Notes: a model not told the origin generated them from the letters alone. 64,000 nucleotides of DNA from Candidatus Peregrinibacteria bacterium (GCA_014240275.1 JAAZXH010000008.1:54857-118856), one strand, 5' to 3'; counted from the first letter of the stretch, positions 1 through 64,000 are shown. Program-made: numbers and translations.

Positions 1-1686
1 TTTAATACAATCAGTTTGAAAGTTATTATCAGTAAATAAACGTACAATATCTGTTAAGGCACCACCATCTGGATGTTCCATTAAAGTCAAACAACCGTTT
101 CTAAAATAATCTTGCAGTCTTGGTCCAAATATTTCTTCATCAAAAATTTTAATCATTATATTCATAGCATCCAAGGCAATCATATCACGAGAATCTTCTG
201 ATTCTGCCTCTAAAAGGTTAAAGCCCATCGGCCTTTCTACATCAGCAGGATTAAAAATTATCACATCATCAGCCCTTTCTTTAGGAATAAATGGCAATAG
301 ATCATCAACTAACTGTCCATGGGGATCAATAACACAGACACCATTACCTAAACGAAAATCTTGACGAATCATCGCTTGTAATATTGAAGATTTACCAGTA
401 CCAGTTTGACCAATAACATAAAAGTGTCTAAACCTATCTTCGGGCTGAATAAATACTTCACGAGTTACACCACGATAGGTAGAATGACCTAGTAAAAGAC
501 CTTCTTTAGGTAAATTATCTGGGGGTGGAGCAATTTTATAATTTTGCCAAGCAAAATTAGGAACCCTACTAAACCTTATACTCGGTACATGAAAAATAGA
601 AGAAAGTTCATCAACAGATAAAATATTTTTCTTAAATTTATATATTAGTGGCTTCTTAAAACTACGTACAATAAATTGTTTAAACAAATAATCAGAAGAA
701 AACTTATAATCTTCTGGTATAGTGAAGGAATTGAAATCCTGATAAGTATAGTTAGTAAAACAAGACAGTATACTACCAAGATTGACACCAGCATCCTCTG
801 GGTTTTTAGCTCCAGATACTACTCTAATAATTGTATCAAAACCAGTTTTAGTATTTTTAGTATCAAAAGCAGATATCTGCTCTTCCTTAACCTGGGTTAA
901 TCTATCAGTAGCAGGGGTATCGTCAGAACCCATTAAGTTTTCAGCTCCTTTGAATATTAATTCAAAGAAATTACGAATCCACTTTAAAGGATTCCATGAA
1001 GAGCCTGAATTCTCATTAGAATTCAGCAAATCCTGAGCCTTAGAGCGACCAGCAGATTGCCAATTAGACAATTCTGGTTTGATCATAATTTGAATTGCAG
1101 CACGTTCAGATGACTCAAGTTTAGACATACTATTTAAAACATCACTTAGCGGCTCACTACTCATCTGGTTAAAAGTTCTCAATGGATACATAGATTCTCT
1201 GGCAAGATGAACATATGTACCACAAAAAGTAAATTCATCATCAAATAAGTTATAACCATCAACAGGTTCAATAAAAACATCAGGGTAAAGGGCAGTGATC
1301 TTTTTTTCAATCACACGAACTGCTGAACGAGGCACACAACAATATAAATTAATCAAAGAATCAACAACGGCAATTTCAAGACTCATATAAGGTTGACCAT
1401 TTAAAAAAGGAGAAATTTTTGTAAAATCAGCTATATTTAAAAAAGAATCAAACATTTGTGCTCCTAAGGCACAATACTCTTTAAAATCACCGCCGGTAGC
1501 ACCAAAAGCCTCTTTATCGACTTCTTTATCTTGCTGAGACTCTTTTTTAGGAACACAAATTTTTAACATTACTAAATCTAAAGATTTAGCAAAATTATTA
1601 CGACTTCTTACCTTATACATAATATATCTATATATCCAATAAAGAATAAATAGACCTAAAAGTGATAAAATAATATAAAGAAGCAT
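1..1686 (-). CDS. Type IV secretion/conjugation coupling ATPase (VirD4/TraG-like), 3' part beyond window
   Basis: Open minus-strand frame from ATG at 1686 to the window edge, missed by the ORF track; N-terminal TM (MLLYIILSLLGLFILYWIYRYIMYK), Walker A 'YVIGQTGTGKSSILQAMIRQDF', Walker B-like 'GVCVIDPHGQLVDDLLPFIP'. Confidence 0.85.
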   Translation of the reverse strand, partial: MLLYIILSLLGLFILYWIYRYIMYKVRSRNNFAKSLDLVMLKICVPKKESQQDKEVDKEAFGATGGDFKEYCALGAQMFDSFLNIADFTKISPFLNGQPYMSLEIAVVDSLINLYCCVPRSAVRVIEKKITALYPDVFIEPVDGYNLFDDEFTFCGTYVHLARESMYPLRTFNQMSSEPLSDVLNSMSKLESSERAAIQIMIKPELSNWQSAGRSKAQDLLNSNENSGSSWNPLKWIRNFFELIFKGAENLMGSDDTPATDRLTQVKEEQISAFDTKNTKTGFDTIIRVVSGAKNPEDAGVNLGSILSCFTNYTYQDFNSFTIPEDYKFSSDYLFKQFIVRSFKKPLIYKFKKNILSVDELSSIFHVPSIRFSRVPNFAWQNYKIAPPPDNLPKEGLLLGHSTYRGVTREVFIQPEDRFRHFYVIGQTGTGKSSILQAMIRQDFRLGNGVCVIDPHGQLVDDLLPFIPKERADDVIIFNPADVERPMGFNLLEAESEDSRDMIALDAMNIMIKIFDEEIFGPRLQDYFRNGCLTLMEHPDGGALTDIVRLFTDNNFQTDCIK

Positions 1687-1687
1687 T

Positions 1688-3445
1688 TTAATAATTTTTA
1701 ATTCTTAATTCCTTTAAAGTGTTCATATCAGGCTCAGATGGTGCTTGCAACATAAGATCTTTAGCTTTTGAATCCTTCGGGAAGGCAATTACCTCACGAA
1801 TATTTGGCTCGCCACATAAAATCATAACAAATCTATCTAAACCCCAGGCGATTCCGGCGTGTGGCGGAACTCCATACGAAAATGCATTTAAAATGTGTCC
1901 AAAACGTTTATCGGCATCTTCCTTTGAAATATTCAACAAATCAAAAACTTTAGATTGCAAAGCAGCATCATGTATTCTTTGGCTACCACCACCAATCTCA
2001 CTACCATTTAATACAATATCATAACCTATTGAACGGCATTTGTGTGGGTCGGAATCGAGTAGATGTACATCCTCCATCATAGGAGAGGTAAATGGATGAT
2101 GACAAGCTTGAACAGATCCATCGTCATTTTTTTCAAACATAGGAAATTCAGTAACCCACAATAATGCAGCTTGAGTTTCATCAATAAGATCAAAACGTTT
2201 ACCAACTTCAAGACGAACAGCTCCTAAACTATTACAGGCAATGTCGAATTCATCTGCAGCAAAAAAGAGAATATCTCCATTTTCAAGTTTAACCAAATCT
2301 ACTAAGGCACTAATTTCATCTTCAGACATAAACTTTAATATAGGTGACTTCAGTTCACTACCTGACTTAATAATATAGGCCATACCTTTAGCTTTATAAA
2401 TTTTAGCAACATCTTCAAGTTCAGAAATTACCTTGCGAGAAAATTGTTCAGCAATTGCAGGCACCTTAAGCACCTTAACAATACCACCATTAGCAACTAC
2501 TGATGCAAAAGCTTGAAAACCTGAATTTTGAAAAATTTCGGTAGCATCAGCAAAAGGCAAATCAAAACGTAAATCTGGCTTGTCAGAACCATATGTGTTC
2601 ATACAATGATCATAAGTCATATGTGGAATTGCATCTGGCTGTTTCAAGTCTGGTCGATATTCAGTAAGTAAAGACTGTACTAACTCAGAATTTAATTCTA
2701 TAACATCCTTATCAGTCACAAAAGACATCTCTAAATCTAATTGCGTGAATTCTGGCTGTCTATCTCCACGCAAGTCTTCATCTCTAAAACATCTTGCAAT
2801 CTGAAAATATTTATCCATACCAGCAACCATAAGCAATTGTTTCAGCTGTTGTGGAGATTGAGGTAAAACAAAATAAGATCCAGGATATAAACGAGAAGGA
2901 ACCATATATTCTCTCGAACCCTCAGGAGTACCTTTAATTAATACTGGAGTTTCAATTTCTAAAAATTGTCTATCAGATAAAAAATCTCTAATTCGTTTTA
3001 TAACGTTATGACGCATAATAAGATTTTTTTGTAATTTACTACGCCTTAAATCCAAATAACGGTATTTGAGCCTTAGTTCTTCGTTAACGACGTCATCAGA
3101 ATCAATTTCAAAAGGAGGAGTTTGCGCTTCAGATAAAATCTTTAAATCACTAATTAAAACTTCGATCTCACCAGTAGGTAATTTAGAATTCGACATTCCA
3201 TCAGGTCTTTTACGAACCTTACCTTCAACACGAATTACATATTCACCACGCAAACTTTCTGCTAGTTTATGAGCATCAGCAAAATCAGATGGATCAAAAA
3301 CAATCTGTGTAAGGCCATAACGGTCGCGTAAATCAATAAAAATCAAACCTCCATGATCTCTTCTTCTATTAACAAATCCTGAAAGGATAACAGTCGCATC
3401 AATATGATCTATATTCAGTTCGGACAAATTGTGTGTTCTAAACAT
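1688..3445 (-). CDS. aspS: Aspartyl-tRNA synthetase
   Basis: 585 aa; 'RYLDLRRSKLQKNL', 'GTPEGSREYMVPSR', 'RCFRDEDLRGDRQPEFTQLDLEMSF', 'GIAWGLDRFVMIL'. Confidence 0.97.
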   Translation of the reverse strand: MFRTHNLSELNIDHIDATVILSGFVNRRRDHGGLIFIDLRDRYGLTQIVFDPSDFADAHKLAESLRGEYVIRVEGKVRKRPDGMSNSKLPTGEIEVLISDLKILSEAQTPPFEIDSDDVVNEELRLKYRYLDLRRSKLQKNLIMRHNVIKRIRDFLSDRQFLEIETPVLIKGTPEGSREYMVPSRLYPGSYFVLPQSPQQLKQLLMVAGMDKYFQIARCFRDEDLRGDRQPEFTQLDLEMSFVTDKDVIELNSELVQSLLTEYRPDLKQPDAIPHMTYDHCMNTYGSDKPDLRFDLPFADATEIFQNSGFQAFASVVANGGIVKVLKVPAIAEQFSRKVISELEDVAKIYKAKGMAYIIKSGSELKSPILKFMSEDEISALVDLVKLENGDILFFAADEFDIACNSLGAVRLEVGKRFDLIDETQAALLWVTEFPMFEKNDDGSVQACHHPFTSPMMEDVHLLDSDPHKCRSIGYDIVLNGSEIGGGSQRIHDAALQSKVFDLLNISKEDADKRFGHILNAFSYGVPPHAGIAWGLDRFVMILCGEPNIREVIAFPKDSKAKDLMLQAPSEPDMNTLKELRIKNY

Positions 3446-3469
3446 ACAGTAAAATTAAACAATAAAATA

Positions 3470-6400
3470 TTAATGCTTTTGCTGATTTAAGTAAAGCCAT
3501 TTCTGTTCAAACTCAGGGGATGGCTGAATCTGCATGGGTAGTTTAACTTTTTTAAATTGCATTTTAGCTAAACGTAAATATACAGGGTACTTACCAGGTA
3601 CTTCGGCAAGCAACTGTTTCACTTTTTCTAAATTTTCCTTATTAGGATCTAAATTAAAATCCAAAACTATAGGATCAATCGAATCTTGACACAACTTATC
3701 TAAATCTACCATTTTTAAATTTGAAACGATCATTTGGGTTCCACGGTCAAAATCCAATTTACCTCTAACTACAACAGTATCAGACAGAATAGGCGTAAAC
3801 TCTAACCCCTTATAAGTTCGAGGAAAAACAACAACATCTAAAGAACCAGAAGGGTTAGAAACGGTAAAGGTCATCATAGCAGCACCTTTTTTGGTAATAA
3901 AATTACGAATAGAGGTCACCATACCACAAGCTGCAAACATATTAACTTTAGCCTTAGCAACCTCATCCGGATCAATCTGAGCTAAATCTAAGTAGTTTTT
4001 ATCGATAAAATCTATATAAGGGTCTAGTGGATGTGCAGAAACATACAAACCCAATACAGATTTTTCTAAAGATAATCTATCAAACATTGATACTTCACGA
4101 AATGGAGCATATTTAATTTTTTCAAGTTCAATATCATCGGAGAGAGAAAATAAAGAAGACTGACCTGCCAAATTAGATTTCTGAGCAAGTTTTGCATAAG
4201 ACGACAATATATCAACAGAATCAACAATTACAATTCTATCACCAAACAAATCAAAAGCTCCACTATAGGCTAATGCTTCCATAGTTTTCTTGTTAATAAG
4301 ATTTGCAGGTACACTTTCTAAGAAATGCTCCATCGATTCGAAACTACCAACTTTTGAACGAGATTCAATGATTTTTTCCATAGAAGAAGAACCTAAACCT
4401 TTAATAGCACCTAAACCAAAACGAATAGTTTTACCATCTAAAATCCTAAAATCAACATCCGATTCGTTAATATCTGGCGGCAGAACAGAAATACCTAGCT
4501 GTTTACACTCTTTAATATCGAGTACAACCCTTTCTGTATTTTCAAGATCAGAACTCAATAATGCAGCCATAAACTCTACTGTGAAATTAGCTTTTAAATA
4601 GGCTGTTTGATAGGCAATCATGGCGTAACATGTAGCATGTGACTTGTTAAAACCGTAACCTGCAAAAGGTTCAATAACATCAGTAAAGACAGTTTTAGCA
4701 AAATCAGGATCATGTCCCTGGTCTTTTGCACCATTAATAAATTTTTCACACTGTTCAGCTAACAATTCAGGAATTTTTTTACCTACTGCCTTACGTAATA
4801 AGTCAGCTTCACCAAGGGTAAATCCAGCAAAAGACTTTGCAATTTCTAAAATTTGCTCCTGATAAACACCTACTCCATAAGTTTCTTTCAAAATAGGTTC
4901 AAACACAGGGTGCATATATGTGATTTTTTCTGGATTATGCTTACCCTCAATATATTGAGGAATAAATTCCATCGGGCCAGGTCTATACAAGGCATTCATG
5001 GCAATAATATCATAAATAGAAGATGGTTTTAACTCCTTTAAATAACGCTGCATTCCAACAGATTCAAGCTGAAATACACCGACCGTTAAACCATCTGATA
5101 GTAGATCAAAGGCCTTTTGGTCATCTAAACCTAATTTAGATAAATCAACATCTTTCTTTTTTGTTAACTTAATTAAATCTAAGGCCTTTTGAATTATGGT
5201 TAAGTTTCTTAAACCCAAAAAGTCCACCTTTAGTAAACCAATTTTTTCCAAAGGATTCATAGAATACTGAGAAACTATAGTATTATCTTTACCAGCTGCA
5301 AACTGCAATGGAGTATGATCAGTTAAAGGGTTTTCAGCTAACACTACTGCACAAGCATGAGTACCTGTATTTCTCACTGTACCTTCTAATTTCATAGCAT
5401 TATCAAGGAGTGCTTTAGCTCTTGGATTTTGATCATAAACTTCTTTTAATTCAGGAAATTCCTTTGTAGATTTAGCCAAAGGGGCATGTTTACCCAAAAC
5501 AGGAGGTGGAATACGTTTAGAGATAGCATCAACTTCAGAATATTCATAACCCATTGCACGACCAACGTCACGCACAACAGCTCTAGCAGACATAGTTCCG
5601 AAAGTAATGATTTGGGAAACATTTCTACGACCATATCGTTCAACAACATATTGCAAAACTTCGTCTCTGCGAGCATCTTCAAAGTCAATATCGATATCAG
5701 GCATACTTACACGTTCCGGATTCAAAAAACGCTCAAAATACAATCCATACTCCAAAGGATCAACTGTAGTGATATCTAAAGCGTAAGCAATAATAGAACC
5801 TGCAGCAGAACCACGACCTGGACCAACAATAATCCCTCGATCGTGAGCAAATGAAACAAAATCATTAACAATTAAGAAATAATCATCAAAACCCATCGGA
5901 GAAATAACAGACAACTCATAATCTAAGCGTTCTAGAGCTTTAGATTGCTGGGCCTTTGAATATTTTTTTTGAATCCCAACCTCACACAATTGACGCAAAT
6001 ATTCTGCAGAAGAAATATTATTAGGAGTAGGAAACTTTGGAAGTAAATTAAGATCCAAAGGAATTTCTAAATTCGTAAGATTAGCAATTTTTTGGGTATT
6101 TTCATAAGCTCTAGGAAAATTCTTGGAGAACTCCAACAGTTCGTCATCTGGCTTTAAATAAGATTCATATGAGAATATAAAGCGATTGGGGTCATTGATA
6201 TTCTTCCCATTGCCAATACACATTAAAATGTCCAAAAGATCCTTATCTTTTTTTTCTATATAATGTGAATCACAAGTTAAAACCATTTCAAGATCTTCTT
6301 CATTCGACATTGTTTTTAATGCAGCATTTACAATATTTAAATCTGAATTATCATTAGAGGCAATAATTTCAAAGAATAAATCTTGCTCAAAAATCTTTTT

Positions 6401-6913
6401 ATAAAAATTTAACAAATCAGTTTGTTTATCTGAGTCATTAATTAAAATAGCCTTACCAAGATCAGAAGCAATACCACCAATTATACAAATTAAACCTTTG
6501 CTATGAGCTTCTAACACCTTATAATCAATACGAGGACGATAATAAAAACCTTCTAAATGAGCTATCGTAACAAGCTCAATTAAGTTTTTATAGCCTTCAT
6601 AATCCTTTGCAATCAATAAAACCTTAGAGGTAGATTTGTTATTAACATCCTTTAAAAACCTATCCTTACAAATATAAAAGTCAACTCCAATAATTGGTTT
6701 AACACCCTCCTTCTTACATTTATGATAAAAGTCAAAAGCAGAATAAAGATTAGCGTTATCAGTTAGTGCAATTGCAGGCATTTGATTAGCAGTAGCATAA
6801 TTAACTATGTCAGAAGGAAATGAAACAGCAGACAACAAACTATAACAGCTATGATTATGTAAATGAATAAAAGTCATATTTTTTTTTACAAAAACATTAT
6901 ACAAAAAAAACAC
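3470..6913 (-). CDS. dnaE: DNA polymerase III alpha subunit (start may be internal Met at 6877, 'MTFIHLHNHS')
   Basis: PHP domain 'FIHLHNHSCYSLL', 'GPGRGSAAGSIIAYALDIT', 'PDIDIDFEDARRDEV', 'ALYRPGPMEFIPQYI'. Confidence 0.96.
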   Translation of the reverse strand: MFFLYNVFVKKNMTFIHLHNHSCYSLLSAVSFPSDIVNYATANQMPAIALTDNANLYSAFDFYHKCKKEGVKPIIGVDFYICKDRFLKDVNNKSTSKVLLIAKDYEGYKNLIELVTIAHLEGFYYRPRIDYKVLEAHSKGLICIIGGIASDLGKAILINDSDKQTDLLNFYKKIFEQDLFFEIIASNDNSDLNIVNAALKTMSNEEDLEMVLTCDSHYIEKKDKDLLDILMCIGNGKNINDPNRFIFSYESYLKPDDELLEFSKNFPRAYENTQKIANLTNLEIPLDLNLLPKFPTPNNISSAEYLRQLCEVGIQKKYSKAQQSKALERLDYELSVISPMGFDDYFLIVNDFVSFAHDRGIIVGPGRGSAAGSIIAYALDITTVDPLEYGLYFERFLNPERVSMPDIDIDFEDARRDEVLQYVVERYGRRNVSQIITFGTMSARAVVRDVGRAMGYEYSEVDAISKRIPPPVLGKHAPLAKSTKEFPELKEVYDQNPRAKALLDNAMKLEGTVRNTGTHACAVVLAENPLTDHTPLQFAAGKDNTIVSQYSMNPLEKIGLLKVDFLGLRNLTIIQKALDLIKLTKKKDVDLSKLGLDDQKAFDLLSDGLTVGVFQLESVGMQRYLKELKPSSIYDIIAMNALYRPGPMEFIPQYIEGKHNPEKITYMHPVFEPILKETYGVGVYQEQILEIAKSFAGFTLGEADLLRKAVGKKIPELLAEQCEKFINGAKDQGHDPDFAKTVFTDVIEPFAGYGFNKSHATCYAMIAYQTAYLKANFTVEFMAALLSSDLENTERVVLDIKECKQLGISVLPPDINESDVDFRILDGKTIRFGLGAIKGLGSSSMEKIIESRSKVGSFESMEHFLESVPANLINKKTMEALAYSGAFDLFGDRIVIVDSVDILSSYAKLAQKSNLAGQSSLFSLSDDIELEKIKYAPFREVSMFDRLSLEKSVLGLYVSAHPLDPYIDFIDKNYLDLAQIDPDEVAKAKVNMFAACGMVTSIRNFITKKGAAMMTFTVSNPSGSLDVVVFPRTYKGLEFTPILSDTVVVRGKLDFDRGTQMIVSNLKMVDLDKLCQDSIDPIVLDFNLDPNKENLEKVKQLLAEVPGKYPVYLRLAKMQFKKVKLPMQIQPSPEFEQKWLYLNQQKH

Positions 6914-6925
6914 AAAAAAAAAATG

Positions 6926-6954
6926 TTGAATTTTAAATAAAAAAGAGTTAAGAT
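6926..6954 (+). promoter_or_regulatory. Sigma-70-type promoter for tRNA-Leu (TTGAAT-17-TAAGAT)
   Basis: TTGAAT 6926-6931, 17-nt spacer, TAAGAT 6949-6954; tRNA starts at 6966. Confidence 0.6.
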
Positions 6955-6965
6955 GTTATGGCTGT

Positions 6966-7050
6966 GCCGCGGTGGCGGAATTGGTAGACGCGCTGGTCTT
7001 AGGAACCAGTGGGGAAACCCGTAAGAGTTCGAGTCTCTTCCGCGGTACCA
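6966..7050 (+). tRNA. tRNA-Leu (anticodon TAG), CCA encoded
   Basis: Acceptor GCCGCGG/CCGCGGT, anticodon stem-loop CTGGT-CTTAGGA-ACCAG, variable arm, GTTCGAGTC T-loop, terminal ACCA. Confidence 0.95.
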
Positions 7051-7073
7051 CTTTATATAAGTGGTATTTTTTT
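7046..7073 (+). terminator. Intrinsic terminator overlapping the tRNA-Leu 3' end
   Basis: TACCACTT-TATAT-AAGTGGTA followed by TTTTTTT. Confidence 0.85.
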
Positions 7074-7087
7074 ATTTTAAAATATAT

Positions 7088-7116
7088 TTGACAAGAAACA
7101 AAAAACAGATTATACT
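7088..7116 (+). promoter_or_regulatory. Consensus sigma-70 promoter (TTGACA-17-TATACT)
   Basis: TTGACA 7088-7093, 17-nt spacer, TATACT 7111-7116, upstream of the CDS at 7142. Confidence 0.85.
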
Positions 7117-7141
7117 AAGAACCTTTACTTAACTTAATGTA

Positions 7142-8113
7142 ATGTTTGATTTTCTCAAAAACTACCTAACAAACAAAGAATACGAAGTAATACAAAAAAG
7201 ATACTTTGAAAACAAAACTCTTCAAGCCATAGGAGATGAAATGGCTCTAACTAGAGAAAGGATACGACAAATCCAAAACAACGGTATCAACAAACTCAAA
7301 CGAGTAATTGAAACAACTAAAGTTCAATTAGTAATCGAAAAAATAGAACAACACTTGCAAAAAAACAGCAACCTAAGTTGCTACAAAACCCTCCAAAACA
7401 ATTTCCAAGAACATACAATTGGTGAATTGGAACTAATTGTAGATGCATCTCAAAACATTGAGACAATCAAAAAAACCCAAAACTTCAAACATTCATGCGG
7501 CTTAAACAACAAAATAGATAAAAACAAACTCAATCTAATTCATAAAAAAATCATCCAAGAACTGAAAACAAACAATAGACCAATCTGTACAAACAAATTT
7601 GTAATTGAAATACAAAAAAAACAAGATACATACACAAGTCAAAAAACAATTCAAGGGATTATTGAAATATCAGAACAAACAAAAATATTAGATAATAAAG
7701 TCGGTCACATAAGCTGTAGGGAAGTTAACCCAAAAAGCATCAAAGATAAAGCTATTATAGTACTAGAAAGGGCACATCAACCACTACACTTCCGCGATAT
7801 AAATCAAAAAATACACCTAGAAGAATTTGACAGAAAAACAGTAACTCTAGAAGCAGTCCACAATGAGCTAATTCGCTATGAAGATTTTGTATTAGTTGGA
7901 AGAGGACTTTATGCTTTATCTAAATGGGGGTACACAAAAGGGACAGTAAAAGATATAATCCATCAAATACTAAAAGAACATGGTGTATTATCAAAGAAAC
8001 TAATAGTTGCAAAAGTATTAGAGCAAAGACAAGTAAAAATCGGTACGATTAGTTTAAACCTACAAAAATACCCAGAATTTAAAAGAGTTGGAAGAGCCAC
8101 TTACTCACTCTGA
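7142..8113 (+). CDS. Sigma-70 region 4-like HTH protein with C-terminal HARE-HTH (RpoE/delta-like) module
   Basis: N-term 'KNYLTNKEYEVIQKRYFENKTLQAIGDEMALTRERIRQIQNNGINKLKR' (sigma region 4 type); C-term 'KDKAIIVLERAHQPLHFRDINQKI...VLVGRGLYALSKWGYTKGTVKDIIHQIL' (HARE-HTH type). Confidence 0.75.
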   Translation: MFDFLKNYLTNKEYEVIQKRYFENKTLQAIGDEMALTRERIRQIQNNGINKLKRVIETTKVQLVIEKIEQHLQKNSNLSCYKTLQNNFQEHTIGELELIVDASQNIETIKKTQNFKHSCGLNNKIDKNKLNLIHKKIIQELKTNNRPICTNKFVIEIQKKQDTYTSQKTIQGIIEISEQTKILDNKVGHISCREVNPKSIKDKAIIVLERAHQPLHFRDINQKIHLEEFDRKTVTLEAVHNELIRYEDFVLVGRGLYALSKWGYTKGTVKDIIHQILKEHGVLSKKLIVAKVLEQRQVKIGTISLNLQKYPEFKRVGRATYSL

Positions 8114-8524
8114 TTGTAAAGTTCCTTTAAAATTATCATAAACTACATTCAACTCTGTTAAAGACATTTTTTCAGGGTCAGCGCCCAACCTATTCAACAT
8201 TAAAGTGGCATTAAATCGCTTTTGTATAATTGAAAGACGATCTGAACCAAAAATAAAACTAAAAGATTTTATTTTTGCAAATATAGAATTCACTAAAACA
8301 ATTAATTTTTTACGTCCTAAAACTTGAGATTTTTTAGGAGGAGTATTATTTTTACTATTAGAGTTGGTTTGTGAATTACTTGAGTCAGTAACTGGAATAT
8401 TACTCACTATAGTTTTTAAATCTGAACTTAAATCAGAAAGAAATTGTTCAGGATTTAATTGAGACGTATCATCATCTATAGACTTATCCTTATCGGATAG
8501 ACTTTCTATATTTTTAAGATTCAT
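8105..8524 (-). CDS. Hypothetical protein (about 139 aa, disordered polar N-term)
   Basis: ORF track starts at 8815, but the in-frame ATG at 8524 (MNLKNIESLSDKDKSIDDD) avoids overlap with the + gene at 8553. Confidence 0.55.
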   Translation of the reverse strand: MNLKNIESLSDKDKSIDDDTSQLNPEQFLSDLSSDLKTIVSNIPVTDSSNSQTNSNSKNNTPPKKSQVLGRKKLIVLVNSIFAKIKSFSFIFGSDRLSIIQKRFNATLMLNRLGADPEKMSLTELNVVYDNFKGTLQSE

Positions 8525-8552
8525 ATAAAATGTTAATGTCTTAAATATAAAT

Positions 8553-10025
8553 ATGAAGAAATTTACGAAAATTCTACTTACTATAATAATAGCAACAAAC
8601 CTATACTCAACACAAGCCCAAGAAAACAACCCAATAAAATCCCCAAAACTTATCAAGGCTGGTGAACCTAGTAATTTTTCTATAAATGACCAAAACTCAA
8701 AAACTAAATGGGATTTTGGTAACGGTAATAAAGACACAGGTGCAAATGTTGCACACACATACAATAAAGCCGGTATATATGAATTGAAAATAGAAAACCA
8801 AAACCAAACAAACACACAAGAAATTCAAGTCTACCAAGAAATAAACCTATTGATTCATGATAAAAATAATTTAGAAAAATATATTAACAACACACAAACT
8901 TTAGCAAACAACAACCAAAACCAAATCATAGCATTAGACACAAACAAGCATACCAACCCGTTTATAAACCAAGAAATAATTCTTGAGAAACTAACTCAAC
9001 TACAAGCTATAAATTTTGAGAAAATAGACAACATCATAATCTGGACAGACAATAATAACGGAATAAACCCTTTAATTCAATATTTAACAAAAAACCAAGA
9101 AATTAAAGTCGATAAAAAAAACATCTATATAGTAAATAATAAATTTGATAACAAAACACGATTAATAAGACAACAAAGAAGATTAAAAGCTAAAAACATG
9201 TATGTTATTAAAAGCCCTAATCTATACAGCTTAGCAGATAGTCAAAACACCAAAGAATTTGAAAAAAAACTTAAAGAAGGACTACTAGAATACGTAGAAA
9301 TCAAACCAGAAAACTATATATATAATCCACTAAAATTCTTATCACTTTCGATAGATTATTTAAGTGAAAAAGGAATACCAGAAAACCTAATTCAACTCCT
9401 ATTGCTAATACCCCTGATTTGCTTCTGGATTAGCTTTTTAAAACAAATAATAGGCCTATCAACAATAGGAGTATATCTGCCAATTGTTATTACACTCTGC
9501 TTTCTGATCTTAGGAATTTCAGTTGGGACAATCACAATGGCAATCGTATTTTTTGCAAGTAGCCTGAGCTCATACCTACTTAATAAAGTGCGAATGTTAT
9601 ACAGTCCAAAAACTTCGCTAACAATAGTAATTACCAGCCTAATATATACTATGAGCTTGAGCCTTTTAATTAAATTTAAAATTCTAGATATATATACAGG
9701 CCTAATGACAGTCTTCCCTACAATAATCATGTTAACTATGGCAGAAAAATTTGCCAATATTGTAAATTCTAAAGGATTAAAAAGTTGTTTTTTTACAACA
9801 CTTGAAACGTATTTAGTTATAATACTAACATACATACTTTGTGGAGGTACTTATTACTATCAATCCAAAGTTTATTCATTCCAATTCTTCAATCAACACA
9901 TTATCAACAGTCCAGAATTAATAATACTGCTAAGTGTATTTATATTTATTATTGGTAGATATACAGGGCTACAAGTGAGCGAATACTTCAGATTTAGAAA
10001 AATTTTAGATAACATCGAAGAATGA
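8553..10025 (+). CDS. Secreted PKD-domain protein fused to a 7-TM domain (7TM_transglut/UUP1-associated type)
   Basis: Signal peptide; PKD-like 'KTKWDFGNGNKDTGANVAHTYNKAGIYELKIE'; multiple TM helices ending 'GRYTGLQVSEYFRFRKIL', typical of the 7TM module next to RimK-related ligases. Confidence 0.75.
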   Translation: MKKFTKILLTIIIATNLYSTQAQENNPIKSPKLIKAGEPSNFSINDQNSKTKWDFGNGNKDTGANVAHTYNKAGIYELKIENQNQTNTQEIQVYQEINLLIHDKNNLEKYINNTQTLANNNQNQIIALDTNKHTNPFINQEIILEKLTQLQAINFEKIDNIIIWTDNNNGINPLIQYLTKNQEIKVDKKNIYIVNNKFDNKTRLIRQQRRLKAKNMYVIKSPNLYSLADSQNTKEFEKKLKEGLLEYVEIKPENYIYNPLKFLSLSIDYLSEKGIPENLIQLLLLIPLICFWISFLKQIIGLSTIGVYLPIVITLCFLILGISVGTITMAIVFFASSLSSYLLNKVRMLYSPKTSLTIVITSLIYTMSLSLLIKFKILDIYTGLMTVFPTIIMLTMAEKFANIVNSKGLKSCFFTTLETYLVIILTYILCGGTYYYQSKVYSFQFFNQHIINSPELIILLSVFIFIIGRYTGLQVSEYFRFRKILDNIEE

Positions 10026-12388
10026 TCAAATTTAAAGACATACTAGGAATAAACAGCAGGTATCTTGATTTCATCCTAAAATACAACAGTCAAGAAAAAA
10101 TGAAATTTGCAGATTCCAAACTAAAGACAAAACAATATCTCCAAGCCAGAGGGATACCAGTACCAAAACTACATGCAATAATTGACTCTTACGAGAATTT
10201 AAAAAAATTTGACTTTAACAACTTGCCGAATTCAACTGTTATAAAACCCAACCAAGGATCAAGAGGAAGAGGCATTATTCCTTTTAAACAAATCAAAACT
10301 AACGACTTTATAACAGTTAATGAGAAACATTATACTACAGATGAAATTAAATCTCACATCGCAGATATCATAGATGGTAAATATTCACTAGGAAACATAA
10401 GAGATAAAGCATTTTTTGAACAAAGAATAATAACTGACAAATCCTTACAAGCATTATCATACAAAGGACTACCAGATATAAGAATAATTGTATACAAAGA
10501 AACCCCAGCAATGGCAATGTTAAGACTACCAAACAAACAATCAGACGGAAAAGCAAACCTTGATGCAGGTGCATACGGATTTGGTATAGACCTAGCCACC
10601 GGTAAATTAACATATATGATAAAAGACAAACAGATTTATCAAAACTATCAAGAATTAATTCAAATACCAAATGATTTTAAAGTGCCATATTTTGATGAAA
10701 TTCTAAATATCGTATGTGAATGCCAAAAACATACCGGACTAGGATTTTTAGGGTGTGATATTGCAATAGATCAAAACAACGGACCAGTATTAATCGAAAC
10801 CAATGCGAGGCCTGGTTTATCAATTCAACTCGCAAATAAAGCTGGTCTCAAAAAAAGACTTATTCAAATAAACCAAATCAAAACTAAAAATATTAGTCAA
10901 AAAATTCAAACAGCAAAATCATTATTTTCTGATAAAAGTAGTAAGCCAAACAAGGAAAATAAAGAGAGAGTTTTAGGCTCCTATGAAAAAGTCAACTTAA
11001 TCGATCACAAAAAAATTCTAACCGGAAAGATCAACCCTACATCTAATAAAAACTTTATACCCCAAGAACTATATAAGCAGTTAAAAATTCAAGAAGAAAA
11101 TCCAAAAATTAAAATCAGACTTGGTGGTTTAAGACAATCGTTAATTTTTGAGGTTAAAAAAGGTATTAAAGAAATAGAAATTGGGATAGGTAATAATCAG
11201 AACTACCTATATAATCACACAAAAAAAGAGCAAAATAAATTACCTTCAATCAAAGTTAAAAAGCCAAAATTTGAATTCTACTTTAAACCACAAATAAATT
11301 ATGGAGAAGTCGACTTCCAAATACATCAAATCAGTAAAAAGTTAAAAATCCTAAGTAAACTTACACCTAAAAACCTAGAGTCTGAAATTAAAAAATTTAA
11401 AGAAAACACAAATTACAATCCACAGTTCGAATATGAAGACTTCAGTGACTTTTTATTTGAAAACATTAAAAAATTAAGAAACATTAAGGTCGAGGGAGAT
11501 GTTTTAGGACAAATATTTTTCAAAAAAATTAAATACTTAGAAAAAAACCTAAAAATGATTGCATGTATCGGAACAGAACAATATAGCGAAGCAAGTTTAG
11601 ATATCTATCGTGCTCCAACTATAAAAGAATTAGAATTAGCTGAAAAACACAAAAAAAATTCTAAACAGTACGACCAGTCAACTAATCTTTCTGCTAATGA
11701 GGCAAAAAAAATATTCTTAAAATTTGCAGAAAGCTCAAAACTTAAAAATATAGAGGTACAAATTAAAAATGATATGATTTCAGATGTAAGTGTAAACAAA
11801 AAGGGAACAATTTTTTTAAACAAAAATGCAAAATTCAACGAACAAAGAATTGAAAAATTAATAGCTCATGAAATTGAAACTCACATATACACAGCTATTA
11901 ACGGTAAAGACCAACCCTATCAAATCTTTCAAGATGGGCTAGCTAATTATTTATACACCCAAGAAGGTCTAGCAGTATACAACCAAGAAAAACAATTAGG
12001 TTTTAAAGAACCATGCCATGGAGCCAATACACTAATAAATAATAACTTAGTATACCAAAATTCCTTTGCAAACGGATATAAAGCACTAAAAAAACAAGGC
12101 TTATCAGATAATGAAGCTCTAAAAGCCTGCTTAAAAACCAAACGTGGCCTAAATGACACTAGTCAAAAAGGTGGGAGCTTTAAACCTTCTGTCTATTTTA
12201 TAGGAGTTCAAATGATCACAAAATTCCTAAACGAAAAAGGAGATTATAACAACTTATATATAGGGAAAATAAACATTGAAGACATCAAGCTTATTAAACA
12301 GGTGAAATCTTTAAATCCAGCCAAATTACTACCAAGATGTTATCAAAAAATTCAACGCATCAACAAGGAGGCGTCACCAAATGAATAA
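10022..12388 (+). CDS. ATP-grasp alpha-L-glutamate ligase-like domain fused to DUF1704 (MATCAP/QEGLA-type) metallopeptidase domain
   Basis: ATP-grasp motifs 'VIKPNQGSRGRGI', 'ANLDAGAYGFGIDLATGK', 'LGFLGCDIAIDQNNGPVLIETNARPGLSIQ'; C-term 'LIAHEIETHIYTAINGKDQPYQIFQDGLANYLYTQEGLAVYNQ' (HExxTH plus QEGLA). ATGA overlap with upstream gene. Confidence 0.85.
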   Translation: MIKFKDILGINSRYLDFILKYNSQEKMKFADSKLKTKQYLQARGIPVPKLHAIIDSYENLKKFDFNNLPNSTVIKPNQGSRGRGIIPFKQIKTNDFITVNEKHYTTDEIKSHIADIIDGKYSLGNIRDKAFFEQRIITDKSLQALSYKGLPDIRIIVYKETPAMAMLRLPNKQSDGKANLDAGAYGFGIDLATGKLTYMIKDKQIYQNYQELIQIPNDFKVPYFDEILNIVCECQKHTGLGFLGCDIAIDQNNGPVLIETNARPGLSIQLANKAGLKKRLIQINQIKTKNISQKIQTAKSLFSDKSSKPNKENKERVLGSYEKVNLIDHKKILTGKINPTSNKNFIPQELYKQLKIQEENPKIKIRLGGLRQSLIFEVKKGIKEIEIGIGNNQNYLYNHTKKEQNKLPSIKVKKPKFEFYFKPQINYGEVDFQIHQISKKLKILSKLTPKNLESEIKKFKENTNYNPQFEYEDFSDFLFENIKKLRNIKVEGDVLGQIFFKKIKYLEKNLKMIACIGTEQYSEASLDIYRAPTIKELELAEKHKKNSKQYDQSTNLSANEAKKIFLKFAESSKLKNIEVQIKNDMISDVSVNKKGTIFLNKNAKFNEQRIEKLIAHEIETHIYTAINGKDQPYQIFQDGLANYLYTQEGLAVYNQEKQLGFKEPCHGANTLINNNLVYQNSFANGYKALKKQGLSDNEALKACLKTKRGLNDTSQKGGSFKPSVYFIGVQMITKFLNEKGDYNNLYIGKINIEDIKLIKQVKSLNPAKLLPRCYQKIQRINKEASPNE

Positions 12389-13392
12389 AAACGATAATCA
12401 CTAGCCATTGCATGTTCATATATTTTGCGTGTTGCTTCACAACCTATAAATGCATTAATCAAAAGCAAAAGTGTGGATTTAGGCAAATGAAAATTTGTTA
12501 AAATACCATCAACCACAAAATCATCAAATGGTGGCTTAATAAAAATTTGTGTTTCTCCCTGTTGAGGCACAAATTTATTTGTTTCAAAATCAAAAACGGT
12601 TTGAAGCACACGTAAGGCAGTAGTCCCTAAAGCAATAATAGGATTATTATTAACCTTAGCATGATTCAAGTCAACAGACGCAGCCTCAGAAAACTCATAG
12701 TACTCTGAATGCATCTCATGATCAAAAATACTCTCTTTAATTGGAGCAAAGGTACCCAAACCAACATGCAAACAAACATCAATAAATTTTACACCTTTAT
12801 CTTCTAATTTCTTCAAAACTTGATCTGTGAAATGTAAAGAAGCTGTAGGAGCCGCAACAGAACCTTTAGTTTTAGCAAAAACAGTTTGATAACGATCTTT
12901 ATAGTAATTTGGATCATCAACATCAATATAAGGTGGTAGTGGAACCTCTCCATGAGACTCTAAGAATGCTAATATATCAAAAGAATGGATGTTACCAACA
13001 TACTGGATGATACGATGACCAGAGTCTGAAACACTTAAAACTTCAAAAACAAAACCACCAATTCTAAAAACTTTTCCTATTTTAAATTTCTTACCCGGCC
13101 TTACTAAAGCTACAAAGGATTTGTTGTTTATTTTTTTTAAAAAAAATAATTCATGTTCTGACTTATCAATCATAAACCTTAAGCGTGCTGGAATAACCCT
13201 TGAGACATTCCTGACCAAATAAGAATTCTTTGGTATCAAATTTACTATTTCTGAAAATTTATAATCAGTAATCTTACCTGAATTATAATACAATAAAGAA
13301 CTCATATCACGTTTATCAGAAGGTGCATTAGCAATTAACGATTTAGGTAAATCAAAATTGAAAAATAAATTAGCAGGAAGCGTGGAATTCAT
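12352..13392 (-). CDS. queA: S-adenosylmethionine:tRNA ribosyltransferase-isomerase
   Basis: 'RVIPARL', 'HGEVPLPPYI', 'DRYQTVFAKTKGSVAAPTASLHFT', 'HVGLGTFAPIK', 'TNFHLPKSTLLLLINAFIG', 'DYRFYSFGDASLL'. Confidence 0.96.
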   Translation of the reverse strand: MNSTLPANLFFNFDLPKSLIANAPSDKRDMSSLLYYNSGKITDYKFSEIVNLIPKNSYLVRNVSRVIPARLRFMIDKSEHELFFLKKINNKSFVALVRPGKKFKIGKVFRIGGFVFEVLSVSDSGHRIIQYVGNIHSFDILAFLESHGEVPLPPYIDVDDPNYYKDRYQTVFAKTKGSVAAPTASLHFTDQVLKKLEDKGVKFIDVCLHVGLGTFAPIKESIFDHEMHSEYYEFSEAASVDLNHAKVNNNPIIALGTTALRVLQTVFDFETNKFVPQQGETQIFIKPPFDDFVVDGILTNFHLPKSTLLLLINAFIGCEATRKIYEHAMASDYRFYSFGDASLLMR

Positions 13393-13462
13393 AATAATAA
13401 ATATATAAAAACACAGACATGTTACAATATATCATCTAAAACAGTCAAGAAAACAATATAAA

Positions 13463-14575
13463 CTAAAAACTAGTGCTAAATTCTTTTTGATTAGGATCAG
13501 CAACACCAGTATATTTTATTATACATAAAGTTATATCATCCAGCTGCAAAGAACCATTGGCGTAAATATCTAAATCTAATTTTATTTTTTCATAAACTTC
13601 ATTAACAGTAGGCAAATGGGAATATTTAGATATTAGATCTACTAGGCCAGTTGGACCAAACAATTTTCCATTTTGATCTTTCAATTCGGTCACTCCATCT
13701 GATGCCAAGACCATAACGTCGCCATCTACTAGTTGTAATGATTTTTGCTCTAACTTCTTTGAAATATCTTCGAGTAAACCAAGAGCTACACCCTTAGTAT
13801 CAAAAGATTCAACAACTGCTTCAGATTGTCTAAATATATGAATTTTTTCATAACCACAAGGATAATACAGAACCTTGCCTTGATCATTCAAATTCATAAA
13901 TACGGAACTTAAAAACATTGATGCTGAAGTATTTGACTTTAAAAAAGAATTCAATAATACAATTAGTTTATCTAATACAAGAGACTGATTAGTTAAAAAC
14001 ATAGTTTGAACCATAATCATAATCAGTGCAGCAGGGGCACCATGACCTGTGGCATCAGCTAAATAAAGGTCAAAACCAGATTTAGTAGGCCTAAAATTAA
14101 ACATATCTCCACCTAATTCATCAGCAGAACGGTGCTTAACCAAAAACTGATAATTTTTAAGTTTTAACGTATTAGAAGGTAATAAGTTTTCTTGAATGTG
14201 TTGGGCCATAGTTAGCTCTGTATACATTCGTTGACCAGATTTAATATAGGAAGCTACATTTTCAAAATTATAAACTAAATCATTCACAAAAAAACATATC
14301 AAACCATATTCATCTAAACCAAGATCAGGTAATTTCTGATAAGGTTTTTTGGCTATAATATTTGCAATTTGATTCGCAATTAATTGTAATTTAACAACAA
14401 AAGATCTCCAAATAGCAAAAGGAAGCAAAACTATTACTATACAGGAATAATACAACAAAAACATAGCATCGAACTTCAATATTTCTAAAAAAGATAACAT
14501 CAAAGGAAGAAACATCACCACAATCAGTAGAAGAATTTTATAAAAAACTCGATGTGAATATAAAACAAATTGCAT
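13463..14575 (-). CDS. Membrane-anchored SpoIIE/RsbU-type PP2C serine phosphatase
   Basis: TM N-term; 'AQHIQENLLPS', 'ADELGGDMFNF', 'LYLADATGHGAPAALIM', 'VLASDGVTEL'. Confidence 0.92.
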   Translation of the reverse strand: MQFVLYSHRVFYKILLLIVVMFLPLMLSFLEILKFDAMFLLYYSCIVIVLLPFAIWRSFVVKLQLIANQIANIIAKKPYQKLPDLGLDEYGLICFFVNDLVYNFENVASYIKSGQRMYTELTMAQHIQENLLPSNTLKLKNYQFLVKHRSADELGGDMFNFRPTKSGFDLYLADATGHGAPAALIMIMVQTMFLTNQSLVLDKLIVLLNSFLKSNTSASMFLSSVFMNLNDQGKVLYYPCGYEKIHIFRQSEAVVESFDTKGVALGLLEDISKKLEQKSLQLVDGDVMVLASDGVTELKDQNGKLFGPTGLVDLISKYSHLPTVNEVYEKIKLDLDIYANGSLQLDDITLCIIKYTGVADPNQKEFSTSF

Positions 14576-14576
14576 A

Positions 14577-14930
14577 TTAAATTAGTGATTTAATAAAAAC
14601 ATCAAGGTCTTTTTGATACTCTATTAATTCAAAAACACCTAAATTGTCAAATATATCATATACTTGAGGTTGAGCTTGAGATAAAACCAACTTTTGTTTA
14701 TTGTTTAATAACTTTTCTGATAAACTTATTAAATATCCAACATATTGTGAATTTACATATGACAAGTATTTTAAATCAAATACTAAATTGGGAACATGTA
14801 AATCTAAAACATATTTATCGATTTTTTTTTGAATTTCATTAATACAGGTGTTATCAATTTCACCTTTAAATTGTAACAAAACATAAGGGTCAGAGTGAAC
14901 CGGTTTATTAACTTCAATTAATTCGTACAT
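14577..14930 (-). CDS. STAS domain anti-sigma factor antagonist-like protein
   Basis: 'LVFDLKYLSYVNSQYVGYLISLSEKLLNNKQKLVLSQAQPQVYDIFDNLGV'. Confidence 0.85.
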   Translation of the reverse strand: MYELIEVNKPVHSDPYVLLQFKGEIDNTCINEIQKKIDKYVLDLHVPNLVFDLKYLSYVNSQYVGYLISLSEKLLNNKQKLVLSQAQPQVYDIFDNLGVFELIEYQKDLDVFIKSLI

Positions 14931-14968
14931 AAAGTATACTTATATATAAAGCATACCAAGTATACAAC

Positions 14969-17203
14969 TTATAATAAATCCTTGACCATAAAATACTCTT
15001 TACGTGCAGACAACATATGGTAAGCCTTTAACAAAGTTTCTAACAAATCCTTATCGTTGTCATAATCAGCATATTCATTATTCAATGATAGCTCCAAGAT
15101 AGAAACTAAGTGGGACTTAAAAGACTGATTTTCTAAACGAGATAAAACCATACGCATTTTAGAATAATCTAAATCGGATAAACTAAATGCAATTGGCTTA
15201 TCAACATAGGTACTAAATAACAACTTAGCAGTAACAGAACTAAACCTCTCAACACTATCAAACATAGCAGACAAGTCATAATTTAAAGCTAAAACTAAAG
15301 CTTCTAACTGAACTTCAACCTCAGAACTATTCAAGTTTTTATAAATCAAACTATTAAATTTACTAGATTTATAATATAAATGTAAATCAGCTAATTCATA
15401 AAAAACAGTTCGCTTATCTAAATTCAAACTATTTACAAAACTTATAACATTGTCATCATCAACCAACTTAAATAGTTCATAAGTATCCTTAAACAACTGT
15501 AGATCCATGATTTCAGTTAAATTACGTAAATTTAATTCAATCACAGCGATATCAGAAGAAAGCATTGCTTGAAATAAATAAATTTCCGCCAGTACACGCT
15601 TCGACCTTCCATTTACAGATAAATCTCGAGCTTGATTTAATAACTTATTTAAAGTAAAAGGTCTAGCCCTTAACTGATCAATGTTATTCTTTAATATATG
15701 AGATATAACATCAAAAATTCTTACATCATCAATATAGTTATACTCTAACAAACCGAGTAACTCATCAAGATAATCTAAATCCGCATATTTCTTAAATAAC
15801 TCTAAGATCTCTAACTGCAAATCTTTATCCAAATGTGGATGAGCAACTAAATATTTAATTAAAAATTGAAAATCAATATAAGAAGGATTTTGATGTAAAA
15901 TAGAAATAGCATTTAATTTCGTACTTAATTTTTTTGATTTCAATAATGCCTTCTTAGGAGATCTTAAATAATCTTTACTGAATTTAGTAGTAGCAAAAGT
16001 AACAATACCAAGCATCAATAACGAAACAACATTTAAAAACATATCTAAATTCAAAAACTCTAGAATAAATATAATCAAAAAGGAACTAATAATCATTCCA
16101 AGTGGTTTAACAACACCCTCTAAAAATTCCATTACATAACTACGAGAAGAATGTTTAAAAGAATAGAATGTAGCATGATATGCATTTAAGAATGTAACGT
16201 CAGAAATATCATGGTTAGTTTTAACAAACAGAAGGCTTAAAAAACCAGGGTTAGTAAACATCGAAATTAAAGAAAAAATCATAATAATAGGCGACAGCAA
16301 TAAAGACTTAATAACACCTAAAAAATTCATTACCCTAGAAGCTAAAAAGAACTGGTAAACCAAAGTCATCCCACCAATAATCATATGAAAAAAACCTAAG
16401 TCAAAAGCCATCGAATGATCATCATGACCATGATCAGCGAATTGTGAAACAAAATCTAAAAACTGAAATTCCAAAACATAAAAAAATGCAAATTGGAATA
16501 AAATTATAATAGCTAAATAGGTTAAACCAGAATAATTTAAAATATCATTAAATTTAACTCGACTATGCTTTGCATGACTATGAGAAATAACTTTAGCTGG
16601 AACACTAACCGATCTATCATTAAAAATTAATAGAATAGGCAAGTTCATTAAAACTAAAATAGAACTAAGTGCTAATAAAGATGATAATTCAAAGAAAGTA
16701 GAAAAAACCGAAATCAAAATACCAGCCAATACAGTACCAATGGTTTCAGCACTTTCTATAAGTGGAAAAATACGAGTACTTTGACTTGGTGAGAATAAAC
16801 TTTCAAAAAATAATAATTTGGAAATTTTCATTTGAGACCAAAAAACTGCTAAAGTAAAAAGCAGTAAGCTAGCAAAAATCCAAAAATTCGAAAGAAAGAA
16901 ATAAGAAGACAAAATCAAAGCCAAACTACACAAAAAACTCATACCTATAATCAATAAGGTACGATTTTTTGAACTTACAAAATTTTTAAATAAGAAAAAA
17001 CCGAAGATTGTTAACAATCCATAGACAATAAAGAGTCTTGGTATGATAGTTAAATCAAAAACATCAATTGCTAAAACAATTAATACAGTCCAAGAAATTA
17101 CAAAAACCAAGCGTGAAACTAGAGCTAAAGACCAACAAACTAAAAAATCCTTAATTTCACTACGATTTAATCTAAAATGACTTAATATATTCAAAAAAAA
17201 CAA
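14969..17203 (-). CDS. MFS/nucleotide-transporter-like multi-TM protein with C-terminal helical-repeat region
   Basis: About 12 hydrophobic segments; 'FSPSQSTRIFPLIESAETIGTVLAGIL' resembles ATP/ADP translocase-family proteins; soluble C-term of about 300 aa with HEAT-like helices. Confidence 0.55.
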   Translation of the reverse strand: MFFLNILSHFRLNRSEIKDFLVCWSLALVSRLVFVISWTVLIVLAIDVFDLTIIPRLFIVYGLLTIFGFFLFKNFVSSKNRTLLIIGMSFLCSLALILSSYFFLSNFWIFASLLLFTLAVFWSQMKISKLLFFESLFSPSQSTRIFPLIESAETIGTVLAGILISVFSTFFELSSLLALSSILVLMNLPILLIFNDRSVSVPAKVISHSHAKHSRVKFNDILNYSGLTYLAIIILFQFAFFYVLEFQFLDFVSQFADHGHDDHSMAFDLGFFHMIIGGMTLVYQFFLASRVMNFLGVIKSLLLSPIIMIFSLISMFTNPGFLSLLFVKTNHDISDVTFLNAYHATFYSFKHSSRSYVMEFLEGVVKPLGMIISSFLIIFILEFLNLDMFLNVVSLLMLGIVTFATTKFSKDYLRSPKKALLKSKKLSTKLNAISILHQNPSYIDFQFLIKYLVAHPHLDKDLQLEILELFKKYADLDYLDELLGLLEYNYIDDVRIFDVISHILKNNIDQLRARPFTLNKLLNQARDLSVNGRSKRVLAEIYLFQAMLSSDIAVIELNLRNLTEIMDLQLFKDTYELFKLVDDDNVISFVNSLNLDKRTVFYELADLHLYYKSSKFNSLIYKNLNSSEVEVQLEALVLALNYDLSAMFDSVERFSSVTAKLLFSTYVDKPIAFSLSDLDYSKMRMVLSRLENQSFKSHLVSILELSLNNEYADYDNDKDLLETLLKAYHMLSARKEYFMVKDLL

Positions 17204-17236
17204 TTATATTCATATAATTATATCACATTTTAAACA

Positions 17237-17261
17237 TAAAAAAAAGGCGGATAACCGCCTT
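17237..17261 (-). terminator. Intrinsic terminator downstream of tsf
   Basis: On minus strand AAGGCGG-TTAT-CCGCCTT followed by T-run. Confidence 0.85.
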
Positions 17262-17268
17262 ATCTTTT

Positions 17269-18030
17269 TTAGATCTTGTAAAGTCTAAACCCAGTAACCT
17301 TTGCATTGTTTGCAGCGGCAAACTCTTCAATAGTTTGATCTGGATTCATAACGAAACTTTGTGAATTTAAAGCTACATCTGAACGTAGTTTAGATTCTTT
17401 ACCAGTTAAAATTTTATCCCAAATTGACTCTGGCTTATTAGAACTTGCAAGCTCTTCCTTAGCAAAAGCTAACTCTTTATCAATATAAACCTGATCAACA
17501 TCTGATTTATTTAAAGCTTTAGGCGAAGTAGCAGTAACATGCATAGCGATTTGTTTTGCAATTTCTTCATTACCACCTTCTAAAATAGCTACTGCTCCTA
17601 ATTTATTATTAGAATGTACATAGGTACCAAGAACATTACCATCTAGAGTTTCAGAAGATTTTAAAACAACATTTTCACCCATTTTTAAACCGAGATCTGA
17701 AATTTCTGCATCTGCAATTTCTGTTCCAGATAAAACCTGATTAGCAAAATCCTTAACAGTGTTTATAAAATCTTCGTTCTTTGAAACAAAATCAGTTTCA
17801 CACGCAATTGTAATAGCTGCAGCTTTAGAACCATCTTTTACGATAGAAACGACACCTTCAGAAGTAGTACGTTCTGATCTTTCTTTAGCTTTAGCTTCTC
17901 CTTTTTTACGAAGTAAATCAAAAGCCACATCAAGATCACCAGCAGCTTCCTCTAAAGCTTTTTTACAAGCACTAATGGAAACACCAGATTGATCTCTAAG
18001 CTGCTTGATTAAATCAATTGTAATATTCAT
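17269..18030 (-). CDS. tsf: Elongation factor Ts
   Basis: 'LIKQLRDQSGVSISACKKALEEAAGDLDVAFDLLRKKG', 'ACETDFVSKNEDF'. Confidence 0.96.
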   Translation of the reverse strand: MNITIDLIKQLRDQSGVSISACKKALEEAAGDLDVAFDLLRKKGEAKAKERSERTTSEGVVSIVKDGSKAAAITIACETDFVSKNEDFINTVKDFANQVLSGTEIADAEISDLGLKMGENVVLKSSETLDGNVLGTYVHSNNKLGAVAILEGGNEEIAKQIAMHVTATSPKALNKSDVDQVYIDKELAFAKEELASSNKPESIWDKILTGKESKLRSDVALNSQSFVMNPDQTIEEFAAANNAKVTGFRLYKI

Positions 18031-18031
18031 T

Positions 18032-18721
18032 TTATTTTTGGGTTAATGTTGTTTTAATAGTATCTAAAAAGTAAGTAATTGATTTAATCGCATCATCATT
18101 ACCTGGAATTCCAAAATCAACTAAATCAGGATCAGAGTTTGAATCTAAAACACCAACTACTGGGATACCTTTTTTACGAGCTTCTACAACTGCTGTCTTA
18201 TCACGATTTACATCAAGCACAAAAAGACAGTCTGGCAATTTATCCATTGATTCTACACCACCTAAAGATGATTGTAATTTTTTAATAGTCTTTTTAAAGC
18301 CTGAGGCTTCTTTTTTAGTGTATTTATCAAATTCTCCTTCTTTTTCCATCTTCTTAAGTTTTTTCAATTCATTTACACGCCGTGAAATAGTAGAATAATT
18401 AGTTAAAAGTCCTGGAATCCATTTATTTGTAACATATGGCATATCTAATTCATTTGCTACATTTTGAAGTACTCCAGTTGCTTGTTGCTTAGTAGCTACA
18501 AACAAAATATTTTTTTTGTCGGTATAAATAGACTTCATAAAGTCCAAAGCTTTATCAAAAGCCTCAAGAGTTTTACTTAAATCAAATACGTGAACGTTTT
18601 TTCTTTGACCCCATACAAACTTCTTCATTTTTGGATTCCATTTGTTTGTATAATGACCGAAATGTACGGCACACATAAGCATTTTTTGTAACTCAGCTTC
18701 AGAGTTTTTAAAATTTGTCAT
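18032..18721 (-). CDS. rpsB: 30S ribosomal protein S2
   Basis: 'AVHFGHYTNKWNPKMKKFVWGQR', 'LFVLDVNRDKTAVVEARKKGIPVVGVLDSNSDPDLVDFGIPGNDDA'. Confidence 0.97.
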   Translation of the reverse strand: MTNFKNSEAELQKMLMCAVHFGHYTNKWNPKMKKFVWGQRKNVHVFDLSKTLEAFDKALDFMKSIYTDKKNILFVATKQQATGVLQNVANELDMPYVTNKWIPGLLTNYSTISRRVNELKKLKKMEKEGEFDKYTKKEASGFKKTIKKLQSSLGGVESMDKLPDCLFVLDVNRDKTAVVEARKKGIPVVGVLDSNSDPDLVDFGIPGNDDAIKSITYFLDTIKTTLTQK

Positions 18722-18751
18722 GGTATATGTATTAAATTCCTTAATTCTATA

Positions 18752-18816
18752 TTTAGATAAGTGTTTGAATACCGTGGAATCAGAAAATCTGACAGGAATA
18801 GTACCAAATATCTAAA
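18752..18816 (-). promoter_or_regulatory. Candidate structured leader RNA upstream of rpsB
   Basis: Closing stem TTTAGATA (18752-18759)/TATCTAAA (18809-18816) enclosing TCAGA-AAA-TCTGA hairpin (18780-18792), about 30 nt upstream of the rpsB start. Confidence 0.5.
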
Positions 18817-18883
18817 CTAAGATTTTGACTTTCAAATCCTACCTAAATTCATTATAATTTGCAAGTCAATATTAATTTTTACC

Positions 18884-21460
18884 ATGGAAATCGCAAAAAA
18901 CTTTGACTTCGAAAAATACGAAACAGAAATATATGAACGTTGGGAAAAAAACAAATGTTTTGAACCAATCAAAAGCGACAAACAATATTCAATAATTATG
19001 CCACCACCTAATGCTACGGGCATACTACACCTGGGTCATTCAATTGGTCTAACTATACAAGATATATTAGTAAGATTTAAACGTATGCAAGGCTATGAAA
19101 CAATCTACGTTCCAGGAACCGACCACGCTGCAATAGCAACTGAAAGCAAAGTCGCACAAATATTAGGTGAGCAAGGTATAGAAAGAAATAGCCTTGGGCG
19201 TGAAAAATTCTTAGAAGAGGTAGATAAATACGTTAAAAATTCACAATCAAATATTATAGAGCAAACAAAATTGATGGGAGTCTCGGCGGACTGGAGCAAA
19301 CTAAGATACACTATGGAAGAGGATATTAGTGAGCAAGTCCAAGATATATTCATAAAAATGTACAACGATGGACTAATTTACAGAAGTGGAAGAATAGTTA
19401 ACTGGGATCCAAACCTAGAAACCACAGTTTCCGATGATGAACTAGAGTATGAAACTAAAACTGACAATTTCTATTATTTTCAATTTGGACCAGTTGTGAT
19501 TAGTACCGCACGACCAGAAACAAAATTTGCAGATAAAACAATAGTAGTGCATCCAGAAGATGAACGCTACAAAGAAATAATCGGCAAAGAATTTGATGTA
19601 GAATGGATAGAAGGAACTATCAAAGCTAAAGTAATTTCAGACGAATGCATAGATATGGAACTTGGAACTGGAGCAATGACAATCACACCAGCTCACTCAC
19701 TTGTGGACTTCGAATTAGCTCAAAAACACGATCTAGAAATCAAACAAATAATAGATTTAGAAGGAAAAATCATACCTAGCGTCTCTAAGACTTGCGGAGG
19801 TCTATCAGTTAAACAAGCGCGTAAAAAAGTCACGGAAATTTTAGAAGAAAAAGGACTAGTAGTAAAAATAGATAACAAATACAAACATAACGTTGCAGTT
19901 AATTACCGCGGGGGAGGAACAATAGAACCTCAAGTAATGAAACAATGGTGGCTAGATGTAAACAAAAAAACAATTAACTACAAAGGCAAAACACTATCAT
20001 TTAAAGAAATACTACAAAACGTAGTTAGAGAAAATGAAATAAAAATTACACCCAATAGATTTGAAAAAAATTATTTTAATTGGATAGATAACCTTCAAGA
20101 CTGGTGTTTATCAAGACAAATATGGTTTGGACACCGCATACCAGCTTGGTTTAAAGACGGCCAAATCAAAGTACAAATTCAATCACCAGGAAAAGGATGG
20201 CAACAAGACCCAGACACCTTAGACACCTGGTACTCTGCAGGCATGTGGCCATTTACCGCTTTAGGTTATCCTAACACAGACTTAACAGACAAATTCTATC
20301 CAGGCTCATGTCTAGAAACAGGTAATGATATTATATTTTTCTGGGTAGCACGTATGATACTTTTTGGAACATATGTCATGAACGATATACCATTTAAAGA
20401 TGTTTACCTCCATGGAATGGTAGTAGATAAAAACGGTAAAAAAATGAGTAAAACAAAAGGTAACGGCATAGATCCACGCGAAATGATTGCAAAATATGGT
20501 ACAGACCCATTAAGACTTTCTCTAGTTATAGGATCAAGTCCAGGAGAAAAACTCAGACTATATGAAGAAAAAATTGCAACCTACAAAAACTTTGTTACCA
20601 AAGTTTGGAATTCTGTACGGTTCGCATTAATGTATACGAACTCAAACGAAACAACAATCGATAATACAAAACTCAACATTCAAGACAAATGGATCTTAAG
20701 CGAATGCCAAAATCTAATAAACTCAGTAACTGAGAATTTAGAATCATATCGATTTTCAGATGCCGGAAACCAAATTTACAACTTCTTAAGAAACAAACTC
20801 TGCGACTGGTACCTAGAAATGTCAAAAGTAGAAACCAACTCAGCTGTAGTACTACATGTAATCGACGCATGTCTTAAATTACTACATCCGTTTACTCCAA
20901 TGGCAACAACTAAACTATACTCTTATATTAATGAGAACGAACTAATGCTAGAAAGCTGGCCAGAAGTTAAAACAGAGTTAATTTTTGAGGAAGCCAAAGA
21001 AATGGAGAAACTAATTCAAACCGTAACAGCAATTCGTAGAATTAAAAAAGAATTTGACCTACAAACAGACAAACAAGTGCCAATCAAGTTACAGACTCAA
21101 CAAAAATATATTATTGAAAGTCTAGAAGTAATAAAAAAACTCAGTAATAGTGAAAACATAGAATTAAGCAATAATTCAGAAAAACTTAAACTTCCTTCAG
21201 AACACCTCAGCTTTGCTACAGACATTTATTTAAAACTAGAAAATCTAAACAACATACAAGAACAAGTAGAAAAAACTGAAAAACAATTAAATAAAATAGA
21301 AAAACAATTAACAAATTTCACAAACAAACTTTCAAATAAAAAATTCACAGATAATGCGCCAGGTGATATTATAGAAAAGGTAGAAACAGAAAAAGATAAA
21401 GCTCAAGAACTCCTCAACAACCTGATTCACAAACTTAATGTTCTAAAAGAATGCCTATAG
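18884..21460 (+). CDS. valS: Valyl-tRNA synthetase
   Basis: 'PPPNATGILHLGHSIGLTIQDILVRFKRMQGYETIYVPGTDHA', 'KMSKTKGNGIDPREMI', 'DTWYSAGMWPF'. Confidence 0.96.
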   Translation: MEIAKNFDFEKYETEIYERWEKNKCFEPIKSDKQYSIIMPPPNATGILHLGHSIGLTIQDILVRFKRMQGYETIYVPGTDHAAIATESKVAQILGEQGIERNSLGREKFLEEVDKYVKNSQSNIIEQTKLMGVSADWSKLRYTMEEDISEQVQDIFIKMYNDGLIYRSGRIVNWDPNLETTVSDDELEYETKTDNFYYFQFGPVVISTARPETKFADKTIVVHPEDERYKEIIGKEFDVEWIEGTIKAKVISDECIDMELGTGAMTITPAHSLVDFELAQKHDLEIKQIIDLEGKIIPSVSKTCGGLSVKQARKKVTEILEEKGLVVKIDNKYKHNVAVNYRGGGTIEPQVMKQWWLDVNKKTINYKGKTLSFKEILQNVVRENEIKITPNRFEKNYFNWIDNLQDWCLSRQIWFGHRIPAWFKDGQIKVQIQSPGKGWQQDPDTLDTWYSAGMWPFTALGYPNTDLTDKFYPGSCLETGNDIIFFWVARMILFGTYVMNDIPFKDVYLHGMVVDKNGKKMSKTKGNGIDPREMIAKYGTDPLRLSLVIGSSPGEKLRLYEEKIATYKNFVTKVWNSVRFALMYTNSNETTIDNTKLNIQDKWILSECQNLINSVTENLESYRFSDAGNQIYNFLRNKLCDWYLEMSKVETNSAVVLHVIDACLKLLHPFTPMATTKLYSYINENELMLESWPEVKTELIFEEAKEMEKLIQTVTAIRRIKKEFDLQTDKQVPIKLQTQQKYIIESLEVIKKLSNSENIELSNNSEKLKLPSEHLSFATDIYLKLENLNNIQEQVEKTEKQLNKIEKQLTNFTNKLSNKKFTDNAPGDIIEKVETEKDKAQELLNNLIHKLNVLKECL

Positions 21461-22335
21461 TTATATCTGAAATCGAAAGCCTTATCAAACAAAGGCAACT
21501 CAAGAAAGCCAATAAAATGCTTCAAGAATATTTTCGTACCAATGGAATCGATACGAACGGGCAAAAAGTTTACAAAAAACTTCAAAATGCAATCCAAAGA
21601 CACAATGAAGAAATTGGTACCCACTCAATGAACGAAATTCAATCCCTAATCAAACAAACAAACTTTCACAAAGCATTAGAAAAACTAAATCTAGCAAAAA
21701 AACATCTAGAACACGACCCAAGATTCCAAAAATTCTACATAAAAACCATTAAAGCAATCAATTCACAAAACTCAAATCAATACAAACAATTCTTAAAACT
21801 GCAAAGGAGCAAAATCAAAAAACTAATCAAAAAAAACAAAGAAAACCAAGCTCTAAAAGAAGTACAAGAGCTATGTATGAAGCACCCAAACAATCCAAAT
21901 ATAAAAATTTTACTCCAAGAAACAAAACAGTTAGTAGTTATACACAAATACAAAAAAAACAAGGTTAAACTCAAAAAAATTGACACTAAAACAAGGCTAG
22001 AATTCTATCTTAAACTATACGAAATAGATAAAACCAACCAAGACATAAAAAGAGAACTTGCGAAAGCAAAAAAAGAAATCGATCAACAAAATTATTTTCA
22101 AAAAGACCAATATCTGATAGAATCAGAAATGCAAATAAAGGTTCTATATAACACAGGCAAACACGAAAAATGCCACATGGCTTGTGTGGAACTTCTAAGA
22201 TTTGATCCAAACAACAAACAAGCTCAAAAATATTTTTCAAAATCACAAAATGGGCTACAAAAACAAAACCTTAAAATAGCATACGAAAAACTCAAACAAC
22301 ATCTAACCAAATCAAATGATACTATCAGACGGTGA
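21451..22335 (+). CDS. TPR-like helical repeat protein, Lys/Gln-rich
   Basis: Repeated 'LIKQRQLKKANKMLQEY', 'LIKQTNFHKALEKLNLAKKHLEHDP', 'KKNKENQALKEVQELCMKHPNNPN'. Confidence 0.6.
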   Translation: MPIVISEIESLIKQRQLKKANKMLQEYFRTNGIDTNGQKVYKKLQNAIQRHNEEIGTHSMNEIQSLIKQTNFHKALEKLNLAKKHLEHDPRFQKFYIKTIKAINSQNSNQYKQFLKLQRSKIKKLIKKNKENQALKEVQELCMKHPNNPNIKILLQETKQLVVIHKYKKNKVKLKKIDTKTRLEFYLKLYEIDKTNQDIKRELAKAKKEIDQQNYFQKDQYLIESEMQIKVLYNTGKHEKCHMACVELLRFDPNNKQAQKYFSKSQNGLQKQNLKIAYEKLKQHLTKSNDTIRR

Positions 22336-22909
22336 TATAAAAAAACATATCCAAGAAGGTAAAATTATTGTAAATTCCGTTGACAAGAAACATTTAGAAC
22401 ATATTCATTGTTCATCTATGGACCTTAGATTAGGCAAATATTTTAAAGTTTACAAACATTCACAAATTGCAGTTTTAGACCCTAAAAATCCAAGCGGAAT
22501 CTCAGACATGACAGAACTTATCGAAATCGAAGAAGGTAAACCGTTTATAGTCCAACCAGGTGAATTTGTTTTAGGAGTAACCGAAGAAGAAATTGGACTT
22601 CCAGATAATTTAGTTGCAAGGGTAGAGGGCCGCAGCTCAATAGGGAGACTAGGAATAATAGTACACTCTACAGCCGGGTTTATAGATGCAGGATTCAAAG
22701 GAACAATAACCCTAGAAATAACCAACATCAACAGGTTGCCTGTAGCCCTTTACCCAGGAATGAGAGTTTGTCAACTAGCTTTTGAACTCATGACAAATAC
22801 AGCCGAAGTTCCATACCATAGAAAGGCCAGCTCCAAATACCAAAACCAAAAACTTCCAGAAGAAAGCCGAATTTTAATTGATCCAGAATTCAAAAAATCA
22901 GTAGCATAA
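22316..22909 (+). CDS. dcd: dCTP deaminase
   Basis: 'MILSDGDIKKHI', 'SSMDLRLG', 'VARVEGRSSIGRLGIIVHSTAGFIDAGFKGTITLEI'. Confidence 0.95.
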   Translation: MILSDGDIKKHIQEGKIIVNSVDKKHLEHIHCSSMDLRLGKYFKVYKHSQIAVLDPKNPSGISDMTELIEIEEGKPFIVQPGEFVLGVTEEEIGLPDNLVARVEGRSSIGRLGIIVHSTAGFIDAGFKGTITLEITNINRLPVALYPGMRVCQLAFELMTNTAEVPYHRKASSKYQNQKLPEESRILIDPEFKKSVA

Positions 22910-22932
22910 AAAAACCTTAAATTTTGTAAAGG

Positions 22933-22962
22933 CGAAGAGTTTGAAACTGTTCGTTTTTTTTT
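22933..22962 (+). terminator. Intrinsic terminator downstream of dcd
   Basis: CGAAgAGTTT-g-AAACTgTTCG followed by T9. Confidence 0.75.
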
Positions 22963-23018
22963 ATATATTGTATGTATCGCTTAAAAACAATACAAAATAT
23001 AGTACTTAACCCTTATAT

Positions 23019-26000
23019 ATGGACACCCTCAAACAAGAACAAAAAGTTCAAATAAAAGACAGCGAACAAAGTGGTCTAGAAATTCCAAGACTACTCACCA
23101 AAAACATTGAGAACCCACTCGAAGCAGTCGAATACGAAAACCGAAACTGCTCAATATATGGTTCAGACGGTAAATTAGTTTTTGAAATGAAAAACTGCAA
23201 AATACCAAAAAGATGGTCACAAGTTGCAGCCGACATTATGATATCTAAATATTTTAGAAAAGCTGGAGTACCACAATATGACGATAACGGAAACATCAAA
23301 ATGGACTCCAACGGAAAAATCGAACTAGGTCCAGAAAAAACAGCAAAACAAGTGGTAAAAAGACTGGCTGGATGCTGGAGATACTGGGGTCAAAAATATA
23401 GTTACTTCAAAAGCAACCAAGATGCTGAAAATTTTGAAGCAGAACTTCAACACATGCTAATAAATCAAATGGCTGCCCCAAATTCACCACAGTGGTTTAA
23501 TACGGGACTTAATACTGCCTACGGAATTACAGGCCCAGCTCAAGGACACTTCTATTGCGAACCAGAAACAGGAGAACTCAAAAAATCAACAGATGCATAT
23601 AGCCACCCTCAACCACACGCATGTTTCATTCAATCCATTGGAGATAATCTAGTAAACGAAGGTGGAATCATGGACCTCTGGGTCAGAGAAGCAAGATTAT
23701 TTAAATACGGATCAGGAACTGGAACTAATTTTTCAAACATCAGAGGTGCCAACGAACCCCTAAGTGGAGGAGGATACTCCAGTGGACTAATGTCATTCCT
23801 AAGAATTGGAGACCGAGCAGCAGGAGCAATAAAATCTGGCGGGACAACCAGAAGAGCAGCAAAAATGGTTTGTTTAGACCTAGATCACCCAGATATTCAA
23901 ACATTTATCAATTGGAAAGTAGAAGAAGAAAAGAAAGTTGCTGCACTTATCGCAGCAGGTTACGACAGTAGCTACGACGGGGAAGCCTACGCAACAGTTG
24001 CAGGACAAAACTCAAACAACTCAGTACGTATTCCACATAAATTCATGGATAGCCTTAAAACAAATGGAACCTGGGATTTAACCTGGAGAACAAATGGCCA
24101 AACCTGCAAAACTCTAGAAAGTAAACAGTTGTGGAAAGATATTGCCAATGCAGCCTGGAAGTGCGCGGACCCAGGAGTACAATACGACGGAACAATCAAC
24201 GATTGGCATACTTGCCCAAAAGATGGTCGAATCAATGCATCAAACCCATGTAGTGAATATATGTTCTTAGACAACACAGCTTGTAACCTAGCTTCGATCA
24301 ATCTTGTACATTTTTACAATTACGAAACCAAACAATTCAAAATTCAAGAATACCTACATGCAATTAGAATCTGGACTATCGTACTAGAAATCAGTGTCCT
24401 AATGGCACAATTCCCGTCTAAAGAAATTGCTGAATTATCATATAAATACCGAACACTCGGCCTAGGGTATGCAAATCTAGGATCTATACTAATGCGTATG
24501 GGTATCGAATATAACTCCGACGAAGCAAGAAGCATCTGCGGATCCATGACAGCAATCTTAACAGGTGAAAGCTACAGAACCAGCGCAGAAATCGCAAAAG
24601 TTAAGGGTACCTTCCTAGGCTATGCAAACAATAAAGAAGATATGCTAAGAGTAATCCGTAATCACCGCAGAGCAGCTTATGACAGCCCTGCAGCAGAATA
24701 TGAAAACATACACATCAAACCACAAGGAATCAAAGTACAACACACTCCAGAATACCTCCTAAAAACAGCACAAGACGTATGGGACAAAGCATTATCTCTT
24801 GGTGAAATATACGGATACCGCAACGCGCAAACAACCGTAATTGCTCCAACTGGTACAATTGGCCTATTAATGGACTGTGATACAACCGGAATTGAGCCAG
24901 ATTTCAGCCTAGTTAAATTCAAAAAATTAGCAGGTGGCGGCTACTTCAAAATAGTCAATCAATCCGTAGCCCCAGCCCTAGAACAATTAGGTTATAACGA
25001 AACTCAAAAACAAAAAATCGTAGAATACATTGTTGGTAGCCAAGACCTCAGAACACTCAAAAACATTACAATAGATTCCTTACAATCTAAAGGACTAAGC
25101 CTAGAGCACATTCAACACTTCCAAGAAAAAACAGCCGCAGCATTTAGTGTAAACGACGTATTTGCCAACTATAACATTCCAGGAGACTTACTCAACAAAC
25201 TAAACCTTGGAGAAAAAGAAATTAACGATCCAAATTTTAACTTCCTAAAACACTTAGGCTATAGTGATGAAGAGATTAATCAAGACACAGAAATATTATG
25301 TGGACAAATGAAAATCGAAGGCGCTCCACACATTAAAGATGAACATCTACCGATCTTTGACTGTGCTAATAAAAATGCAGATGGCAAACGTTACATTCAC
25401 CACAACGGACACATCCGAATGATGGCGGCAGCTCAAAGCTTTATCTCTGGTGCAATTTCTAAGACAATCAACATGCCACACGAAGCAACCGTTGAAGAAA
25501 TTGAAAACGCATACCTGCTAAGTTACGAACTAGGTGTTAAAGCAAATGCAATTTATAGGGATGGGTCCAAACTCTCACAAGCCCTATATAGCGGAAAAGA
25601 AAGCTCGGAGGACACAAAAGAAGGAACAGCTACAAAAAAAGAAACTATCACAATTTCTGACAGAGGGACTAAAAGAGATCTACCAATTCGAAGACACGGT
25701 ATCACAATCGAATCAAGCATCGCAGGAAACAAAATCCATTTACGAACTGGCGAATACAAAGACGGAGAACTGGGAGAAATCTTTATCGACATGTTTAAAG
25801 AAGGTGCAGCCTTTAGAAGCTTACTGAACGCCCTAGCCGTATCAGTATCTATCGGGTTGCAGTATGGAGTACCACTCAACAAATTTGTAGACAAATTTAC
25901 CTTCACCAGATTCGAACCAAGCGGAATGACAAACCACCCAAATATAAAAACATGTACCTCGATTATCGACTTTATATTTAGAGCATTAGGGTTTGAATAC

Positions 26001-26231
26001 CTCAACCGTACTGACTTCTTACACGTCAAACCAAAACCAGAAACGAAAGTACAAGAAAGCAATAAAAAAAACACACAAACTGAAACCAAACTAAAAAGCA
26101 CTAGTGTAGACGAACACCTTAGCAACATGATGGGGGATGCACCAGCCTGTGGAACCTGCGGACACATAACCGTCCGAAATGGTGCGTGCTACAAATGCTT
26201 AAACTGCGGAAATTCACTCGGATGTAGTTAA
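23019..26231 (+). CDS. nrdJ: Adenosylcobalamin-dependent (class II) ribonucleotide reductase
   Basis: 1070 aa; 'AAPNSPQWFNTGLN', 'NPCSEYMFLDNTACNLASINL', 'APTGTIGLLMDCDTTGIEPDF', C-term 'CGTCGHITVRNGACYKCLNCGNSLGCS'. Confidence 0.93.
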   Translation: MDTLKQEQKVQIKDSEQSGLEIPRLLTKNIENPLEAVEYENRNCSIYGSDGKLVFEMKNCKIPKRWSQVAADIMISKYFRKAGVPQYDDNGNIKMDSNGKIELGPEKTAKQVVKRLAGCWRYWGQKYSYFKSNQDAENFEAELQHMLINQMAAPNSPQWFNTGLNTAYGITGPAQGHFYCEPETGELKKSTDAYSHPQPHACFIQSIGDNLVNEGGIMDLWVREARLFKYGSGTGTNFSNIRGANEPLSGGGYSSGLMSFLRIGDRAAGAIKSGGTTRRAAKMVCLDLDHPDIQTFINWKVEEEKKVAALIAAGYDSSYDGEAYATVAGQNSNNSVRIPHKFMDSLKTNGTWDLTWRTNGQTCKTLESKQLWKDIANAAWKCADPGVQYDGTINDWHTCPKDGRINASNPCSEYMFLDNTACNLASINLVHFYNYETKQFKIQEYLHAIRIWTIVLEISVLMAQFPSKEIAELSYKYRTLGLGYANLGSILMRMGIEYNSDEARSICGSMTAILTGESYRTSAEIAKVKGTFLGYANNKEDMLRVIRNHRRAAYDSPAAEYENIHIKPQGIKVQHTPEYLLKTAQDVWDKALSLGEIYGYRNAQTTVIAPTGTIGLLMDCDTTGIEPDFSLVKFKKLAGGGYFKIVNQSVAPALEQLGYNETQKQKIVEYIVGSQDLRTLKNITIDSLQSKGLSLEHIQHFQEKTAAAFSVNDVFANYNIPGDLLNKLNLGEKEINDPNFNFLKHLGYSDEEINQDTEILCGQMKIEGAPHIKDEHLPIFDCANKNADGKRYIHHNGHIRMMAAAQSFISGAISKTINMPHEATVEEIENAYLLSYELGVKANAIYRDGSKLSQALYSGKESSEDTKEGTATKKETITISDRGTKRDLPIRRHGITIESSIAGNKIHLRTGEYKDGELGEIFIDMFKEGAAFRSLLNALAVSVSIGLQYGVPLNKFVDKFTFTRFEPSGMTNHPNIKTCTSIIDFIFRALGFEYLNRTDFLHVKPKPETKVQESNKKNTQTETKLKSTSVDEHLSNMMGDAPACGTCGHITVRNGACYKCLNCGNSLGCS

Positions 26232-26234
26232 AGT

Positions 26235-26260
26235 AAAAGGCCTCAATTGAGGCCTTTTTT
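26235..26260. terminator. Bidirectional intrinsic terminator between convergent nrdJ and guaA
   Basis: AAAAGGCCTCAATTGAGGCCTTTTTT perfect inverted repeat. Confidence 0.9.
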
Positions 26261-27815
26261 ATTCCCATTCAATAGTAGCAGGGGGTTTTGAAGTTATGTC
26301 ATAAACAACCCTATTTATCCCTTTAACTTCATTGACAATTCGATTAGAAACTCGTGCCAAAAAGTCATAAGGCAAACGCGACCAATCAGCGGTCATTCCG
26401 TCTTCAGATGAAACCAAACGTAACACCAAAGGGGACTCATACGTTCGCATGTCTCCCATCACACCGACACTTTTAACATCAGCAAGTAATACACACAAAG
26501 CTTGCCAAGTATTATCATAGTGGCCAGAAGTTTTTAACTCTTGTAATAAAATATCATCAGCTTCAGACAAAGTAGCAACACGATCAGAATCTAAAGCACC
26601 TATCACACGAATTGCAAGACCTGGACCAGGGAAAGGGTGACGAGTTACAATTTCTTCAGGAACTTCCAAATAACGTCCAACAGCACGCACCTCATCTTTA
26701 AACAACTTTCTAAAAGGTTCAATTAATTTAAACTTAAGATCTTTTGGTAAACCACCTACGTTATGATGACTTTTGATCTTGTGCGCAACCTCAGAAGCAT
26801 TAGCAGAATCTATATTAGGATCACATGACTCAATAACATCTGGATACAAGGTACCTTGAGCTAAAAAATCAAACTCACCAAGTTTAGCTGATTCTTTTTC
26901 AAAAGTTCGAATAAACAATTCACCAATTGTCTTACGCTTAGTTTCGGGATCAGAAACACCCTTTAATTTAGTTATAAATTTTTCTTTAGCATCAACCGCA
27001 ACAACCTTAATAGCAAATTTTTCTACAAATATTTTCATTAATTTACTCACCTCATCTTTACGCATAAAACCATGATCAACTATCATACAAGTTAGCTGGT
27101 CACCAATTGCCTTATGTAAAAGAAAAGCTAAAACCGAACTATCTACACCTCCCGATAAGCCAAGTAACACATTTTTATCTCCAACGGTTTCACGAATTTT
27201 TACAACTTGCTCATCAATAAAATTAGAAACTGTAAAAGAGCAATCAGCCTTACATATATTCACTATAAAATTTTCTAACATCTGATTACCATATTGTGAA
27301 TGAACAACCTCCGGATGAAATTGCACACCATAAATTTGCTTTGATTCATTTGCAATAGCTGCATTTTTAGTGATTTCAGTTTCAACAATAGATTTAAATC
27401 CATCAGGTAAGCGCGTTACAGAATCACCATGAGACATCCACATAACAGAATCATCTGGAACACCATCTAAAATAGGACAAGATTCTAATAGTTTAATATG
27501 TGCCTTACCGTACTCACCCTTGCCAGTGTCAGCGACTGTTCCACCTAAAGTATGGACAAGTAACTGCATACCATAACAAACACCTAAAATAGGTATATTT
27601 AAATCTAAAATACACTCTGGAAGTCGAGGAGCATCAACACCATAAACAGAATTTGGGCCACCAGATAAAATTATCCCTATTGGATCATGTAACTTTATCT
27701 CATCTAAAGTAATTTGGTGAGATACAACCTCCGAAAAAACATGAAACTCACGAACTCTTCGAGCAATTAACTCACTATATTGAGAACCATAATCAAGAAT
27801 CAGTATTTTTTGCAT
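26259..27815 (-). CDS. guaA: GMP synthase (glutamine-hydrolysing)
   Basis: '[18 protein letters not shown]', 'GVCYGMQLL', '[20 protein letters not shown]', '[15 protein letters not shown]', C-term '[12 protein letters not shown]'. Confidence 0.97.
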
Positions 27816-27868
27816 GATAGAAATTAAAAGTTTAAATTACACAACTTAACGAGCAAAGTCAAATCAAG

Positions 27869-28810
27869 CTATTTCGTTTTTTTAAAACACTGAATAAATG
27901 TAGTTAAAGGTACAGCTAAAATCAATGCCGTGGAACCTAAAATAATTCTAATGAATTCTTCAATAAACATTTCAGTATTCAAACGAAACCATACCGGCAT
28001 AGAAACATCAACATGCAAAACCAAAAGCCAAGGCAAAAATGCAGCCATATAAGCAAAGAACAGAGTATTAATCAAAGAAGCAATATGATGCCTACCAACC
28101 ACCATAGCCTGATTATAAAGTTTAGCAAAAGTATATTTTGGATTAGCCTCATACAAACGATTCACAATCGACATCTGAGAAATCACAACATCATCCAACA
28201 CTCCAAAAGTACCAAGTATTACACCAATGTTAAACAATATACGCATATCAAACTGAACATTTTCAGACATTGCTAAGAAAAAAGACTCATCATTTCCAAC
28301 CCCAGTCAAAAATAAAAAGTCCGTAAAAAAAGTAGAAATCAACAAAAAGACCACAGATAACACAAACATGATTATAAAAGCCCGAAAAGTAGAAGATTTA
28401 ACTCCATGTGTAATTAATAAATTAATAAGCATCAACAAAAACACTAACAAGGATATAAAAAACAAATTACCAGAAGAAGCTAAAGCAGGAATCAGAACAA
28501 AAAAACCATATATCAGAGAAAAAACCAAAGCAAGCAGTGAACGCAACCCTTCTTTACCGGCTACATAAATCGAAGATATCACAAAAATTAAAACCAAAGG
28601 TATCAGTCGATACAAACGCAAACTATCAACAAAGTTAGAATTTTCATCCACAATCACAGAAGAAGCCTTAGTTTTAGATAAAAAATCAAGATTATTAATA
28701 ATAGTAAAATCAGCAATTGCAAGACCAAAACAAGTAATAATCAAAAAAAATAGAAGTATCTTGAACATAAATAAAATTAAAAGCATTTTAAGTATATAAC
28801 AAAAAAACAA
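27869..28810 (-). CDS. YibE/F-like multi-TM protein
   Basis: 'GVGNDESFFLAMSENVQFDMRILFNIGVILGTFGVLDDVVISQMSIVNRLYEANPKYTFAKLYNQAMVVGRHHIASLINTLFFAY' is the typical YibE/F signature region. Confidence 0.8.
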   Translation of the reverse strand: MFFCYILKMLLILFMFKILLFFLIITCFGLAIADFTIINNLDFLSKTKASSVIVDENSNFVDSLRLYRLIPLVLIFVISSIYVAGKEGLRSLLALVFSLIYGFFVLIPALASSGNLFFISLLVFLLMLINLLITHGVKSSTFRAFIIMFVLSVVFLLISTFFTDFLFLTGVGNDESFFLAMSENVQFDMRILFNIGVILGTFGVLDDVVISQMSIVNRLYEANPKYTFAKLYNQAMVVGRHHIASLINTLFFAYMAAFLPWLLVLHVDVSMPVWFRLNTEMFIEEFIRIILGSTALILAVPLTTFIQCFKKTK

Positions 28811-28826
28811 CGACTCAAAACTAAAA

Positions 28827-29633
28827 CTATTTAGTTAAAATATATACAGCAAAATTTTTCTCATATTTTAAATCAATCTTTTCAATAGTAAAACCTACCA
28901 TCGTAGCAAGTTCAAATAAAAGCTCATCATACAAATCATCACAATAATGCATATAAACATTGGGATCATCTTGCAATCCAATAGAAGCCTCTCTAAAATG
29001 TTGCGCAGGTTTTCGATTACAATACCAAATAATATCTTTTTTAGTATTTGTATCAAACCCAACATGACATTTAAAAGGCACCTCATCATCTTTATACTTA
29101 TCAAGTAAAAGCACACCCCCTGGTTTTAAAACATAATACAAGCCCTCTAATGCAGCCTTAAAACGCATACGCGCTGCAACCGAGTCAGCTTTAAAGGCTT
29201 TATTAATGTCACCAGAGGCATAAATAAAGGAATTCCCTCTATTAAAAATAAAATCATAAGTATTTTCAGCTAACATTTGGTTCTCAGGATATTCAGACCA
29301 CACAGATTCAATAACTCGAACATCAGTATTGAGCTTTTGGTTAATTTCAGATAAAAAGCCTTGTGCAAACTCAGGGTGTTTATCGGCAAAATCAATATTA
29401 AAACCATCTAAATATAAATCCTTTGTTAAAAAGCCTGAACCACAACAAGAGTCAAGTATACGAGATGTTCGATCTATGTTTTTAGAACGCAAGAAATTTA
29501 AAATCTCAGCATAAAAAGAATCATAATCTGGATATAACTCATTATATAACGCTGCATTCCAAACCTTATCAAAACCGGTACCACCTAAATCAAAATTTTG
29601 ATAACCAGGGGAGCGATATTCACGAATTTTCAT
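28827..29633 (-). CDS. Class I SAM-dependent methyltransferase
   Basis: 'RILDSCCGSGFLTKDLYLDGFNIDFADKHPEF', 'YYVLKPGGVLLLDKYKDDE'. Confidence 0.8.
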   Translation of the reverse strand: MKIREYRSPGYQNFDLGGTGFDKVWNAALYNELYPDYDSFYAEILNFLRSKNIDRTSRILDSCCGSGFLTKDLYLDGFNIDFADKHPEFAQGFLSEINQKLNTDVRVIESVWSEYPENQMLAENTYDFIFNRGNSFIYASGDINKAFKADSVAARMRFKAALEGLYYVLKPGGVLLLDKYKDDEVPFKCHVGFDTNTKKDIIWYCNRKPAQHFREASIGLQDDPNVYMHYCDDLYDELLFELATMVGFTIEKIDLKYEKNFAVYILTK

Positions 29634-29701
29634 AAAAAAATTAAAATTAAATTGATATATATATATATAACATAATACAATATAAATAGATAATACTATA
29701 A

Positions 29702-30513
29702 ATGCAAGAAACGATCCAAAGACTTAAAAAACTCAACTTTGCAACAGTTTGCCAAAGCGCTAATTATCCAAACATGTCTGAGTGCTGGTCATCTGGGACC
29801 GCTACCATAATGGTAATGGGAGACACCTGCACCAGAGCCTGCAAATTTTGCAATGTAAAAACTGGCATGCCAGATAAATTAGACCTACTCGAACCTCAAA
29901 AAACAGCCTTTGCAATTAAACAAATGGATATTGACTACGTAGTGATCACCTCAGTCGATAGAGATGAACTTCCAGACCAAGGAGCCAACCATCTCAAAAA
30001 AGTTATCGAAATGGTAAGGAGATTCAACCCCAATATTAAAATTGAAATCCTAGCTCCTGACTTTAGAGGCAAAATTGAACTTTTAAAAATAGCCCTTGCT
30101 GCCAAACCTGAAGTTTACGCGCACAACATTGAAACCGTCAAACGCTTAACACCTAAAGTCAGAGATATTCGTGCCACATATCAAAACTCACTCAATATTT
30201 TAAAACAAGCTAAAGAAATTAGCCGAAAAATTTAACTAAAACATCTATCATGCTAGGACTCGGAGAGACACCAAGCGAAGTACTCGAAACCATATCAGAC
30301 CTCAGACAAAATAAGTGTGACATAATAACCTTTGGGCAATACATGCAGCCCAGCCAAAAACACTATAAAGTTCAAAAATATGTTCCCCCTCAAGATTTTT
30401 TATGGTACACTAAGATGGCTTACTGCCTTGGATTCAAATTAGCCTACGGAGGCCCATTAGTCCGAAGTAGCTACAAGGCGGGAGAATATTTTAAACAAAT
30501 ACAAAATGCTTGA
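29702..30513 (+). pseudogene. lipA: Lipoyl synthase, interrupted by a 1-nt frameshift at an A5 tract (about 30226-30230); possible pseudogene, programmed frameshift or sequencing error
   Basis: ORF 29702-30235 has 'TVCQSANYPNMSEC', 'GDTCTRACKFCNVKTG', 'EILAPDFRG'; ORF 30250-30513 continues 'MLGLGETPSEVLETISDLR...FGQYMQPSQKHYKVQKYVPPQDF...GGPLVRSSYKAGEY'. Adding one A to the A5 tract gives 'SRKNLTKTSIMLGLGET'. Confidence 0.85.
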
Positions 30514-31606
30514 TCCAATTATATATCCGATCTTTGCAGAATACGCTAAACAACCATACCAAATGTATCAGGTGATGAATGAACAAGGGGAAATCATAGG
30601 TCAAAAACCAGAAGGTATCGAAAATGAACAAATCCTAGAATTATATACCTGGATGAAAAGGATGGTAGCCTTCGATAAAGTATGTATAAACCTTCAAAGA
30701 ACAGGTCGTATGGGAACCTACCCAAGCATTAGAGGGCAAGAAGCCTGTCAAATTGGCTCAGTATACGGATTGCTCGAAACCGACTGGCTAGTACCAACCT
30801 TTCGCGAATCTGGAACTATGTGGTACCACGGAATAGACCCAGTACAAATCATGCAATATTGGATAGGTAACGAGAAGGGGTCTGAACACCCAAAATCTAA
30901 AAACGTTTTACCAATTCAAATTTGCGTAGGAGCTCACTTACCACATGCAGTAGGTTTAGGTTGGGCAGAAAGACTCAAAAACGGTGAAAACATAGCCATA
31001 TGCTCATTTTCAGATGGAGCTACTAGCGAAGGAGATTTTCACGCCGCAATGAACTTTGCAGCAGTTTACGACACCAGAACCATCTTTTTCTTACAAAATA
31101 ACAAATATGCTATTTCAACTCATACCAACCTACAAACAAAAGCTGAGTGCTTTGCAGTTAAAGGCGAAGGTTACGGATTACCAAGCATCAAAGTCGATGG
31201 AAACGATATTCTAGCGACCATTGCCGTAATGCAAGAAGCTCAAAAAATGGCTCGTGATGAAAACAAATCAAGCTTTGTAGAAGCAATGACCTACCGTTTG
31301 CTAGACCACACAACCTCAGACAACGCAAAGCTCTACCGAGAAGACTCCGAAGTCGAAGAAGCGAAAAAATTTGATCCAATTTTAAGACTAGAACTCTACC
31401 TAAAATTAGAAAACCTAATTAACGATCAAAAAATCGAAGAAATAGAAAAGAATGGTAGCAAAGAAGCGGAAGGTTATGCCGAAAAAGCTTTAGCAAGTGA
31501 AAACCCAGCACCAGAAGACATGTTTAAGTACTTACTTGCAAAACCCTATCCAGATCTAGTCAAACAAATGCAATCAATAAATGAAAATTTAAACCCAGCA
31601 TCATGA
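30506..31606 (+). CDS. pdhA: 2-oxoacid (probably pyruvate) dehydrogenase E1 alpha
   Basis: 'RTGRMGTYPSIRGQEACQIGSVYGL', 'GVGAHLPHAVGLGWAERL'-type region (VGAHLPHAVGLGWAERL), 'SDGATSEGDFHAAMNFAAVYDTRTIFFLQNNKYAIS'. Confidence 0.9.
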   Translation: MLDPIIYPIFAEYAKQPYQMYQVMNEQGEIIGQKPEGIENEQILELYTWMKRMVAFDKVCINLQRTGRMGTYPSIRGQEACQIGSVYGLLETDWLVPTFRESGTMWYHGIDPVQIMQYWIGNEKGSEHPKSKNVLPIQICVGAHLPHAVGLGWAERLKNGENIAICSFSDGATSEGDFHAAMNFAAVYDTRTIFFLQNNKYAISTHTNLQTKAECFAVKGEGYGLPSIKVDGNDILATIAVMQEAQKMARDENKSSFVEAMTYRLLDHTTSDNAKLYREDSEVEEAKKFDPILRLELYLKLENLINDQKIEEIEKNGSKEAEGYAEKALASENPAPEDMFKYLLAKPYPDLVKQMQSINENLNPAS

Positions 31607-32580
31607 GCCAATTAAAAATAGTAGAGGCTCTAAATCAAGCCTTAGATCAAAAAATGGCAAAAAACGAAAAAATCCTTCTAATTGGTGAAGATATTGGTTA
31701 CCTTGGTGGAGTTTTTAGAGTGTGCAAAGGATTAATTCAAAAATACGGAAAAGAACGCGTCTATGAAACCCCACTGACCGAGCAAGGAATTATAGGTAGC
31801 GCACTAGGGTTAAGCGTAAATGGATTCAAACCTATATGTGAAATCCAATTTGATGGTTTTATCTGGACAGGATTTGATCACATTATCAACAACGTAGCAC
31901 GCCTTAGAACCCGCTCACGCGGCAGATTCACCTGCCCAATGGTCATTAGAGTGCCATTTGGTGGAGGCATTCACGCTCTAGAACACCACTCAGAAAGCAT
32001 GGAAGCAATATTTGCACACACTCCAGGAGTGAGGGTTGTTATACCATCTGACCCATACACAGCCAAAGGCCTGCTGTGTGCCGCTATAGATTCCGAGGAT
32101 CCAGTAATATTTTTAGAACCCAAAAGAGCATACCGTTCGATTAAACAAGAAGTTCCTGAAAAAGTTTATAAAATAGAATTAGACAAAGCCAGGGTTCTAC
32201 GAGAAGGTAAAGATCTTACAATCATAAGCTATGGGGCAATGATGCATGAAACCAAAAAAGCTCTTTCTGAATACATCCAAACCCGAGCTATCGACTTTGA
32301 ACTAATAGATTTAATCTCACTTTCACCTATTGACTACGAAACAGTAATCAATTCAGCCAAGAAAACCGGTAGAGTGGTAATTATTAACGAAGAAAACCCT
32401 TTTTGCGGACTAGCAGCCGAAATGGCAGCCCGGATTACCGAAGACTGCTTTGAACAACTACAAAGACCGGTAGTACGCGTGACTGGTTTTGATACCATCA
32501 TTCCACTACTGAAAACTGAATACAACTATCTTCCAAGCCTCAAAAAAATCAAGGCTGGATTTAATCAAGCACTTAACTAA
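31603..32580 (+). CDS. pdhB: 2-oxoacid (probably pyruvate) dehydrogenase E1 beta
   Basis: 'KILLIGEDIGYLGGVFRVCKGL', 'ETPLTEQGIIGSALGLSVNGFKPICEIQF', 'ALEHHSESMEAIFAHTPGVRVVIPSDPYTAKGLL'. Confidence 0.93.
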   Translation: MSQLKIVEALNQALDQKMAKNEKILLIGEDIGYLGGVFRVCKGLIQKYGKERVYETPLTEQGIIGSALGLSVNGFKPICEIQFDGFIWTGFDHIINNVARLRTRSRGRFTCPMVIRVPFGGGIHALEHHSESMEAIFAHTPGVRVVIPSDPYTAKGLLCAAIDSEDPVIFLEPKRAYRSIKQEVPEKVYKIELDKARVLREGKDLTIISYGAMMHETKKALSEYIQTRAIDFELIDLISLSPIDYETVINSAKKTGRVVIINEENPFCGLAAEMAARITEDCFEQLQRPVVRVTGFDTIIPLLKTEYNYLPSLKKIKAGFNQALN

Positions 32581-32585
32581 ATTAT

Positions 32586-33752
32586 ATGCAATTTAAATTT
32601 CCAGACGTTGGCGAAGGAATCCACGAAGCAAAAATTGTTCACATAAACGTCAAAACAGGCGATAATATTGAAAAAGATCAAATTATTTGCGAAGTTGAAA
32701 CAGATAAATCTGTGGTAGAAATCCCTTCACCATTCAGCGGAACTGTCAAAGACATCCCTCACCAAATAGGCGACACAATACACGTTGGTGACCTACTTTT
32801 AGAATACGTAAGCAATGATCAAATTGAGACAACAAACCAAAAACCAGAAACACCAACCGCCCCACAACCAGAGCCTAAAAAAGAAGGTAACGTAGTAGGT
32901 TCTTTAGAAGACGCCGATAGCACTCCAGGGGATGGAACATTTGATTTTAGCTCATACACACCAGACACCCAAGCCGCACCTAGCAATACAGATCGTAAAG
33001 CAGAGTTAGCCGAAATTCAAAAGCATGAAACCGCAGAAGAAAAAATAGAACAATCAATAGATCCTACAAATAAAGAACAAACTCAAGCCACAACTAATAA
33101 CATTGAAAACTTAAGTGGCATCCGTAAGGTTATTGCCAAAAACATGCGCCAAACCAGAGACAACACAGTTACAGTAACTCACTTTGACGAAATAGACGCC
33201 GATCGACTTGTTGCCAAACGTACCGAAATGAAAAAACAAGGGACTAAAGTCTCATACCTAAGCTTAGTTATAGAAGCCTATTGCAAGGCCTTAAAAGAAT
33301 ACCCCAACTTTAACGCAAGTTATGATCAAGCGAACGAACAACTCATAAAACATCCAGATGTAAACATGGCTATTGCAGTCGATACCGAAGATGGACTCAT
33401 GGTACCAGTCATACAAAACTGTGAAAACTTAAACCCAGTCGGAATAACCGAAGCAATAATTAACTTAGCTGAAAAAGCTAAGAGCCGGAAACTAAATGCG
33501 AGTGACCAACAAGGCTCAACCGCATGTATAACCAACTATGGATCAATAGGCGGAAAATTCGCTACTCCAGTTTTAAACCCAGGCAACATAGTTAATCTTG
33601 GAATTGGTAGCATGGAAGAAAAAATTGGATTTAAAGGAGAGCATATCCACTCACATACAATAATTCCAATCAGTTTTAGCTACGATCACCAAATCATAGA
33701 TGGAGCAGAAGCAGCTAGATTTATTAAAAGGTTAGAGGAATTAATTAATTAG
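32586..33752 (+). CDS. pdhC: 2-oxoacid dehydrogenase E2 (dihydrolipoamide acyltransferase), one lipoyl domain
   Basis: Lipoyl domain 'MQFKFPDVGEGIHEAKIV...CEVETDKSVVEIPSP'; catalytic domain 'GIRKVIAKNMRQTRDNTVTVTHFDEID...SFSYDHQIIDGAEAARFI'. Confidence 0.92.
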   Translation: MQFKFPDVGEGIHEAKIVHINVKTGDNIEKDQIICEVETDKSVVEIPSPFSGTVKDIPHQIGDTIHVGDLLLEYVSNDQIETTNQKPETPTAPQPEPKKEGNVVGSLEDADSTPGDGTFDFSSYTPDTQAAPSNTDRKAELAEIQKHETAEEKIEQSIDPTNKEQTQATTNNIENLSGIRKVIAKNMRQTRDNTVTVTHFDEIDADRLVAKRTEMKKQGTKVSYLSLVIEAYCKALKEYPNFNASYDQANEQLIKHPDVNMAIAVDTEDGLMVPVIQNCENLNPVGITEAIINLAEKAKSRKLNASDQQGSTACITNYGSIGGKFATPVLNPGNIVNLGIGSMEEKIGFKGEHIHSHTIIPISFSYDHQIIDGAEAARFIKRLEELIN

Positions 33753-33755
33753 ACC

Positions 33756-33783
33756 TTGACTTAATTAAGCGCGCATGTATAGT
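33756..33783 (+). promoter_or_regulatory. Sigma-70-type promoter (TTGACT-16-TATAGT)
   Basis: TTGACT 33756-33761, TATAGT 33778-33783. Confidence 0.7.
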
Positions 33784-33805
33784 GCTGTTAATTTAACCTG
33801 AAAAC

Positions 33806-34063
33806 ATGTACATCGTTAACATACCAGAAAATTTCTGGCAATATGAAAATGAAGACAGCTTTTTTGAAGACGTAAAAAAATGGATTAAAATCGGTGCAAC
33901 ATTAGATCAAATACAATCCACTTATTCAAGATTATTTCTAGGAAAAGAAGGATACGACATCAACAAAGTTATAAGTTTTTGGGACAAACTGAATGATAAT
34001 ATACAAACACCAAGAGAAATACAATCAAATATTAAAGATCAAACAACGGACTTGATAGGATAA
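33806..34063 (+). CDS. Hypothetical small protein (85 aa)
   Basis: ORF with its own promoter and terminator; no recognisable family. Confidence 0.6.
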   Translation: MYIVNIPENFWQYENEDSFFEDVKKWIKIGATLDQIQSTYSRLFLGKEGYDINKVISFWDKLNDNIQTPREIQSNIKDQTTDLIG

Positions 34064-34090
34064 AAAAAAAGGCCATATGGCCTTTTTTTT
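34062..34090. terminator. Bidirectional intrinsic terminator
   Basis: A9-GGCCATATGGCC-T8 between the 33806 ORF and convergent typA. Confidence 0.9.
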
Positions 34091-35882
34091 ATTTATTCCG
34101 TTTTCTTTCGTTCTCAGTTAAATACTTCTTACGTAAACGAATAGTACTTGGAGTAATTTCAACATATTCGTTATCTTTAATATATTCGATAGCTTTTTCT
34201 AAATTGATTTCAATCGGTGGAGTTAAAGTTAACGCATCATCGGAACCAGAAGCCCTAACATTAGTTAACTTTTTACCCTTAGTAGGGTTAACTGTTAAGT
34301 CAGTACCTTGATTATGCTCACCAATAATCATACCTTCATATACGGCAGTTGAAGGACCAATAAACAAAGGACCTCGAGCCTGTAAATTATAAAGAGCATA
34401 TGAAAGCGCAGTACCATTTTCACCAGAAATCATAGAGCCAACCTGACGCTTTTGAATAGGACCTACATATGGAGAAAAATGTGAGAATGCATGGTAAAAA
34501 GTACCTTCACCCTTAGTAAGTAATAAGAAAATTGAGCGAAAACCTAAAATACCACGAGTTGGACATTCAAATTCTAGCATTGTATTTCCATTTTCAGCTA
34601 CCATATTCTTCATAATACCTTTACGTTGACCTAATGCTTCAATAATAGAGCCAGACATTTCATCTGGAACATTAATTACTACTGATTCGATTGGTTCATT
34701 TTTTACACCATCAATTTCTTGCATTAAAACTTCTGGCTGTGAAATTTGTAATTCAAAACCCTCACGGCGCATGGTTTCAATCAATACTGCAATATGCATT
34801 TCACCTCTACCAAATACTTTAATTGCATCAGAGTTTTCTTTTCTTTCTATTTTTAAACCTACATTAGTTTCAAGTTCCTTTTCCAACCTATCCAAAATAT
34901 GACGCGAAGTCACAAACTTCCCTTCTTGTCCAGCAAAAGGAGAATCATTAACCATAAATTCAATTGCTAACGCTGGTGGATCAACCTTAATAGCATCTAA
35001 AGCTTGTACATCTGGGTTATTTGAAATGGTTTCAGAAACATAAATATCTTCAATCCCTGCAATACAGACAATGTCACCAGCCTTAGCTTCTTGAACTTCG
35101 ACTCTATCCATTTGGTTATAGGCAAAGATTTTAGTAACTTTGCGAGAACGTTTATTTCCCTCTAAATCAACTACTGTAACAGTAGAGTTTGCTTTTAAAA
35201 CTCCAGAATAAACACGACCAATAGCTAACCTTCCCAAGAAATTATCATAAGCTAAACTAGATGGCTGCATCATAAAATCAGCATCTACATTTTGATCAGC
35301 CTCCTTTACATTTTCTAACAAAAAGTCTAAAAAGGGATTAATGTTATCCTGAGGATCATTTAATTCACGTACCGCAACTCCATCTTTGGCAACAGCGTAA
35401 ATATAAGGAAAGTCTAACTGATCATCAGAAGCTCCAAGTTGAGCAAAAAGATCAAAAGTCAAATCAACCACTTCATCAGGGCGAGCCATTGGTTTATCGA
35501 TCTTATTTATACAAACCAAAACATTATGACCTAACTCTAAAGACTTCTTTAATACAAATTTAGTTTGAGGCATAGGACCTTCATACGCATCAACTACTAA
35601 AACTACAGCATCAACAGTTTTTAAAACCCTTTCAACTTCCGAACCAAAATCAGCATGGCCAGGAGTATCAACTATATTAATTTTATTACCCTTGTAGTTA
35701 ATAGATGCATTCTTGGCATAAATTGTAATACCTCTTTCTTTTTCTTGATCGTTAGAATCCATTGCTCTTTCATCTAACCCCTTATGATCATCAAAGTTTT
35801 CTGAGGCTTTTAATAAAGCATCAACTAAAGTTGTTTTTCCATGATCTACGTGAGCTACTATGGCTACATTAAAAATTTTCAT
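34089..35882 (-). CDS. typA: Translational GTPase TypA/BipA
   Basis: '[21 protein letters not shown]', '[13 protein letters not shown]', '[18 protein letters not shown]', '[32 protein letters not shown]'. Confidence 0.96.
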
Positions 35883-35934
35883 ATATATAAGTAAAGTTGT
35901 GTCAACTATACTAGTAGTTCAAGAAAATAGCAAG

Positions 35935-36597
35935 TCATCTACCGCTCAATAAAGACCTTTTTAAAAACTCAAACAATTCTCCTTCTTCTAACGATTTCTG
36001 TATTAACCAATCACCATTAAAAATGGAAGCATATCGAAAATATTCCTGCATATGTTCCAAATACATAATATTAGAGTCAAAATGCAAGCGATTAAAATCA
36101 GAACAAAGTGCGACATAATGCTTAGGCACATATTTTTGCTCAAAAGAAATAAAATTTAAAATTGAATCCATATAAACATCAAATGAATAATCAGTCACGT
36201 CATCAATAAAAGATAAGGTATGCATGGAAGATTCTAAAGCATAACGCAAAAGAGAATTTTGATTCTCTAAGCCCAAGTCACACATTGAAGTTTTCAAAAG
36301 AAACACAGGTGTCCGTTCCAATATATTTAATTCTTTAACTAAACCTACATTGATTTTTAAAACCTCTGGCGTAGAAACATACTTATAGATATCTGAAGTC
36401 CAGTGATCATATATTGAAAAAGACCGAACATCTTTAATTTGCAATTCAGATAAATCAATAATAACCAACCAAAGATAGTCCTGATTAAAATTCAAAACTT
36501 CATTAACAAGCTCCGCAACTTTTGCAAAACGCAATTTGGGTTCAGAATCAGATACTAATAACCCCCCACCAATTCGTAGTACATTCAATTCATTCAT
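35935..36597 (-). CDS. Hypothetical protein
   Basis: 220 aa ORF, no clear family. Confidence 0.5.
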   Translation of the reverse strand: MNELNVLRIGGGLLVSDSEPKLRFAKVAELVNEVLNFNQDYLWLVIIDLSELQIKDVRSFSIYDHWTSDIYKYVSTPEVLKINVGLVKELNILERTPVFLLKTSMCDLGLENQNSLLRYALESSMHTLSFIDDVTDYSFDVYMDSILNFISFEQKYVPKHYVALCSDFNRLHFDSNIMYLEHMQEYFRYASIFNGDWLIQKSLEEGELFEFLKRSLLSGR

Positions 36598-36650
36598 AAG
36601 ATTGCATATAGGCTAAGTATAACACAAGTCACAAAGCAAACATAATAAAA

Positions 36651-36725
36651 TGGCTCCCGGGGTCGGACTCGAACCGACGACCAATTGGTTAACAGCCAAC
36701 TGCTCTACCACTGAGCTACCCGGGA
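36651..36725 (-). tRNA. tRNA-Asn (anticodon GTT), CCA encoded
   Basis: Reverse complement TCCCGGGTAGCTCAGTGGTAGAGCAGTTGGCTGTTAACCAATTGGTCGTCGGTTCGAGTCCGACCCCGGGAGCCA. Confidence 0.95.
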
Positions 36726-36786
36726 AGGCATGCTTTTTTCAAGCTTCAAAATAATATACAAAGATTTTAAGCTTTGCAAGCATTTT

Positions 36787-37899
36787 TTATACTTTTTTAA
36801 AACCTAACTTAAAAATTAAACGATGCACAAACTGATTATTTCTTTGATAAAGGGCGGTTTTAATTTTAAATTGTCTTGAAATAGGTTCAAGCTCGTAACC
36901 ATATTCTGAAATCTTTCCAAGTAAATTAAAAAAGCTAGCATCAGAATCTGCAGCAATTTTAGGAAAAATCGGGTAACACATTACAAGTTCAAAATCTGAT
37001 TTTGCTGCTAATGATAAATTTCTAAAAAAATCCAAATATAACTCAAAAACAGTATGCATTTGAGCTTTCAAAAAATTATCTGGCTCATTTCCATGCAATG
37101 GCTTACCTAAATATCCTTCAGAAATTAATGCGTTAAAATTTGGCACATCATTAAACTTCTTAGTCACATCTTGCATAAAAACATTCGATTGAAAATTTAA
37201 ACCAAATTTTCGTTGCATAAAAAATAGATTCTTATCTGTTCCTTCAATATTTTCTTGCTTATAATCAGACCCGTACACATTTTTAGTACCAGATAAAACC
37301 GCCTCCATTAAAAGGCTTCCCGTTCCACAAAACGGGTCATAAATAGCATTAGTATTAGTTGCTATATTTAACATCATCTGAGAAAGCTTTGGTGGTAACA
37401 TACCGAGTTTTGCATCTCTATAAGGTTTCTTATAATCACGTATCGCATACTTCTTAGCATTTGCAATAAAAAAAGCTTCTAAAAAATAGACCTGAGATTT
37501 AAACTTTAGAATATAAACAAAAACATCCTTCTTATTCTGAAAACGTACTGGGCGATAGTCAGTAGCCTTAAAGGCATATTTAAATTTAATATTATTAAAA
37601 CCCACACACATCTTACGTAAATGATGAGGTTTCATAAAATTTGAATCTAATAAAACATGTTTCTTATCATCAGCTTTATCAAATCTAGATAAATAACTCA
37701 AAAATTCTGATTCAGATTTAGCAACTATTCGGTAAGCAGCTCGAACTCCACCCATTGAATCATAAGGGAGATCATAAAATTTAGAATTATTAAACAAAAG
37801 AAAGTTATCATATAAGCACTTGCGATCAAAATCAATAAAATTACCAAGCTCAGCAAGTGATAAATCTAACTGATTTCCAAAATGAATAAAACCCAACAT
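36787..37899 (-). CDS. Putative RNA methyltransferase (Trm11/UPF0020-like)
   Basis: 'RDYKKPYRDAKLGMLPPKLSQMMLNIATNTNAIYDPFCGTGSLLMEAVLSGTKNVYGSDY', 'ALISEGYLGKPL'. Confidence 0.75.
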   Translation of the reverse strand: MLGFIHFGNQLDLSLAELGNFIDFDRKCLYDNFLLFNNSKFYDLPYDSMGGVRAAYRIVAKSESEFLSYLSRFDKADDKKHVLLDSNFMKPHHLRKMCVGFNNIKFKYAFKATDYRPVRFQNKKDVFVYILKFKSQVYFLEAFFIANAKKYAIRDYKKPYRDAKLGMLPPKLSQMMLNIATNTNAIYDPFCGTGSLLMEAVLSGTKNVYGSDYKQENIEGTDKNLFFMQRKFGLNFQSNVFMQDVTKKFNDVPNFNALISEGYLGKPLHGNEPDNFLKAQMHTVFELYLDFFRNLSLAAKSDFELVMCYPIFPKIAADSDASFFNLLGKISEYGYELEPISRQFKIKTALYQRNNQFVHRLIFKLGFKKV

Positions 37900-38032
37900 A
37901 TCCTAATATTTATTTATATAACAGCTTTTATACTAGGGTATTTAAGTGGATTTGTCTACCTAAGATTATCATTTGACCCGAAGCTTAAATTTGAATACAA
38001 TTGCAATAACACGTAACAATTAAATTTTTACC

Positions 38033-38473
38033 ATGAGTATTACATTAAACAGAGCACAATTACTTGGCAATCTAACTCGAGATCCAGAATTGAGATCAAC
38101 ACCAGCAGGAACTAGTGTTTGTTCATTCACAGTCGCAACAAATCACGCCTGGGTTGATCAAACAGGACAAAAAAAAGAAAAGGCAGAATTTCACAATATT
38201 GTTGCATGGGGTAAATTGGCAGAAATCGTATCAAACTATTTACATAAAGGTGACAAGGTATTTCTTGAAGGTAGAATCCAAACTAGAGATTGGGAAGGAG
38301 AAGATGGAAAGAAAAACTACAAAACAGAAATAATTGCAGATAACGTAATCATGCTACCAAAAAACCGCCCCATGAATTCTGACGATCTAAGTAACATGCA
38401 GCAAAATACTAACCAAAGCAGTCCAAGTGCTGAAAATAGTGATGAAATAAGTATAGAAGATTTACCATTTTAA
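38033..38473 (+). CDS. ssb: Single-stranded DNA-binding protein
   Basis: 'LNRAQLLGNLTRDPELRSTPAGTSVCSFTVATN', acidic C-term 'ISIEDLPF'. Confidence 0.96.
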   Translation: MSITLNRAQLLGNLTRDPELRSTPAGTSVCSFTVATNHAWVDQTGQKKEKAEFHNIVAWGKLAEIVSNYLHKGDKVFLEGRIQTRDWEGEDGKKNYKTEIIADNVIMLPKNRPMNSDDLSNMQQNTNQSSPSAENSDEISIEDLPF

Positions 38474-38478
38474 TAAAA

Positions 38479-38629
38479 TGGACTTTTATAAGGGTGATAA
38501 ACGAAAAAGTACTAAACCAGTAACTTGACCGGTAGATGTACTTATGACCACTTGTACTACGATACGAAAGTCGTAACCTTAGTAACCTAGCCTAGAAGTA
38601 GCTCCACCTACCACCCTTATAGAAATCCA
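38479..38629. ncRNA. Candidate structured RNA of unknown family (strand undetermined)
   Basis: Ends pair: 38479-38496 TGGACTTTTATAAGGGTG with 38612-38629 CACCCTTATAGAAATCCA (17 of 18 positions pair, one C/A mismatch, one G-U). Internal helices AAGTAC/GTACTT (38507-38512/38538-38543), ACCAGT/ACCGGT arm, TACGA(ta)C-GAAA-GTCGTA hairpin, GTAG-CTCCAC-CTAC hairpin. Confidence 0.6.
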
Positions 38630-38716
38630 CTTCCTATATTCCTACTTTACAATCTGTCAAAGTTCGTATAAACTATATTCAATTATAACCCATAGTACTA
38701 ACCAAGTCAAATCAAA

Positions 38717-39286
38717 ATGAAAGAAAATAAGTTTTTTGCAATCATAGGTCCAAGCGGATGTGGAAAAGGAAGCATCATAAAAGAATTAAAAAACACATAC
38801 CAAGATTTTTTTTATCCCATATCATATACGTCAAGACCAATTAGAGATAATGAAAAAAATGGAGAGACCTATCACTTTGTCAGTATCGAAGAATTTCAAA
38901 ATAAAATTAAAAACAACGAATTTTTAGAGTATCAACTAATACACAACCAACACTATTATGGTACTGACAGAAGATCTATCCAAACAAAACTCAAAGAAAG
39001 TCATATAATTAGAGAAATAGACTATCAAGGATTTAAAGACATCGCAAAAGTATTTCCGAAACAACAACTAGTATCAATCTTCTTAACAACAGAAACTTGG
39101 GAAGAACTCAAAAACAGGATTCAAAAAAGACAAGCAATAAGCGAAATTAACCTCAAAGAAAGAGAAAAATCCTACCACATCGAATTAGAATTTGCTAAAC
39201 AATGCAACCACATAATCTTTAACAAAGACCAACAGCTAGACAAAACAGTTAATGAAGTTAAAAAAATAATCAATACTTACTTATGA
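38717..39286 (+). CDS. gmk: Guanylate kinase
   Basis: 'FFAIIGPSGCGKGSIIKEL', 'FYPISYTSRPIRDNEKNGETYHFVSIEEF'. Confidence 0.9.
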   Translation: MKENKFFAIIGPSGCGKGSIIKELKNTYQDFFYPISYTSRPIRDNEKNGETYHFVSIEEFQNKIKNNEFLEYQLIHNQHYYGTDRRSIQTKLKESHIIREIDYQGFKDIAKVFPKQQLVSIFLTTETWEELKNRIQKRQAISEINLKEREKSYHIELEFAKQCNHIIFNKDQQLDKTVNEVKKIINTYL

Positions 39287-39642
39287 TCAGGTTATTAATC
39301 AACATCGTATGTAATGGATTAATTTTAATAGCTTGTAGCAAGATATTAAGCACTACACTCCAAATCCAATCAATGGAAAACCTTATTCTATACAGCATCA
39401 TACTGTATATATTTAACTTACTCATTAAACCAATTGTTAAACTAATTAACTTTCCACTAAAAATCTTAACTTTAGGAGTATCCAGTGTAATAATCCAAGC
39501 TTGTATAATCTTATTTTGTGTAAGCTTTAGCAACATCATTCTACAAAACAACGGAATTATAATCACAAATGACTTTATTTCTTACATAAAAGTTGGTATT
39601 GTAATTGGGATCTTAGATTATATCAAAAATTTAATAGTTTAA
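39283..39642 (+). CDS. Four-TM membrane protein (phage holin 4_2/YvlD-like family)
   Basis: Four hydrophobic segments; 'LIKPIVKLINFPLKILTLGVSSVIIQACIIL' typical of this family. Confidence 0.7.
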   Translation: MIRLLINIVCNGLILIACSKILSTTLQIQSMENLILYSIILYIFNLLIKPIVKLINFPLKILTLGVSSVIIQACIILFCVSFSNIILQNNGIIITNDFISYIKVGIVIGILDYIKNLIV

Positions 39643-39643
39643 A

Positions 39644-39856
39644 ATGAGTGCAATCAAAATAGTATATACGGTAGTTAGTCTACTCTTAATTATTACAATT
39701 TTAAGCCAAGCCAGAGGGGGAGGTCTATCAGCAACTTTTGGGGGAGCAGGAGAATTCTATGCCCAAAAAAGAGGTGCAGAAAAAGTTCTATTCAATATCA
39801 CTATGGTACTAGCAATCTTGTTCTTAGGGATTTCCTTGAGTTTTCATTTTGTCTAA
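39644..39856 (+). CDS. secG: Preprotein translocase subunit SecG
   Basis: Two TMs; 'ILSQARGGGLSATFGGAGEFYAQKRGAEKVLFNIT'. Confidence 0.9.
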   Translation: MSAIKIVYTVVSLLLIITILSQARGGGLSATFGGAGEFYAQKRGAEKVLFNITMVLAILFLGISLSFHFV

Positions 39857-41452
39857 ATGAATTCAGTCTTAAAAAGGTACAAAAAAAAGGATGTTTTAAT
39901 AACCAAAGTCTTATTTGGACTAATTTTAGTAATTATATTTACTCAAATTATAAATGCTATCATCTCACCATTTTTTAACGATCCAAATAAAATCATCACA
40001 ATTGGATCATATTCAAATTTTACGCAATATAACCCTATTTATTTTAACAAAGATCAAGCCAGTCGAGATTTATCTGAGTTAGAATACAAAAAATTAATTA
40101 AATACAATCCTGAAACCAAAGGTTTTGAAGCAGATCTTTGTACATTTATAATTGAAAACGAATCTAAAACGATAAAATTAAGATTACAACCCAACCAATT
40201 TTGGCACAATGACGAAGCAATAAGCAACAAAGACATAATTTACACACTACAAGAACTTTATTTGTCACCAGAGTATAAAAACCCACTAATAAAACAAAAT
40301 TTTCAAAAAACAGAAATATACGAAAATAAAAACCAAGAAATTGTATTTGAGATACCACAAGCCAATAGCTTTTTTATTGCAAACCTTGAAATTCCAATTT
40401 TTGCACAAACAGATCTAGAAAACCAAGATATTAATCAACTCAATTTCGAAGATCTTAATGGTAACAATAATTATAAAATCGAATCTGAAACACAAGAAGA
40501 CAGCCAAAGCATATTCAAACTCAAAAAACAAAAAAAAGAAGTTCAGAACAGACAAATCAATTATCATGCAATTTTTAACAAAGACCATGCTATAAAGCAA
40601 CAAAGTAACTTTGACGATTTAGTTGGACTCCAGGAAGGAGAAATAGCAATCAACCCTAATAAATTTATAAAATCAGTTAGTCTTCCACGATACCAGGCAG
40701 TATTTTTTAATACTAACAATCAATTCTTAAGAAACATTAATATACGTTCGGCCTTAAATATGGCTGCCAACAAAAAAGATCTAGTTCCAAAACTCAAAGA
40801 TCAAACAATTATTGCTAATCCTTTCTTTCAATTTGATAACATTAAAAACATTCCAGATATCAAAATTAACATTATCCAAAATCTACTAATTGAAGCAGGC
40901 TTAAAACTACAAAACAACCAATTTTACTACAACAACCAAGCTATCCAACTCACGTTGACTTATCCAAACTATCAGGTGAATCCAAGCAAAAACAAAACAA
41001 ATCAAATAATCATTGAACACTTAATTGAAAACTTCAAAAAAATCGGTATTAAACTTATCCCACAACAATATGATCTAGATATTTTCCAAAACTTATTATT
41101 GAAAAAAGAATATGATTTAATTTTGTATGGTCAAGACCTAGGAAATAACTTTGACGCTTTTAGCTTCTGGCATAGCTCACAAGCCAAGCCAAATAAACTT
41201 AATTTAAGTAATTTAAAAGATCCATTAATTGATAATTTATTAATTAATTTAAGAAAAAGTGAGCAGAATCTACAAGGGGACTTAATTCAATCTCTCAATA
41301 AAAAACTCAAACAAATTGTACCTGCAATTTTCCTGCATACAGAAAATAACAGAATTTTAATTGACAAGCGCGTAAAAAACCGTAAAATCATTAGTGATTA
41401 TACAAACTTAGCACAACGTCTAAGTAACATACATAAATGGAAACTTAATTAG
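39857..41452 (+). CDS. TM-anchored oligopeptide/solute-binding protein (SBP_bac_5 type)
   Basis: 'ITIGSYSNFTQYNPIYF...FWHNDEAISNKDIIYTLQELYL', 'NINIRSALNMAANKKDLV', 'YDLILYGQDLGNNFDAFSFWHSSQ'. Confidence 0.8.
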   Translation: MNSVLKRYKKKDVLITKVLFGLILVIIFTQIINAIISPFFNDPNKIITIGSYSNFTQYNPIYFNKDQASRDLSELEYKKLIKYNPETKGFEADLCTFIIENESKTIKLRLQPNQFWHNDEAISNKDIIYTLQELYLSPEYKNPLIKQNFQKTEIYENKNQEIVFEIPQANSFFIANLEIPIFAQTDLENQDINQLNFEDLNGNNNYKIESETQEDSQSIFKLKKQKKEVQNRQINYHAIFNKDHAIKQQSNFDDLVGLQEGEIAINPNKFIKSVSLPRYQAVFFNTNNQFLRNINIRSALNMAANKKDLVPKLKDQTIIANPFFQFDNIKNIPDIKINIIQNLLIEAGLKLQNNQFYYNNQAIQLTLTYPNYQVNPSKNKTNQIIIEHLIENFKKIGIKLIPQQYDLDIFQNLLLKKEYDLILYGQDLGNNFDAFSFWHSSQAKPNKLNLSNLKDPLIDNLLINLRKSEQNLQGDLIQSLNKKLKQIVPAIFLHTENNRILIDKRVKNRKIISDYTNLAQRLSNIHKWKLN

Positions 41453-41457
41453 ATATC

Positions 41458-41922
41458 ATGCAAATCCAAGTAATATTACAAGAAAACGTAAAAAACCTAG
41501 GTCAAAAAGGACAAGCGGTAAACGTAAAAAGAGGTTATTTTATGAACTTCTTACTACCACAAAACCTTGCAAGCTTCGCAACTAAAGGTAAACTAATAGA
41601 AGCCGCAGAGGTTGAAAAGCAAGTCCAAGCAAAATTAGCAGAAGCTAAAAAAGAAGCTCAAGCAAAATACGAACAGATCAATGGCAAAACCCTGAAACTT
41701 AGTTCTAAGGTTACCAAAAAAGGTAAACTTTACGCTAAAGTTAGTCAAAACAAAATTGCTGAATTGATCCTGACTGAATACAACTTATCAGTAGGACCAA
41801 ACAATATCAAAATCAGTCAAGATATAAAAGAAGCCGGTGTACACGAATCAATAGCTGTAAACCTTGGTTCATCAATTACCGCAATGGTTAAATTAAACGT
41901 TACTGCCGAAGACAATGAATAA
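41458..41922 (+). CDS. rplI: 50S ribosomal protein L9
   Basis: 'QVILQENVKNLGQKGQAVNVKRGYFMNFLLPQNLA'. Confidence 0.95.
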   Translation: MQIQVILQENVKNLGQKGQAVNVKRGYFMNFLLPQNLASFATKGKLIEAAEVEKQVQAKLAEAKKEAQAKYEQINGKTLKLSSKVTKKGKLYAKVSQNKIAELILTEYNLSVGPNNIKISQDIKEAGVHESIAVNLGSSITAMVKLNVTAEDNE

Positions 41923-42307
41923 ACTCCTTGGAATCGATCTTGGTTCCAAATTATGCGGACTAGCAATAAGCGATAGTTTACAAACTATCGCTTTTCGATA
42001 TAAATCAATCTCAACGCAAGATTTATTAAGTTTATTGCCAAAAATAATCCAGGATGAACAAATAAATACGATCATTGTTGGCGAAAACTTATACCAAAAC
42101 AAAAATTTTCCTATAGAAAACCTAATTAGAAAACTCAGTAAAAACCTTTGTCTACCTGTTATTAAAGTCAATGAAGACTTTAGTACTGATCAAGCCAAAG
42201 AAATCTACCAACAATTTCCCAAAAAAGAACAAATCGGTTTCAATAAAGTTAAAGATGCAATATCTGCACAAATCATACTCCAAAGATATATAGACCAAAA
42301 ATGGTAG
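41915..42307 (+). CDS. ruvX: RuvX/YqgF family Holliday junction resolvase-like nuclease
   Basis: 'LLGIDLGSKLCGLAISD', 'IIVGENLY', 'VNEDFSTDQAKEI', 'KDAISAQIILQRYID'. Confidence 0.88.
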   Translation: MNKLLGIDLGSKLCGLAISDSLQTIAFRYKSISTQDLLSLLPKIIQDEQINTIIVGENLYQNKNFPIENLIRKLSKNLCLPVIKVNEDFSTDQAKEIYQQFPKKEQIGFNKVKDAISAQIILQRYIDQKW

Positions 42308-42378
42308 CAGGAGTGGGAATTGAACCCACGACCCCAGGCTTATGAGTCCTGTGCTCTAACCATCTGAGCTATCCTGCC
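42302..42378 (-). tRNA. tRNA-Met (anticodon CAT; probably elongator), CCA encoded
   Basis: Reverse complement GGCAGGATAGCTCAGATGGTTAGAGCACAGGACTCATAAGCCTGGGGTCGTGGGTTCAATTCCCACTCCTGCTACCA; a k2C-Ile tRNA is not excluded. Confidence 0.93.
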
Positions 42379-42420
42379 ATGTATTAAACAGAGCTATTTT
42401 AAAGAAAAAAAAGATAAAAA

Positions 42421-42807
42421 TCAATAGCCAAAAAAATAAATTAGCCATTTTTTATAATTTGGCTGATCTACAAAAAACTGTTGTTTTTCTAAAGCTAAAC
42501 TTTTCTCAAAACGCTGTGAATCAGTCAGAGAGTGTGATTCTGGTATAACTAAAACCTTTTCACCGGGTAAAACTAAACCTAAATTTTGTTTTGCGATTTT
42601 ATCTCGATATTCAGGGGAAGAATAATAATCTAACAAATCCAATAAGCTTTGATTTTCCAATGAAATCTCTAAATTTTGTTGCTCATACTCCATAATATAT
42701 TTTTCAACCTTATATATCTCAAATTCACTCATTGTAATTGATAAAATCATATAAAATGCAAAAAGCAATTCGAGGGCTAAGACAATTTTAGTTTGTTTTG
42801 AAAGCAT
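42421..42807 (-). CDS. FtsB/DivIC-like septum formation initiator
   Basis: Single N-term TM, coiled coil 'EQQNLEISLENQSLLDLLDYYSSPEYRDKIAKQNLGLVLPGEKVLVIP'. Confidence 0.8.
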   Translation of the reverse strand: MLSKQTKIVLALELLFAFYMILSITMSEFEIYKVEKYIMEYEQQNLEISLENQSLLDLLDYYSSPEYRDKIAKQNLGLVLPGEKVLVIPESHSLTDSQRFEKSLALEKQQFFVDQPNYKKWLIYFFGY

Positions 42808-42827
42808 AGATCATTTAAACTAAAAAT

Positions 42828-44102
42828 ATGATAAAGAAAAGTTATAAAAATTACAAAAAAATACTCTTGCTTGGTGCTGCAGGTATAGGCATGAGTGCGC
42901 TTGCTAGACATGTGAAAAACCTTAACCTAAAGGTAGATATTCATGATGACCAAAAAAACCAAAATTTTGAAGAACTTAAAAAAGAAAATTTTAATGAATT
43001 CAAAGGGGACATTCAAACATACGACCTTGTAATCTATAGCCTTGCTATCCAAGCAAACCATCCTATTAGAGAAAAGTTCAACAAACATCAGATTGACTCA
43101 TTAAGCTATCCAGAAGCTCTAGGTATGATCTTAAAAGAATACCCACTCATTGCAATAAGTGGAACCCACGGAAAAACCACTACCACTGGAATGCTAATTG
43201 ACATTTTTAGTCAAAACCAAGAAAAATTTTCAGCACTAATAGGTTCCAAATTACTCGGACATAACAATCAAAACTACATCATCAATCCAAATAGTAGCGT
43301 TTTTATTGCAGAAGCCTGCGAATACCAAGGAGGATTCTTAAATTACCAACCTGAGACACTAGTAATTACTAACTTAGAGCACGAACACTTTGATAGTTTT
43401 CCAAGCCAAAAATCCTATCTAGAAAATTTTCAAAAACTTATAAATCAAACTCAAAAAAATCTTATCTTAAACCAAGAATGCAAACTAAGCCAAAACCTAG
43501 AAATTCCACCACACCTAAATGTTAGTTATTTTAATAAGCAGACACCATATGTATACAATTTAAAAATCGATCACAACAACTCAAATGCGAATGCAGCCAG
43601 CGTAGTTGCATCCCTATACGGAATCAGAGAAGAAATAATTAAAAATGCTATAGGAAATTTCAAAGGAACCCAAAGACGCCAAGAAATCATCTTTCAAAAT
43701 AAACATCTAACAATAATAGATGATTACGCACACCATCCAACCGAAATAACATCAACGCTAAAAGGCATTCAGAATATGTACCCAAACCAAAAAATAACCT
43801 TGATTTATCAACCACACCAAATTAGCCGAACTAAATCTCTCATGCAAGAATTCAAAAATAGCCTACAATTAGCTGATAGAGTAATAATTCCAAATATATA
43901 CAAAGCTAGAGATGAAAAAAACATGGACGATTCTCAACTATGTATAGAGCTCTGTGAAGGAATCGGTAACAAAGCAACATACAGCCAAGGACTATTAAAA
44001 ACCAAAGAAAACTTTGAAAAACTAATACAAAAAACAACATTACTTGTAATCATGGGAGCGGGGGATGTACTCAAATGCTTACCAGATCAATACACCTCAT
44101 AA
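42828..44102 (+). CDS. murC: UDP-N-acetylmuramate--L-alanine ligase
   Basis: 'LLGAAGIGMSALARHVKNLNLKVDIHD', 'AISGTHGKTTTTGMLIDIF', 'EACEYQGGFLNYQPETLVITNLEHEHFDSF', 'DDYAHHPTEI'. Confidence 0.93.
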   Translation: MIKKSYKNYKKILLLGAAGIGMSALARHVKNLNLKVDIHDDQKNQNFEELKKENFNEFKGDIQTYDLVIYSLAIQANHPIREKFNKHQIDSLSYPEALGMILKEYPLIAISGTHGKTTTTGMLIDIFSQNQEKFSALIGSKLLGHNNQNYIINPNSSVFIAEACEYQGGFLNYQPETLVITNLEHEHFDSFPSQKSYLENFQKLINQTQKNLILNQECKLSQNLEIPPHLNVSYFNKQTPYVYNLKIDHNNSNANAASVVASLYGIREEIIKNAIGNFKGTQRRQEIIFQNKHLTIIDDYAHHPTEITSTLKGIQNMYPNQKITLIYQPHQISRTKSLMQEFKNSLQLADRVIIPNIYKARDEKNMDDSQLCIELCEGIGNKATYSQGLLKTKENFEKLIQKTTLLVIMGAGDVLKCLPDQYTS

Positions 44103-45463
44103 CAATCTTGGTTATCACGAACTTGATAACCTAAGTTGTGAATTTCCATCCTTAACTTATCAGAAGTTGCGTAATCTTTATTTAAACGAGCCTCATAACG
44201 TTTTTTGGCCAGATCTAACACATAAACAGGGATCTGCAAATCAGTCTTAAATACACCTAAAACAAGATTAATTTCTGTTAGAAATTCCTGTAAGGCACCT
44301 AACTCAGATTTAGTATAATCATCCTTGTGAAATACCAAGTGTATTAAATCAAAAATATGAGATAAAGCTTTAGAAATCTGAAAATCATCTTCCATAGCAT
44401 CAAAAAACAACTGTTTTGCTTCCTTAATTGAGGATAACAAAGTTTCAGAGCTATCTTTACTTGCAGTTGTCTTAAAAATATAAGCGTAAAAATTTTGTAA
44501 TTTATAACGTGCATTAGAAGCCGCTTGCATAGCTTTCAATGTAAACTCCAATGGGGCACGATAATGGGTAGCTAATAAGAAAAACCGTAAATCTAATGGA
44601 TTGAATTCTAAAAATAAATCCTTAGCATACTTAAAATTATTTAAAGACTTAGACATTTTTTCACCATCTGTAAGTAAATAACCATTATGACACCAAAAAT
44701 CAACAAACTTATTGCCAAAACAAGCTTCTGATTGAGCAATTTCGCACTCATGGTGTGGAAACTTTAAGTCAATCCCACCTAAATGAATATCCACAGTCTC
44801 ACCTCCAAAAGCAATATAATTCATAGCAGAACATTCAATATGCCACCCTGGTCTTCCGTCTGGCACAATGCTCTCGGAATCTTTAAAAATAGGCTCATTA
44901 GGCTTGGCATGTTTCCACAATACGAAATCTTGAGGATTACGTTTTTCATCGTTCACATCAACACGCGTACCAGCCTCTAAAGCAGATAAATCTTGATTAG
45001 AGAGTTGTCCATAAGCCTCAAACTTACTAACATCAAAATAAATACCATCGCTTATTTTATAAGCTACATCACGAGATAAAAGTATTTTTACCATTTCAAA
45101 AATTTCATTCATAGAACGAGTTGCAAACATACGTTGATCTACAGGTAAAACATTTAACTTATTATAAACATCCTCAATTTGAGGTATAACTTCAGCGGCT
45201 AATTCTGAAACTTTTATTTTTTTAAGGACTGCTCTATCAATCATCTTATCATCAATATCAGTCCAATTTGCAACAAATTTAACCTTATAACCCTTAGCAA
45301 TTAAAAAGCGCCTTATCAAATCGGCTCGTACTGCAGAAAGTGCATTTCCTAAATGAATATCATCATAAACTGTCGGTCCACAATAGTACATATTAACTTT
45401 ACCTTCATTTTTAAATTTTCTCTTAGAACGAGAAAAAGAATCGTAGATATACATATTAGACAA
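44087..45463 (-). CDS. cysS: Cysteinyl-tRNA synthetase
   Basis: 'YYCGPTVYDDIHLGNALSAVRADLIRRF', 'GRPGWHIECSAMNYIAFGGETVDIHLGGIDLKFPHHECEIAQSEA', 'KMSKSLNN'. Confidence 0.97.
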   Translation of the reverse strand: MSNMYIYDSFSRSKRKFKNEGKVNMYYCGPTVYDDIHLGNALSAVRADLIRRFLIAKGYKVKFVANWTDIDDKMIDRAVLKKIKVSELAAEVIPQIEDVYNKLNVLPVDQRMFATRSMNEIFEMVKILLSRDVAYKISDGIYFDVSKFEAYGQLSNQDLSALEAGTRVDVNDEKRNPQDFVLWKHAKPNEPIFKDSESIVPDGRPGWHIECSAMNYIAFGGETVDIHLGGIDLKFPHHECEIAQSEACFGNKFVDFWCHNGYLLTDGEKMSKSLNNFKYAKDLFLEFNPLDLRFFLLATHYRAPLEFTLKAMQAASNARYKLQNFYAYIFKTTASKDSSETLLSSIKEAKQLFFDAMEDDFQISKALSHIFDLIHLVFHKDDYTKSELGALQEFLTEINLVLGVFKTDLQIPVYVLDLAKKRYEARLNKDYATSDKLRMEIHNLGYQVRDNQDCYEVY

Positions 45464-45722
45464 AAATTAAATGTAAAATTTGCAACAGAAAGGAAGAAAC
45501 CAATTGAATTAAGAAAAAAGCTAATAATGGACTTAAATCTAAAAAACCTAGCGGTGGTAACAAACCTCGCACCATTTTTAACAATGGGTCAGTACAATCA
45601 ATTAAAAAATAATAAATTGCATTAGGTCTAGGGTTGAACCATGACATTAAAATACGTGCAAATAATACAAGTGTAAATAATTCAGTAATATATTTTACGA
45701 ATGAGTGTAAAAAATCATACAT
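45456..45722 (-). CDS. YggT family membrane protein
   Basis: 'LFTLVLFARILMSWFNPRPNAIYYFLIDCTDPLLKMVRGLLPPLGFLDLSPLLAFFLIQLV'; internal Met (45722) is the likelier start. Confidence 0.8.
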   Translation of the reverse strand: MYDFLHSFVKYITELFTLVLFARILMSWFNPRPNAIYYFLIDCTDPLLKMVRGLLPPLGFLDLSPLLAFFLIQLVSSFLLQILHLIFV

Positions 45723-45834
45723 ATGTAAAGAGTAATCTTTCTGATTATACAGGGAAATGTGTAAAAAACAAGAAATTATAGTTGACGGTGAGGACTTACT
45801 CACCTATTATGAATATGTAATTTAATTTAAATCT

Positions 45835-46011
45835 ATGAGCATTATAAACATCCAAGGACTTGGCAGACATACAACCAAAGCCCTAGCCCAATATGGGATA
45901 ACAACAGTAGAACAATTTGCGAGATTCACAGAACTCGAAATAAACATGTTACTTGGCAAAAGCGGGATAAAATTTCTATACAACGCAAAACAACTACTAA
46001 AACAAAACTAA
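45835..46011 (+). CDS. Small helix-hairpin-helix-like protein (58 aa), not in ORF track
   Basis: ATG 45835 to TAA 46009-46011: MSIINIQGLGRHTTKALAQYGITTVEQFARFTELEINMLLGKSGIKFLYNAKQLLKQN. Confidence 0.6.
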   Translation: MSIINIQGLGRHTTKALAQYGITTVEQFARFTELEINMLLGKSGIKFLYNAKQLLKQN

Positions 46012-47738
46012 GAGGCAAAAAAGTGATAAACCTTCAATAAAAAATATTTAATCCTAGCATAAAATGCAACCACCATAGCTAAACAAATCGCAATCCACAA
46101 ATCAGGTCCAACATCAGATGCAGCATAAGCATTAGTTGATGCTGTACCATACATACTAGTAGAGTTTGGACGGCCAGCAATAGCTGACACAACTGGACTC
46201 GCTTCACCCACATTACCATCTAAATCTATCGCTTGCACTTGAAAAAAATACTCAACATCATTTACAAGATTAGGGATAAACCATTCATTAACAGGTCCAT
46301 TAGTATCAATTTTTACATTCAAGTTATCTTGTGCTTGACCATATAAAATTTCATAAAAAGCAATTCCAGAGTCATCTTTCGCATGGTTAAACTTTAATGT
46401 AACAGTTTTATCTGCTACATCTAAAGTTAAATCAGAAATTGCAGACGGGGTTTCAAAATTAGGATCTAAAATAACTTCATCCGAAAATTCAATATCATTT
46501 ATAAAAGAATCTACTGAATCCTCAGATGAGGATTCAGAACCTAAACTTACCTTAATTTTTTTATCAAGTTTAAAAGTGGTAGTTTTTAAAAACTCATCTT
46601 GAACTAATATTAACACCTCATATTCACCAGGCAATAATGGAGCAGAAACCTGACCAGAAAGAGCAGTATCATCAACAATCAAAGGAGTTTTAATACCATT
46701 AATTACAATCGAGGCCGAACTAGCTAAATCACTTAAGGAACCATTAAATTCAAACATTTCAGAAGGAATTAAATCTAACTTTGCAATCTCAAAACTTTCT
46801 AAATTTAGAGTTTGGGTTTTAATTTTCACATTTTTATCAGTGGATTTCACTCCATTGACTACTAAGTTAAATTTATAATCACCATCAGCCAATGCAGGAG
46901 ACAAAAAATCAAAATTTCCTTCGGAATCTGCTTGATAAGTTTCAAGCAAGACATCATTTTCAAACAATTGAACATCTAGACCAGCATTTGTTTTACCAAC
47001 AAATTGAATTTGGCTAGAATCAGAAAAATCAAAAGAAGGCTGAGTAATTTCTAACAAGACCTCCGCATCAGAGTCTTCTTGTTTCTCAATAACAGAAACT
47101 TCAGCTTCAGCAACTAAAGTATCATCATTTATATCAAAAACTTTTAAAGTATGTAAACCTTTAGTAGAAAACATTAAACCAGAAGAAAACAAATGTTCTC
47201 CAACATCGGAATCTATAAATTCATAGTCAGTTGGTAACTCTGCATTAAAATCACCTTCAACTTCAAAACGCACAGTTCCTAAATAACTAGGATCTAACTC
47301 ACCAGTAAGATCCAAAGAGCGCAAAGAAAAAGAAACTTCTTCTAAAACCTTAACAGACAAAGGTAAATCAACAAATTCAAAATGTTGCTGATCAACCTCT
47401 ACATTTCCACCAATATCTTTAGATAAAACAGCAAAATCCTTACTAACTATTAAATCACCAGCCTGATCATAAGCCAATAAACTATATTGACCTGGAACAT
47501 TAAAATAAAAACGTGAAACATTATACGCCTTTTGTTTTAAAAAAGTAGCCTTCTGAAAATCTACTAAAGGAAAGACCTTCTTAGAAGGGTGTAAAAGGTA
47601 CAAGTCAACGTTTGTAATATCTTCAGACTCCCAACTAAAATCTAAATCATTAGAAATCTGAATTGAATCAACATCAAAATCAGCAAGAGCTACCGAGAAG
47701 AAGAAAAAAAACAGTATAAAAAAGGATCTTTTTAACAA
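46008..47738 (-). CDS. Secreted/membrane-anchored Ig-like and fibronectin type III domain protein
   Basis: Signal peptide, Fn3-like 'ISDLTLDVADKTVTLKFNHAKDDSGIAFYEILYGQ...YFFQVQAIDLDGNVGEAS', C-terminal TM 'LWIAICLAMVVAFYARIKYFLLK'. Confidence 0.7.
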   Translation of the reverse strand: MLKRSFFILFFFFFSVALADFDVDSIQISNDLDFSWESEDITNVDLYLLHPSKKVFPLVDFQKATFLKQKAYNVSRFYFNVPGQYSLLAYDQAGDLIVSKDFAVLSKDIGGNVEVDQQHFEFVDLPLSVKVLEEVSFSLRSLDLTGELDPSYLGTVRFEVEGDFNAELPTDYEFIDSDVGEHLFSSGLMFSTKGLHTLKVFDINDDTLVAEAEVSVIEKQEDSDAEVLLEITQPSFDFSDSSQIQFVGKTNAGLDVQLFENDVLLETYQADSEGNFDFLSPALADGDYKFNLVVNGVKSTDKNVKIKTQTLNLESFEIAKLDLIPSEMFEFNGSLSDLASSASIVINGIKTPLIVDDTALSGQVSAPLLPGEYEVLILVQDEFLKTTTFKLDKKIKVSLGSESSSEDSVDSFINDIEFSDEVILDPNFETPSAISDLTLDVADKTVTLKFNHAKDDSGIAFYEILYGQAQDNLNVKIDTNGPVNEWFIPNLVNDVEYFFQVQAIDLDGNVGEASPVVSAIAGRPNSTSMYGTASTNAYAASDVGPDLWIAICLAMVVAFYARIKYFLLKVYHFFAS

Positions 47739-47773
47739 AAAAATAAATTATAAAATTATTTTAAAGGAAATCC

Positions 47774-47802
47774 TTGTGAAAACAAAGTTTTTCATGTATA
47801 AT
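47774..47802 (+). promoter_or_regulatory. Sigma-70-type promoter (TTGTGA-17-TATAAT)
   Basis: TTGTGA 47774-47779, TATAAT 47797-47802, upstream of 47823 CDS. Confidence 0.75.
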
Positions 47803-47822
47803 AACGAGATAAAACTAAGTTT

Positions 47823-48338
47823 ATGCAAGACAAAAAAACACAAGACAAAGTAATAATTCGCATAGAATTACCAACCAATGCTTACTTCATGTCTGGTATT
47901 CGAGACTTTACCTTAAAAATGATTGAAAATACCACAGATTTCTCAAAACAATGGGCTTACCGCTTCCAATCAGTGGTAGACGAACTCTGTAACAATGCAA
48001 TAGAACACGGCTCAAACCCTAATGATTTTATACTTATAACTTTTATTTCTGATCCAGAAAAATCGATAGAAATTACAGTTGAAGACCATGGGAAAAATTC
48101 CGAAAAAATCGCTAACAAAATTCTTGCAAAATACAAATCTAATTCCAAAAAAAGCCAATTAGAACTTGGGATTAGAGGTAGAGGACTAGCTTACATCGTA
48201 GAAAAATGGACCGATGAATTAGAAATCACAGATCGCCAAAACGGTGGAGTCAAAGTCAGAGTCAAAAAATATCTCAATGATCCAGAATTTCAAACCGATA
48301 ACAAACATGATCCAACACACTTAAAATTAACAATTTAA
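47823..48338 (+). CDS. HATPase_c serine kinase / anti-sigma factor (RsbW/SpoIIAB-like)
   Basis: 'FQSVVDELCNNAIEHGSNPNDFILI', 'ITVEDHGKNSEKI', 'LGIRGRGLAYIVEKWTDELEI'. Confidence 0.88.
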   Translation: MQDKKTQDKVIIRIELPTNAYFMSGIRDFTLKMIENTTDFSKQWAYRFQSVVDELCNNAIEHGSNPNDFILITFISDPEKSIEITVEDHGKNSEKIANKILAKYKSNSKKSQLELGIRGRGLAYIVEKWTDELEITDRQNGGVKVRVKKYLNDPEFQTDNKHDPTHLKLTI

Positions 48339-48347
48339 TACTATCCA

Positions 48348-48692
48348 ATGGCAGAAATCAAAATACAAACGCAAAGCGAAAACAACATTCATATAATCAG
48401 CCTACAAGGGCAGCTAGATGAATCAACAGTGAACGAATTTTCAACACAAGTTTATGCTGTTATCGAACAATGCACAGAAAATTCACGTGTAATTTTAGAC
48501 CTAGAACAACTAACATACCTGAATTCTAAATCAATTGGTTTTATTGCTGATTTTTTCAATCGATTACAAAGCAAAAATTCAAAACTTGTTTTAGCAAAAG
48601 CACAAGCTAACGTTGTAGACATTCTAAATGTAGTTGGTATCGATCAAATTGTTCCAATGACACAAACTCTAAACGAAGCTAAAACCATCTAA
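48348..48692 (+). CDS. STAS domain anti-sigma factor antagonist
   Basis: 'ISLQGQLDESTVNEF...VILDLEQLTYLNSKSIGFIADFFNRLQSKNSKLVLAKAQANVVDILNVVGI'. Confidence 0.92.
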   Translation: MAEIKIQTQSENNIHIISLQGQLDESTVNEFSTQVYAVIEQCTENSRVILDLEQLTYLNSKSIGFIADFFNRLQSKNSKLVLAKAQANVVDILNVVGIDQIVPMTQTLNEAKTI

Positions 48693-48693
48693 C

Positions 48694-49689
48694 ATGGTCT
48701 ACCAAATCATCAGTATCCTATTAGCACTCATCCCTGCGATCCTTTGGGCAGCATATTTTATGAAACGCAGAGACCATAACTTCAAAACCTATTTTGGAGT
48801 CTTTTTGTTTGGATGTATTACAGCTATAGTCATACTTGGCTACCAAGTAGCTTACGTCAAAATCACAGACATCGAACCCAGCTTAAATTTTACACGATAC
48901 TTATACAACCTCATAAACCCTCTAGCCAATTATAGTTGGTTTGCCTTTACTATTATTTGGTTTGCTTCCAGCGAAGAAATCATCAAATTTCTCATCACCT
49001 ATATTGTAGACAAACGAAACCCAGAACTAATTATAACTATGGGAGATTCGTTAAAATTTGGGATACTAGCCGGACTAGCCTTTGCTTTTGGTGAAAACAT
49101 AGTCTATTACGCTAGAGGGTACAATAACACCTCAGGAGACCACAAATTCGTTTTTAATCTTTTTGTACAAAGATCACTACTAACTGTCTGTGGACATCTA
49201 GTCTGGAGCGGAATTATCGCTTATTTTTACGGCGTGAGCAAATTTGCCAAAGACATTCTAAGCTTCAAAAAATGGACCGGACATACCTTAGCCGTAAATG
49301 CCTACCAAAAATTCAAAAGAAACCGAATAATCTTTGGAGTAACACTAGCGTGTATCTTACATACCGGGTTTAACATCTTAGTTAATATTAAATTAGACAA
49401 AAACTTAAACATGGTACTTGCAATTGCAAGCATATTCATCGGATTCATATACCTCAACGTTCTACTAGAACAAAAAATAGGTAATTTAAAATTTAAATTG
49501 GCAGATAGGTACAAAGGGCTATTGGACCAAAGTTCCATTGATGTTATTTACGAATATATGGGGGATCAATTTAAAGCCGCAAAGTACGAAAACGTTTGTA
49601 AAATAGCTAAAAGGCTTTTAAGTCGAGAACCAGACAACAATGTGGCTCAAATATTTCTAGCTAAAGCAAACGATAAATTACAAAAATAA
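48694..49689 (+). CDS. PrsW-like intramembrane metalloprotease
   Basis: 'WFASSEEIIKFLITYIV', 'GILAGLAFAFGENIVYY', 'LLTVCGHLVWSGIIAYFYG', 'ACILHTGFNI'; multiple TMs. Confidence 0.8.
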   Translation: MVYQIISILLALIPAILWAAYFMKRRDHNFKTYFGVFLFGCITAIVILGYQVAYVKITDIEPSLNFTRYLYNLINPLANYSWFAFTIIWFASSEEIIKFLITYIVDKRNPELIITMGDSLKFGILAGLAFAFGENIVYYARGYNNTSGDHKFVFNLFVQRSLLTVCGHLVWSGIIAYFYGVSKFAKDILSFKKWTGHTLAVNAYQKFKRNRIIFGVTLACILHTGFNILVNIKLDKNLNMVLAIASIFIGFIYLNVLLEQKIGNLKFKLADRYKGLLDQSSIDVIYEYMGDQFKAAKYENVCKIAKRLLSREPDNNVAQIFLAKANDKLQK

Positions 49690-50613
49690 AATCGCACTGT
49701 AAACAAAAAACATCAAAATAAACACCCAACCTTGTGATCTAAGTAATTCAAAACGAGGTTTTTGAACTAAAAACAAAAACAGCAAAACCTTAGACCAAAA
49801 CATCCAGGCCAAGTCTATATTCCAAGCCATATTATATTCGATTGGCCTAAAGATTGCACCTAAACCTAATATAAAGCATAGGTTAAAAATATTAGAACCT
49901 ACTAAATTCCCAAGTAATAAATCCGAATGTTTTTTATGCAAAGCGACAATTGCAGTAAACAATTCTGGCAAAGAAGTTCCAAAGGCTACCATAGTTGCAG
50001 ATAAAAACCTTTTAGATAATCCAAAGTCAGTTGAAATTGCAACTATCGAATCTAAAACAAAATGTGAACCTAACAACAAAGCTGCAATACCAGACAGCAC
50101 AAATGCTAAAGAAGCACCTAATGAATAAATTTTAGGCTTTAAACCAGATTCAAAAATAGAAGGATGATACAAATAAACCGACCGTAAAAAATAAGCAAAC
50201 AAAAGTAATAAAATCACACCATCTGAAAAAGACAAAAGTTGAGTAGTGGTTCCAAAATCATTTAACAAAAAGACCAATATACCGGCTACCAGTATATTAA
50301 AAGGGATTTCTCGCTTAACTATTCTTTTAGCAAACACTACCTTAGCTAAAATGGCATACACACCAAGCACTAGAAAAATATTTAAAATAGAAGAAGCAAA
50401 AATAGCAATCATAGCAACTTCGTTTTCGTTCATAAAAACCGAACGTAAAATAACAGCTAACTCTGGAGCAGAAGTTCCAAAAGCCACAACCGTCAAACCT
50501 AAAACCACAGATGAGACTTTAAAACGTTTTCCTAAACTTAAAGATCCATCAATTAATAAGTTTGCCCCTTGCAACAACAAAATCAAACCGAAAACAAACA
50601 ACAAAAAACTCAT
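49678..50613 (-). CDS. Sodium/calcium exchanger family protein (YrbG-like)
   Basis: Two repeats 'LTVVAFGTSAPELAVIL' and 'ATMVAFGTSLPELFTAIVA...LLLGNLVGSNIFNL'. Confidence 0.92.
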   Translation of the reverse strand: MSFLLFVFGLILLLQGANLLIDGSLSLGKRFKVSSVVLGLTVVAFGTSAPELAVILRSVFMNENEVAMIAIFASSILNIFLVLGVYAILAKVVFAKRIVKREIPFNILVAGILVFLLNDFGTTTQLLSFSDGVILLLLFAYFLRSVYLYHPSIFESGLKPKIYSLGASLAFVLSGIAALLLGSHFVLDSIVAISTDFGLSKRFLSATMVAFGTSLPELFTAIVALHKKHSDLLLGNLVGSNIFNLCFILGLGAIFRPIEYNMAWNIDLAWMFWSKVLLFLFLVQKPRFELLRSQGWVFILMFFVYSAILFL

Positions 50614-50667
50614 AGTGGCAATTTAACTGATTTTATTATACACTAATGAAGACTTTTTACATGTATT

Positions 50668-51780
50668 ATGTCCAAAATTAAAATTGCAATCGTAACCGAC
50701 TGGCTGGTAAAAATTGGTGGAGCTGAAAAAGTCTTACTAGATATTTTAGAATGCTATCCAAATGCAGATATATACACAAGCGTTTACAACCCAAACCTCA
50801 AAGAATTTCACAACTACAATGTGATCACAAGCTACCTGCAAAAGATTCCTTTAGCTTATAAATTTTACAAACTGTTCTTTGGATGCATGCCAGGAGCTTT
50901 CGAAAACTTCAACTTTGACAAATACGACCTAGTTATAAATTCAAACTGGGCACTCTCGAAATGCATTCTCACAAAACCCAAAACTCTACATATTGCATAT
51001 ATGCACAATCCAACACGCTACCTATGGGCAGATGGAAAAGATTATTTTTTACGTTCCATGCCAAAAACCCTCTTTAACTTATTAAAACCAAGTCTTCATA
51101 AATTACGTAACTTAGACTTCTTAGCAAGCCGACGAATAGACAAAATTATATGTAACTCTTATACAGTCCAAAAAAGAATCCAGAAATACTATCGCTTAGA
51201 AAGCCAAGTTATCCACCCTGCCAGCGATACCAAATATGAAAAACTTAATCGCATTGAAAAAGGAGAGTACTATGTAGCACTCGGGCGACTCAAAGGATTC
51301 AAACGTTTTGATTTGATAATAAAGGCCTTTAATAAAAACGGCAAAAAACTCATAATAATAGGAGAAGGAGAAGAACGAGGACAACTCGAAAATCTAATTA
51401 CTAGTCAGAAGATTAAACTACTAGGGTACATTTCTGATAAGGCACGAAATGCCTACTTACAACATGCTAAAGGCATGATCTTTCCACAAGAAGAAGACTT
51501 TGGTATCACCATCGTAGACGCACTCATCAACGGCTGTCCAGTCATCGCTTATCAAAAAGGGGGAGCAACTGAAATATTAAACTCTAAATGTGGTATGTTT
51601 TTCAAAAATCAAACGTACAATGACCTAAATGAAACAATTACAAAATTTGAAAAAGTCAACTTCGACTCTGAGAAAATTCAAAATCAGGCTAAAAACTTCT
51701 GTCCAACAAGGTTTAAAAAAGAATTCCAAAAAATCGTCAACCAACTTTATGCCACACATCAAAAAAAACATAGTAATTGA
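50668..51780 (+). CDS. Glycosyltransferase family 4-like
   Basis: 'IVTDWLVKIGGAEKVLLDIL', 'IAYMHNPTRYLW', 'YYVALGRLKGFKRFDLIIKAF', 'FPQEEDFGITIVDALINGCPVIAYQKGGATEI'. Confidence 0.92.
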   Translation: MSKIKIAIVTDWLVKIGGAEKVLLDILECYPNADIYTSVYNPNLKEFHNYNVITSYLQKIPLAYKFYKLFFGCMPGAFENFNFDKYDLVINSNWALSKCILTKPKTLHIAYMHNPTRYLWADGKDYFLRSMPKTLFNLLKPSLHKLRNLDFLASRRIDKIICNSYTVQKRIQKYYRLESQVIHPASDTKYEKLNRIEKGEYYVALGRLKGFKRFDLIIKAFNKNGKKLIIIGEGEERGQLENLITSQKIKLLGYISDKARNAYLQHAKGMIFPQEEDFGITIVDALINGCPVIAYQKGGATEILNSKCGMFFKNQTYNDLNETITKFEKVNFDSEKIQNQAKNFCPTRFKKEFQKIVNQLYATHQKKHSN

Positions 51781-52768
51781 CCTGCGTCCAATACAAAAAT
51801 TCCAAGATAATGGCGTTTGTATATCACAAAAGCATTTGATAAATCAGCTATTAAAGGACCATAGCCACAAAGCCAATTTTTACTTGTTTTCTAGCGGCAA
51901 ACAAAAACCTCTGATTAAATTTAAAGGAAGGTTTCAACATAAACACATTTTTTTACCAAACAAAATATTAACCTTACTATTTAAATTCAAAATAATTGAA
52001 CTCAATCATTTTTTTAAAAAAACAATTCATAGCTATTATTGCCCAGACCTCAGACTAGTAAACCTTGGAGAAAACTGCAAACACATTCAATACATCCATG
52101 ATCTAGCTTTTACTAAATTCAAAGAAAGCTTAAGCCTTAAAAGCAAAATTCATTATTGGCTTTTAAACTTCACTCAATTCACAAAATCAATAGATAATAT
52201 CTTAACCAATTCCAACTTCAGTAAACAAGAAATTCAAAAAAAATGTACAAATCAAAAAATTAAAATCATTAAACTAGGGTTCCCAAAAGTCAAAACAACA
52301 ACATCAAACGCTAAAAAAAATGGGTTTATTTGCATAAACTCTTTACACAAACGCAAAGCTTTTGAAAAAATCATAGAATTCAACAACAAGCTAAATCTCT
52401 CAAAAGAACCTATCAATATCTACGGAGTACAAGAAAAAAACTTTAAAAGAATACAAACAATCAAAGCCGAAAACATTTCCTTCCATGGTCATTTACCAGA
52501 AAAAGACAAAGCTCAAACCATAAAAGAGCATAAGGCCCTACTATACTTTAGCCATTACGAAGGATTTGGACTTCCAATTTTAGAAGCACTCAACTTAAAA
52601 GTGCCAGTAATTAGCAACACAAACCCCACCTTCAAAGAGTTACATAAGCAACAAATAAACTACATAGAATCACTTAAAAATCTAGATAACTTAAAAATTG
52701 GCGAAAATAAATATAAAAACCAACTAAAAAAAGCCGCTAGACAACTATGGAAGCAAATAACTTGCTAA
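51749..52768 (+). CDS. Glycosyltransferase family 4-like
   Basis: 'VIDLRPIQKFQDNGVCI', 'YIHDLAFTKFKE', 'LTNSNFSKQEI', 'LYFSHYEGFGLPILEALNLKVPVISNTNPTFKEL'; Met at 51749 chosen over the track start. Confidence 0.82.
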   Translation: MPHIKKNIVIDLRPIQKFQDNGVCISQKHLINQLLKDHSHKANFYLFSSGKQKPLIKFKGRFQHKHIFLPNKILTLLFKFKIIELNHFFKKTIHSYYCPDLRLVNLGENCKHIQYIHDLAFTKFKESLSLKSKIHYWLLNFTQFTKSIDNILTNSNFSKQEIQKKCTNQKIKIIKLGFPKVKTTTSNAKKNGFICINSLHKRKAFEKIIEFNNKLNLSKEPINIYGVQEKNFKRIQTIKAENISFHGHLPEKDKAQTIKEHKALLYFSHYEGFGLPILEALNLKVPVISNTNPTFKELHKQQINYIESLKNLDNLKIGENKYKNQLKKAARQLWKQITC

Positions 52769-52816
52769 AAACAGATGGTTGTGTTACAATATTTAGATAA
52801 CTTTAATTAAACATAA

Positions 52817-55216
52817 ATGTCAAAATCATTTAAAACAAAAATCCTAACACTATTAATTGCAGTATTTATACCAAGTGTTGTATATTTTGGAATATTTTCA
52901 GCCAACCAAAATGCATTGCAAGGTAGACTCAGCTTAAATAGCTTATACAGTTCGATTCCAGATGATTTCTACAACGAAGAACAATCATTTTGCCCAGGAT
53001 ACGAAATGGACTTCATTGAATACATCAATAATAAAAGCCAAGCTAAAAAAATTAGACTCATTGATAATTTAGAGGAAATAGCAGGATTTGATATTGCAAG
53101 CCTGAACCTACCTGACAACGTAAAAAATGAAGACTACAAACTAAGCTACAATGAGATCCAAAAGCTTTGGGCAATACATACCGGAAGATGTAACGAGGAA
53201 GTAATTAACAACGACCTTTTACTACCAGCAATAGAAAGTGAACTAGACAATTATGAATCTCAACTCAATACACAAATTATTACACCAGAAAAACTTATGG
53301 ATTATTTTCGTACAGTAGCTGATCCTGCAACGGACCTACCTGAAGAGGAAGTAGCCAATGGAGCAAAATTATTTGATAACTTTATCATCAAATCAAATCT
53401 CAGAGCTTCATGTCTAATAAACTTAAGTCATAATAGTGATTTTGGAAATGATAAAAATTATCAAGACGATTGTTTAGACCAAAGCACACAAATCAACTTT
53501 AACGAAAAACTTGAACTAGACTTTAAGTTTGCAGAACAAAATGAAGTGCAATTCTTTTCAATGGTAACGGGCCTAGACAACACAGACATAGCAATGAAAA
53601 ACCTAATAACCGAAGATAACTTTAATGCAACTTTAAAAGACAATATACCAGCAGGACGAAATTTATCAGAAAATTTTGAATGTGAAAACGAATGCGAAAA
53701 TAAGAACCTCGTATACATCAGCATCATAGGTGATAAAACACAACTTACAAATCGTCAAACAAAAATAGCAAGCGAAGAAGATCGTGCACCAAGCATTGAT
53801 ACCATAAATAAAACATACACTAACTTGACAGTTTACATTCTTGCAGCTAAAAAAGGAGATTCAGCAGAAAACCCAAGCACATCAGAAATTTCTGAAGACT
53901 TATTAAAAGACGTAAATATCACCTGTGAATCTAATCAGCTAGACATTGAAACTACTTGTGCATTTCAAATTCCTGTTAACACAACTATTCCAAATGGACT
54001 AAAACTATTTATTGGCAACGATAGAGCAATATATTTACCAAACAACTCCTCAAGAATTTGTGAGGCTGATTCAGACAACCCACGTAATATTATTTGTGAA
54101 AGAGTTAAAACCTACGACCAATCTGGTGAAAACAAAATCTCGTTTATCTTAAACTCTAGACTAATCCCAAGCACAAACACTATTATATTAGGAAGTGATA
54201 ACGAATCAAATAAAATTGAAATTTACAGAGATTCTAAAGTAAGACAAGGGGAAAAACAAGAAATTAAAGTAGAATTCAATCATAGCAAAGATCTTAAATT
54301 TGCAAAAATCCTAGTTTGTAACTCAGAAAAATGTGACAATGAATACAAAACAAGTATCTTCAGCTACTGTCACGAAGACTTTTCAAGAGCCAATCAAGCA
54401 TGTAATACAATTGAAGAAAGCGATGAATATTACGAAACACCAGAAACAGAAAGATTAACTTTAGAAACCTTCAATCTAGCTCCAGATGACTACTATATTA
54501 TTGTAGTAACCTATGATAAAGACGAAAACCGAGATTCTAAAACTAAACACTTCACAGTTCGACCAGCTAGAAACCGTGGTACAGGACTCACTCAAGTTTC
54601 TCCTATCCCAACAATTCCAGCTTGTAGTAAATACTTTGTAGATATGTTACCAAACGACCCATTATGTTTACAAGCAACTCTCCTTAGAGAAAGAAACATT
54701 TTCATGGGACAAGAAATCAACGGTCAACGGTACGCAAATCTAAAACAACCAATCAACAGAGCTGAATTCTTTGCAGTGTCATCTAGACTCTACCAATTAC
54801 CAAACATTCCAGCTAACCCTCAAAACCTAGCAAGATACAATGACCTTAACCCAGCAATGATATCAGACCCTAATAATAACTGGTGGTTAAGTCCACTTGG
54901 ACAATTAAGCCAAGCTGGAATTGTTACAGGATATCAAGATGGTAGCATTCGTCCATTTGCAGAAATCACCCAAGCTGAATTAGCCAAAGTTACAGGTCTT
55001 TCATTAAAACTCATCAATCCAATGTCATTAAATCCACAAATCAAACCATGGCACTTACCAGTAACTCAACAACTTGGAGCACAAGGGATTATCTTTAATC
55101 CAGACGTAAAAGCACTAAGAGCTGATGCAGTTCATATTATTAGCCAAAGTATTATTGCAGCTGAAAGAACACCAACCTCAGCACCATACAATCAATATCA
55201 GCAAGAAGGCTTCTAA
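52817..55216 (+). CDS. Secreted S-layer homology (SLH) domain protein
   Basis: Signal peptide; C-term 'QPINRAEFFAVSSRLYQLPN', 'WWLSPLGQLSQAGIVTGYQDGSIRPFAEITQAELAKVTGL'. Confidence 0.8.
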   Translation: MSKSFKTKILTLLIAVFIPSVVYFGIFSANQNALQGRLSLNSLYSSIPDDFYNEEQSFCPGYEMDFIEYINNKSQAKKIRLIDNLEEIAGFDIASLNLPDNVKNEDYKLSYNEIQKLWAIHTGRCNEEVINNDLLLPAIESELDNYESQLNTQIITPEKLMDYFRTVADPATDLPEEEVANGAKLFDNFIIKSNLRASCLINLSHNSDFGNDKNYQDDCLDQSTQINFNEKLELDFKFAEQNEVQFFSMVTGLDNTDIAMKNLITEDNFNATLKDNIPAGRNLSENFECENECENKNLVYISIIGDKTQLTNRQTKIASEEDRAPSIDTINKTYTNLTVYILAAKKGDSAENPSTSEISEDLLKDVNITCESNQLDIETTCAFQIPVNTTIPNGLKLFIGNDRAIYLPNNSSRICEADSDNPRNIICERVKTYDQSGENKISFILNSRLIPSTNTIILGSDNESNKIEIYRDSKVRQGEKQEIKVEFNHSKDLKFAKILVCNSEKCDNEYKTSIFSYCHEDFSRANQACNTIEESDEYYETPETERLTLETFNLAPDDYYIIVVTYDKDENRDSKTKHFTVRPARNRGTGLTQVSPIPTIPACSKYFVDMLPNDPLCLQATLLRERNIFMGQEINGQRYANLKQPINRAEFFAVSSRLYQLPNIPANPQNLARYNDLNPAMISDPNNNWWLSPLGQLSQAGIVTGYQDGSIRPFAEITQAELAKVTGLSLKLINPMSLNPQIKPWHLPVTQQLGAQGIIFNPDVKALRADAVHIISQSIIAAERTPTSAPYNQYQQEGF

Positions 55217-55223
55217 AAAGAGC

Positions 55224-55252
55224 TTGACAAAAAAACAAAAAAATATTAAAGT
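55224..55252 (+). promoter_or_regulatory. Putative promoter (TTGACA-17-TAAAGT)
   Basis: TTGACA 55224-55229, TAAAGT 55247-55252. Confidence 0.55.
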
Positions 55253-55283
55253 TGGTACCTTAAGCAATTAACTACCAACTTTT

Positions 55284-58031
55284 ATGTTTAAGTTCAATAC
55301 TATCAAAATTACAGCTGCAGCTCTATGTGCAATCATAGTCTCAAGCCTAGCAGTTGTAGCCGGTCCTACAAATTACGAAGACACTCTCAAAATGTCAGGA
55401 GCATCAAACAATGCCATACAACATAACCAAGAGCTAGTTTTTATTAATGATGTAAACCACATTAATATCAAAGAGATCAGTCTCTACAATCCGACCCTAG
55501 ACGAAATCGTTGTACACGTTCAACAAACTCTAAAAAATCCTTTTTCTTATAAAGGAAAATATGAAGTTCGTATCCCAGCAATGTCTGAACAAAAATTACC
55601 ATTCAAGTTTCACCCAAGCTTCAAAGGTAAATACACAGCAAGCGTTAATCTTGTAAATAAAAGCCATAATTCACGTTCAACTTTACATCTAACGGGATAC
55701 ACAAGTGACTCAGTACCTTTCCCAATTAGTGTCAGTAACGAAAAAATTGACTTTGAAAACCAAGTACAAGGAAGCACTGCTACTGAAAACCTATCAATTC
55801 AAAACTTAAGTAACGAAGAACAAACAGTACAAATTCAATCTAGCAATTCACTATTTAGCACACCGGAAATAGTTACAATTGCGGCCTTAGACACTCAACA
55901 AGTAGCTATCAATCTTAATACCAACACAACAGGCCAGTACAATGGGCAACTAGATATAAGCCTAATTCAAGAAGACGAAACTCTTAGCGAAACAAAATTT
56001 ATAGTAGAACTAAATGCAAAAGTTATTGCTCAACCAGCAATTAAACAAGCTAATTTTGAAATTTCAAACAAGAACCTTAATTTTCAAACTCAAGTTGGAA
56101 TCGAAACTATGAAAGTTATCAAAATCAAAAATACAGGTAATACAGAACTCAAACTTGCCTTAGAAACTGAAAACCCAGAAGTAAACGTAACATACCCAAA
56201 AACATTACAAGCCAATGAAACTAAATCAATAAAAGTTACGTTTGCTCCAAGCTATAACCGTACCGAAAATAGCAAATTAAACTTCCTACACAACGCTGCA
56301 GCAGACAAAGAATTAGCAATCAATCTTAACCTAGTAAGCTACGGTGGGGAAAAACAACAAAGCAAAACTAAAATAAAATTCGATAAAAAAATCTATAAAG
56401 CTACCCGTAACAACCGAGGTACATTCAAACTAAATTCAAACCATCCTGCACTAATAAACGTTCAAATCAAAAAAGATGGTATGGTAGTTAAAAACTTAGG
56501 AATCTACGAACTAGAAGCCAATCAAGACAAAACAATCTACTGGAACGGTCGTGACGAAAGAAACAGTCTAGTAACCAACGATACCTACATGTTAGTAGCT
56601 CAAGGTATGAATTCTGAAGACAATTTCACACACTCAGCTCAAATCAAAACAAATTTTGGAAAACCTAAATACCAAACTACCAACAAAATTGCAAACGTAG
56701 TATACCAAAATAAAAAATACTATAAAAACTTCTCTCAAAATATTCATCTAGCATCACTTGAAACAGTTTGCCAAGGTAGAGTCTATATCAATATTACAAT
56801 TTACGACATCAACACTGATTACAAACTAAAAGTTCCACACCAACAATGTCAACAGTTACTACACTTACAAATCCCAGACTTCTTAAATGAAGGACAATAC
56901 AGATATAAAATCGAATTAAGACAAAAACACTTAGTACAAAATATCAACGGTAGCTTAAACATCATCAATGTAAACAACACAGTTTCAAATATACATTTCG
57001 ATACTAATCAAGAAGTCCAAGCTGGTGCCTTTGAAGCCAGCCTGAGCCAAAACATAGCAAACACAGAACAAGACTTATACGTAAGTTTTCAAAACTACAA
57101 ACACGGCTATGTAAATGCTAAAATCAGTGGTAAAAACTTAAATAAAGACTTACACATAGCTCGTTTCCAACCCTTTGCATCTGGAGAACACAGAAACGCC
57201 CTTAAAGTCAAGAAACAAAGCCTTAAACCAGGTATCTACACATTAGAATTAGACCTACTACAAGATAATGTTAAATTAACTAAATCTATTGAGTTCATTA
57301 TCATCGAACAAACTCCACAAAGCCAAACTTATGGCTTTTTTGACACCTTTGGGAATCAAGACTGTGGAGAATACTCAGACATTAATCAGAACGATAATTT
57401 TTGTAAGAAAATTCAATTCGCAAACCAACAAAACTTAGTTAGTCAAAATTCAGAATATAAACCAAATCAAAACCTAAAAAGAGCCGAAGCTGCAGCTCTA
57501 ACAATCCGTCTATTGGGAGTTCAACCCCGTGGATACTCTAAGGTTTTAGATTCAAATCTTGGATACAGTGATTTAAACATCAACGCTTGGTACATGCCAT
57601 ACATGAAAATGATCATCAAAAGCAACACCGTTAATCAAGCAGAAAACTCAGATTTCGTACGCAGAATTCTACAAGGTTATCCAGACCAAACTATGCGCCC
57701 AGAAAACTCTATTAATAGAGCTGAATTTTACAAAATTTTCTTTGAAGCTGCCAAAAACTCTAAAATGGTTACATTAAATTTAAATATCGACTACAACACA
57801 GAAGTAGCACCATTTAAAGATACTCCAATTAACAAAGATACTCGCTGGTACCTTCCATATGCAGAAATTGTTAAAAACAACTTATCTGGAACCGATTTTG
57901 CAAGACTTTACTTTAAGTCTCAAGATTTAAACAACAGCTTTGCGAAATTCCAACCTTACAAAAAAATAACTCGTAAAGAAGTAATCGACCTAATTTACAC
58001 CCTAGCTGAATTAAATCTAATTAACTTCTAG
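55284..58031 (+). CDS. Secreted ASH/Ig-like repeat protein with FlgD-like segment and SLH region
   Basis: Signal peptide; 'SNKNLNFQTQVGIETMKVIKIKNTGNTELKLALETENPEV', 'NQDKTIYWNGRDERNSLVTNDTYMLVAQG', 'RRILQGYPDQTMRPENSINRAEFYKIFFEAA'. Confidence 0.8.
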   Translation: MFKFNTIKITAAALCAIIVSSLAVVAGPTNYEDTLKMSGASNNAIQHNQELVFINDVNHINIKEISLYNPTLDEIVVHVQQTLKNPFSYKGKYEVRIPAMSEQKLPFKFHPSFKGKYTASVNLVNKSHNSRSTLHLTGYTSDSVPFPISVSNEKIDFENQVQGSTATENLSIQNLSNEEQTVQIQSSNSLFSTPEIVTIAALDTQQVAINLNTNTTGQYNGQLDISLIQEDETLSETKFIVELNAKVIAQPAIKQANFEISNKNLNFQTQVGIETMKVIKIKNTGNTELKLALETENPEVNVTYPKTLQANETKSIKVTFAPSYNRTENSKLNFLHNAAADKELAINLNLVSYGGEKQQSKTKIKFDKKIYKATRNNRGTFKLNSNHPALINVQIKKDGMVVKNLGIYELEANQDKTIYWNGRDERNSLVTNDTYMLVAQGMNSEDNFTHSAQIKTNFGKPKYQTTNKIANVVYQNKKYYKNFSQNIHLASLETVCQGRVYINITIYDINTDYKLKVPHQQCQQLLHLQIPDFLNEGQYRYKIELRQKHLVQNINGSLNIINVNNTVSNIHFDTNQEVQAGAFEASLSQNIANTEQDLYVSFQNYKHGYVNAKISGKNLNKDLHIARFQPFASGEHRNALKVKKQSLKPGIYTLELDLLQDNVKLTKSIEFIIIEQTPQSQTYGFFDTFGNQDCGEYSDINQNDNFCKKIQFANQQNLVSQNSEYKPNQNLKRAEAAALTIRLLGVQPRGYSKVLDSNLGYSDLNINAWYMPYMKMIIKSNTVNQAENSDFVRRILQGYPDQTMRPENSINRAEFYKIFFEAAKNSKMVTLNLNIDYNTEVAPFKDTPINKDTRWYLPYAEIVKNNLSGTDFARLYFKSQDLNNSFAKFQPYKKITRKEVIDLIYTLAELNLINF

Positions 58032-59340
58032 ATTTCTTAGTCGAACTAAATTCAAATTTTACAGGGGTGCCTACCAAGTCATAGGCATCTCTTATTTGAT
58101 TTTCAATATACCTACGATAACTAAAATGTACCTTAGAGTGATCATTACAAGAAATCAAAAAGGTTGGTGGATTTTGATCAACTTGAGAAATAAACTTTAT
58201 CTTAACATCAGCTGGCAAAGGATGCTCCAGCAATAGTTTTGCTAATAATAAATTTAGATCACGGGTTTTGAATTTTTGCCTTCGTCTTTTAAAAATTTCT
58301 GAAGACAAACGTAAAATTTGCTCAACATTAGTTCCAGTTTTAGCAGAAACAAAAACCAACGGGGCATATTTTGCAAAACCTAAACGTGCTCGTAATAGAC
58401 CCATAATCCGATTTTTTTGCTGAGGCTTAACTAAATCTGCTTTATTCACCACAATAATAACTCCTTTATAAGCCTGTAATACAAAATCACAAACTCTTAA
58501 ATCTTGCTTAGCTGGATCTTCAGTAGCATCAAACACACAAACTGCAATATCAGCAATTGCTAGGGCTTTTAACGAACGCATTACCGATAACCTTTCAATA
58601 AATTCGGCGTTTCTTTTTTTAGCTCTACGAATTCCAGCGGTATCTACTAAATGAAAAGACTCACCTTCAAATTCAAAAGGAATACTAACTGCATCACGAG
58701 TAGTACCCGAAACATTTGAAACCAAAACTTTGTCCTCTTTTAAAACTTTATTCATCAAAGAAGATTTACCAACATTCGGACGACCCAAAAAGGCAACTCG
58801 AATAGCATCATCCAATTCATCCTTTTCAATAACATTAAACTGTCGTACAGCCTTTTTTACTAAACCATACAATTCTTCAATACCGCGTTTTTGAATAGCT
58901 GAAACCTTCAAAGGGTCTCCAAAACCAAGCTCATAAAGGTCATAAACGTAGTTCTCACTAACTGATCTATCACACTTGTTAGCAACTAAAATAACTTGCT
59001 TATTTTGCGTCCGTAGTAATTCAGCAGCAGCATAATCATCAGCCGTTAAGGGTTTAGAAACGTCTATCACAAACAAAACTAAATCTGCTTCATCAATAGC
59101 TAATTGGGTTTGCTTTTGAATATTAGCTTCTAATTCATCTTCTAAGTCTACACCTAGATCTAAACCAGCCGTATCACATAAAATAGCTTTTTTAGAATCA
59201 AAGTCAATTAACTCCAAAACTCTATCACGGGTAGTGCCTGAAACATCAGTAGTAATTGCAATTCTTCTACCAATCAAACGATTAAACAATGAACTTTTTC
59301 CACTATTAGGTCTTCCAACCAAAGCAATAACAGGATACAT
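58021..59340 (-). CDS. der: GTPase Der (EngA)
   Basis: Two G domains 'GRPNSGKSSLFNRLIGRRIAITTDVSGTTRD' and 'GRPNVGKSSLMNKVLKEDKVLVSNVSGTTRDAVS', KH-like C-term. Confidence 0.97.
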   Translation of the reverse strand: MYPVIALVGRPNSGKSSLFNRLIGRRIAITTDVSGTTRDRVLELIDFDSKKAILCDTAGLDLGVDLEDELEANIQKQTQLAIDEADLVLFVIDVSKPLTADDYAAAELLRTQNKQVILVANKCDRSVSENYVYDLYELGFGDPLKVSAIQKRGIEELYGLVKKAVRQFNVIEKDELDDAIRVAFLGRPNVGKSSLMNKVLKEDKVLVSNVSGTTRDAVSIPFEFEGESFHLVDTAGIRRAKKRNAEFIERLSVMRSLKALAIADIAVCVFDATEDPAKQDLRVCDFVLQAYKGVIIVVNKADLVKPQQKNRIMGLLRARLGFAKYAPLVFVSAKTGTNVEQILRLSSEIFKRRRQKFKTRDLNLLLAKLLLEHPLPADVKIKFISQVDQNPPTFLISCNDHSKVHFSYRRYIENQIRDAYDLVGTPVKFEFSSTKKSRS

Positions 59341-59413
59341 AAAATATAATTAACGCTCTAAGTCTAGCAAAAATAAGCAAAAAAACAAGTTAGAAATAAA
59401 AAAGGTTTTGTGG

Positions 59414-59419
59414 TATAAT
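59414..59419 (+). promoter_or_regulatory. Extended -10 element (TGGTATAAT)
   Basis: TG-G-TATAAT with TATAAT at 59414-59419, 19 nt before the ATG at 59438. Confidence 0.6.
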
Positions 59420-59437
59420 AAATGTGTAAGCTAGAAT

Positions 59438-60031
59438 ATGAAAAAACTACTCCTTTCTCTATTAATCATTGGCCTTTCAAAAAGCAGTTTTGCAAGTTCC
59501 CAAACCATACTTCCGAAAGTCGAAATTAATAATGTACCAGCGGGAAACTACAATTGCACCCTGATCATCAAACGATTTCATGACATCCATGGCTATTATA
59601 TTAATACAAAAAGCAGATCAGACCTAAGTTTTAACTCAATTAAACGCTTTTATTGTGCCCTAGACATCTATAACAAACACGATTTTACCAAACAACTTCC
59701 AGATGAACCACAAGAGTGTAAAGAAACAAAAGCCACAACAGAAGATGCAACAGAAGCCAATGACATTTTAGGATGCGCCATTATCACAGGTCGCATTAAA
59801 CTTTATATGTATAAAATGTATATCCTGTACTTTATGCGACTCTTAAGCATGGTATCTGGATCACTTTCAATTTTATTTGTGATAATAGGAGGGTATCGAT
59901 ACTTTATCGGAGCTCTACAAAACGATGTCGGAGAAGCCAAAAACACAATCATTAACGCTCTCACAGGCCTTGCTATTTCGACCGGAGCTTTAATAATTGT
60001 TAACCTGGTACAAACCTTTGTTTCTAGCTAA
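59438..60031 (+). CDS. VirB2/T4SS pilin-like secreted protein with two C-terminal TMs
   Basis: Signal peptide, Cys-containing domain, then 'ILFVIIGGYRYFIGALQNDVGEAKNTIINALTGLAISTGALIIVNLVQTFV', a T4SS-pilin-like arrangement. Confidence 0.65.
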   Translation: MKKLLLSLLIIGLSKSSFASSQTILPKVEINNVPAGNYNCTLIIKRFHDIHGYYINTKSRSDLSFNSIKRFYCALDIYNKHDFTKQLPDEPQECKETKATTEDATEANDILGCAIITGRIKLYMYKMYILYFMRLLSMVSGSLSILFVIIGGYRYFIGALQNDVGEAKNTIINALTGLAISTGALIIVNLVQTFVSS

Positions 60032-60039
60032 AATATATT

Positions 60040-61227
60040 ATGATACTCAAAAAAATTAAAAAACTAGCCAAAAAGGCTATCAACAAATATGAATCTCTCA
60101 ACCAAGAGAAAGATCAAGAAAAAAAAGCCAAACTCCCAAGTTCAAATAAAGATTTTCAAGAAACCAAAATTTACCTAAGTTTACCAGATATTGCCAAAGC
60201 CGTAATTATTACTATTGGCTTAATTTTACTCGGATACTTTATAGTGGAACTAAGACATATCCTAATCTTATTCTTAGTCTCATACCTATTTGCAGCAGCC
60301 ATCAGCCCTGCCGTAGATTATTTTCACAAAAAAAGACTTTCTAGAGGCCTCACAGTATCACTAATTATGATATTCTTTCTTTTAATAATTACGGCCTTTA
60401 TTGGGAACCTCATTCCTATCCTTGCTACAGAAATCACTGAACTTGGAATTCAATTTCAAAGCCTAATGAGCAAAACACAAACTGGTGAAATAGCGCTACC
60501 AAACTACCTAGGATTCTTACAACCACTCTTAGAAAACACAGCCCAATCGGTAAACAGCCAAACCAGTACTAACATTCAAAACACCTTACTCAGCTACGGA
60601 GATAATCTTGGACAAATAGCTAACAATGCGATTGCACTTTTAGCTAGTATTTCTAACGGTCTAGCCAACTTCGTTATCGTACTATTTTTAACTTTCTTTA
60701 TTACAGTCGATCAAAACAAGGTAGACAATTTTATAATCAATCTTTTTCCTGTAAAGTATAAAAAATACCTTGAAATAAAATTCGCAAACATTAAAAGAAA
60801 AGTAGCCGATTGGCTAAGAGGACAACTTTTACTTATGCTTGCTATTGGTATCTTAACTTATATTGGTTTAATTGCACTAGGAATCGAATATGCATTTACT
60901 CTTAGCCTGTTTGCAGCACTAACAGAATTGATACCAGTAATAGGACCAATCATAGCCTGGTTAGCAGCCATACCAATTGCAGCCAATGCAGGAGGATCAA
61001 CTATATTATGGGTCAGTGGTGTCTATTTCTTAATCCAAAGACTAGAAAACAACTTATTAGTACCCTTCATTATGGAAAAAACCACGGGACTACATCCAAT
61101 TATAGTAATCTTTTCTCTATTAGCAGGTTTCAAGTTCCTTGGAATATTAGGCGTTGTTATTTCTGTACCAATCATGACTATAATAGCAATCTTTCTCAAC
61201 GATTATCTACCCAAAAACAATTCTTGA
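60040..61227 (+). CDS. AI-2E family transporter/permease
   Basis: 'ILILFLVSYLFAAAISPAVDYFHKKRLSRGLTVSLIMIF', 'LTELIPVIGPIIAWLAAIPIA', 'NNLLVPFIMEKTTGLHPIIVIFSLLAGFKFLGILGVVISVPIMTI'. Confidence 0.92.
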   Translation: MILKKIKKLAKKAINKYESLNQEKDQEKKAKLPSSNKDFQETKIYLSLPDIAKAVIITIGLILLGYFIVELRHILILFLVSYLFAAAISPAVDYFHKKRLSRGLTVSLIMIFFLLIITAFIGNLIPILATEITELGIQFQSLMSKTQTGEIALPNYLGFLQPLLENTAQSVNSQTSTNIQNTLLSYGDNLGQIANNAIALLASISNGLANFVIVLFLTFFITVDQNKVDNFIINLFPVKYKKYLEIKFANIKRKVADWLRGQLLLMLAIGILTYIGLIALGIEYAFTLSLFAALTELIPVIGPIIAWLAAIPIAANAGGSTILWVSGVYFLIQRLENNLLVPFIMEKTTGLHPIIVIFSLLAGFKFLGILGVVISVPIMTIIAIFLNDYLPKNNS

Positions 61228-61807
61228 ATCTCAGACGTACATCTTTATGATGAAACTTCAAAACCTTCCAATTAGCTATTATACAATGGTGATCAGGTTT
61301 AGATTTTTTGATTTTAAACAACATCAAAGAACCAATCAGCTTATTTAACAAACGAACAATGATTGAAGTTTTCTTAGACGGTTTTTTGAGCAGTAAACAT
61401 AAACTATCCTTCCATAGATCTAAATACGGATCATAATCCAAAGCAAAAGTTTCAATTAATTCTAAATCACCATCTAGCCAAACACTAGGACAAACTTGAT
61501 TAGGTTTAAAACCAAATAGGGGACGTTGTAAAGCAATCCAAAAATAAAACATCCATACCAACCTTGCTAAAAACATACTATGCCTTTGAGTCACAATCAA
61601 CAAATCAATATCAGAGTTTTTACGAGCATTCCCAATAGTTACGCTATTGCATAAATAAACCTCTTTTACAAAAGGTAAAAAGGACCAGCCTGTAGCATAA
61701 GCATTAGCTTTAGCTTTTAATAAGTCTGAGTAAAACTTGGAGTTTTCATTAAAATCCATTAAACTTAAGGCATATTTGTGCTTCAAAAACTTATGATTAA
61801 TATTCAA
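61196..61807 (-). CDS. Nucleotidyltransferase-like protein (start possibly 61759)
   Basis: 'NSVTIGNARKNSDIDLLIVTQ' resembles a pol-beta/MNT nucleotidyltransferase motif. Confidence 0.55.
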   Translation of the reverse strand: MNINHKFLKHKYALSLMDFNENSKFYSDLLKAKANAYATGWSFLPFVKEVYLCNSVTIGNARKNSDIDLLIVTQRHSMFLARLVWMFYFWIALQRPLFGFKPNQVCPSVWLDGDLELIETFALDYDPYLDLWKDSLCLLLKKPSKKTSIIVRLLNKLIGSLMLFKIKKSKPDHHCIIANWKVLKFHHKDVRLRFKNCFWVDNR

Positions 61808-63769
61808 GATTTCTTAAAAACCATACCAAAAAAACCTGGTGTTTACCAATATTTTAACCAAAAAGGTGAAATTATATATGTAGGTAAAGCTAAAAACCTA
61901 CAAAATCGCATCAAATCATATTTTCAAAAAAACTCAGACCATAGTCCTAAAACAAAGATATTGGTCAAAAACATCACAGACATTAAATATATAATAGTAA
62001 ACTCAGAACTCGAAGCTATATTACTTGAAACTAACCTCATTAAAGAACATCTTCCAAAGTATAACGTACTAATGAAAGATGATAAAAATTTCATTTACCT
62101 TAAAATTACAACTCAAGACGAATATCCAAAGATCTACCTTACACGACGTATCGAAAACGACAAAGCCACATACCTAGGACCAAAGACCTCAGCCTACGAT
62201 ATTAAAACAATGCTTAAAACGATAGAAAGCCTAATTCCTTACCCAAATTGTCAATTTAACATCATTAACCTAAAAACCCAGAGTCGAACACCAAACCAAA
62301 ATAAACAAAGCCTATGTATCATTAAAAACATAGATAAAAGCCATAGTCCTTGTTTTAGTGAATTAAACCAATACGAGTACCACACACTAATTAAACAAAT
62401 CATTCAACACTTCAAAGGTAACAGCCAAGAATTAATCAAAGACCTAGAAAACAAAATGCAAACCTTAGCCAAACAACACAACTTTGAACAAGCTGCTAAA
62501 CTTAGAGATAAACTACAAGCAATTCAAAAAATTATCGAAAAACAATCCATATCAAATAGCGACCCAAAAGAAAACATCGATGTATTTGGATACAGTAAAT
62601 ACGCTCAAACTATCTGTGTTAGCGTTTTTCAAATTAGACAAGGTAAAATCATCAACCAAAATCGCTTTAGCCTCAAAAACCCACTAGAAACCAATACCAA
62701 AGAAGTAATGCAAGAAATAATAATACAATACTATCAATGTAATCATAACTTACCAAAAGAAATCCTAATTCCTGAAATGCCTGATACCAAGCAAGACATC
62801 TCAAAAAATCTAGAATCAATTTATAAACAAAAAATAAAAATCAACAAACCAATCAAAGGAAGGAAAGCAAAATTGGTAAGTTTAGCTCTAAAAAATGCAG
62901 AAAGTTACCTTAAACAACAACAAGTCAAATGGCTCAGCCAAGATGCCAGAAAAAACACTCTTCTCAAGATCAAAGAAATGCTAGATCTAAAACAAATTCC
63001 AAATCGTATAGAGTGCTACGACATTTCTCACCTTCAAGGTCAAAACACTAAAGGTTCAATGGTGGTATTTAAAAAAGGTACCCCTACCAAAGATCATTAT
63101 CGTATTTTTAACATAAAAAGCTTAGAAAACAATCAAATCGACGACTACCAGTCTATACAAGAAGTTTTATTCAGAAGGTTAAAATACCTAGCAAGTCCAG
63201 AAAAAGGGCTTAAAACTAGCAATAAAGACTCAATATTTAGCATTAAACGCAAAAAAGAAACTCTTGCAGAAATAACATACACTCAACTAACAAAAGATCA
63301 GTATGAAATAAACACAATAATTCAAATAGACCAATCCTTTTTACAAGAATTCATATGGAAAAAATTTATCCAAAAACTCAAACCTAAAAAAATCTACCTC
63401 AAAAACAAAATTGACTCAGCACTAAATATTGGATTTAAAGCCATCAAACACGATATTTACAACTACGCCTACTATCATAATACAAATAAAACAGACTTAT
63501 CACTAAACAGCTTACCAGGCTTAATAGTTATAGACGGAGGCAAAGGACAACTAAATGCAGCAAAAAAAGCTCTTAAAAAGCTCAATCTAGACATCCCTAT
63601 CATAAGTATTTCGAAAAGACTAGAAACTATACATATCGCCAATAACAAAGCCATACAATTAGATAAGAACAATACAGCCCTAAACTTAATTCAACAAGTA
63701 AGAGACGAAGCCCATCGTTTCGCTATTAGCAATAACAGAAAAGCACGTATAAAAAAACTCACCCAATAA
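61778..63769 (+). CDS. uvrC: Excinuclease ABC subunit C (start possibly 61793)
   Basis: GIY-YIG 'KPGVYQYFNQKGEIIYVGKAKNLQNRIKSYF', 'NRIECYDISHLQGQNTKGSMVVF', 'PGLIVIDGGKGQLNAAKKAL', 'VRDEAHRFAI'. Confidence 0.95.
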   Translation: MLQKLMINIQDFLKTIPKKPGVYQYFNQKGEIIYVGKAKNLQNRIKSYFQKNSDHSPKTKILVKNITDIKYIIVNSELEAILLETNLIKEHLPKYNVLMKDDKNFIYLKITTQDEYPKIYLTRRIENDKATYLGPKTSAYDIKTMLKTIESLIPYPNCQFNIINLKTQSRTPNQNKQSLCIIKNIDKSHSPCFSELNQYEYHTLIKQIIQHFKGNSQELIKDLENKMQTLAKQHNFEQAAKLRDKLQAIQKIIEKQSISNSDPKENIDVFGYSKYAQTICVSVFQIRQGKIINQNRFSLKNPLETNTKEVMQEIIIQYYQCNHNLPKEILIPEMPDTKQDISKNLESIYKQKIKINKPIKGRKAKLVSLALKNAESYLKQQQVKWLSQDARKNTLLKIKEMLDLKQIPNRIECYDISHLQGQNTKGSMVVFKKGTPTKDHYRIFNIKSLENNQIDDYQSIQEVLFRRLKYLASPEKGLKTSNKDSIFSIKRKKETLAEITYTQLTKDQYEINTIIQIDQSFLQEFIWKKFIQKLKPKKIYLKNKIDSALNIGFKAIKHDIYNYAYYHNTNKTDLSLNSLPGLIVIDGGKGQLNAAKKALKKLNLDIPIISISKRLETIHIANNKAIQLDKNNTALNLIQQVRDEAHRFAISNNRKARIKKLTQ

Positions 63770-63780
63770 CGGGTGAGTTT
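63751..63780 (-). terminator. Intrinsic terminator for the minus-strand repeat gene, embedded in the uvrC 3' end
   Basis: Inverted repeat AAACTCACCC-AATAAC-GGGTGAGTTT; on the minus strand it is followed by T7. Confidence 0.75.
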
Positions 63781-63801
63781 AAAAACTTTGAGAAAAGATC
63801 C

Positions 63802-64000
63802 TTAGAACGAGTAGTAGTTATAACCTGGATAATAACCTGTCGCATATGCATAATTATTATAGTAATTATCTGAATACGAGTTAGTATAAGAGTTTGAATA
63901 AGTAGGGTATGAATACGAGTTAGTATAAGAGTTTGAATAAGTAGGGTATGAATACGAGTTAGTATAAGAGTTTGAATAAGTAGGGTATGAATACGAGTTA
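63802..64000 (-). CDS. Tyr/Ser/Asn-rich tandem-repeat protein, C-terminal part only
   Basis: Minus frame open from window edge to TAA (63804-63802): ...NSYSYPTYSNSYTNSYSYPTYSNSYTNSYSDNYYNNYAYATGYYPGYNYYSF*; absent from ORF track because the start is outside the window. Confidence 0.7.
   Translation of the reverse strand, partial: NSYSYPTYSNSYTNSYSYPTYSNSYTNSYSYPTYSNSYTNSYSDNYYNNYAYATGYYPGYNYYSF
63872..64000. repeat. 39-bp direct tandem repeat, 3 full copies plus partial fourth
   Basis: Unit GAATACGAGTTAGTATAAGAGTTTGAATAAGTAGGGTAT at 63872, 63911, 63950 and 63989 (partial), identical by eye. Confidence 0.95.

What the first reader, a model, noticed from the sequence alone, without database searches (positions are those of the whole stretch)
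8553..12388. PKD-7TM protein coupled to a fused ATP-grasp ligase/DUF1704 metallopeptidase: candidate peptide-modification writer/eraser
Seen: two genes overlapping by ATGA. The second encodes an ATP-grasp ligase (KPNQGSRGRG, LIETNARPGLSIQ) and, in the same chain, a DUF1704 domain with HEIETH and QEGLA motifs. The first has a PKD-like ectodomain ahead of a 7TM module ending EYFRFR. Knowledge: RimK-related ATP-grasp enzymes add amino acids to peptide or protein ends; 7TM proteins with inactive transglutaminase ectodomains are known neighbours; the DUF1704 family includes MATCAP tubulin carboxypeptidases. Inference: ligation and removal activities are fused in one polypeptide and membrane-coupled through a PKD rather than a transglutaminase ectodomain. 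Substrate unknown.
Basis: partly seen in the sequence, partly recalled or inferred. Interest (0 to 1): 0.8.

Follow-up and report, generated by a model that had tools for sequence, protein, structure and literature searches.

The report
Ligase-carboxypeptidase fusion with 7TM partner
A group of tiny bacteria carries one protein that appears able both to add and to remove amino acids at protein ends, and its membrane partner nearly always ends in two glutamates when this fused design is used, which suggests that the partner's own tail is the target, much as happens to the tail of tubulin in our cells.

Summary
Observation confirmed. The window encodes a signal-peptide/PKD/Rossmann-like/7TM protein (8553-10025) and, overlapping by ATGA, a 788-aa ATP-grasp + MATCAP (DUF1704) protein (10022-12388). 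The pair is a conserved locus in Gracilibacteria-class genomes: 208 of 290 match the fusion, with catalytic motifs kept.

(1) The ATP-grasp/MATCAP linker is a degenerate RloA/RimB-type retropepsin. Other Patescibacteria keep it intact (DTGA) behind the same ATP-grasp and 7TM genes, so this is a variant of the Rlo (RloABC) system with its aspartic peptidase replaced by a MATCAP zinc carboxypeptidase. (2) Where MATCAP is fused or operonic and DTGA is lost, the 7TM protein ends in -EE-COOH: 95 of 102 loci, against 0 of 82 with intact DTGA and 7 of 1291 background ORFs. At least three clades show this; a formal independent-pairs test is underpowered. (3) The -EE stays at the extreme end although tail length varies from 6 to 26 residues.

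Best mechanism: the ATP-grasp domain extends, and MATCAP trims, the cytosolic C-terminus of its own 7TM partner, as RimK extends RpsF and TTL/MATCAP act on tubulin. Architecture is shown; substrate and chemistry are inferred. New variant of a known kind.

The parts
8553..10025 (+). RloB-like membrane protein, 490 aa: signal peptide + PKD + Rossmann-like domain + 7TM (PF14402)
   Evidence: AlphaFold model pLDDT 84; immediately upstream of the fusion in nearly all orthologous loci
8553..8618 (+). N-terminal signal peptide (about residues 1-22)
   Evidence: sequence MKKFTKILLTIIIATNLYSTQAQ; helix 2-17 in model; inference
8640..8837 (+). PKD domain (residues 30-95)
   Evidence: PF00801 5.8e-9, PF18911 9.9e-9; fold matches to collagenase PKD domains
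8838..9338 (+). Rossmann-like alpha/beta ectodomain (residues 96-262), no Pfam match
9339..10004 (+). 7TM module, PF14402
   Evidence: 2.1e-21, residues 261-484
9981..10022 (+). cytosolic C-tail EYFRFRKILDNIEE ending in free -EE-COOH (codons 10017-10022): proposed acceptor
   Evidence: -EE in 95/102 loci with coupled MATCAP and lost DTGA, 0/82 with intact DTGA, 7/1291 background ORFs; tail length varies, end does not
10022..12388 (+). 788-aa ligase/pseudo-retropepsin/carboxypeptidase fusion
   Evidence: AlphaFold model pLDDT 85
10022..10882 (+). ATP-grasp ligase domain (residues 1-287; RloC/RimK-like)
   Evidence: PF14397 1.6e-64, TIGR02291 4e-79; RimK among top folds
10958..11227 (+). degenerate RloA/RimB-type retropepsin domain (residues 313-402); DTG replaced by N338-P339-T340
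   Evidence: hhalign to the intact DTGA domains of other Patescibacteria, probability 99.7, E 4.3e-26; those match PF05618 and RloA models 25/25
11309..12355 (+). MATCAP/DUF1704 gluzincin carboxypeptidase domain (residues 430-778)
   Evidence: PF08014 5.2e-42; human MATCAP best PDB match by sequence and fold
11867..11884 (+). zinc motif HEIETH (H616-H621, HExxxH)
   Evidence: invariant H, E, H in 27 orthologues
11960..11974 (+). QEGLA motif, third zinc ligand E648
   Evidence: E648 invariant in 27 orthologues

Best explanation
This is a Rlo-type (RloABC-like) membrane signalling module in which the eraser has been exchanged. A sensor/7TM protein (RloB-like) with an external ectodomain works with a cytosolic fusion protein. 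Its N-terminal ATP-grasp domain (RloC/RimK-like) ligates one or more amino acids, probably glutamate, to an acidic free C-terminus. Its C-terminal MATCAP domain, a zinc carboxypeptidase, removes them. The retropepsin domain between them, the presumed eraser in related Patescibacteria, has lost its catalytic DTG and survives as a scaffold or tail-binding domain. The most likely acceptor is the -EE-COOH tail of the 7TM partner itself, so that the tail's charge or length reports or sets the state of the envelope sensor. Shown here: domain content, catalytic residues, locus conservation, retropepsin decay, three-way covariation of MATCAP coupling, DTGA loss and -EE tail. Inferred: the chemistry, the amino acid added, the 7TM tail as substrate, and the envelope-stress role (by analogy with rlo mutants).
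For: Conserved locus: fusion in 29/39 relatives and 208/290 class genomes, 7TM gene adjacent in nearly all loci read. Both active sites kept. In other classes the same ATP-grasp+retropepsin protein follows the same 7TM gene, with MATCAP adjacent, elsewhere or absent. Retropepsin D[TS]GA: intact in 70 of 72 loci without nearby MATCAP, lost in all 93 fused loci. 7TM C-terminus -EE: 88/93 fused, 7/9 operonic with DTGA lost, 0/4 operonic with DTGA intact, 1/88 uncoupled, 7/1291 background. At least three separate clades show the change on the ligase tree. -EE stays at the extreme end while the tail varies from 6 to 26 residues. Precedents: RimK ligates Glu to the RpsF C-terminus, E. coli RpsF being encoded as ...GDSEE (PMC11957791); MATCAP/TMCP enzymes trim tubulin tails and deglutamylate (PMC10499314); rloB and rloC act in one pathway with the peptidase RloA (PMC12239564).
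Against: No activity is shown. The covariation rests on about three independent changes; the independent-pairs sign test gives no contrary pair but cannot reach significance. Exceptions: fused loci L040 and L120 end IFKK and IFKQN, L235 ends EQE, L017 VE, L158 NE. Uncoupled locus L205 ends REEE. In DTGA lineages the 7TM tail is basic, so either the substrate differs there or -EE is not needed by the ligase. A constant -EE would also fit a docking or pseudo-substrate peptide that is never modified.
Confidence: 0.47

Rival explanations
1. Same enzyme pair (ligase plus MATCAP eraser), but the substrate is another protein, free poly-glutamate or an envelope peptide; the 7TM protein is only a regulator or membrane anchor, and its -EE tail docks into the MATCAP or dead retropepsin groove as a pseudo-substrate.
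For: RimK also makes free poly-alpha-glutamate and RimB acts partly as a RimK stimulator (PMC11957791). RloA has a positively charged channel (PMC12239564). In DTGA lineages the 7TM tail is not acidic although the ligase is the same, so the ligase itself does not need -EE.
Against: A docking motif need not sit at the extreme C-terminus, yet -EE stays terminal over tails of 6-26 residues, as expected for a carboxypeptidase or ligase substrate end.
Confidence: 0.3
2. The MATCAP domain trims other proteins or peptides unrelated to the ligase; fusion reflects general proteolysis or peptide recycling.
For: Stand-alone MATCAP homologues exist in the phylum away from the ligase. Proteobacterial QEGLA proteins sit in varied contexts.
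Against: Fusion and operonic coupling occur repeatedly with the same ligase and coincide with loss of the ligase-linked retropepsin.
Confidence: 0.13
3. Ribosomal protein S6 is the substrate, as for RimK.
For: Ligase is RimK-like in fold; RimK targets the S6 C-terminus (PMC7343187, PMC11957791).
Against: S6 tails in relatives do not end in Glu-Glu; most end in ...DPDINL-like residues. The locus carries a membrane protein, not ribosomal genes.
Confidence: 0.05
4. The -EE tail is an artefact: Shine-Dalgarno-like GAA/GAG codons needed for translation of the overlapping downstream gene, or plain common descent.
For: In the window the stop overlaps the next start (GAAGAATGA), and GAG/GAA codons are purine rich. 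Most fused loci belong to one clade.
Against: 26 of 27 fused loci with gaps over 25 nt, or with the 7TM gene downstream, still end -EE; 82 of 88 uncoupled loci have short gaps and all but one lack it. Two further clades have it. Tail length varies but the end does not.
Confidence: 0.05

Closest known systems
RloABC system of Pseudomonas aeruginosa (PMC12239564)
   Same: 7TM protein of PF14402 (RloB), ATP-grasp ligase-like protein (RloC, TIGR02291 type), and a peptidase of the RimB/RloA retropepsin family in one operon.
   Different: Ectodomain is PKD + Rossmann-like instead of inactive transglutaminase. The retropepsin is fused behind the ligase, cytosolic and predicted dead, not periplasmic and active. 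A MATCAP zinc carboxypeptidase is added. The 7TM tail ends -EE.
RimK/RimB and the RimBK hybrid (PMC11957791)
   Same: ATP-grasp ligase and retropepsin eraser, fused in RimBK; C-terminal acidic acceptor.
   Different: Order is ligase then retropepsin, retropepsin predicted inactive, MATCAP present, membrane partner present; S6 tails are not -EE here.
Tubulin tyrosination/detyrosination cycle (TTL and MATCAP/TMCP, PMC10499314)
   Same: ATP-grasp-fold ligase adds, MATCAP-family HExxxH carboxypeptidase removes, on a protein tail whose trimmed form ends -EE (last point from general knowledge).
   Different: Here both sit in one bacterial chain, the ligase is RloC/RimK-like rather than TTL, the proposed tail is on a 7TM membrane protein, and no tubulin substrate is known.
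Proteobacterial QEGLA (TIGR02421) loci with a glutathione-synthase-like ATP-grasp and N-formylglutamate amidohydrolase (for example Sinorhizobium; operon type discussed, from memory, by Iyer et al. 2009, which I could not read)
   Same: DUF1704 gene beside an ATP-grasp gene.
   Different: Annotated as a different ATP-grasp type, not fused, no 7TM partner, no retropepsin annotated.

Membership tests
RloABC system | 7TM module PF14402 encoded beside the ligase | tested here: met
   2.1e-21; adjacent in nearly all loci
RloABC system | inactive transglutaminase ectodomain on the 7TM protein | tested here: not met
   PKD + Rossmann-like domain; NF052267 RloB matches only the 7TM part, 43.8 bits against a cut-off of 900
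RloABC system | RloC-type ATP-grasp (TIGR02291) | tested here: inconclusive
   4e-79 but 265.9 bits against a cut-off of 314.2
RloABC system | secreted, active RloA retropepsin with DTGA | tested here: not met
   domain present but fused in the cytosolic protein and with NPT for DTG; intact DTGA domains of other classes match RloA models 25/25
MATCAP / DUF1704 (PF08014) | domain score and HExxxH plus third-ligand Glu | tested here: met
   144.5 bits against 27; H616, E617, H621, E648 invariant; fold match to 7z5g
MATCAP / DUF1704 (PF08014) | carboxypeptidase activity on an acidic tail | not testable with these tools
   needs an assay
RimK family alpha-L-glutamate ligase (TIGR00768) | curated score | tested here: not met
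   38.4 bits against 143.4; only fold-level and weak domain similarity
RimB/RloA retropepsin (PF05618), in the window protein | fold and catalytic D[TS]GA | tested here: not met
   homology by hhalign 99.7%, no Pfam match on its own, catalytic Asp replaced by Asn338

The most novel reading that the evidence does not exclude
A bacterial counterpart of the tubulin tail code: one bifunctional chain writes and erases residues on the free -EE C-terminus of its own 7TM envelope sensor, having evolved by swapping an aspartic endopeptidase eraser for a MATCAP carboxypeptidase, with the substrate tail changing in step, in at least three lineages of Patescibacteria.
Probability: 0.4. Interest if true: 0.85.

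Novelty: new variant of a known kind. Interest (0 to 1): 0.72.

Why it matters
The Rlo system is linked to osmotic tolerance, antibiotic resistance and biofilm, but its substrate is unknown. The covariation found here proposes a concrete, testable substrate (the 7TM protein's own C-terminus) and gives an evolutionary experiment in which one eraser protease replaces another. It also suggests that MATCAP enzymes, known from tubulin, may have a bacterial context in which they reverse ATP-grasp ligation on an -EE tail.

Tried and rejected
The Shine-Dalgarno/overlap explanation of the -EE tail was tested and rejected. S6 as substrate was tested: tails not -EE (a few of the 30 stretches picked the wrong frame and were ignored). 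A single-sequence scan of genome contigs found nothing; the alignment scan found 202 relatives. The PKD-7TM fold search gave only PKD domains and unspecific Rossmann hits, so the middle ectodomain stays unassigned. The plasmid search for the 7TM module found nothing, so proteobacterial RloB tails were not compared. The independent-pairs tests were underpowered. The Iyer 2009 paper is not held. My first regex for DTG missed NDTGA and TDTGA motifs; this was corrected by alignment columns.

Full report
What is there. The window holds two plus-strand genes, 8553-10025 (490 aa) and 10022-12388 (788 aa), overlapping by ATGA. The first is a signal peptide, a PKD domain, a Rossmann-like alpha/beta domain and a PF14402 7TM module. 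The second is an ATP-grasp ligase (PF14397 1.6e-64; TIGR02291 4e-79, below that model's cut-off) followed by a MATCAP/DUF1704 metallopeptidase (PF08014 5.2e-42). Human MATCAP is the closest solved structure by sequence and fold, and RimK is next by fold. The zinc motif has the HExxxH form described for the tubulin carboxypeptidases TMCP1/2 (PMC10499314).

Spread and conservation. The fusion is single-copy in the own genome and present in 29 of 39 relatives and 208 of 290 genomes of the class, including relatives that read TGA as sense. Named matches are Peregrinibacteria, Peribacteria and Gracilibacteria. The 7TM gene lies next to it in nearly all loci. Active-site residues of both enzymes are invariant or nearly so among 27 orthologues of 36-45% identity to the window protein, and HExxxH is kept in all 119 fused copies read.

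The hidden middle domain. The stretch between ligase and peptidase (residues about 313-402) has no Pfam match in the window protein, but some orthologues match PF05618 or aspartyl-protease models weakly. In other classes of the phylum the same ligase carries, at the same place, a domain with an intact DTGA motif; 25 of 25 such domains match PF05618 and the RloA2 and RloA3 retropepsin models. Profile comparison joins the two sets with probability 99.7 and E 4e-26. In the window the DTG is N338-P339-T340. Since a D31E change kills RimB (PMC11957791), the window's copy is predicted dead. So the locus is a relative of RloABC (PMC12239564): RloB-like 7TM, RloC-like ligase, and RloA-like retropepsin fused to the ligase, with MATCAP added.

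Eraser replacement. Reading 194 informative loci: without a nearby MATCAP, 70 of 72 retropepsins keep D[TS]GA; in all 93 fused loci it is lost (9 keep only D[TS]G). Operonic MATCAP gives both states (9 lost, 4 intact). I read this as MATCAP taking over from the retropepsin; this is inference from correlation.

The tail. In the same table the 7TM protein ends in -EE-COOH in 88 of 93 fused loci, 7 of 9 operonic loci with lost DTGA, none of the 82 loci with intact DTGA, 1 of 88 uncoupled loci, and 7 of 1291 unrelated ORFs. On a tree of the ligase domain the coupled/-EE state occurs in at least three separated groups: the Gracilibacteria clade; L158/L159/L236; and the L212/L224/L237/L238 group. 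Pairs tests show no contrary case but too few pairs for significance. The distance from the conserved GLRxxEYxRF helix to the stop runs from 6 to 26 residues, while the last two residues stay EE. A Shine-Dalgarno origin is excluded because 26 of 27 fused loci with long gaps or reversed gene order keep -EE, whereas uncoupled loci with short gaps lack it. S6, the RimK substrate elsewhere, does not end in -EE in these genomes.

Mechanism. Known chemistry fits a free -EE end: E. coli RpsF is encoded with ...GDSEE (PMC11957791) and RimK extends RpsF C-termini, and MATCAP enzymes act on tubulin tails, including deglutamylation (PMC10499314). I therefore propose that the fusion extends and trims the cytosolic tail of its 7TM partner. 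What is added (Glu is my guess from the ligase family), what the ectodomain senses, and the physiological outcome are not shown. Rlo mutants in Pseudomonas suggest osmotic or envelope stress, and an rloB-like gene affects membrane vesicle production in another bacterium (PMC12096838).

Limits. Genomes are mostly metagenome-assembled; E-values and counts are from sampled sets; MATCAP 'none' means none within the stretch read, and some of those genomes hold a distant MATCAP elsewhere. The tree is of the quick type. The 7TM reading in L240 looks frameshifted. Exceptions to the -EE rule are listed under evidence against.

Noticed in passing
window 7142-8113 (+): 323-aa protein with a sigma-70 region 4 domain and a HARE-HTH domain just upstream of the finding, possibly an RNA-polymerase-associated regulator.
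   Followed up: no
L206 (3218-5782) and L208 (5408-8173): ATP-grasp + retropepsin proteins of 854 and 921 aa; in L208 the C-terminal extension holds a second ATP-grasp domain of another family, a two-ligase fusion.
   Followed up: partly
L229, L230, L231, L232: Fusion orthologues in genomes that read TGA as sense; in L232 the 7TM gene follows rather than precedes the fusion, and still ends EEE.
   Followed up: partly
L278-L307: Ribosomal protein S6 in these relatives has a long C-terminal extension ending in a conserved LDxKLxxIxDDPDIxx-like motif.
   Followed up: no
L227 and L228: A second, stand-alone MATCAP protein (about 347 aa) in some class members, away from the ligase locus.
   Followed up: no
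window 12352-13392 (-): A gene on the other strand (queA-like by my reading, not searched) overlaps the 3' end of the fusion gene tail to tail by 37 bases.
   Followed up: no
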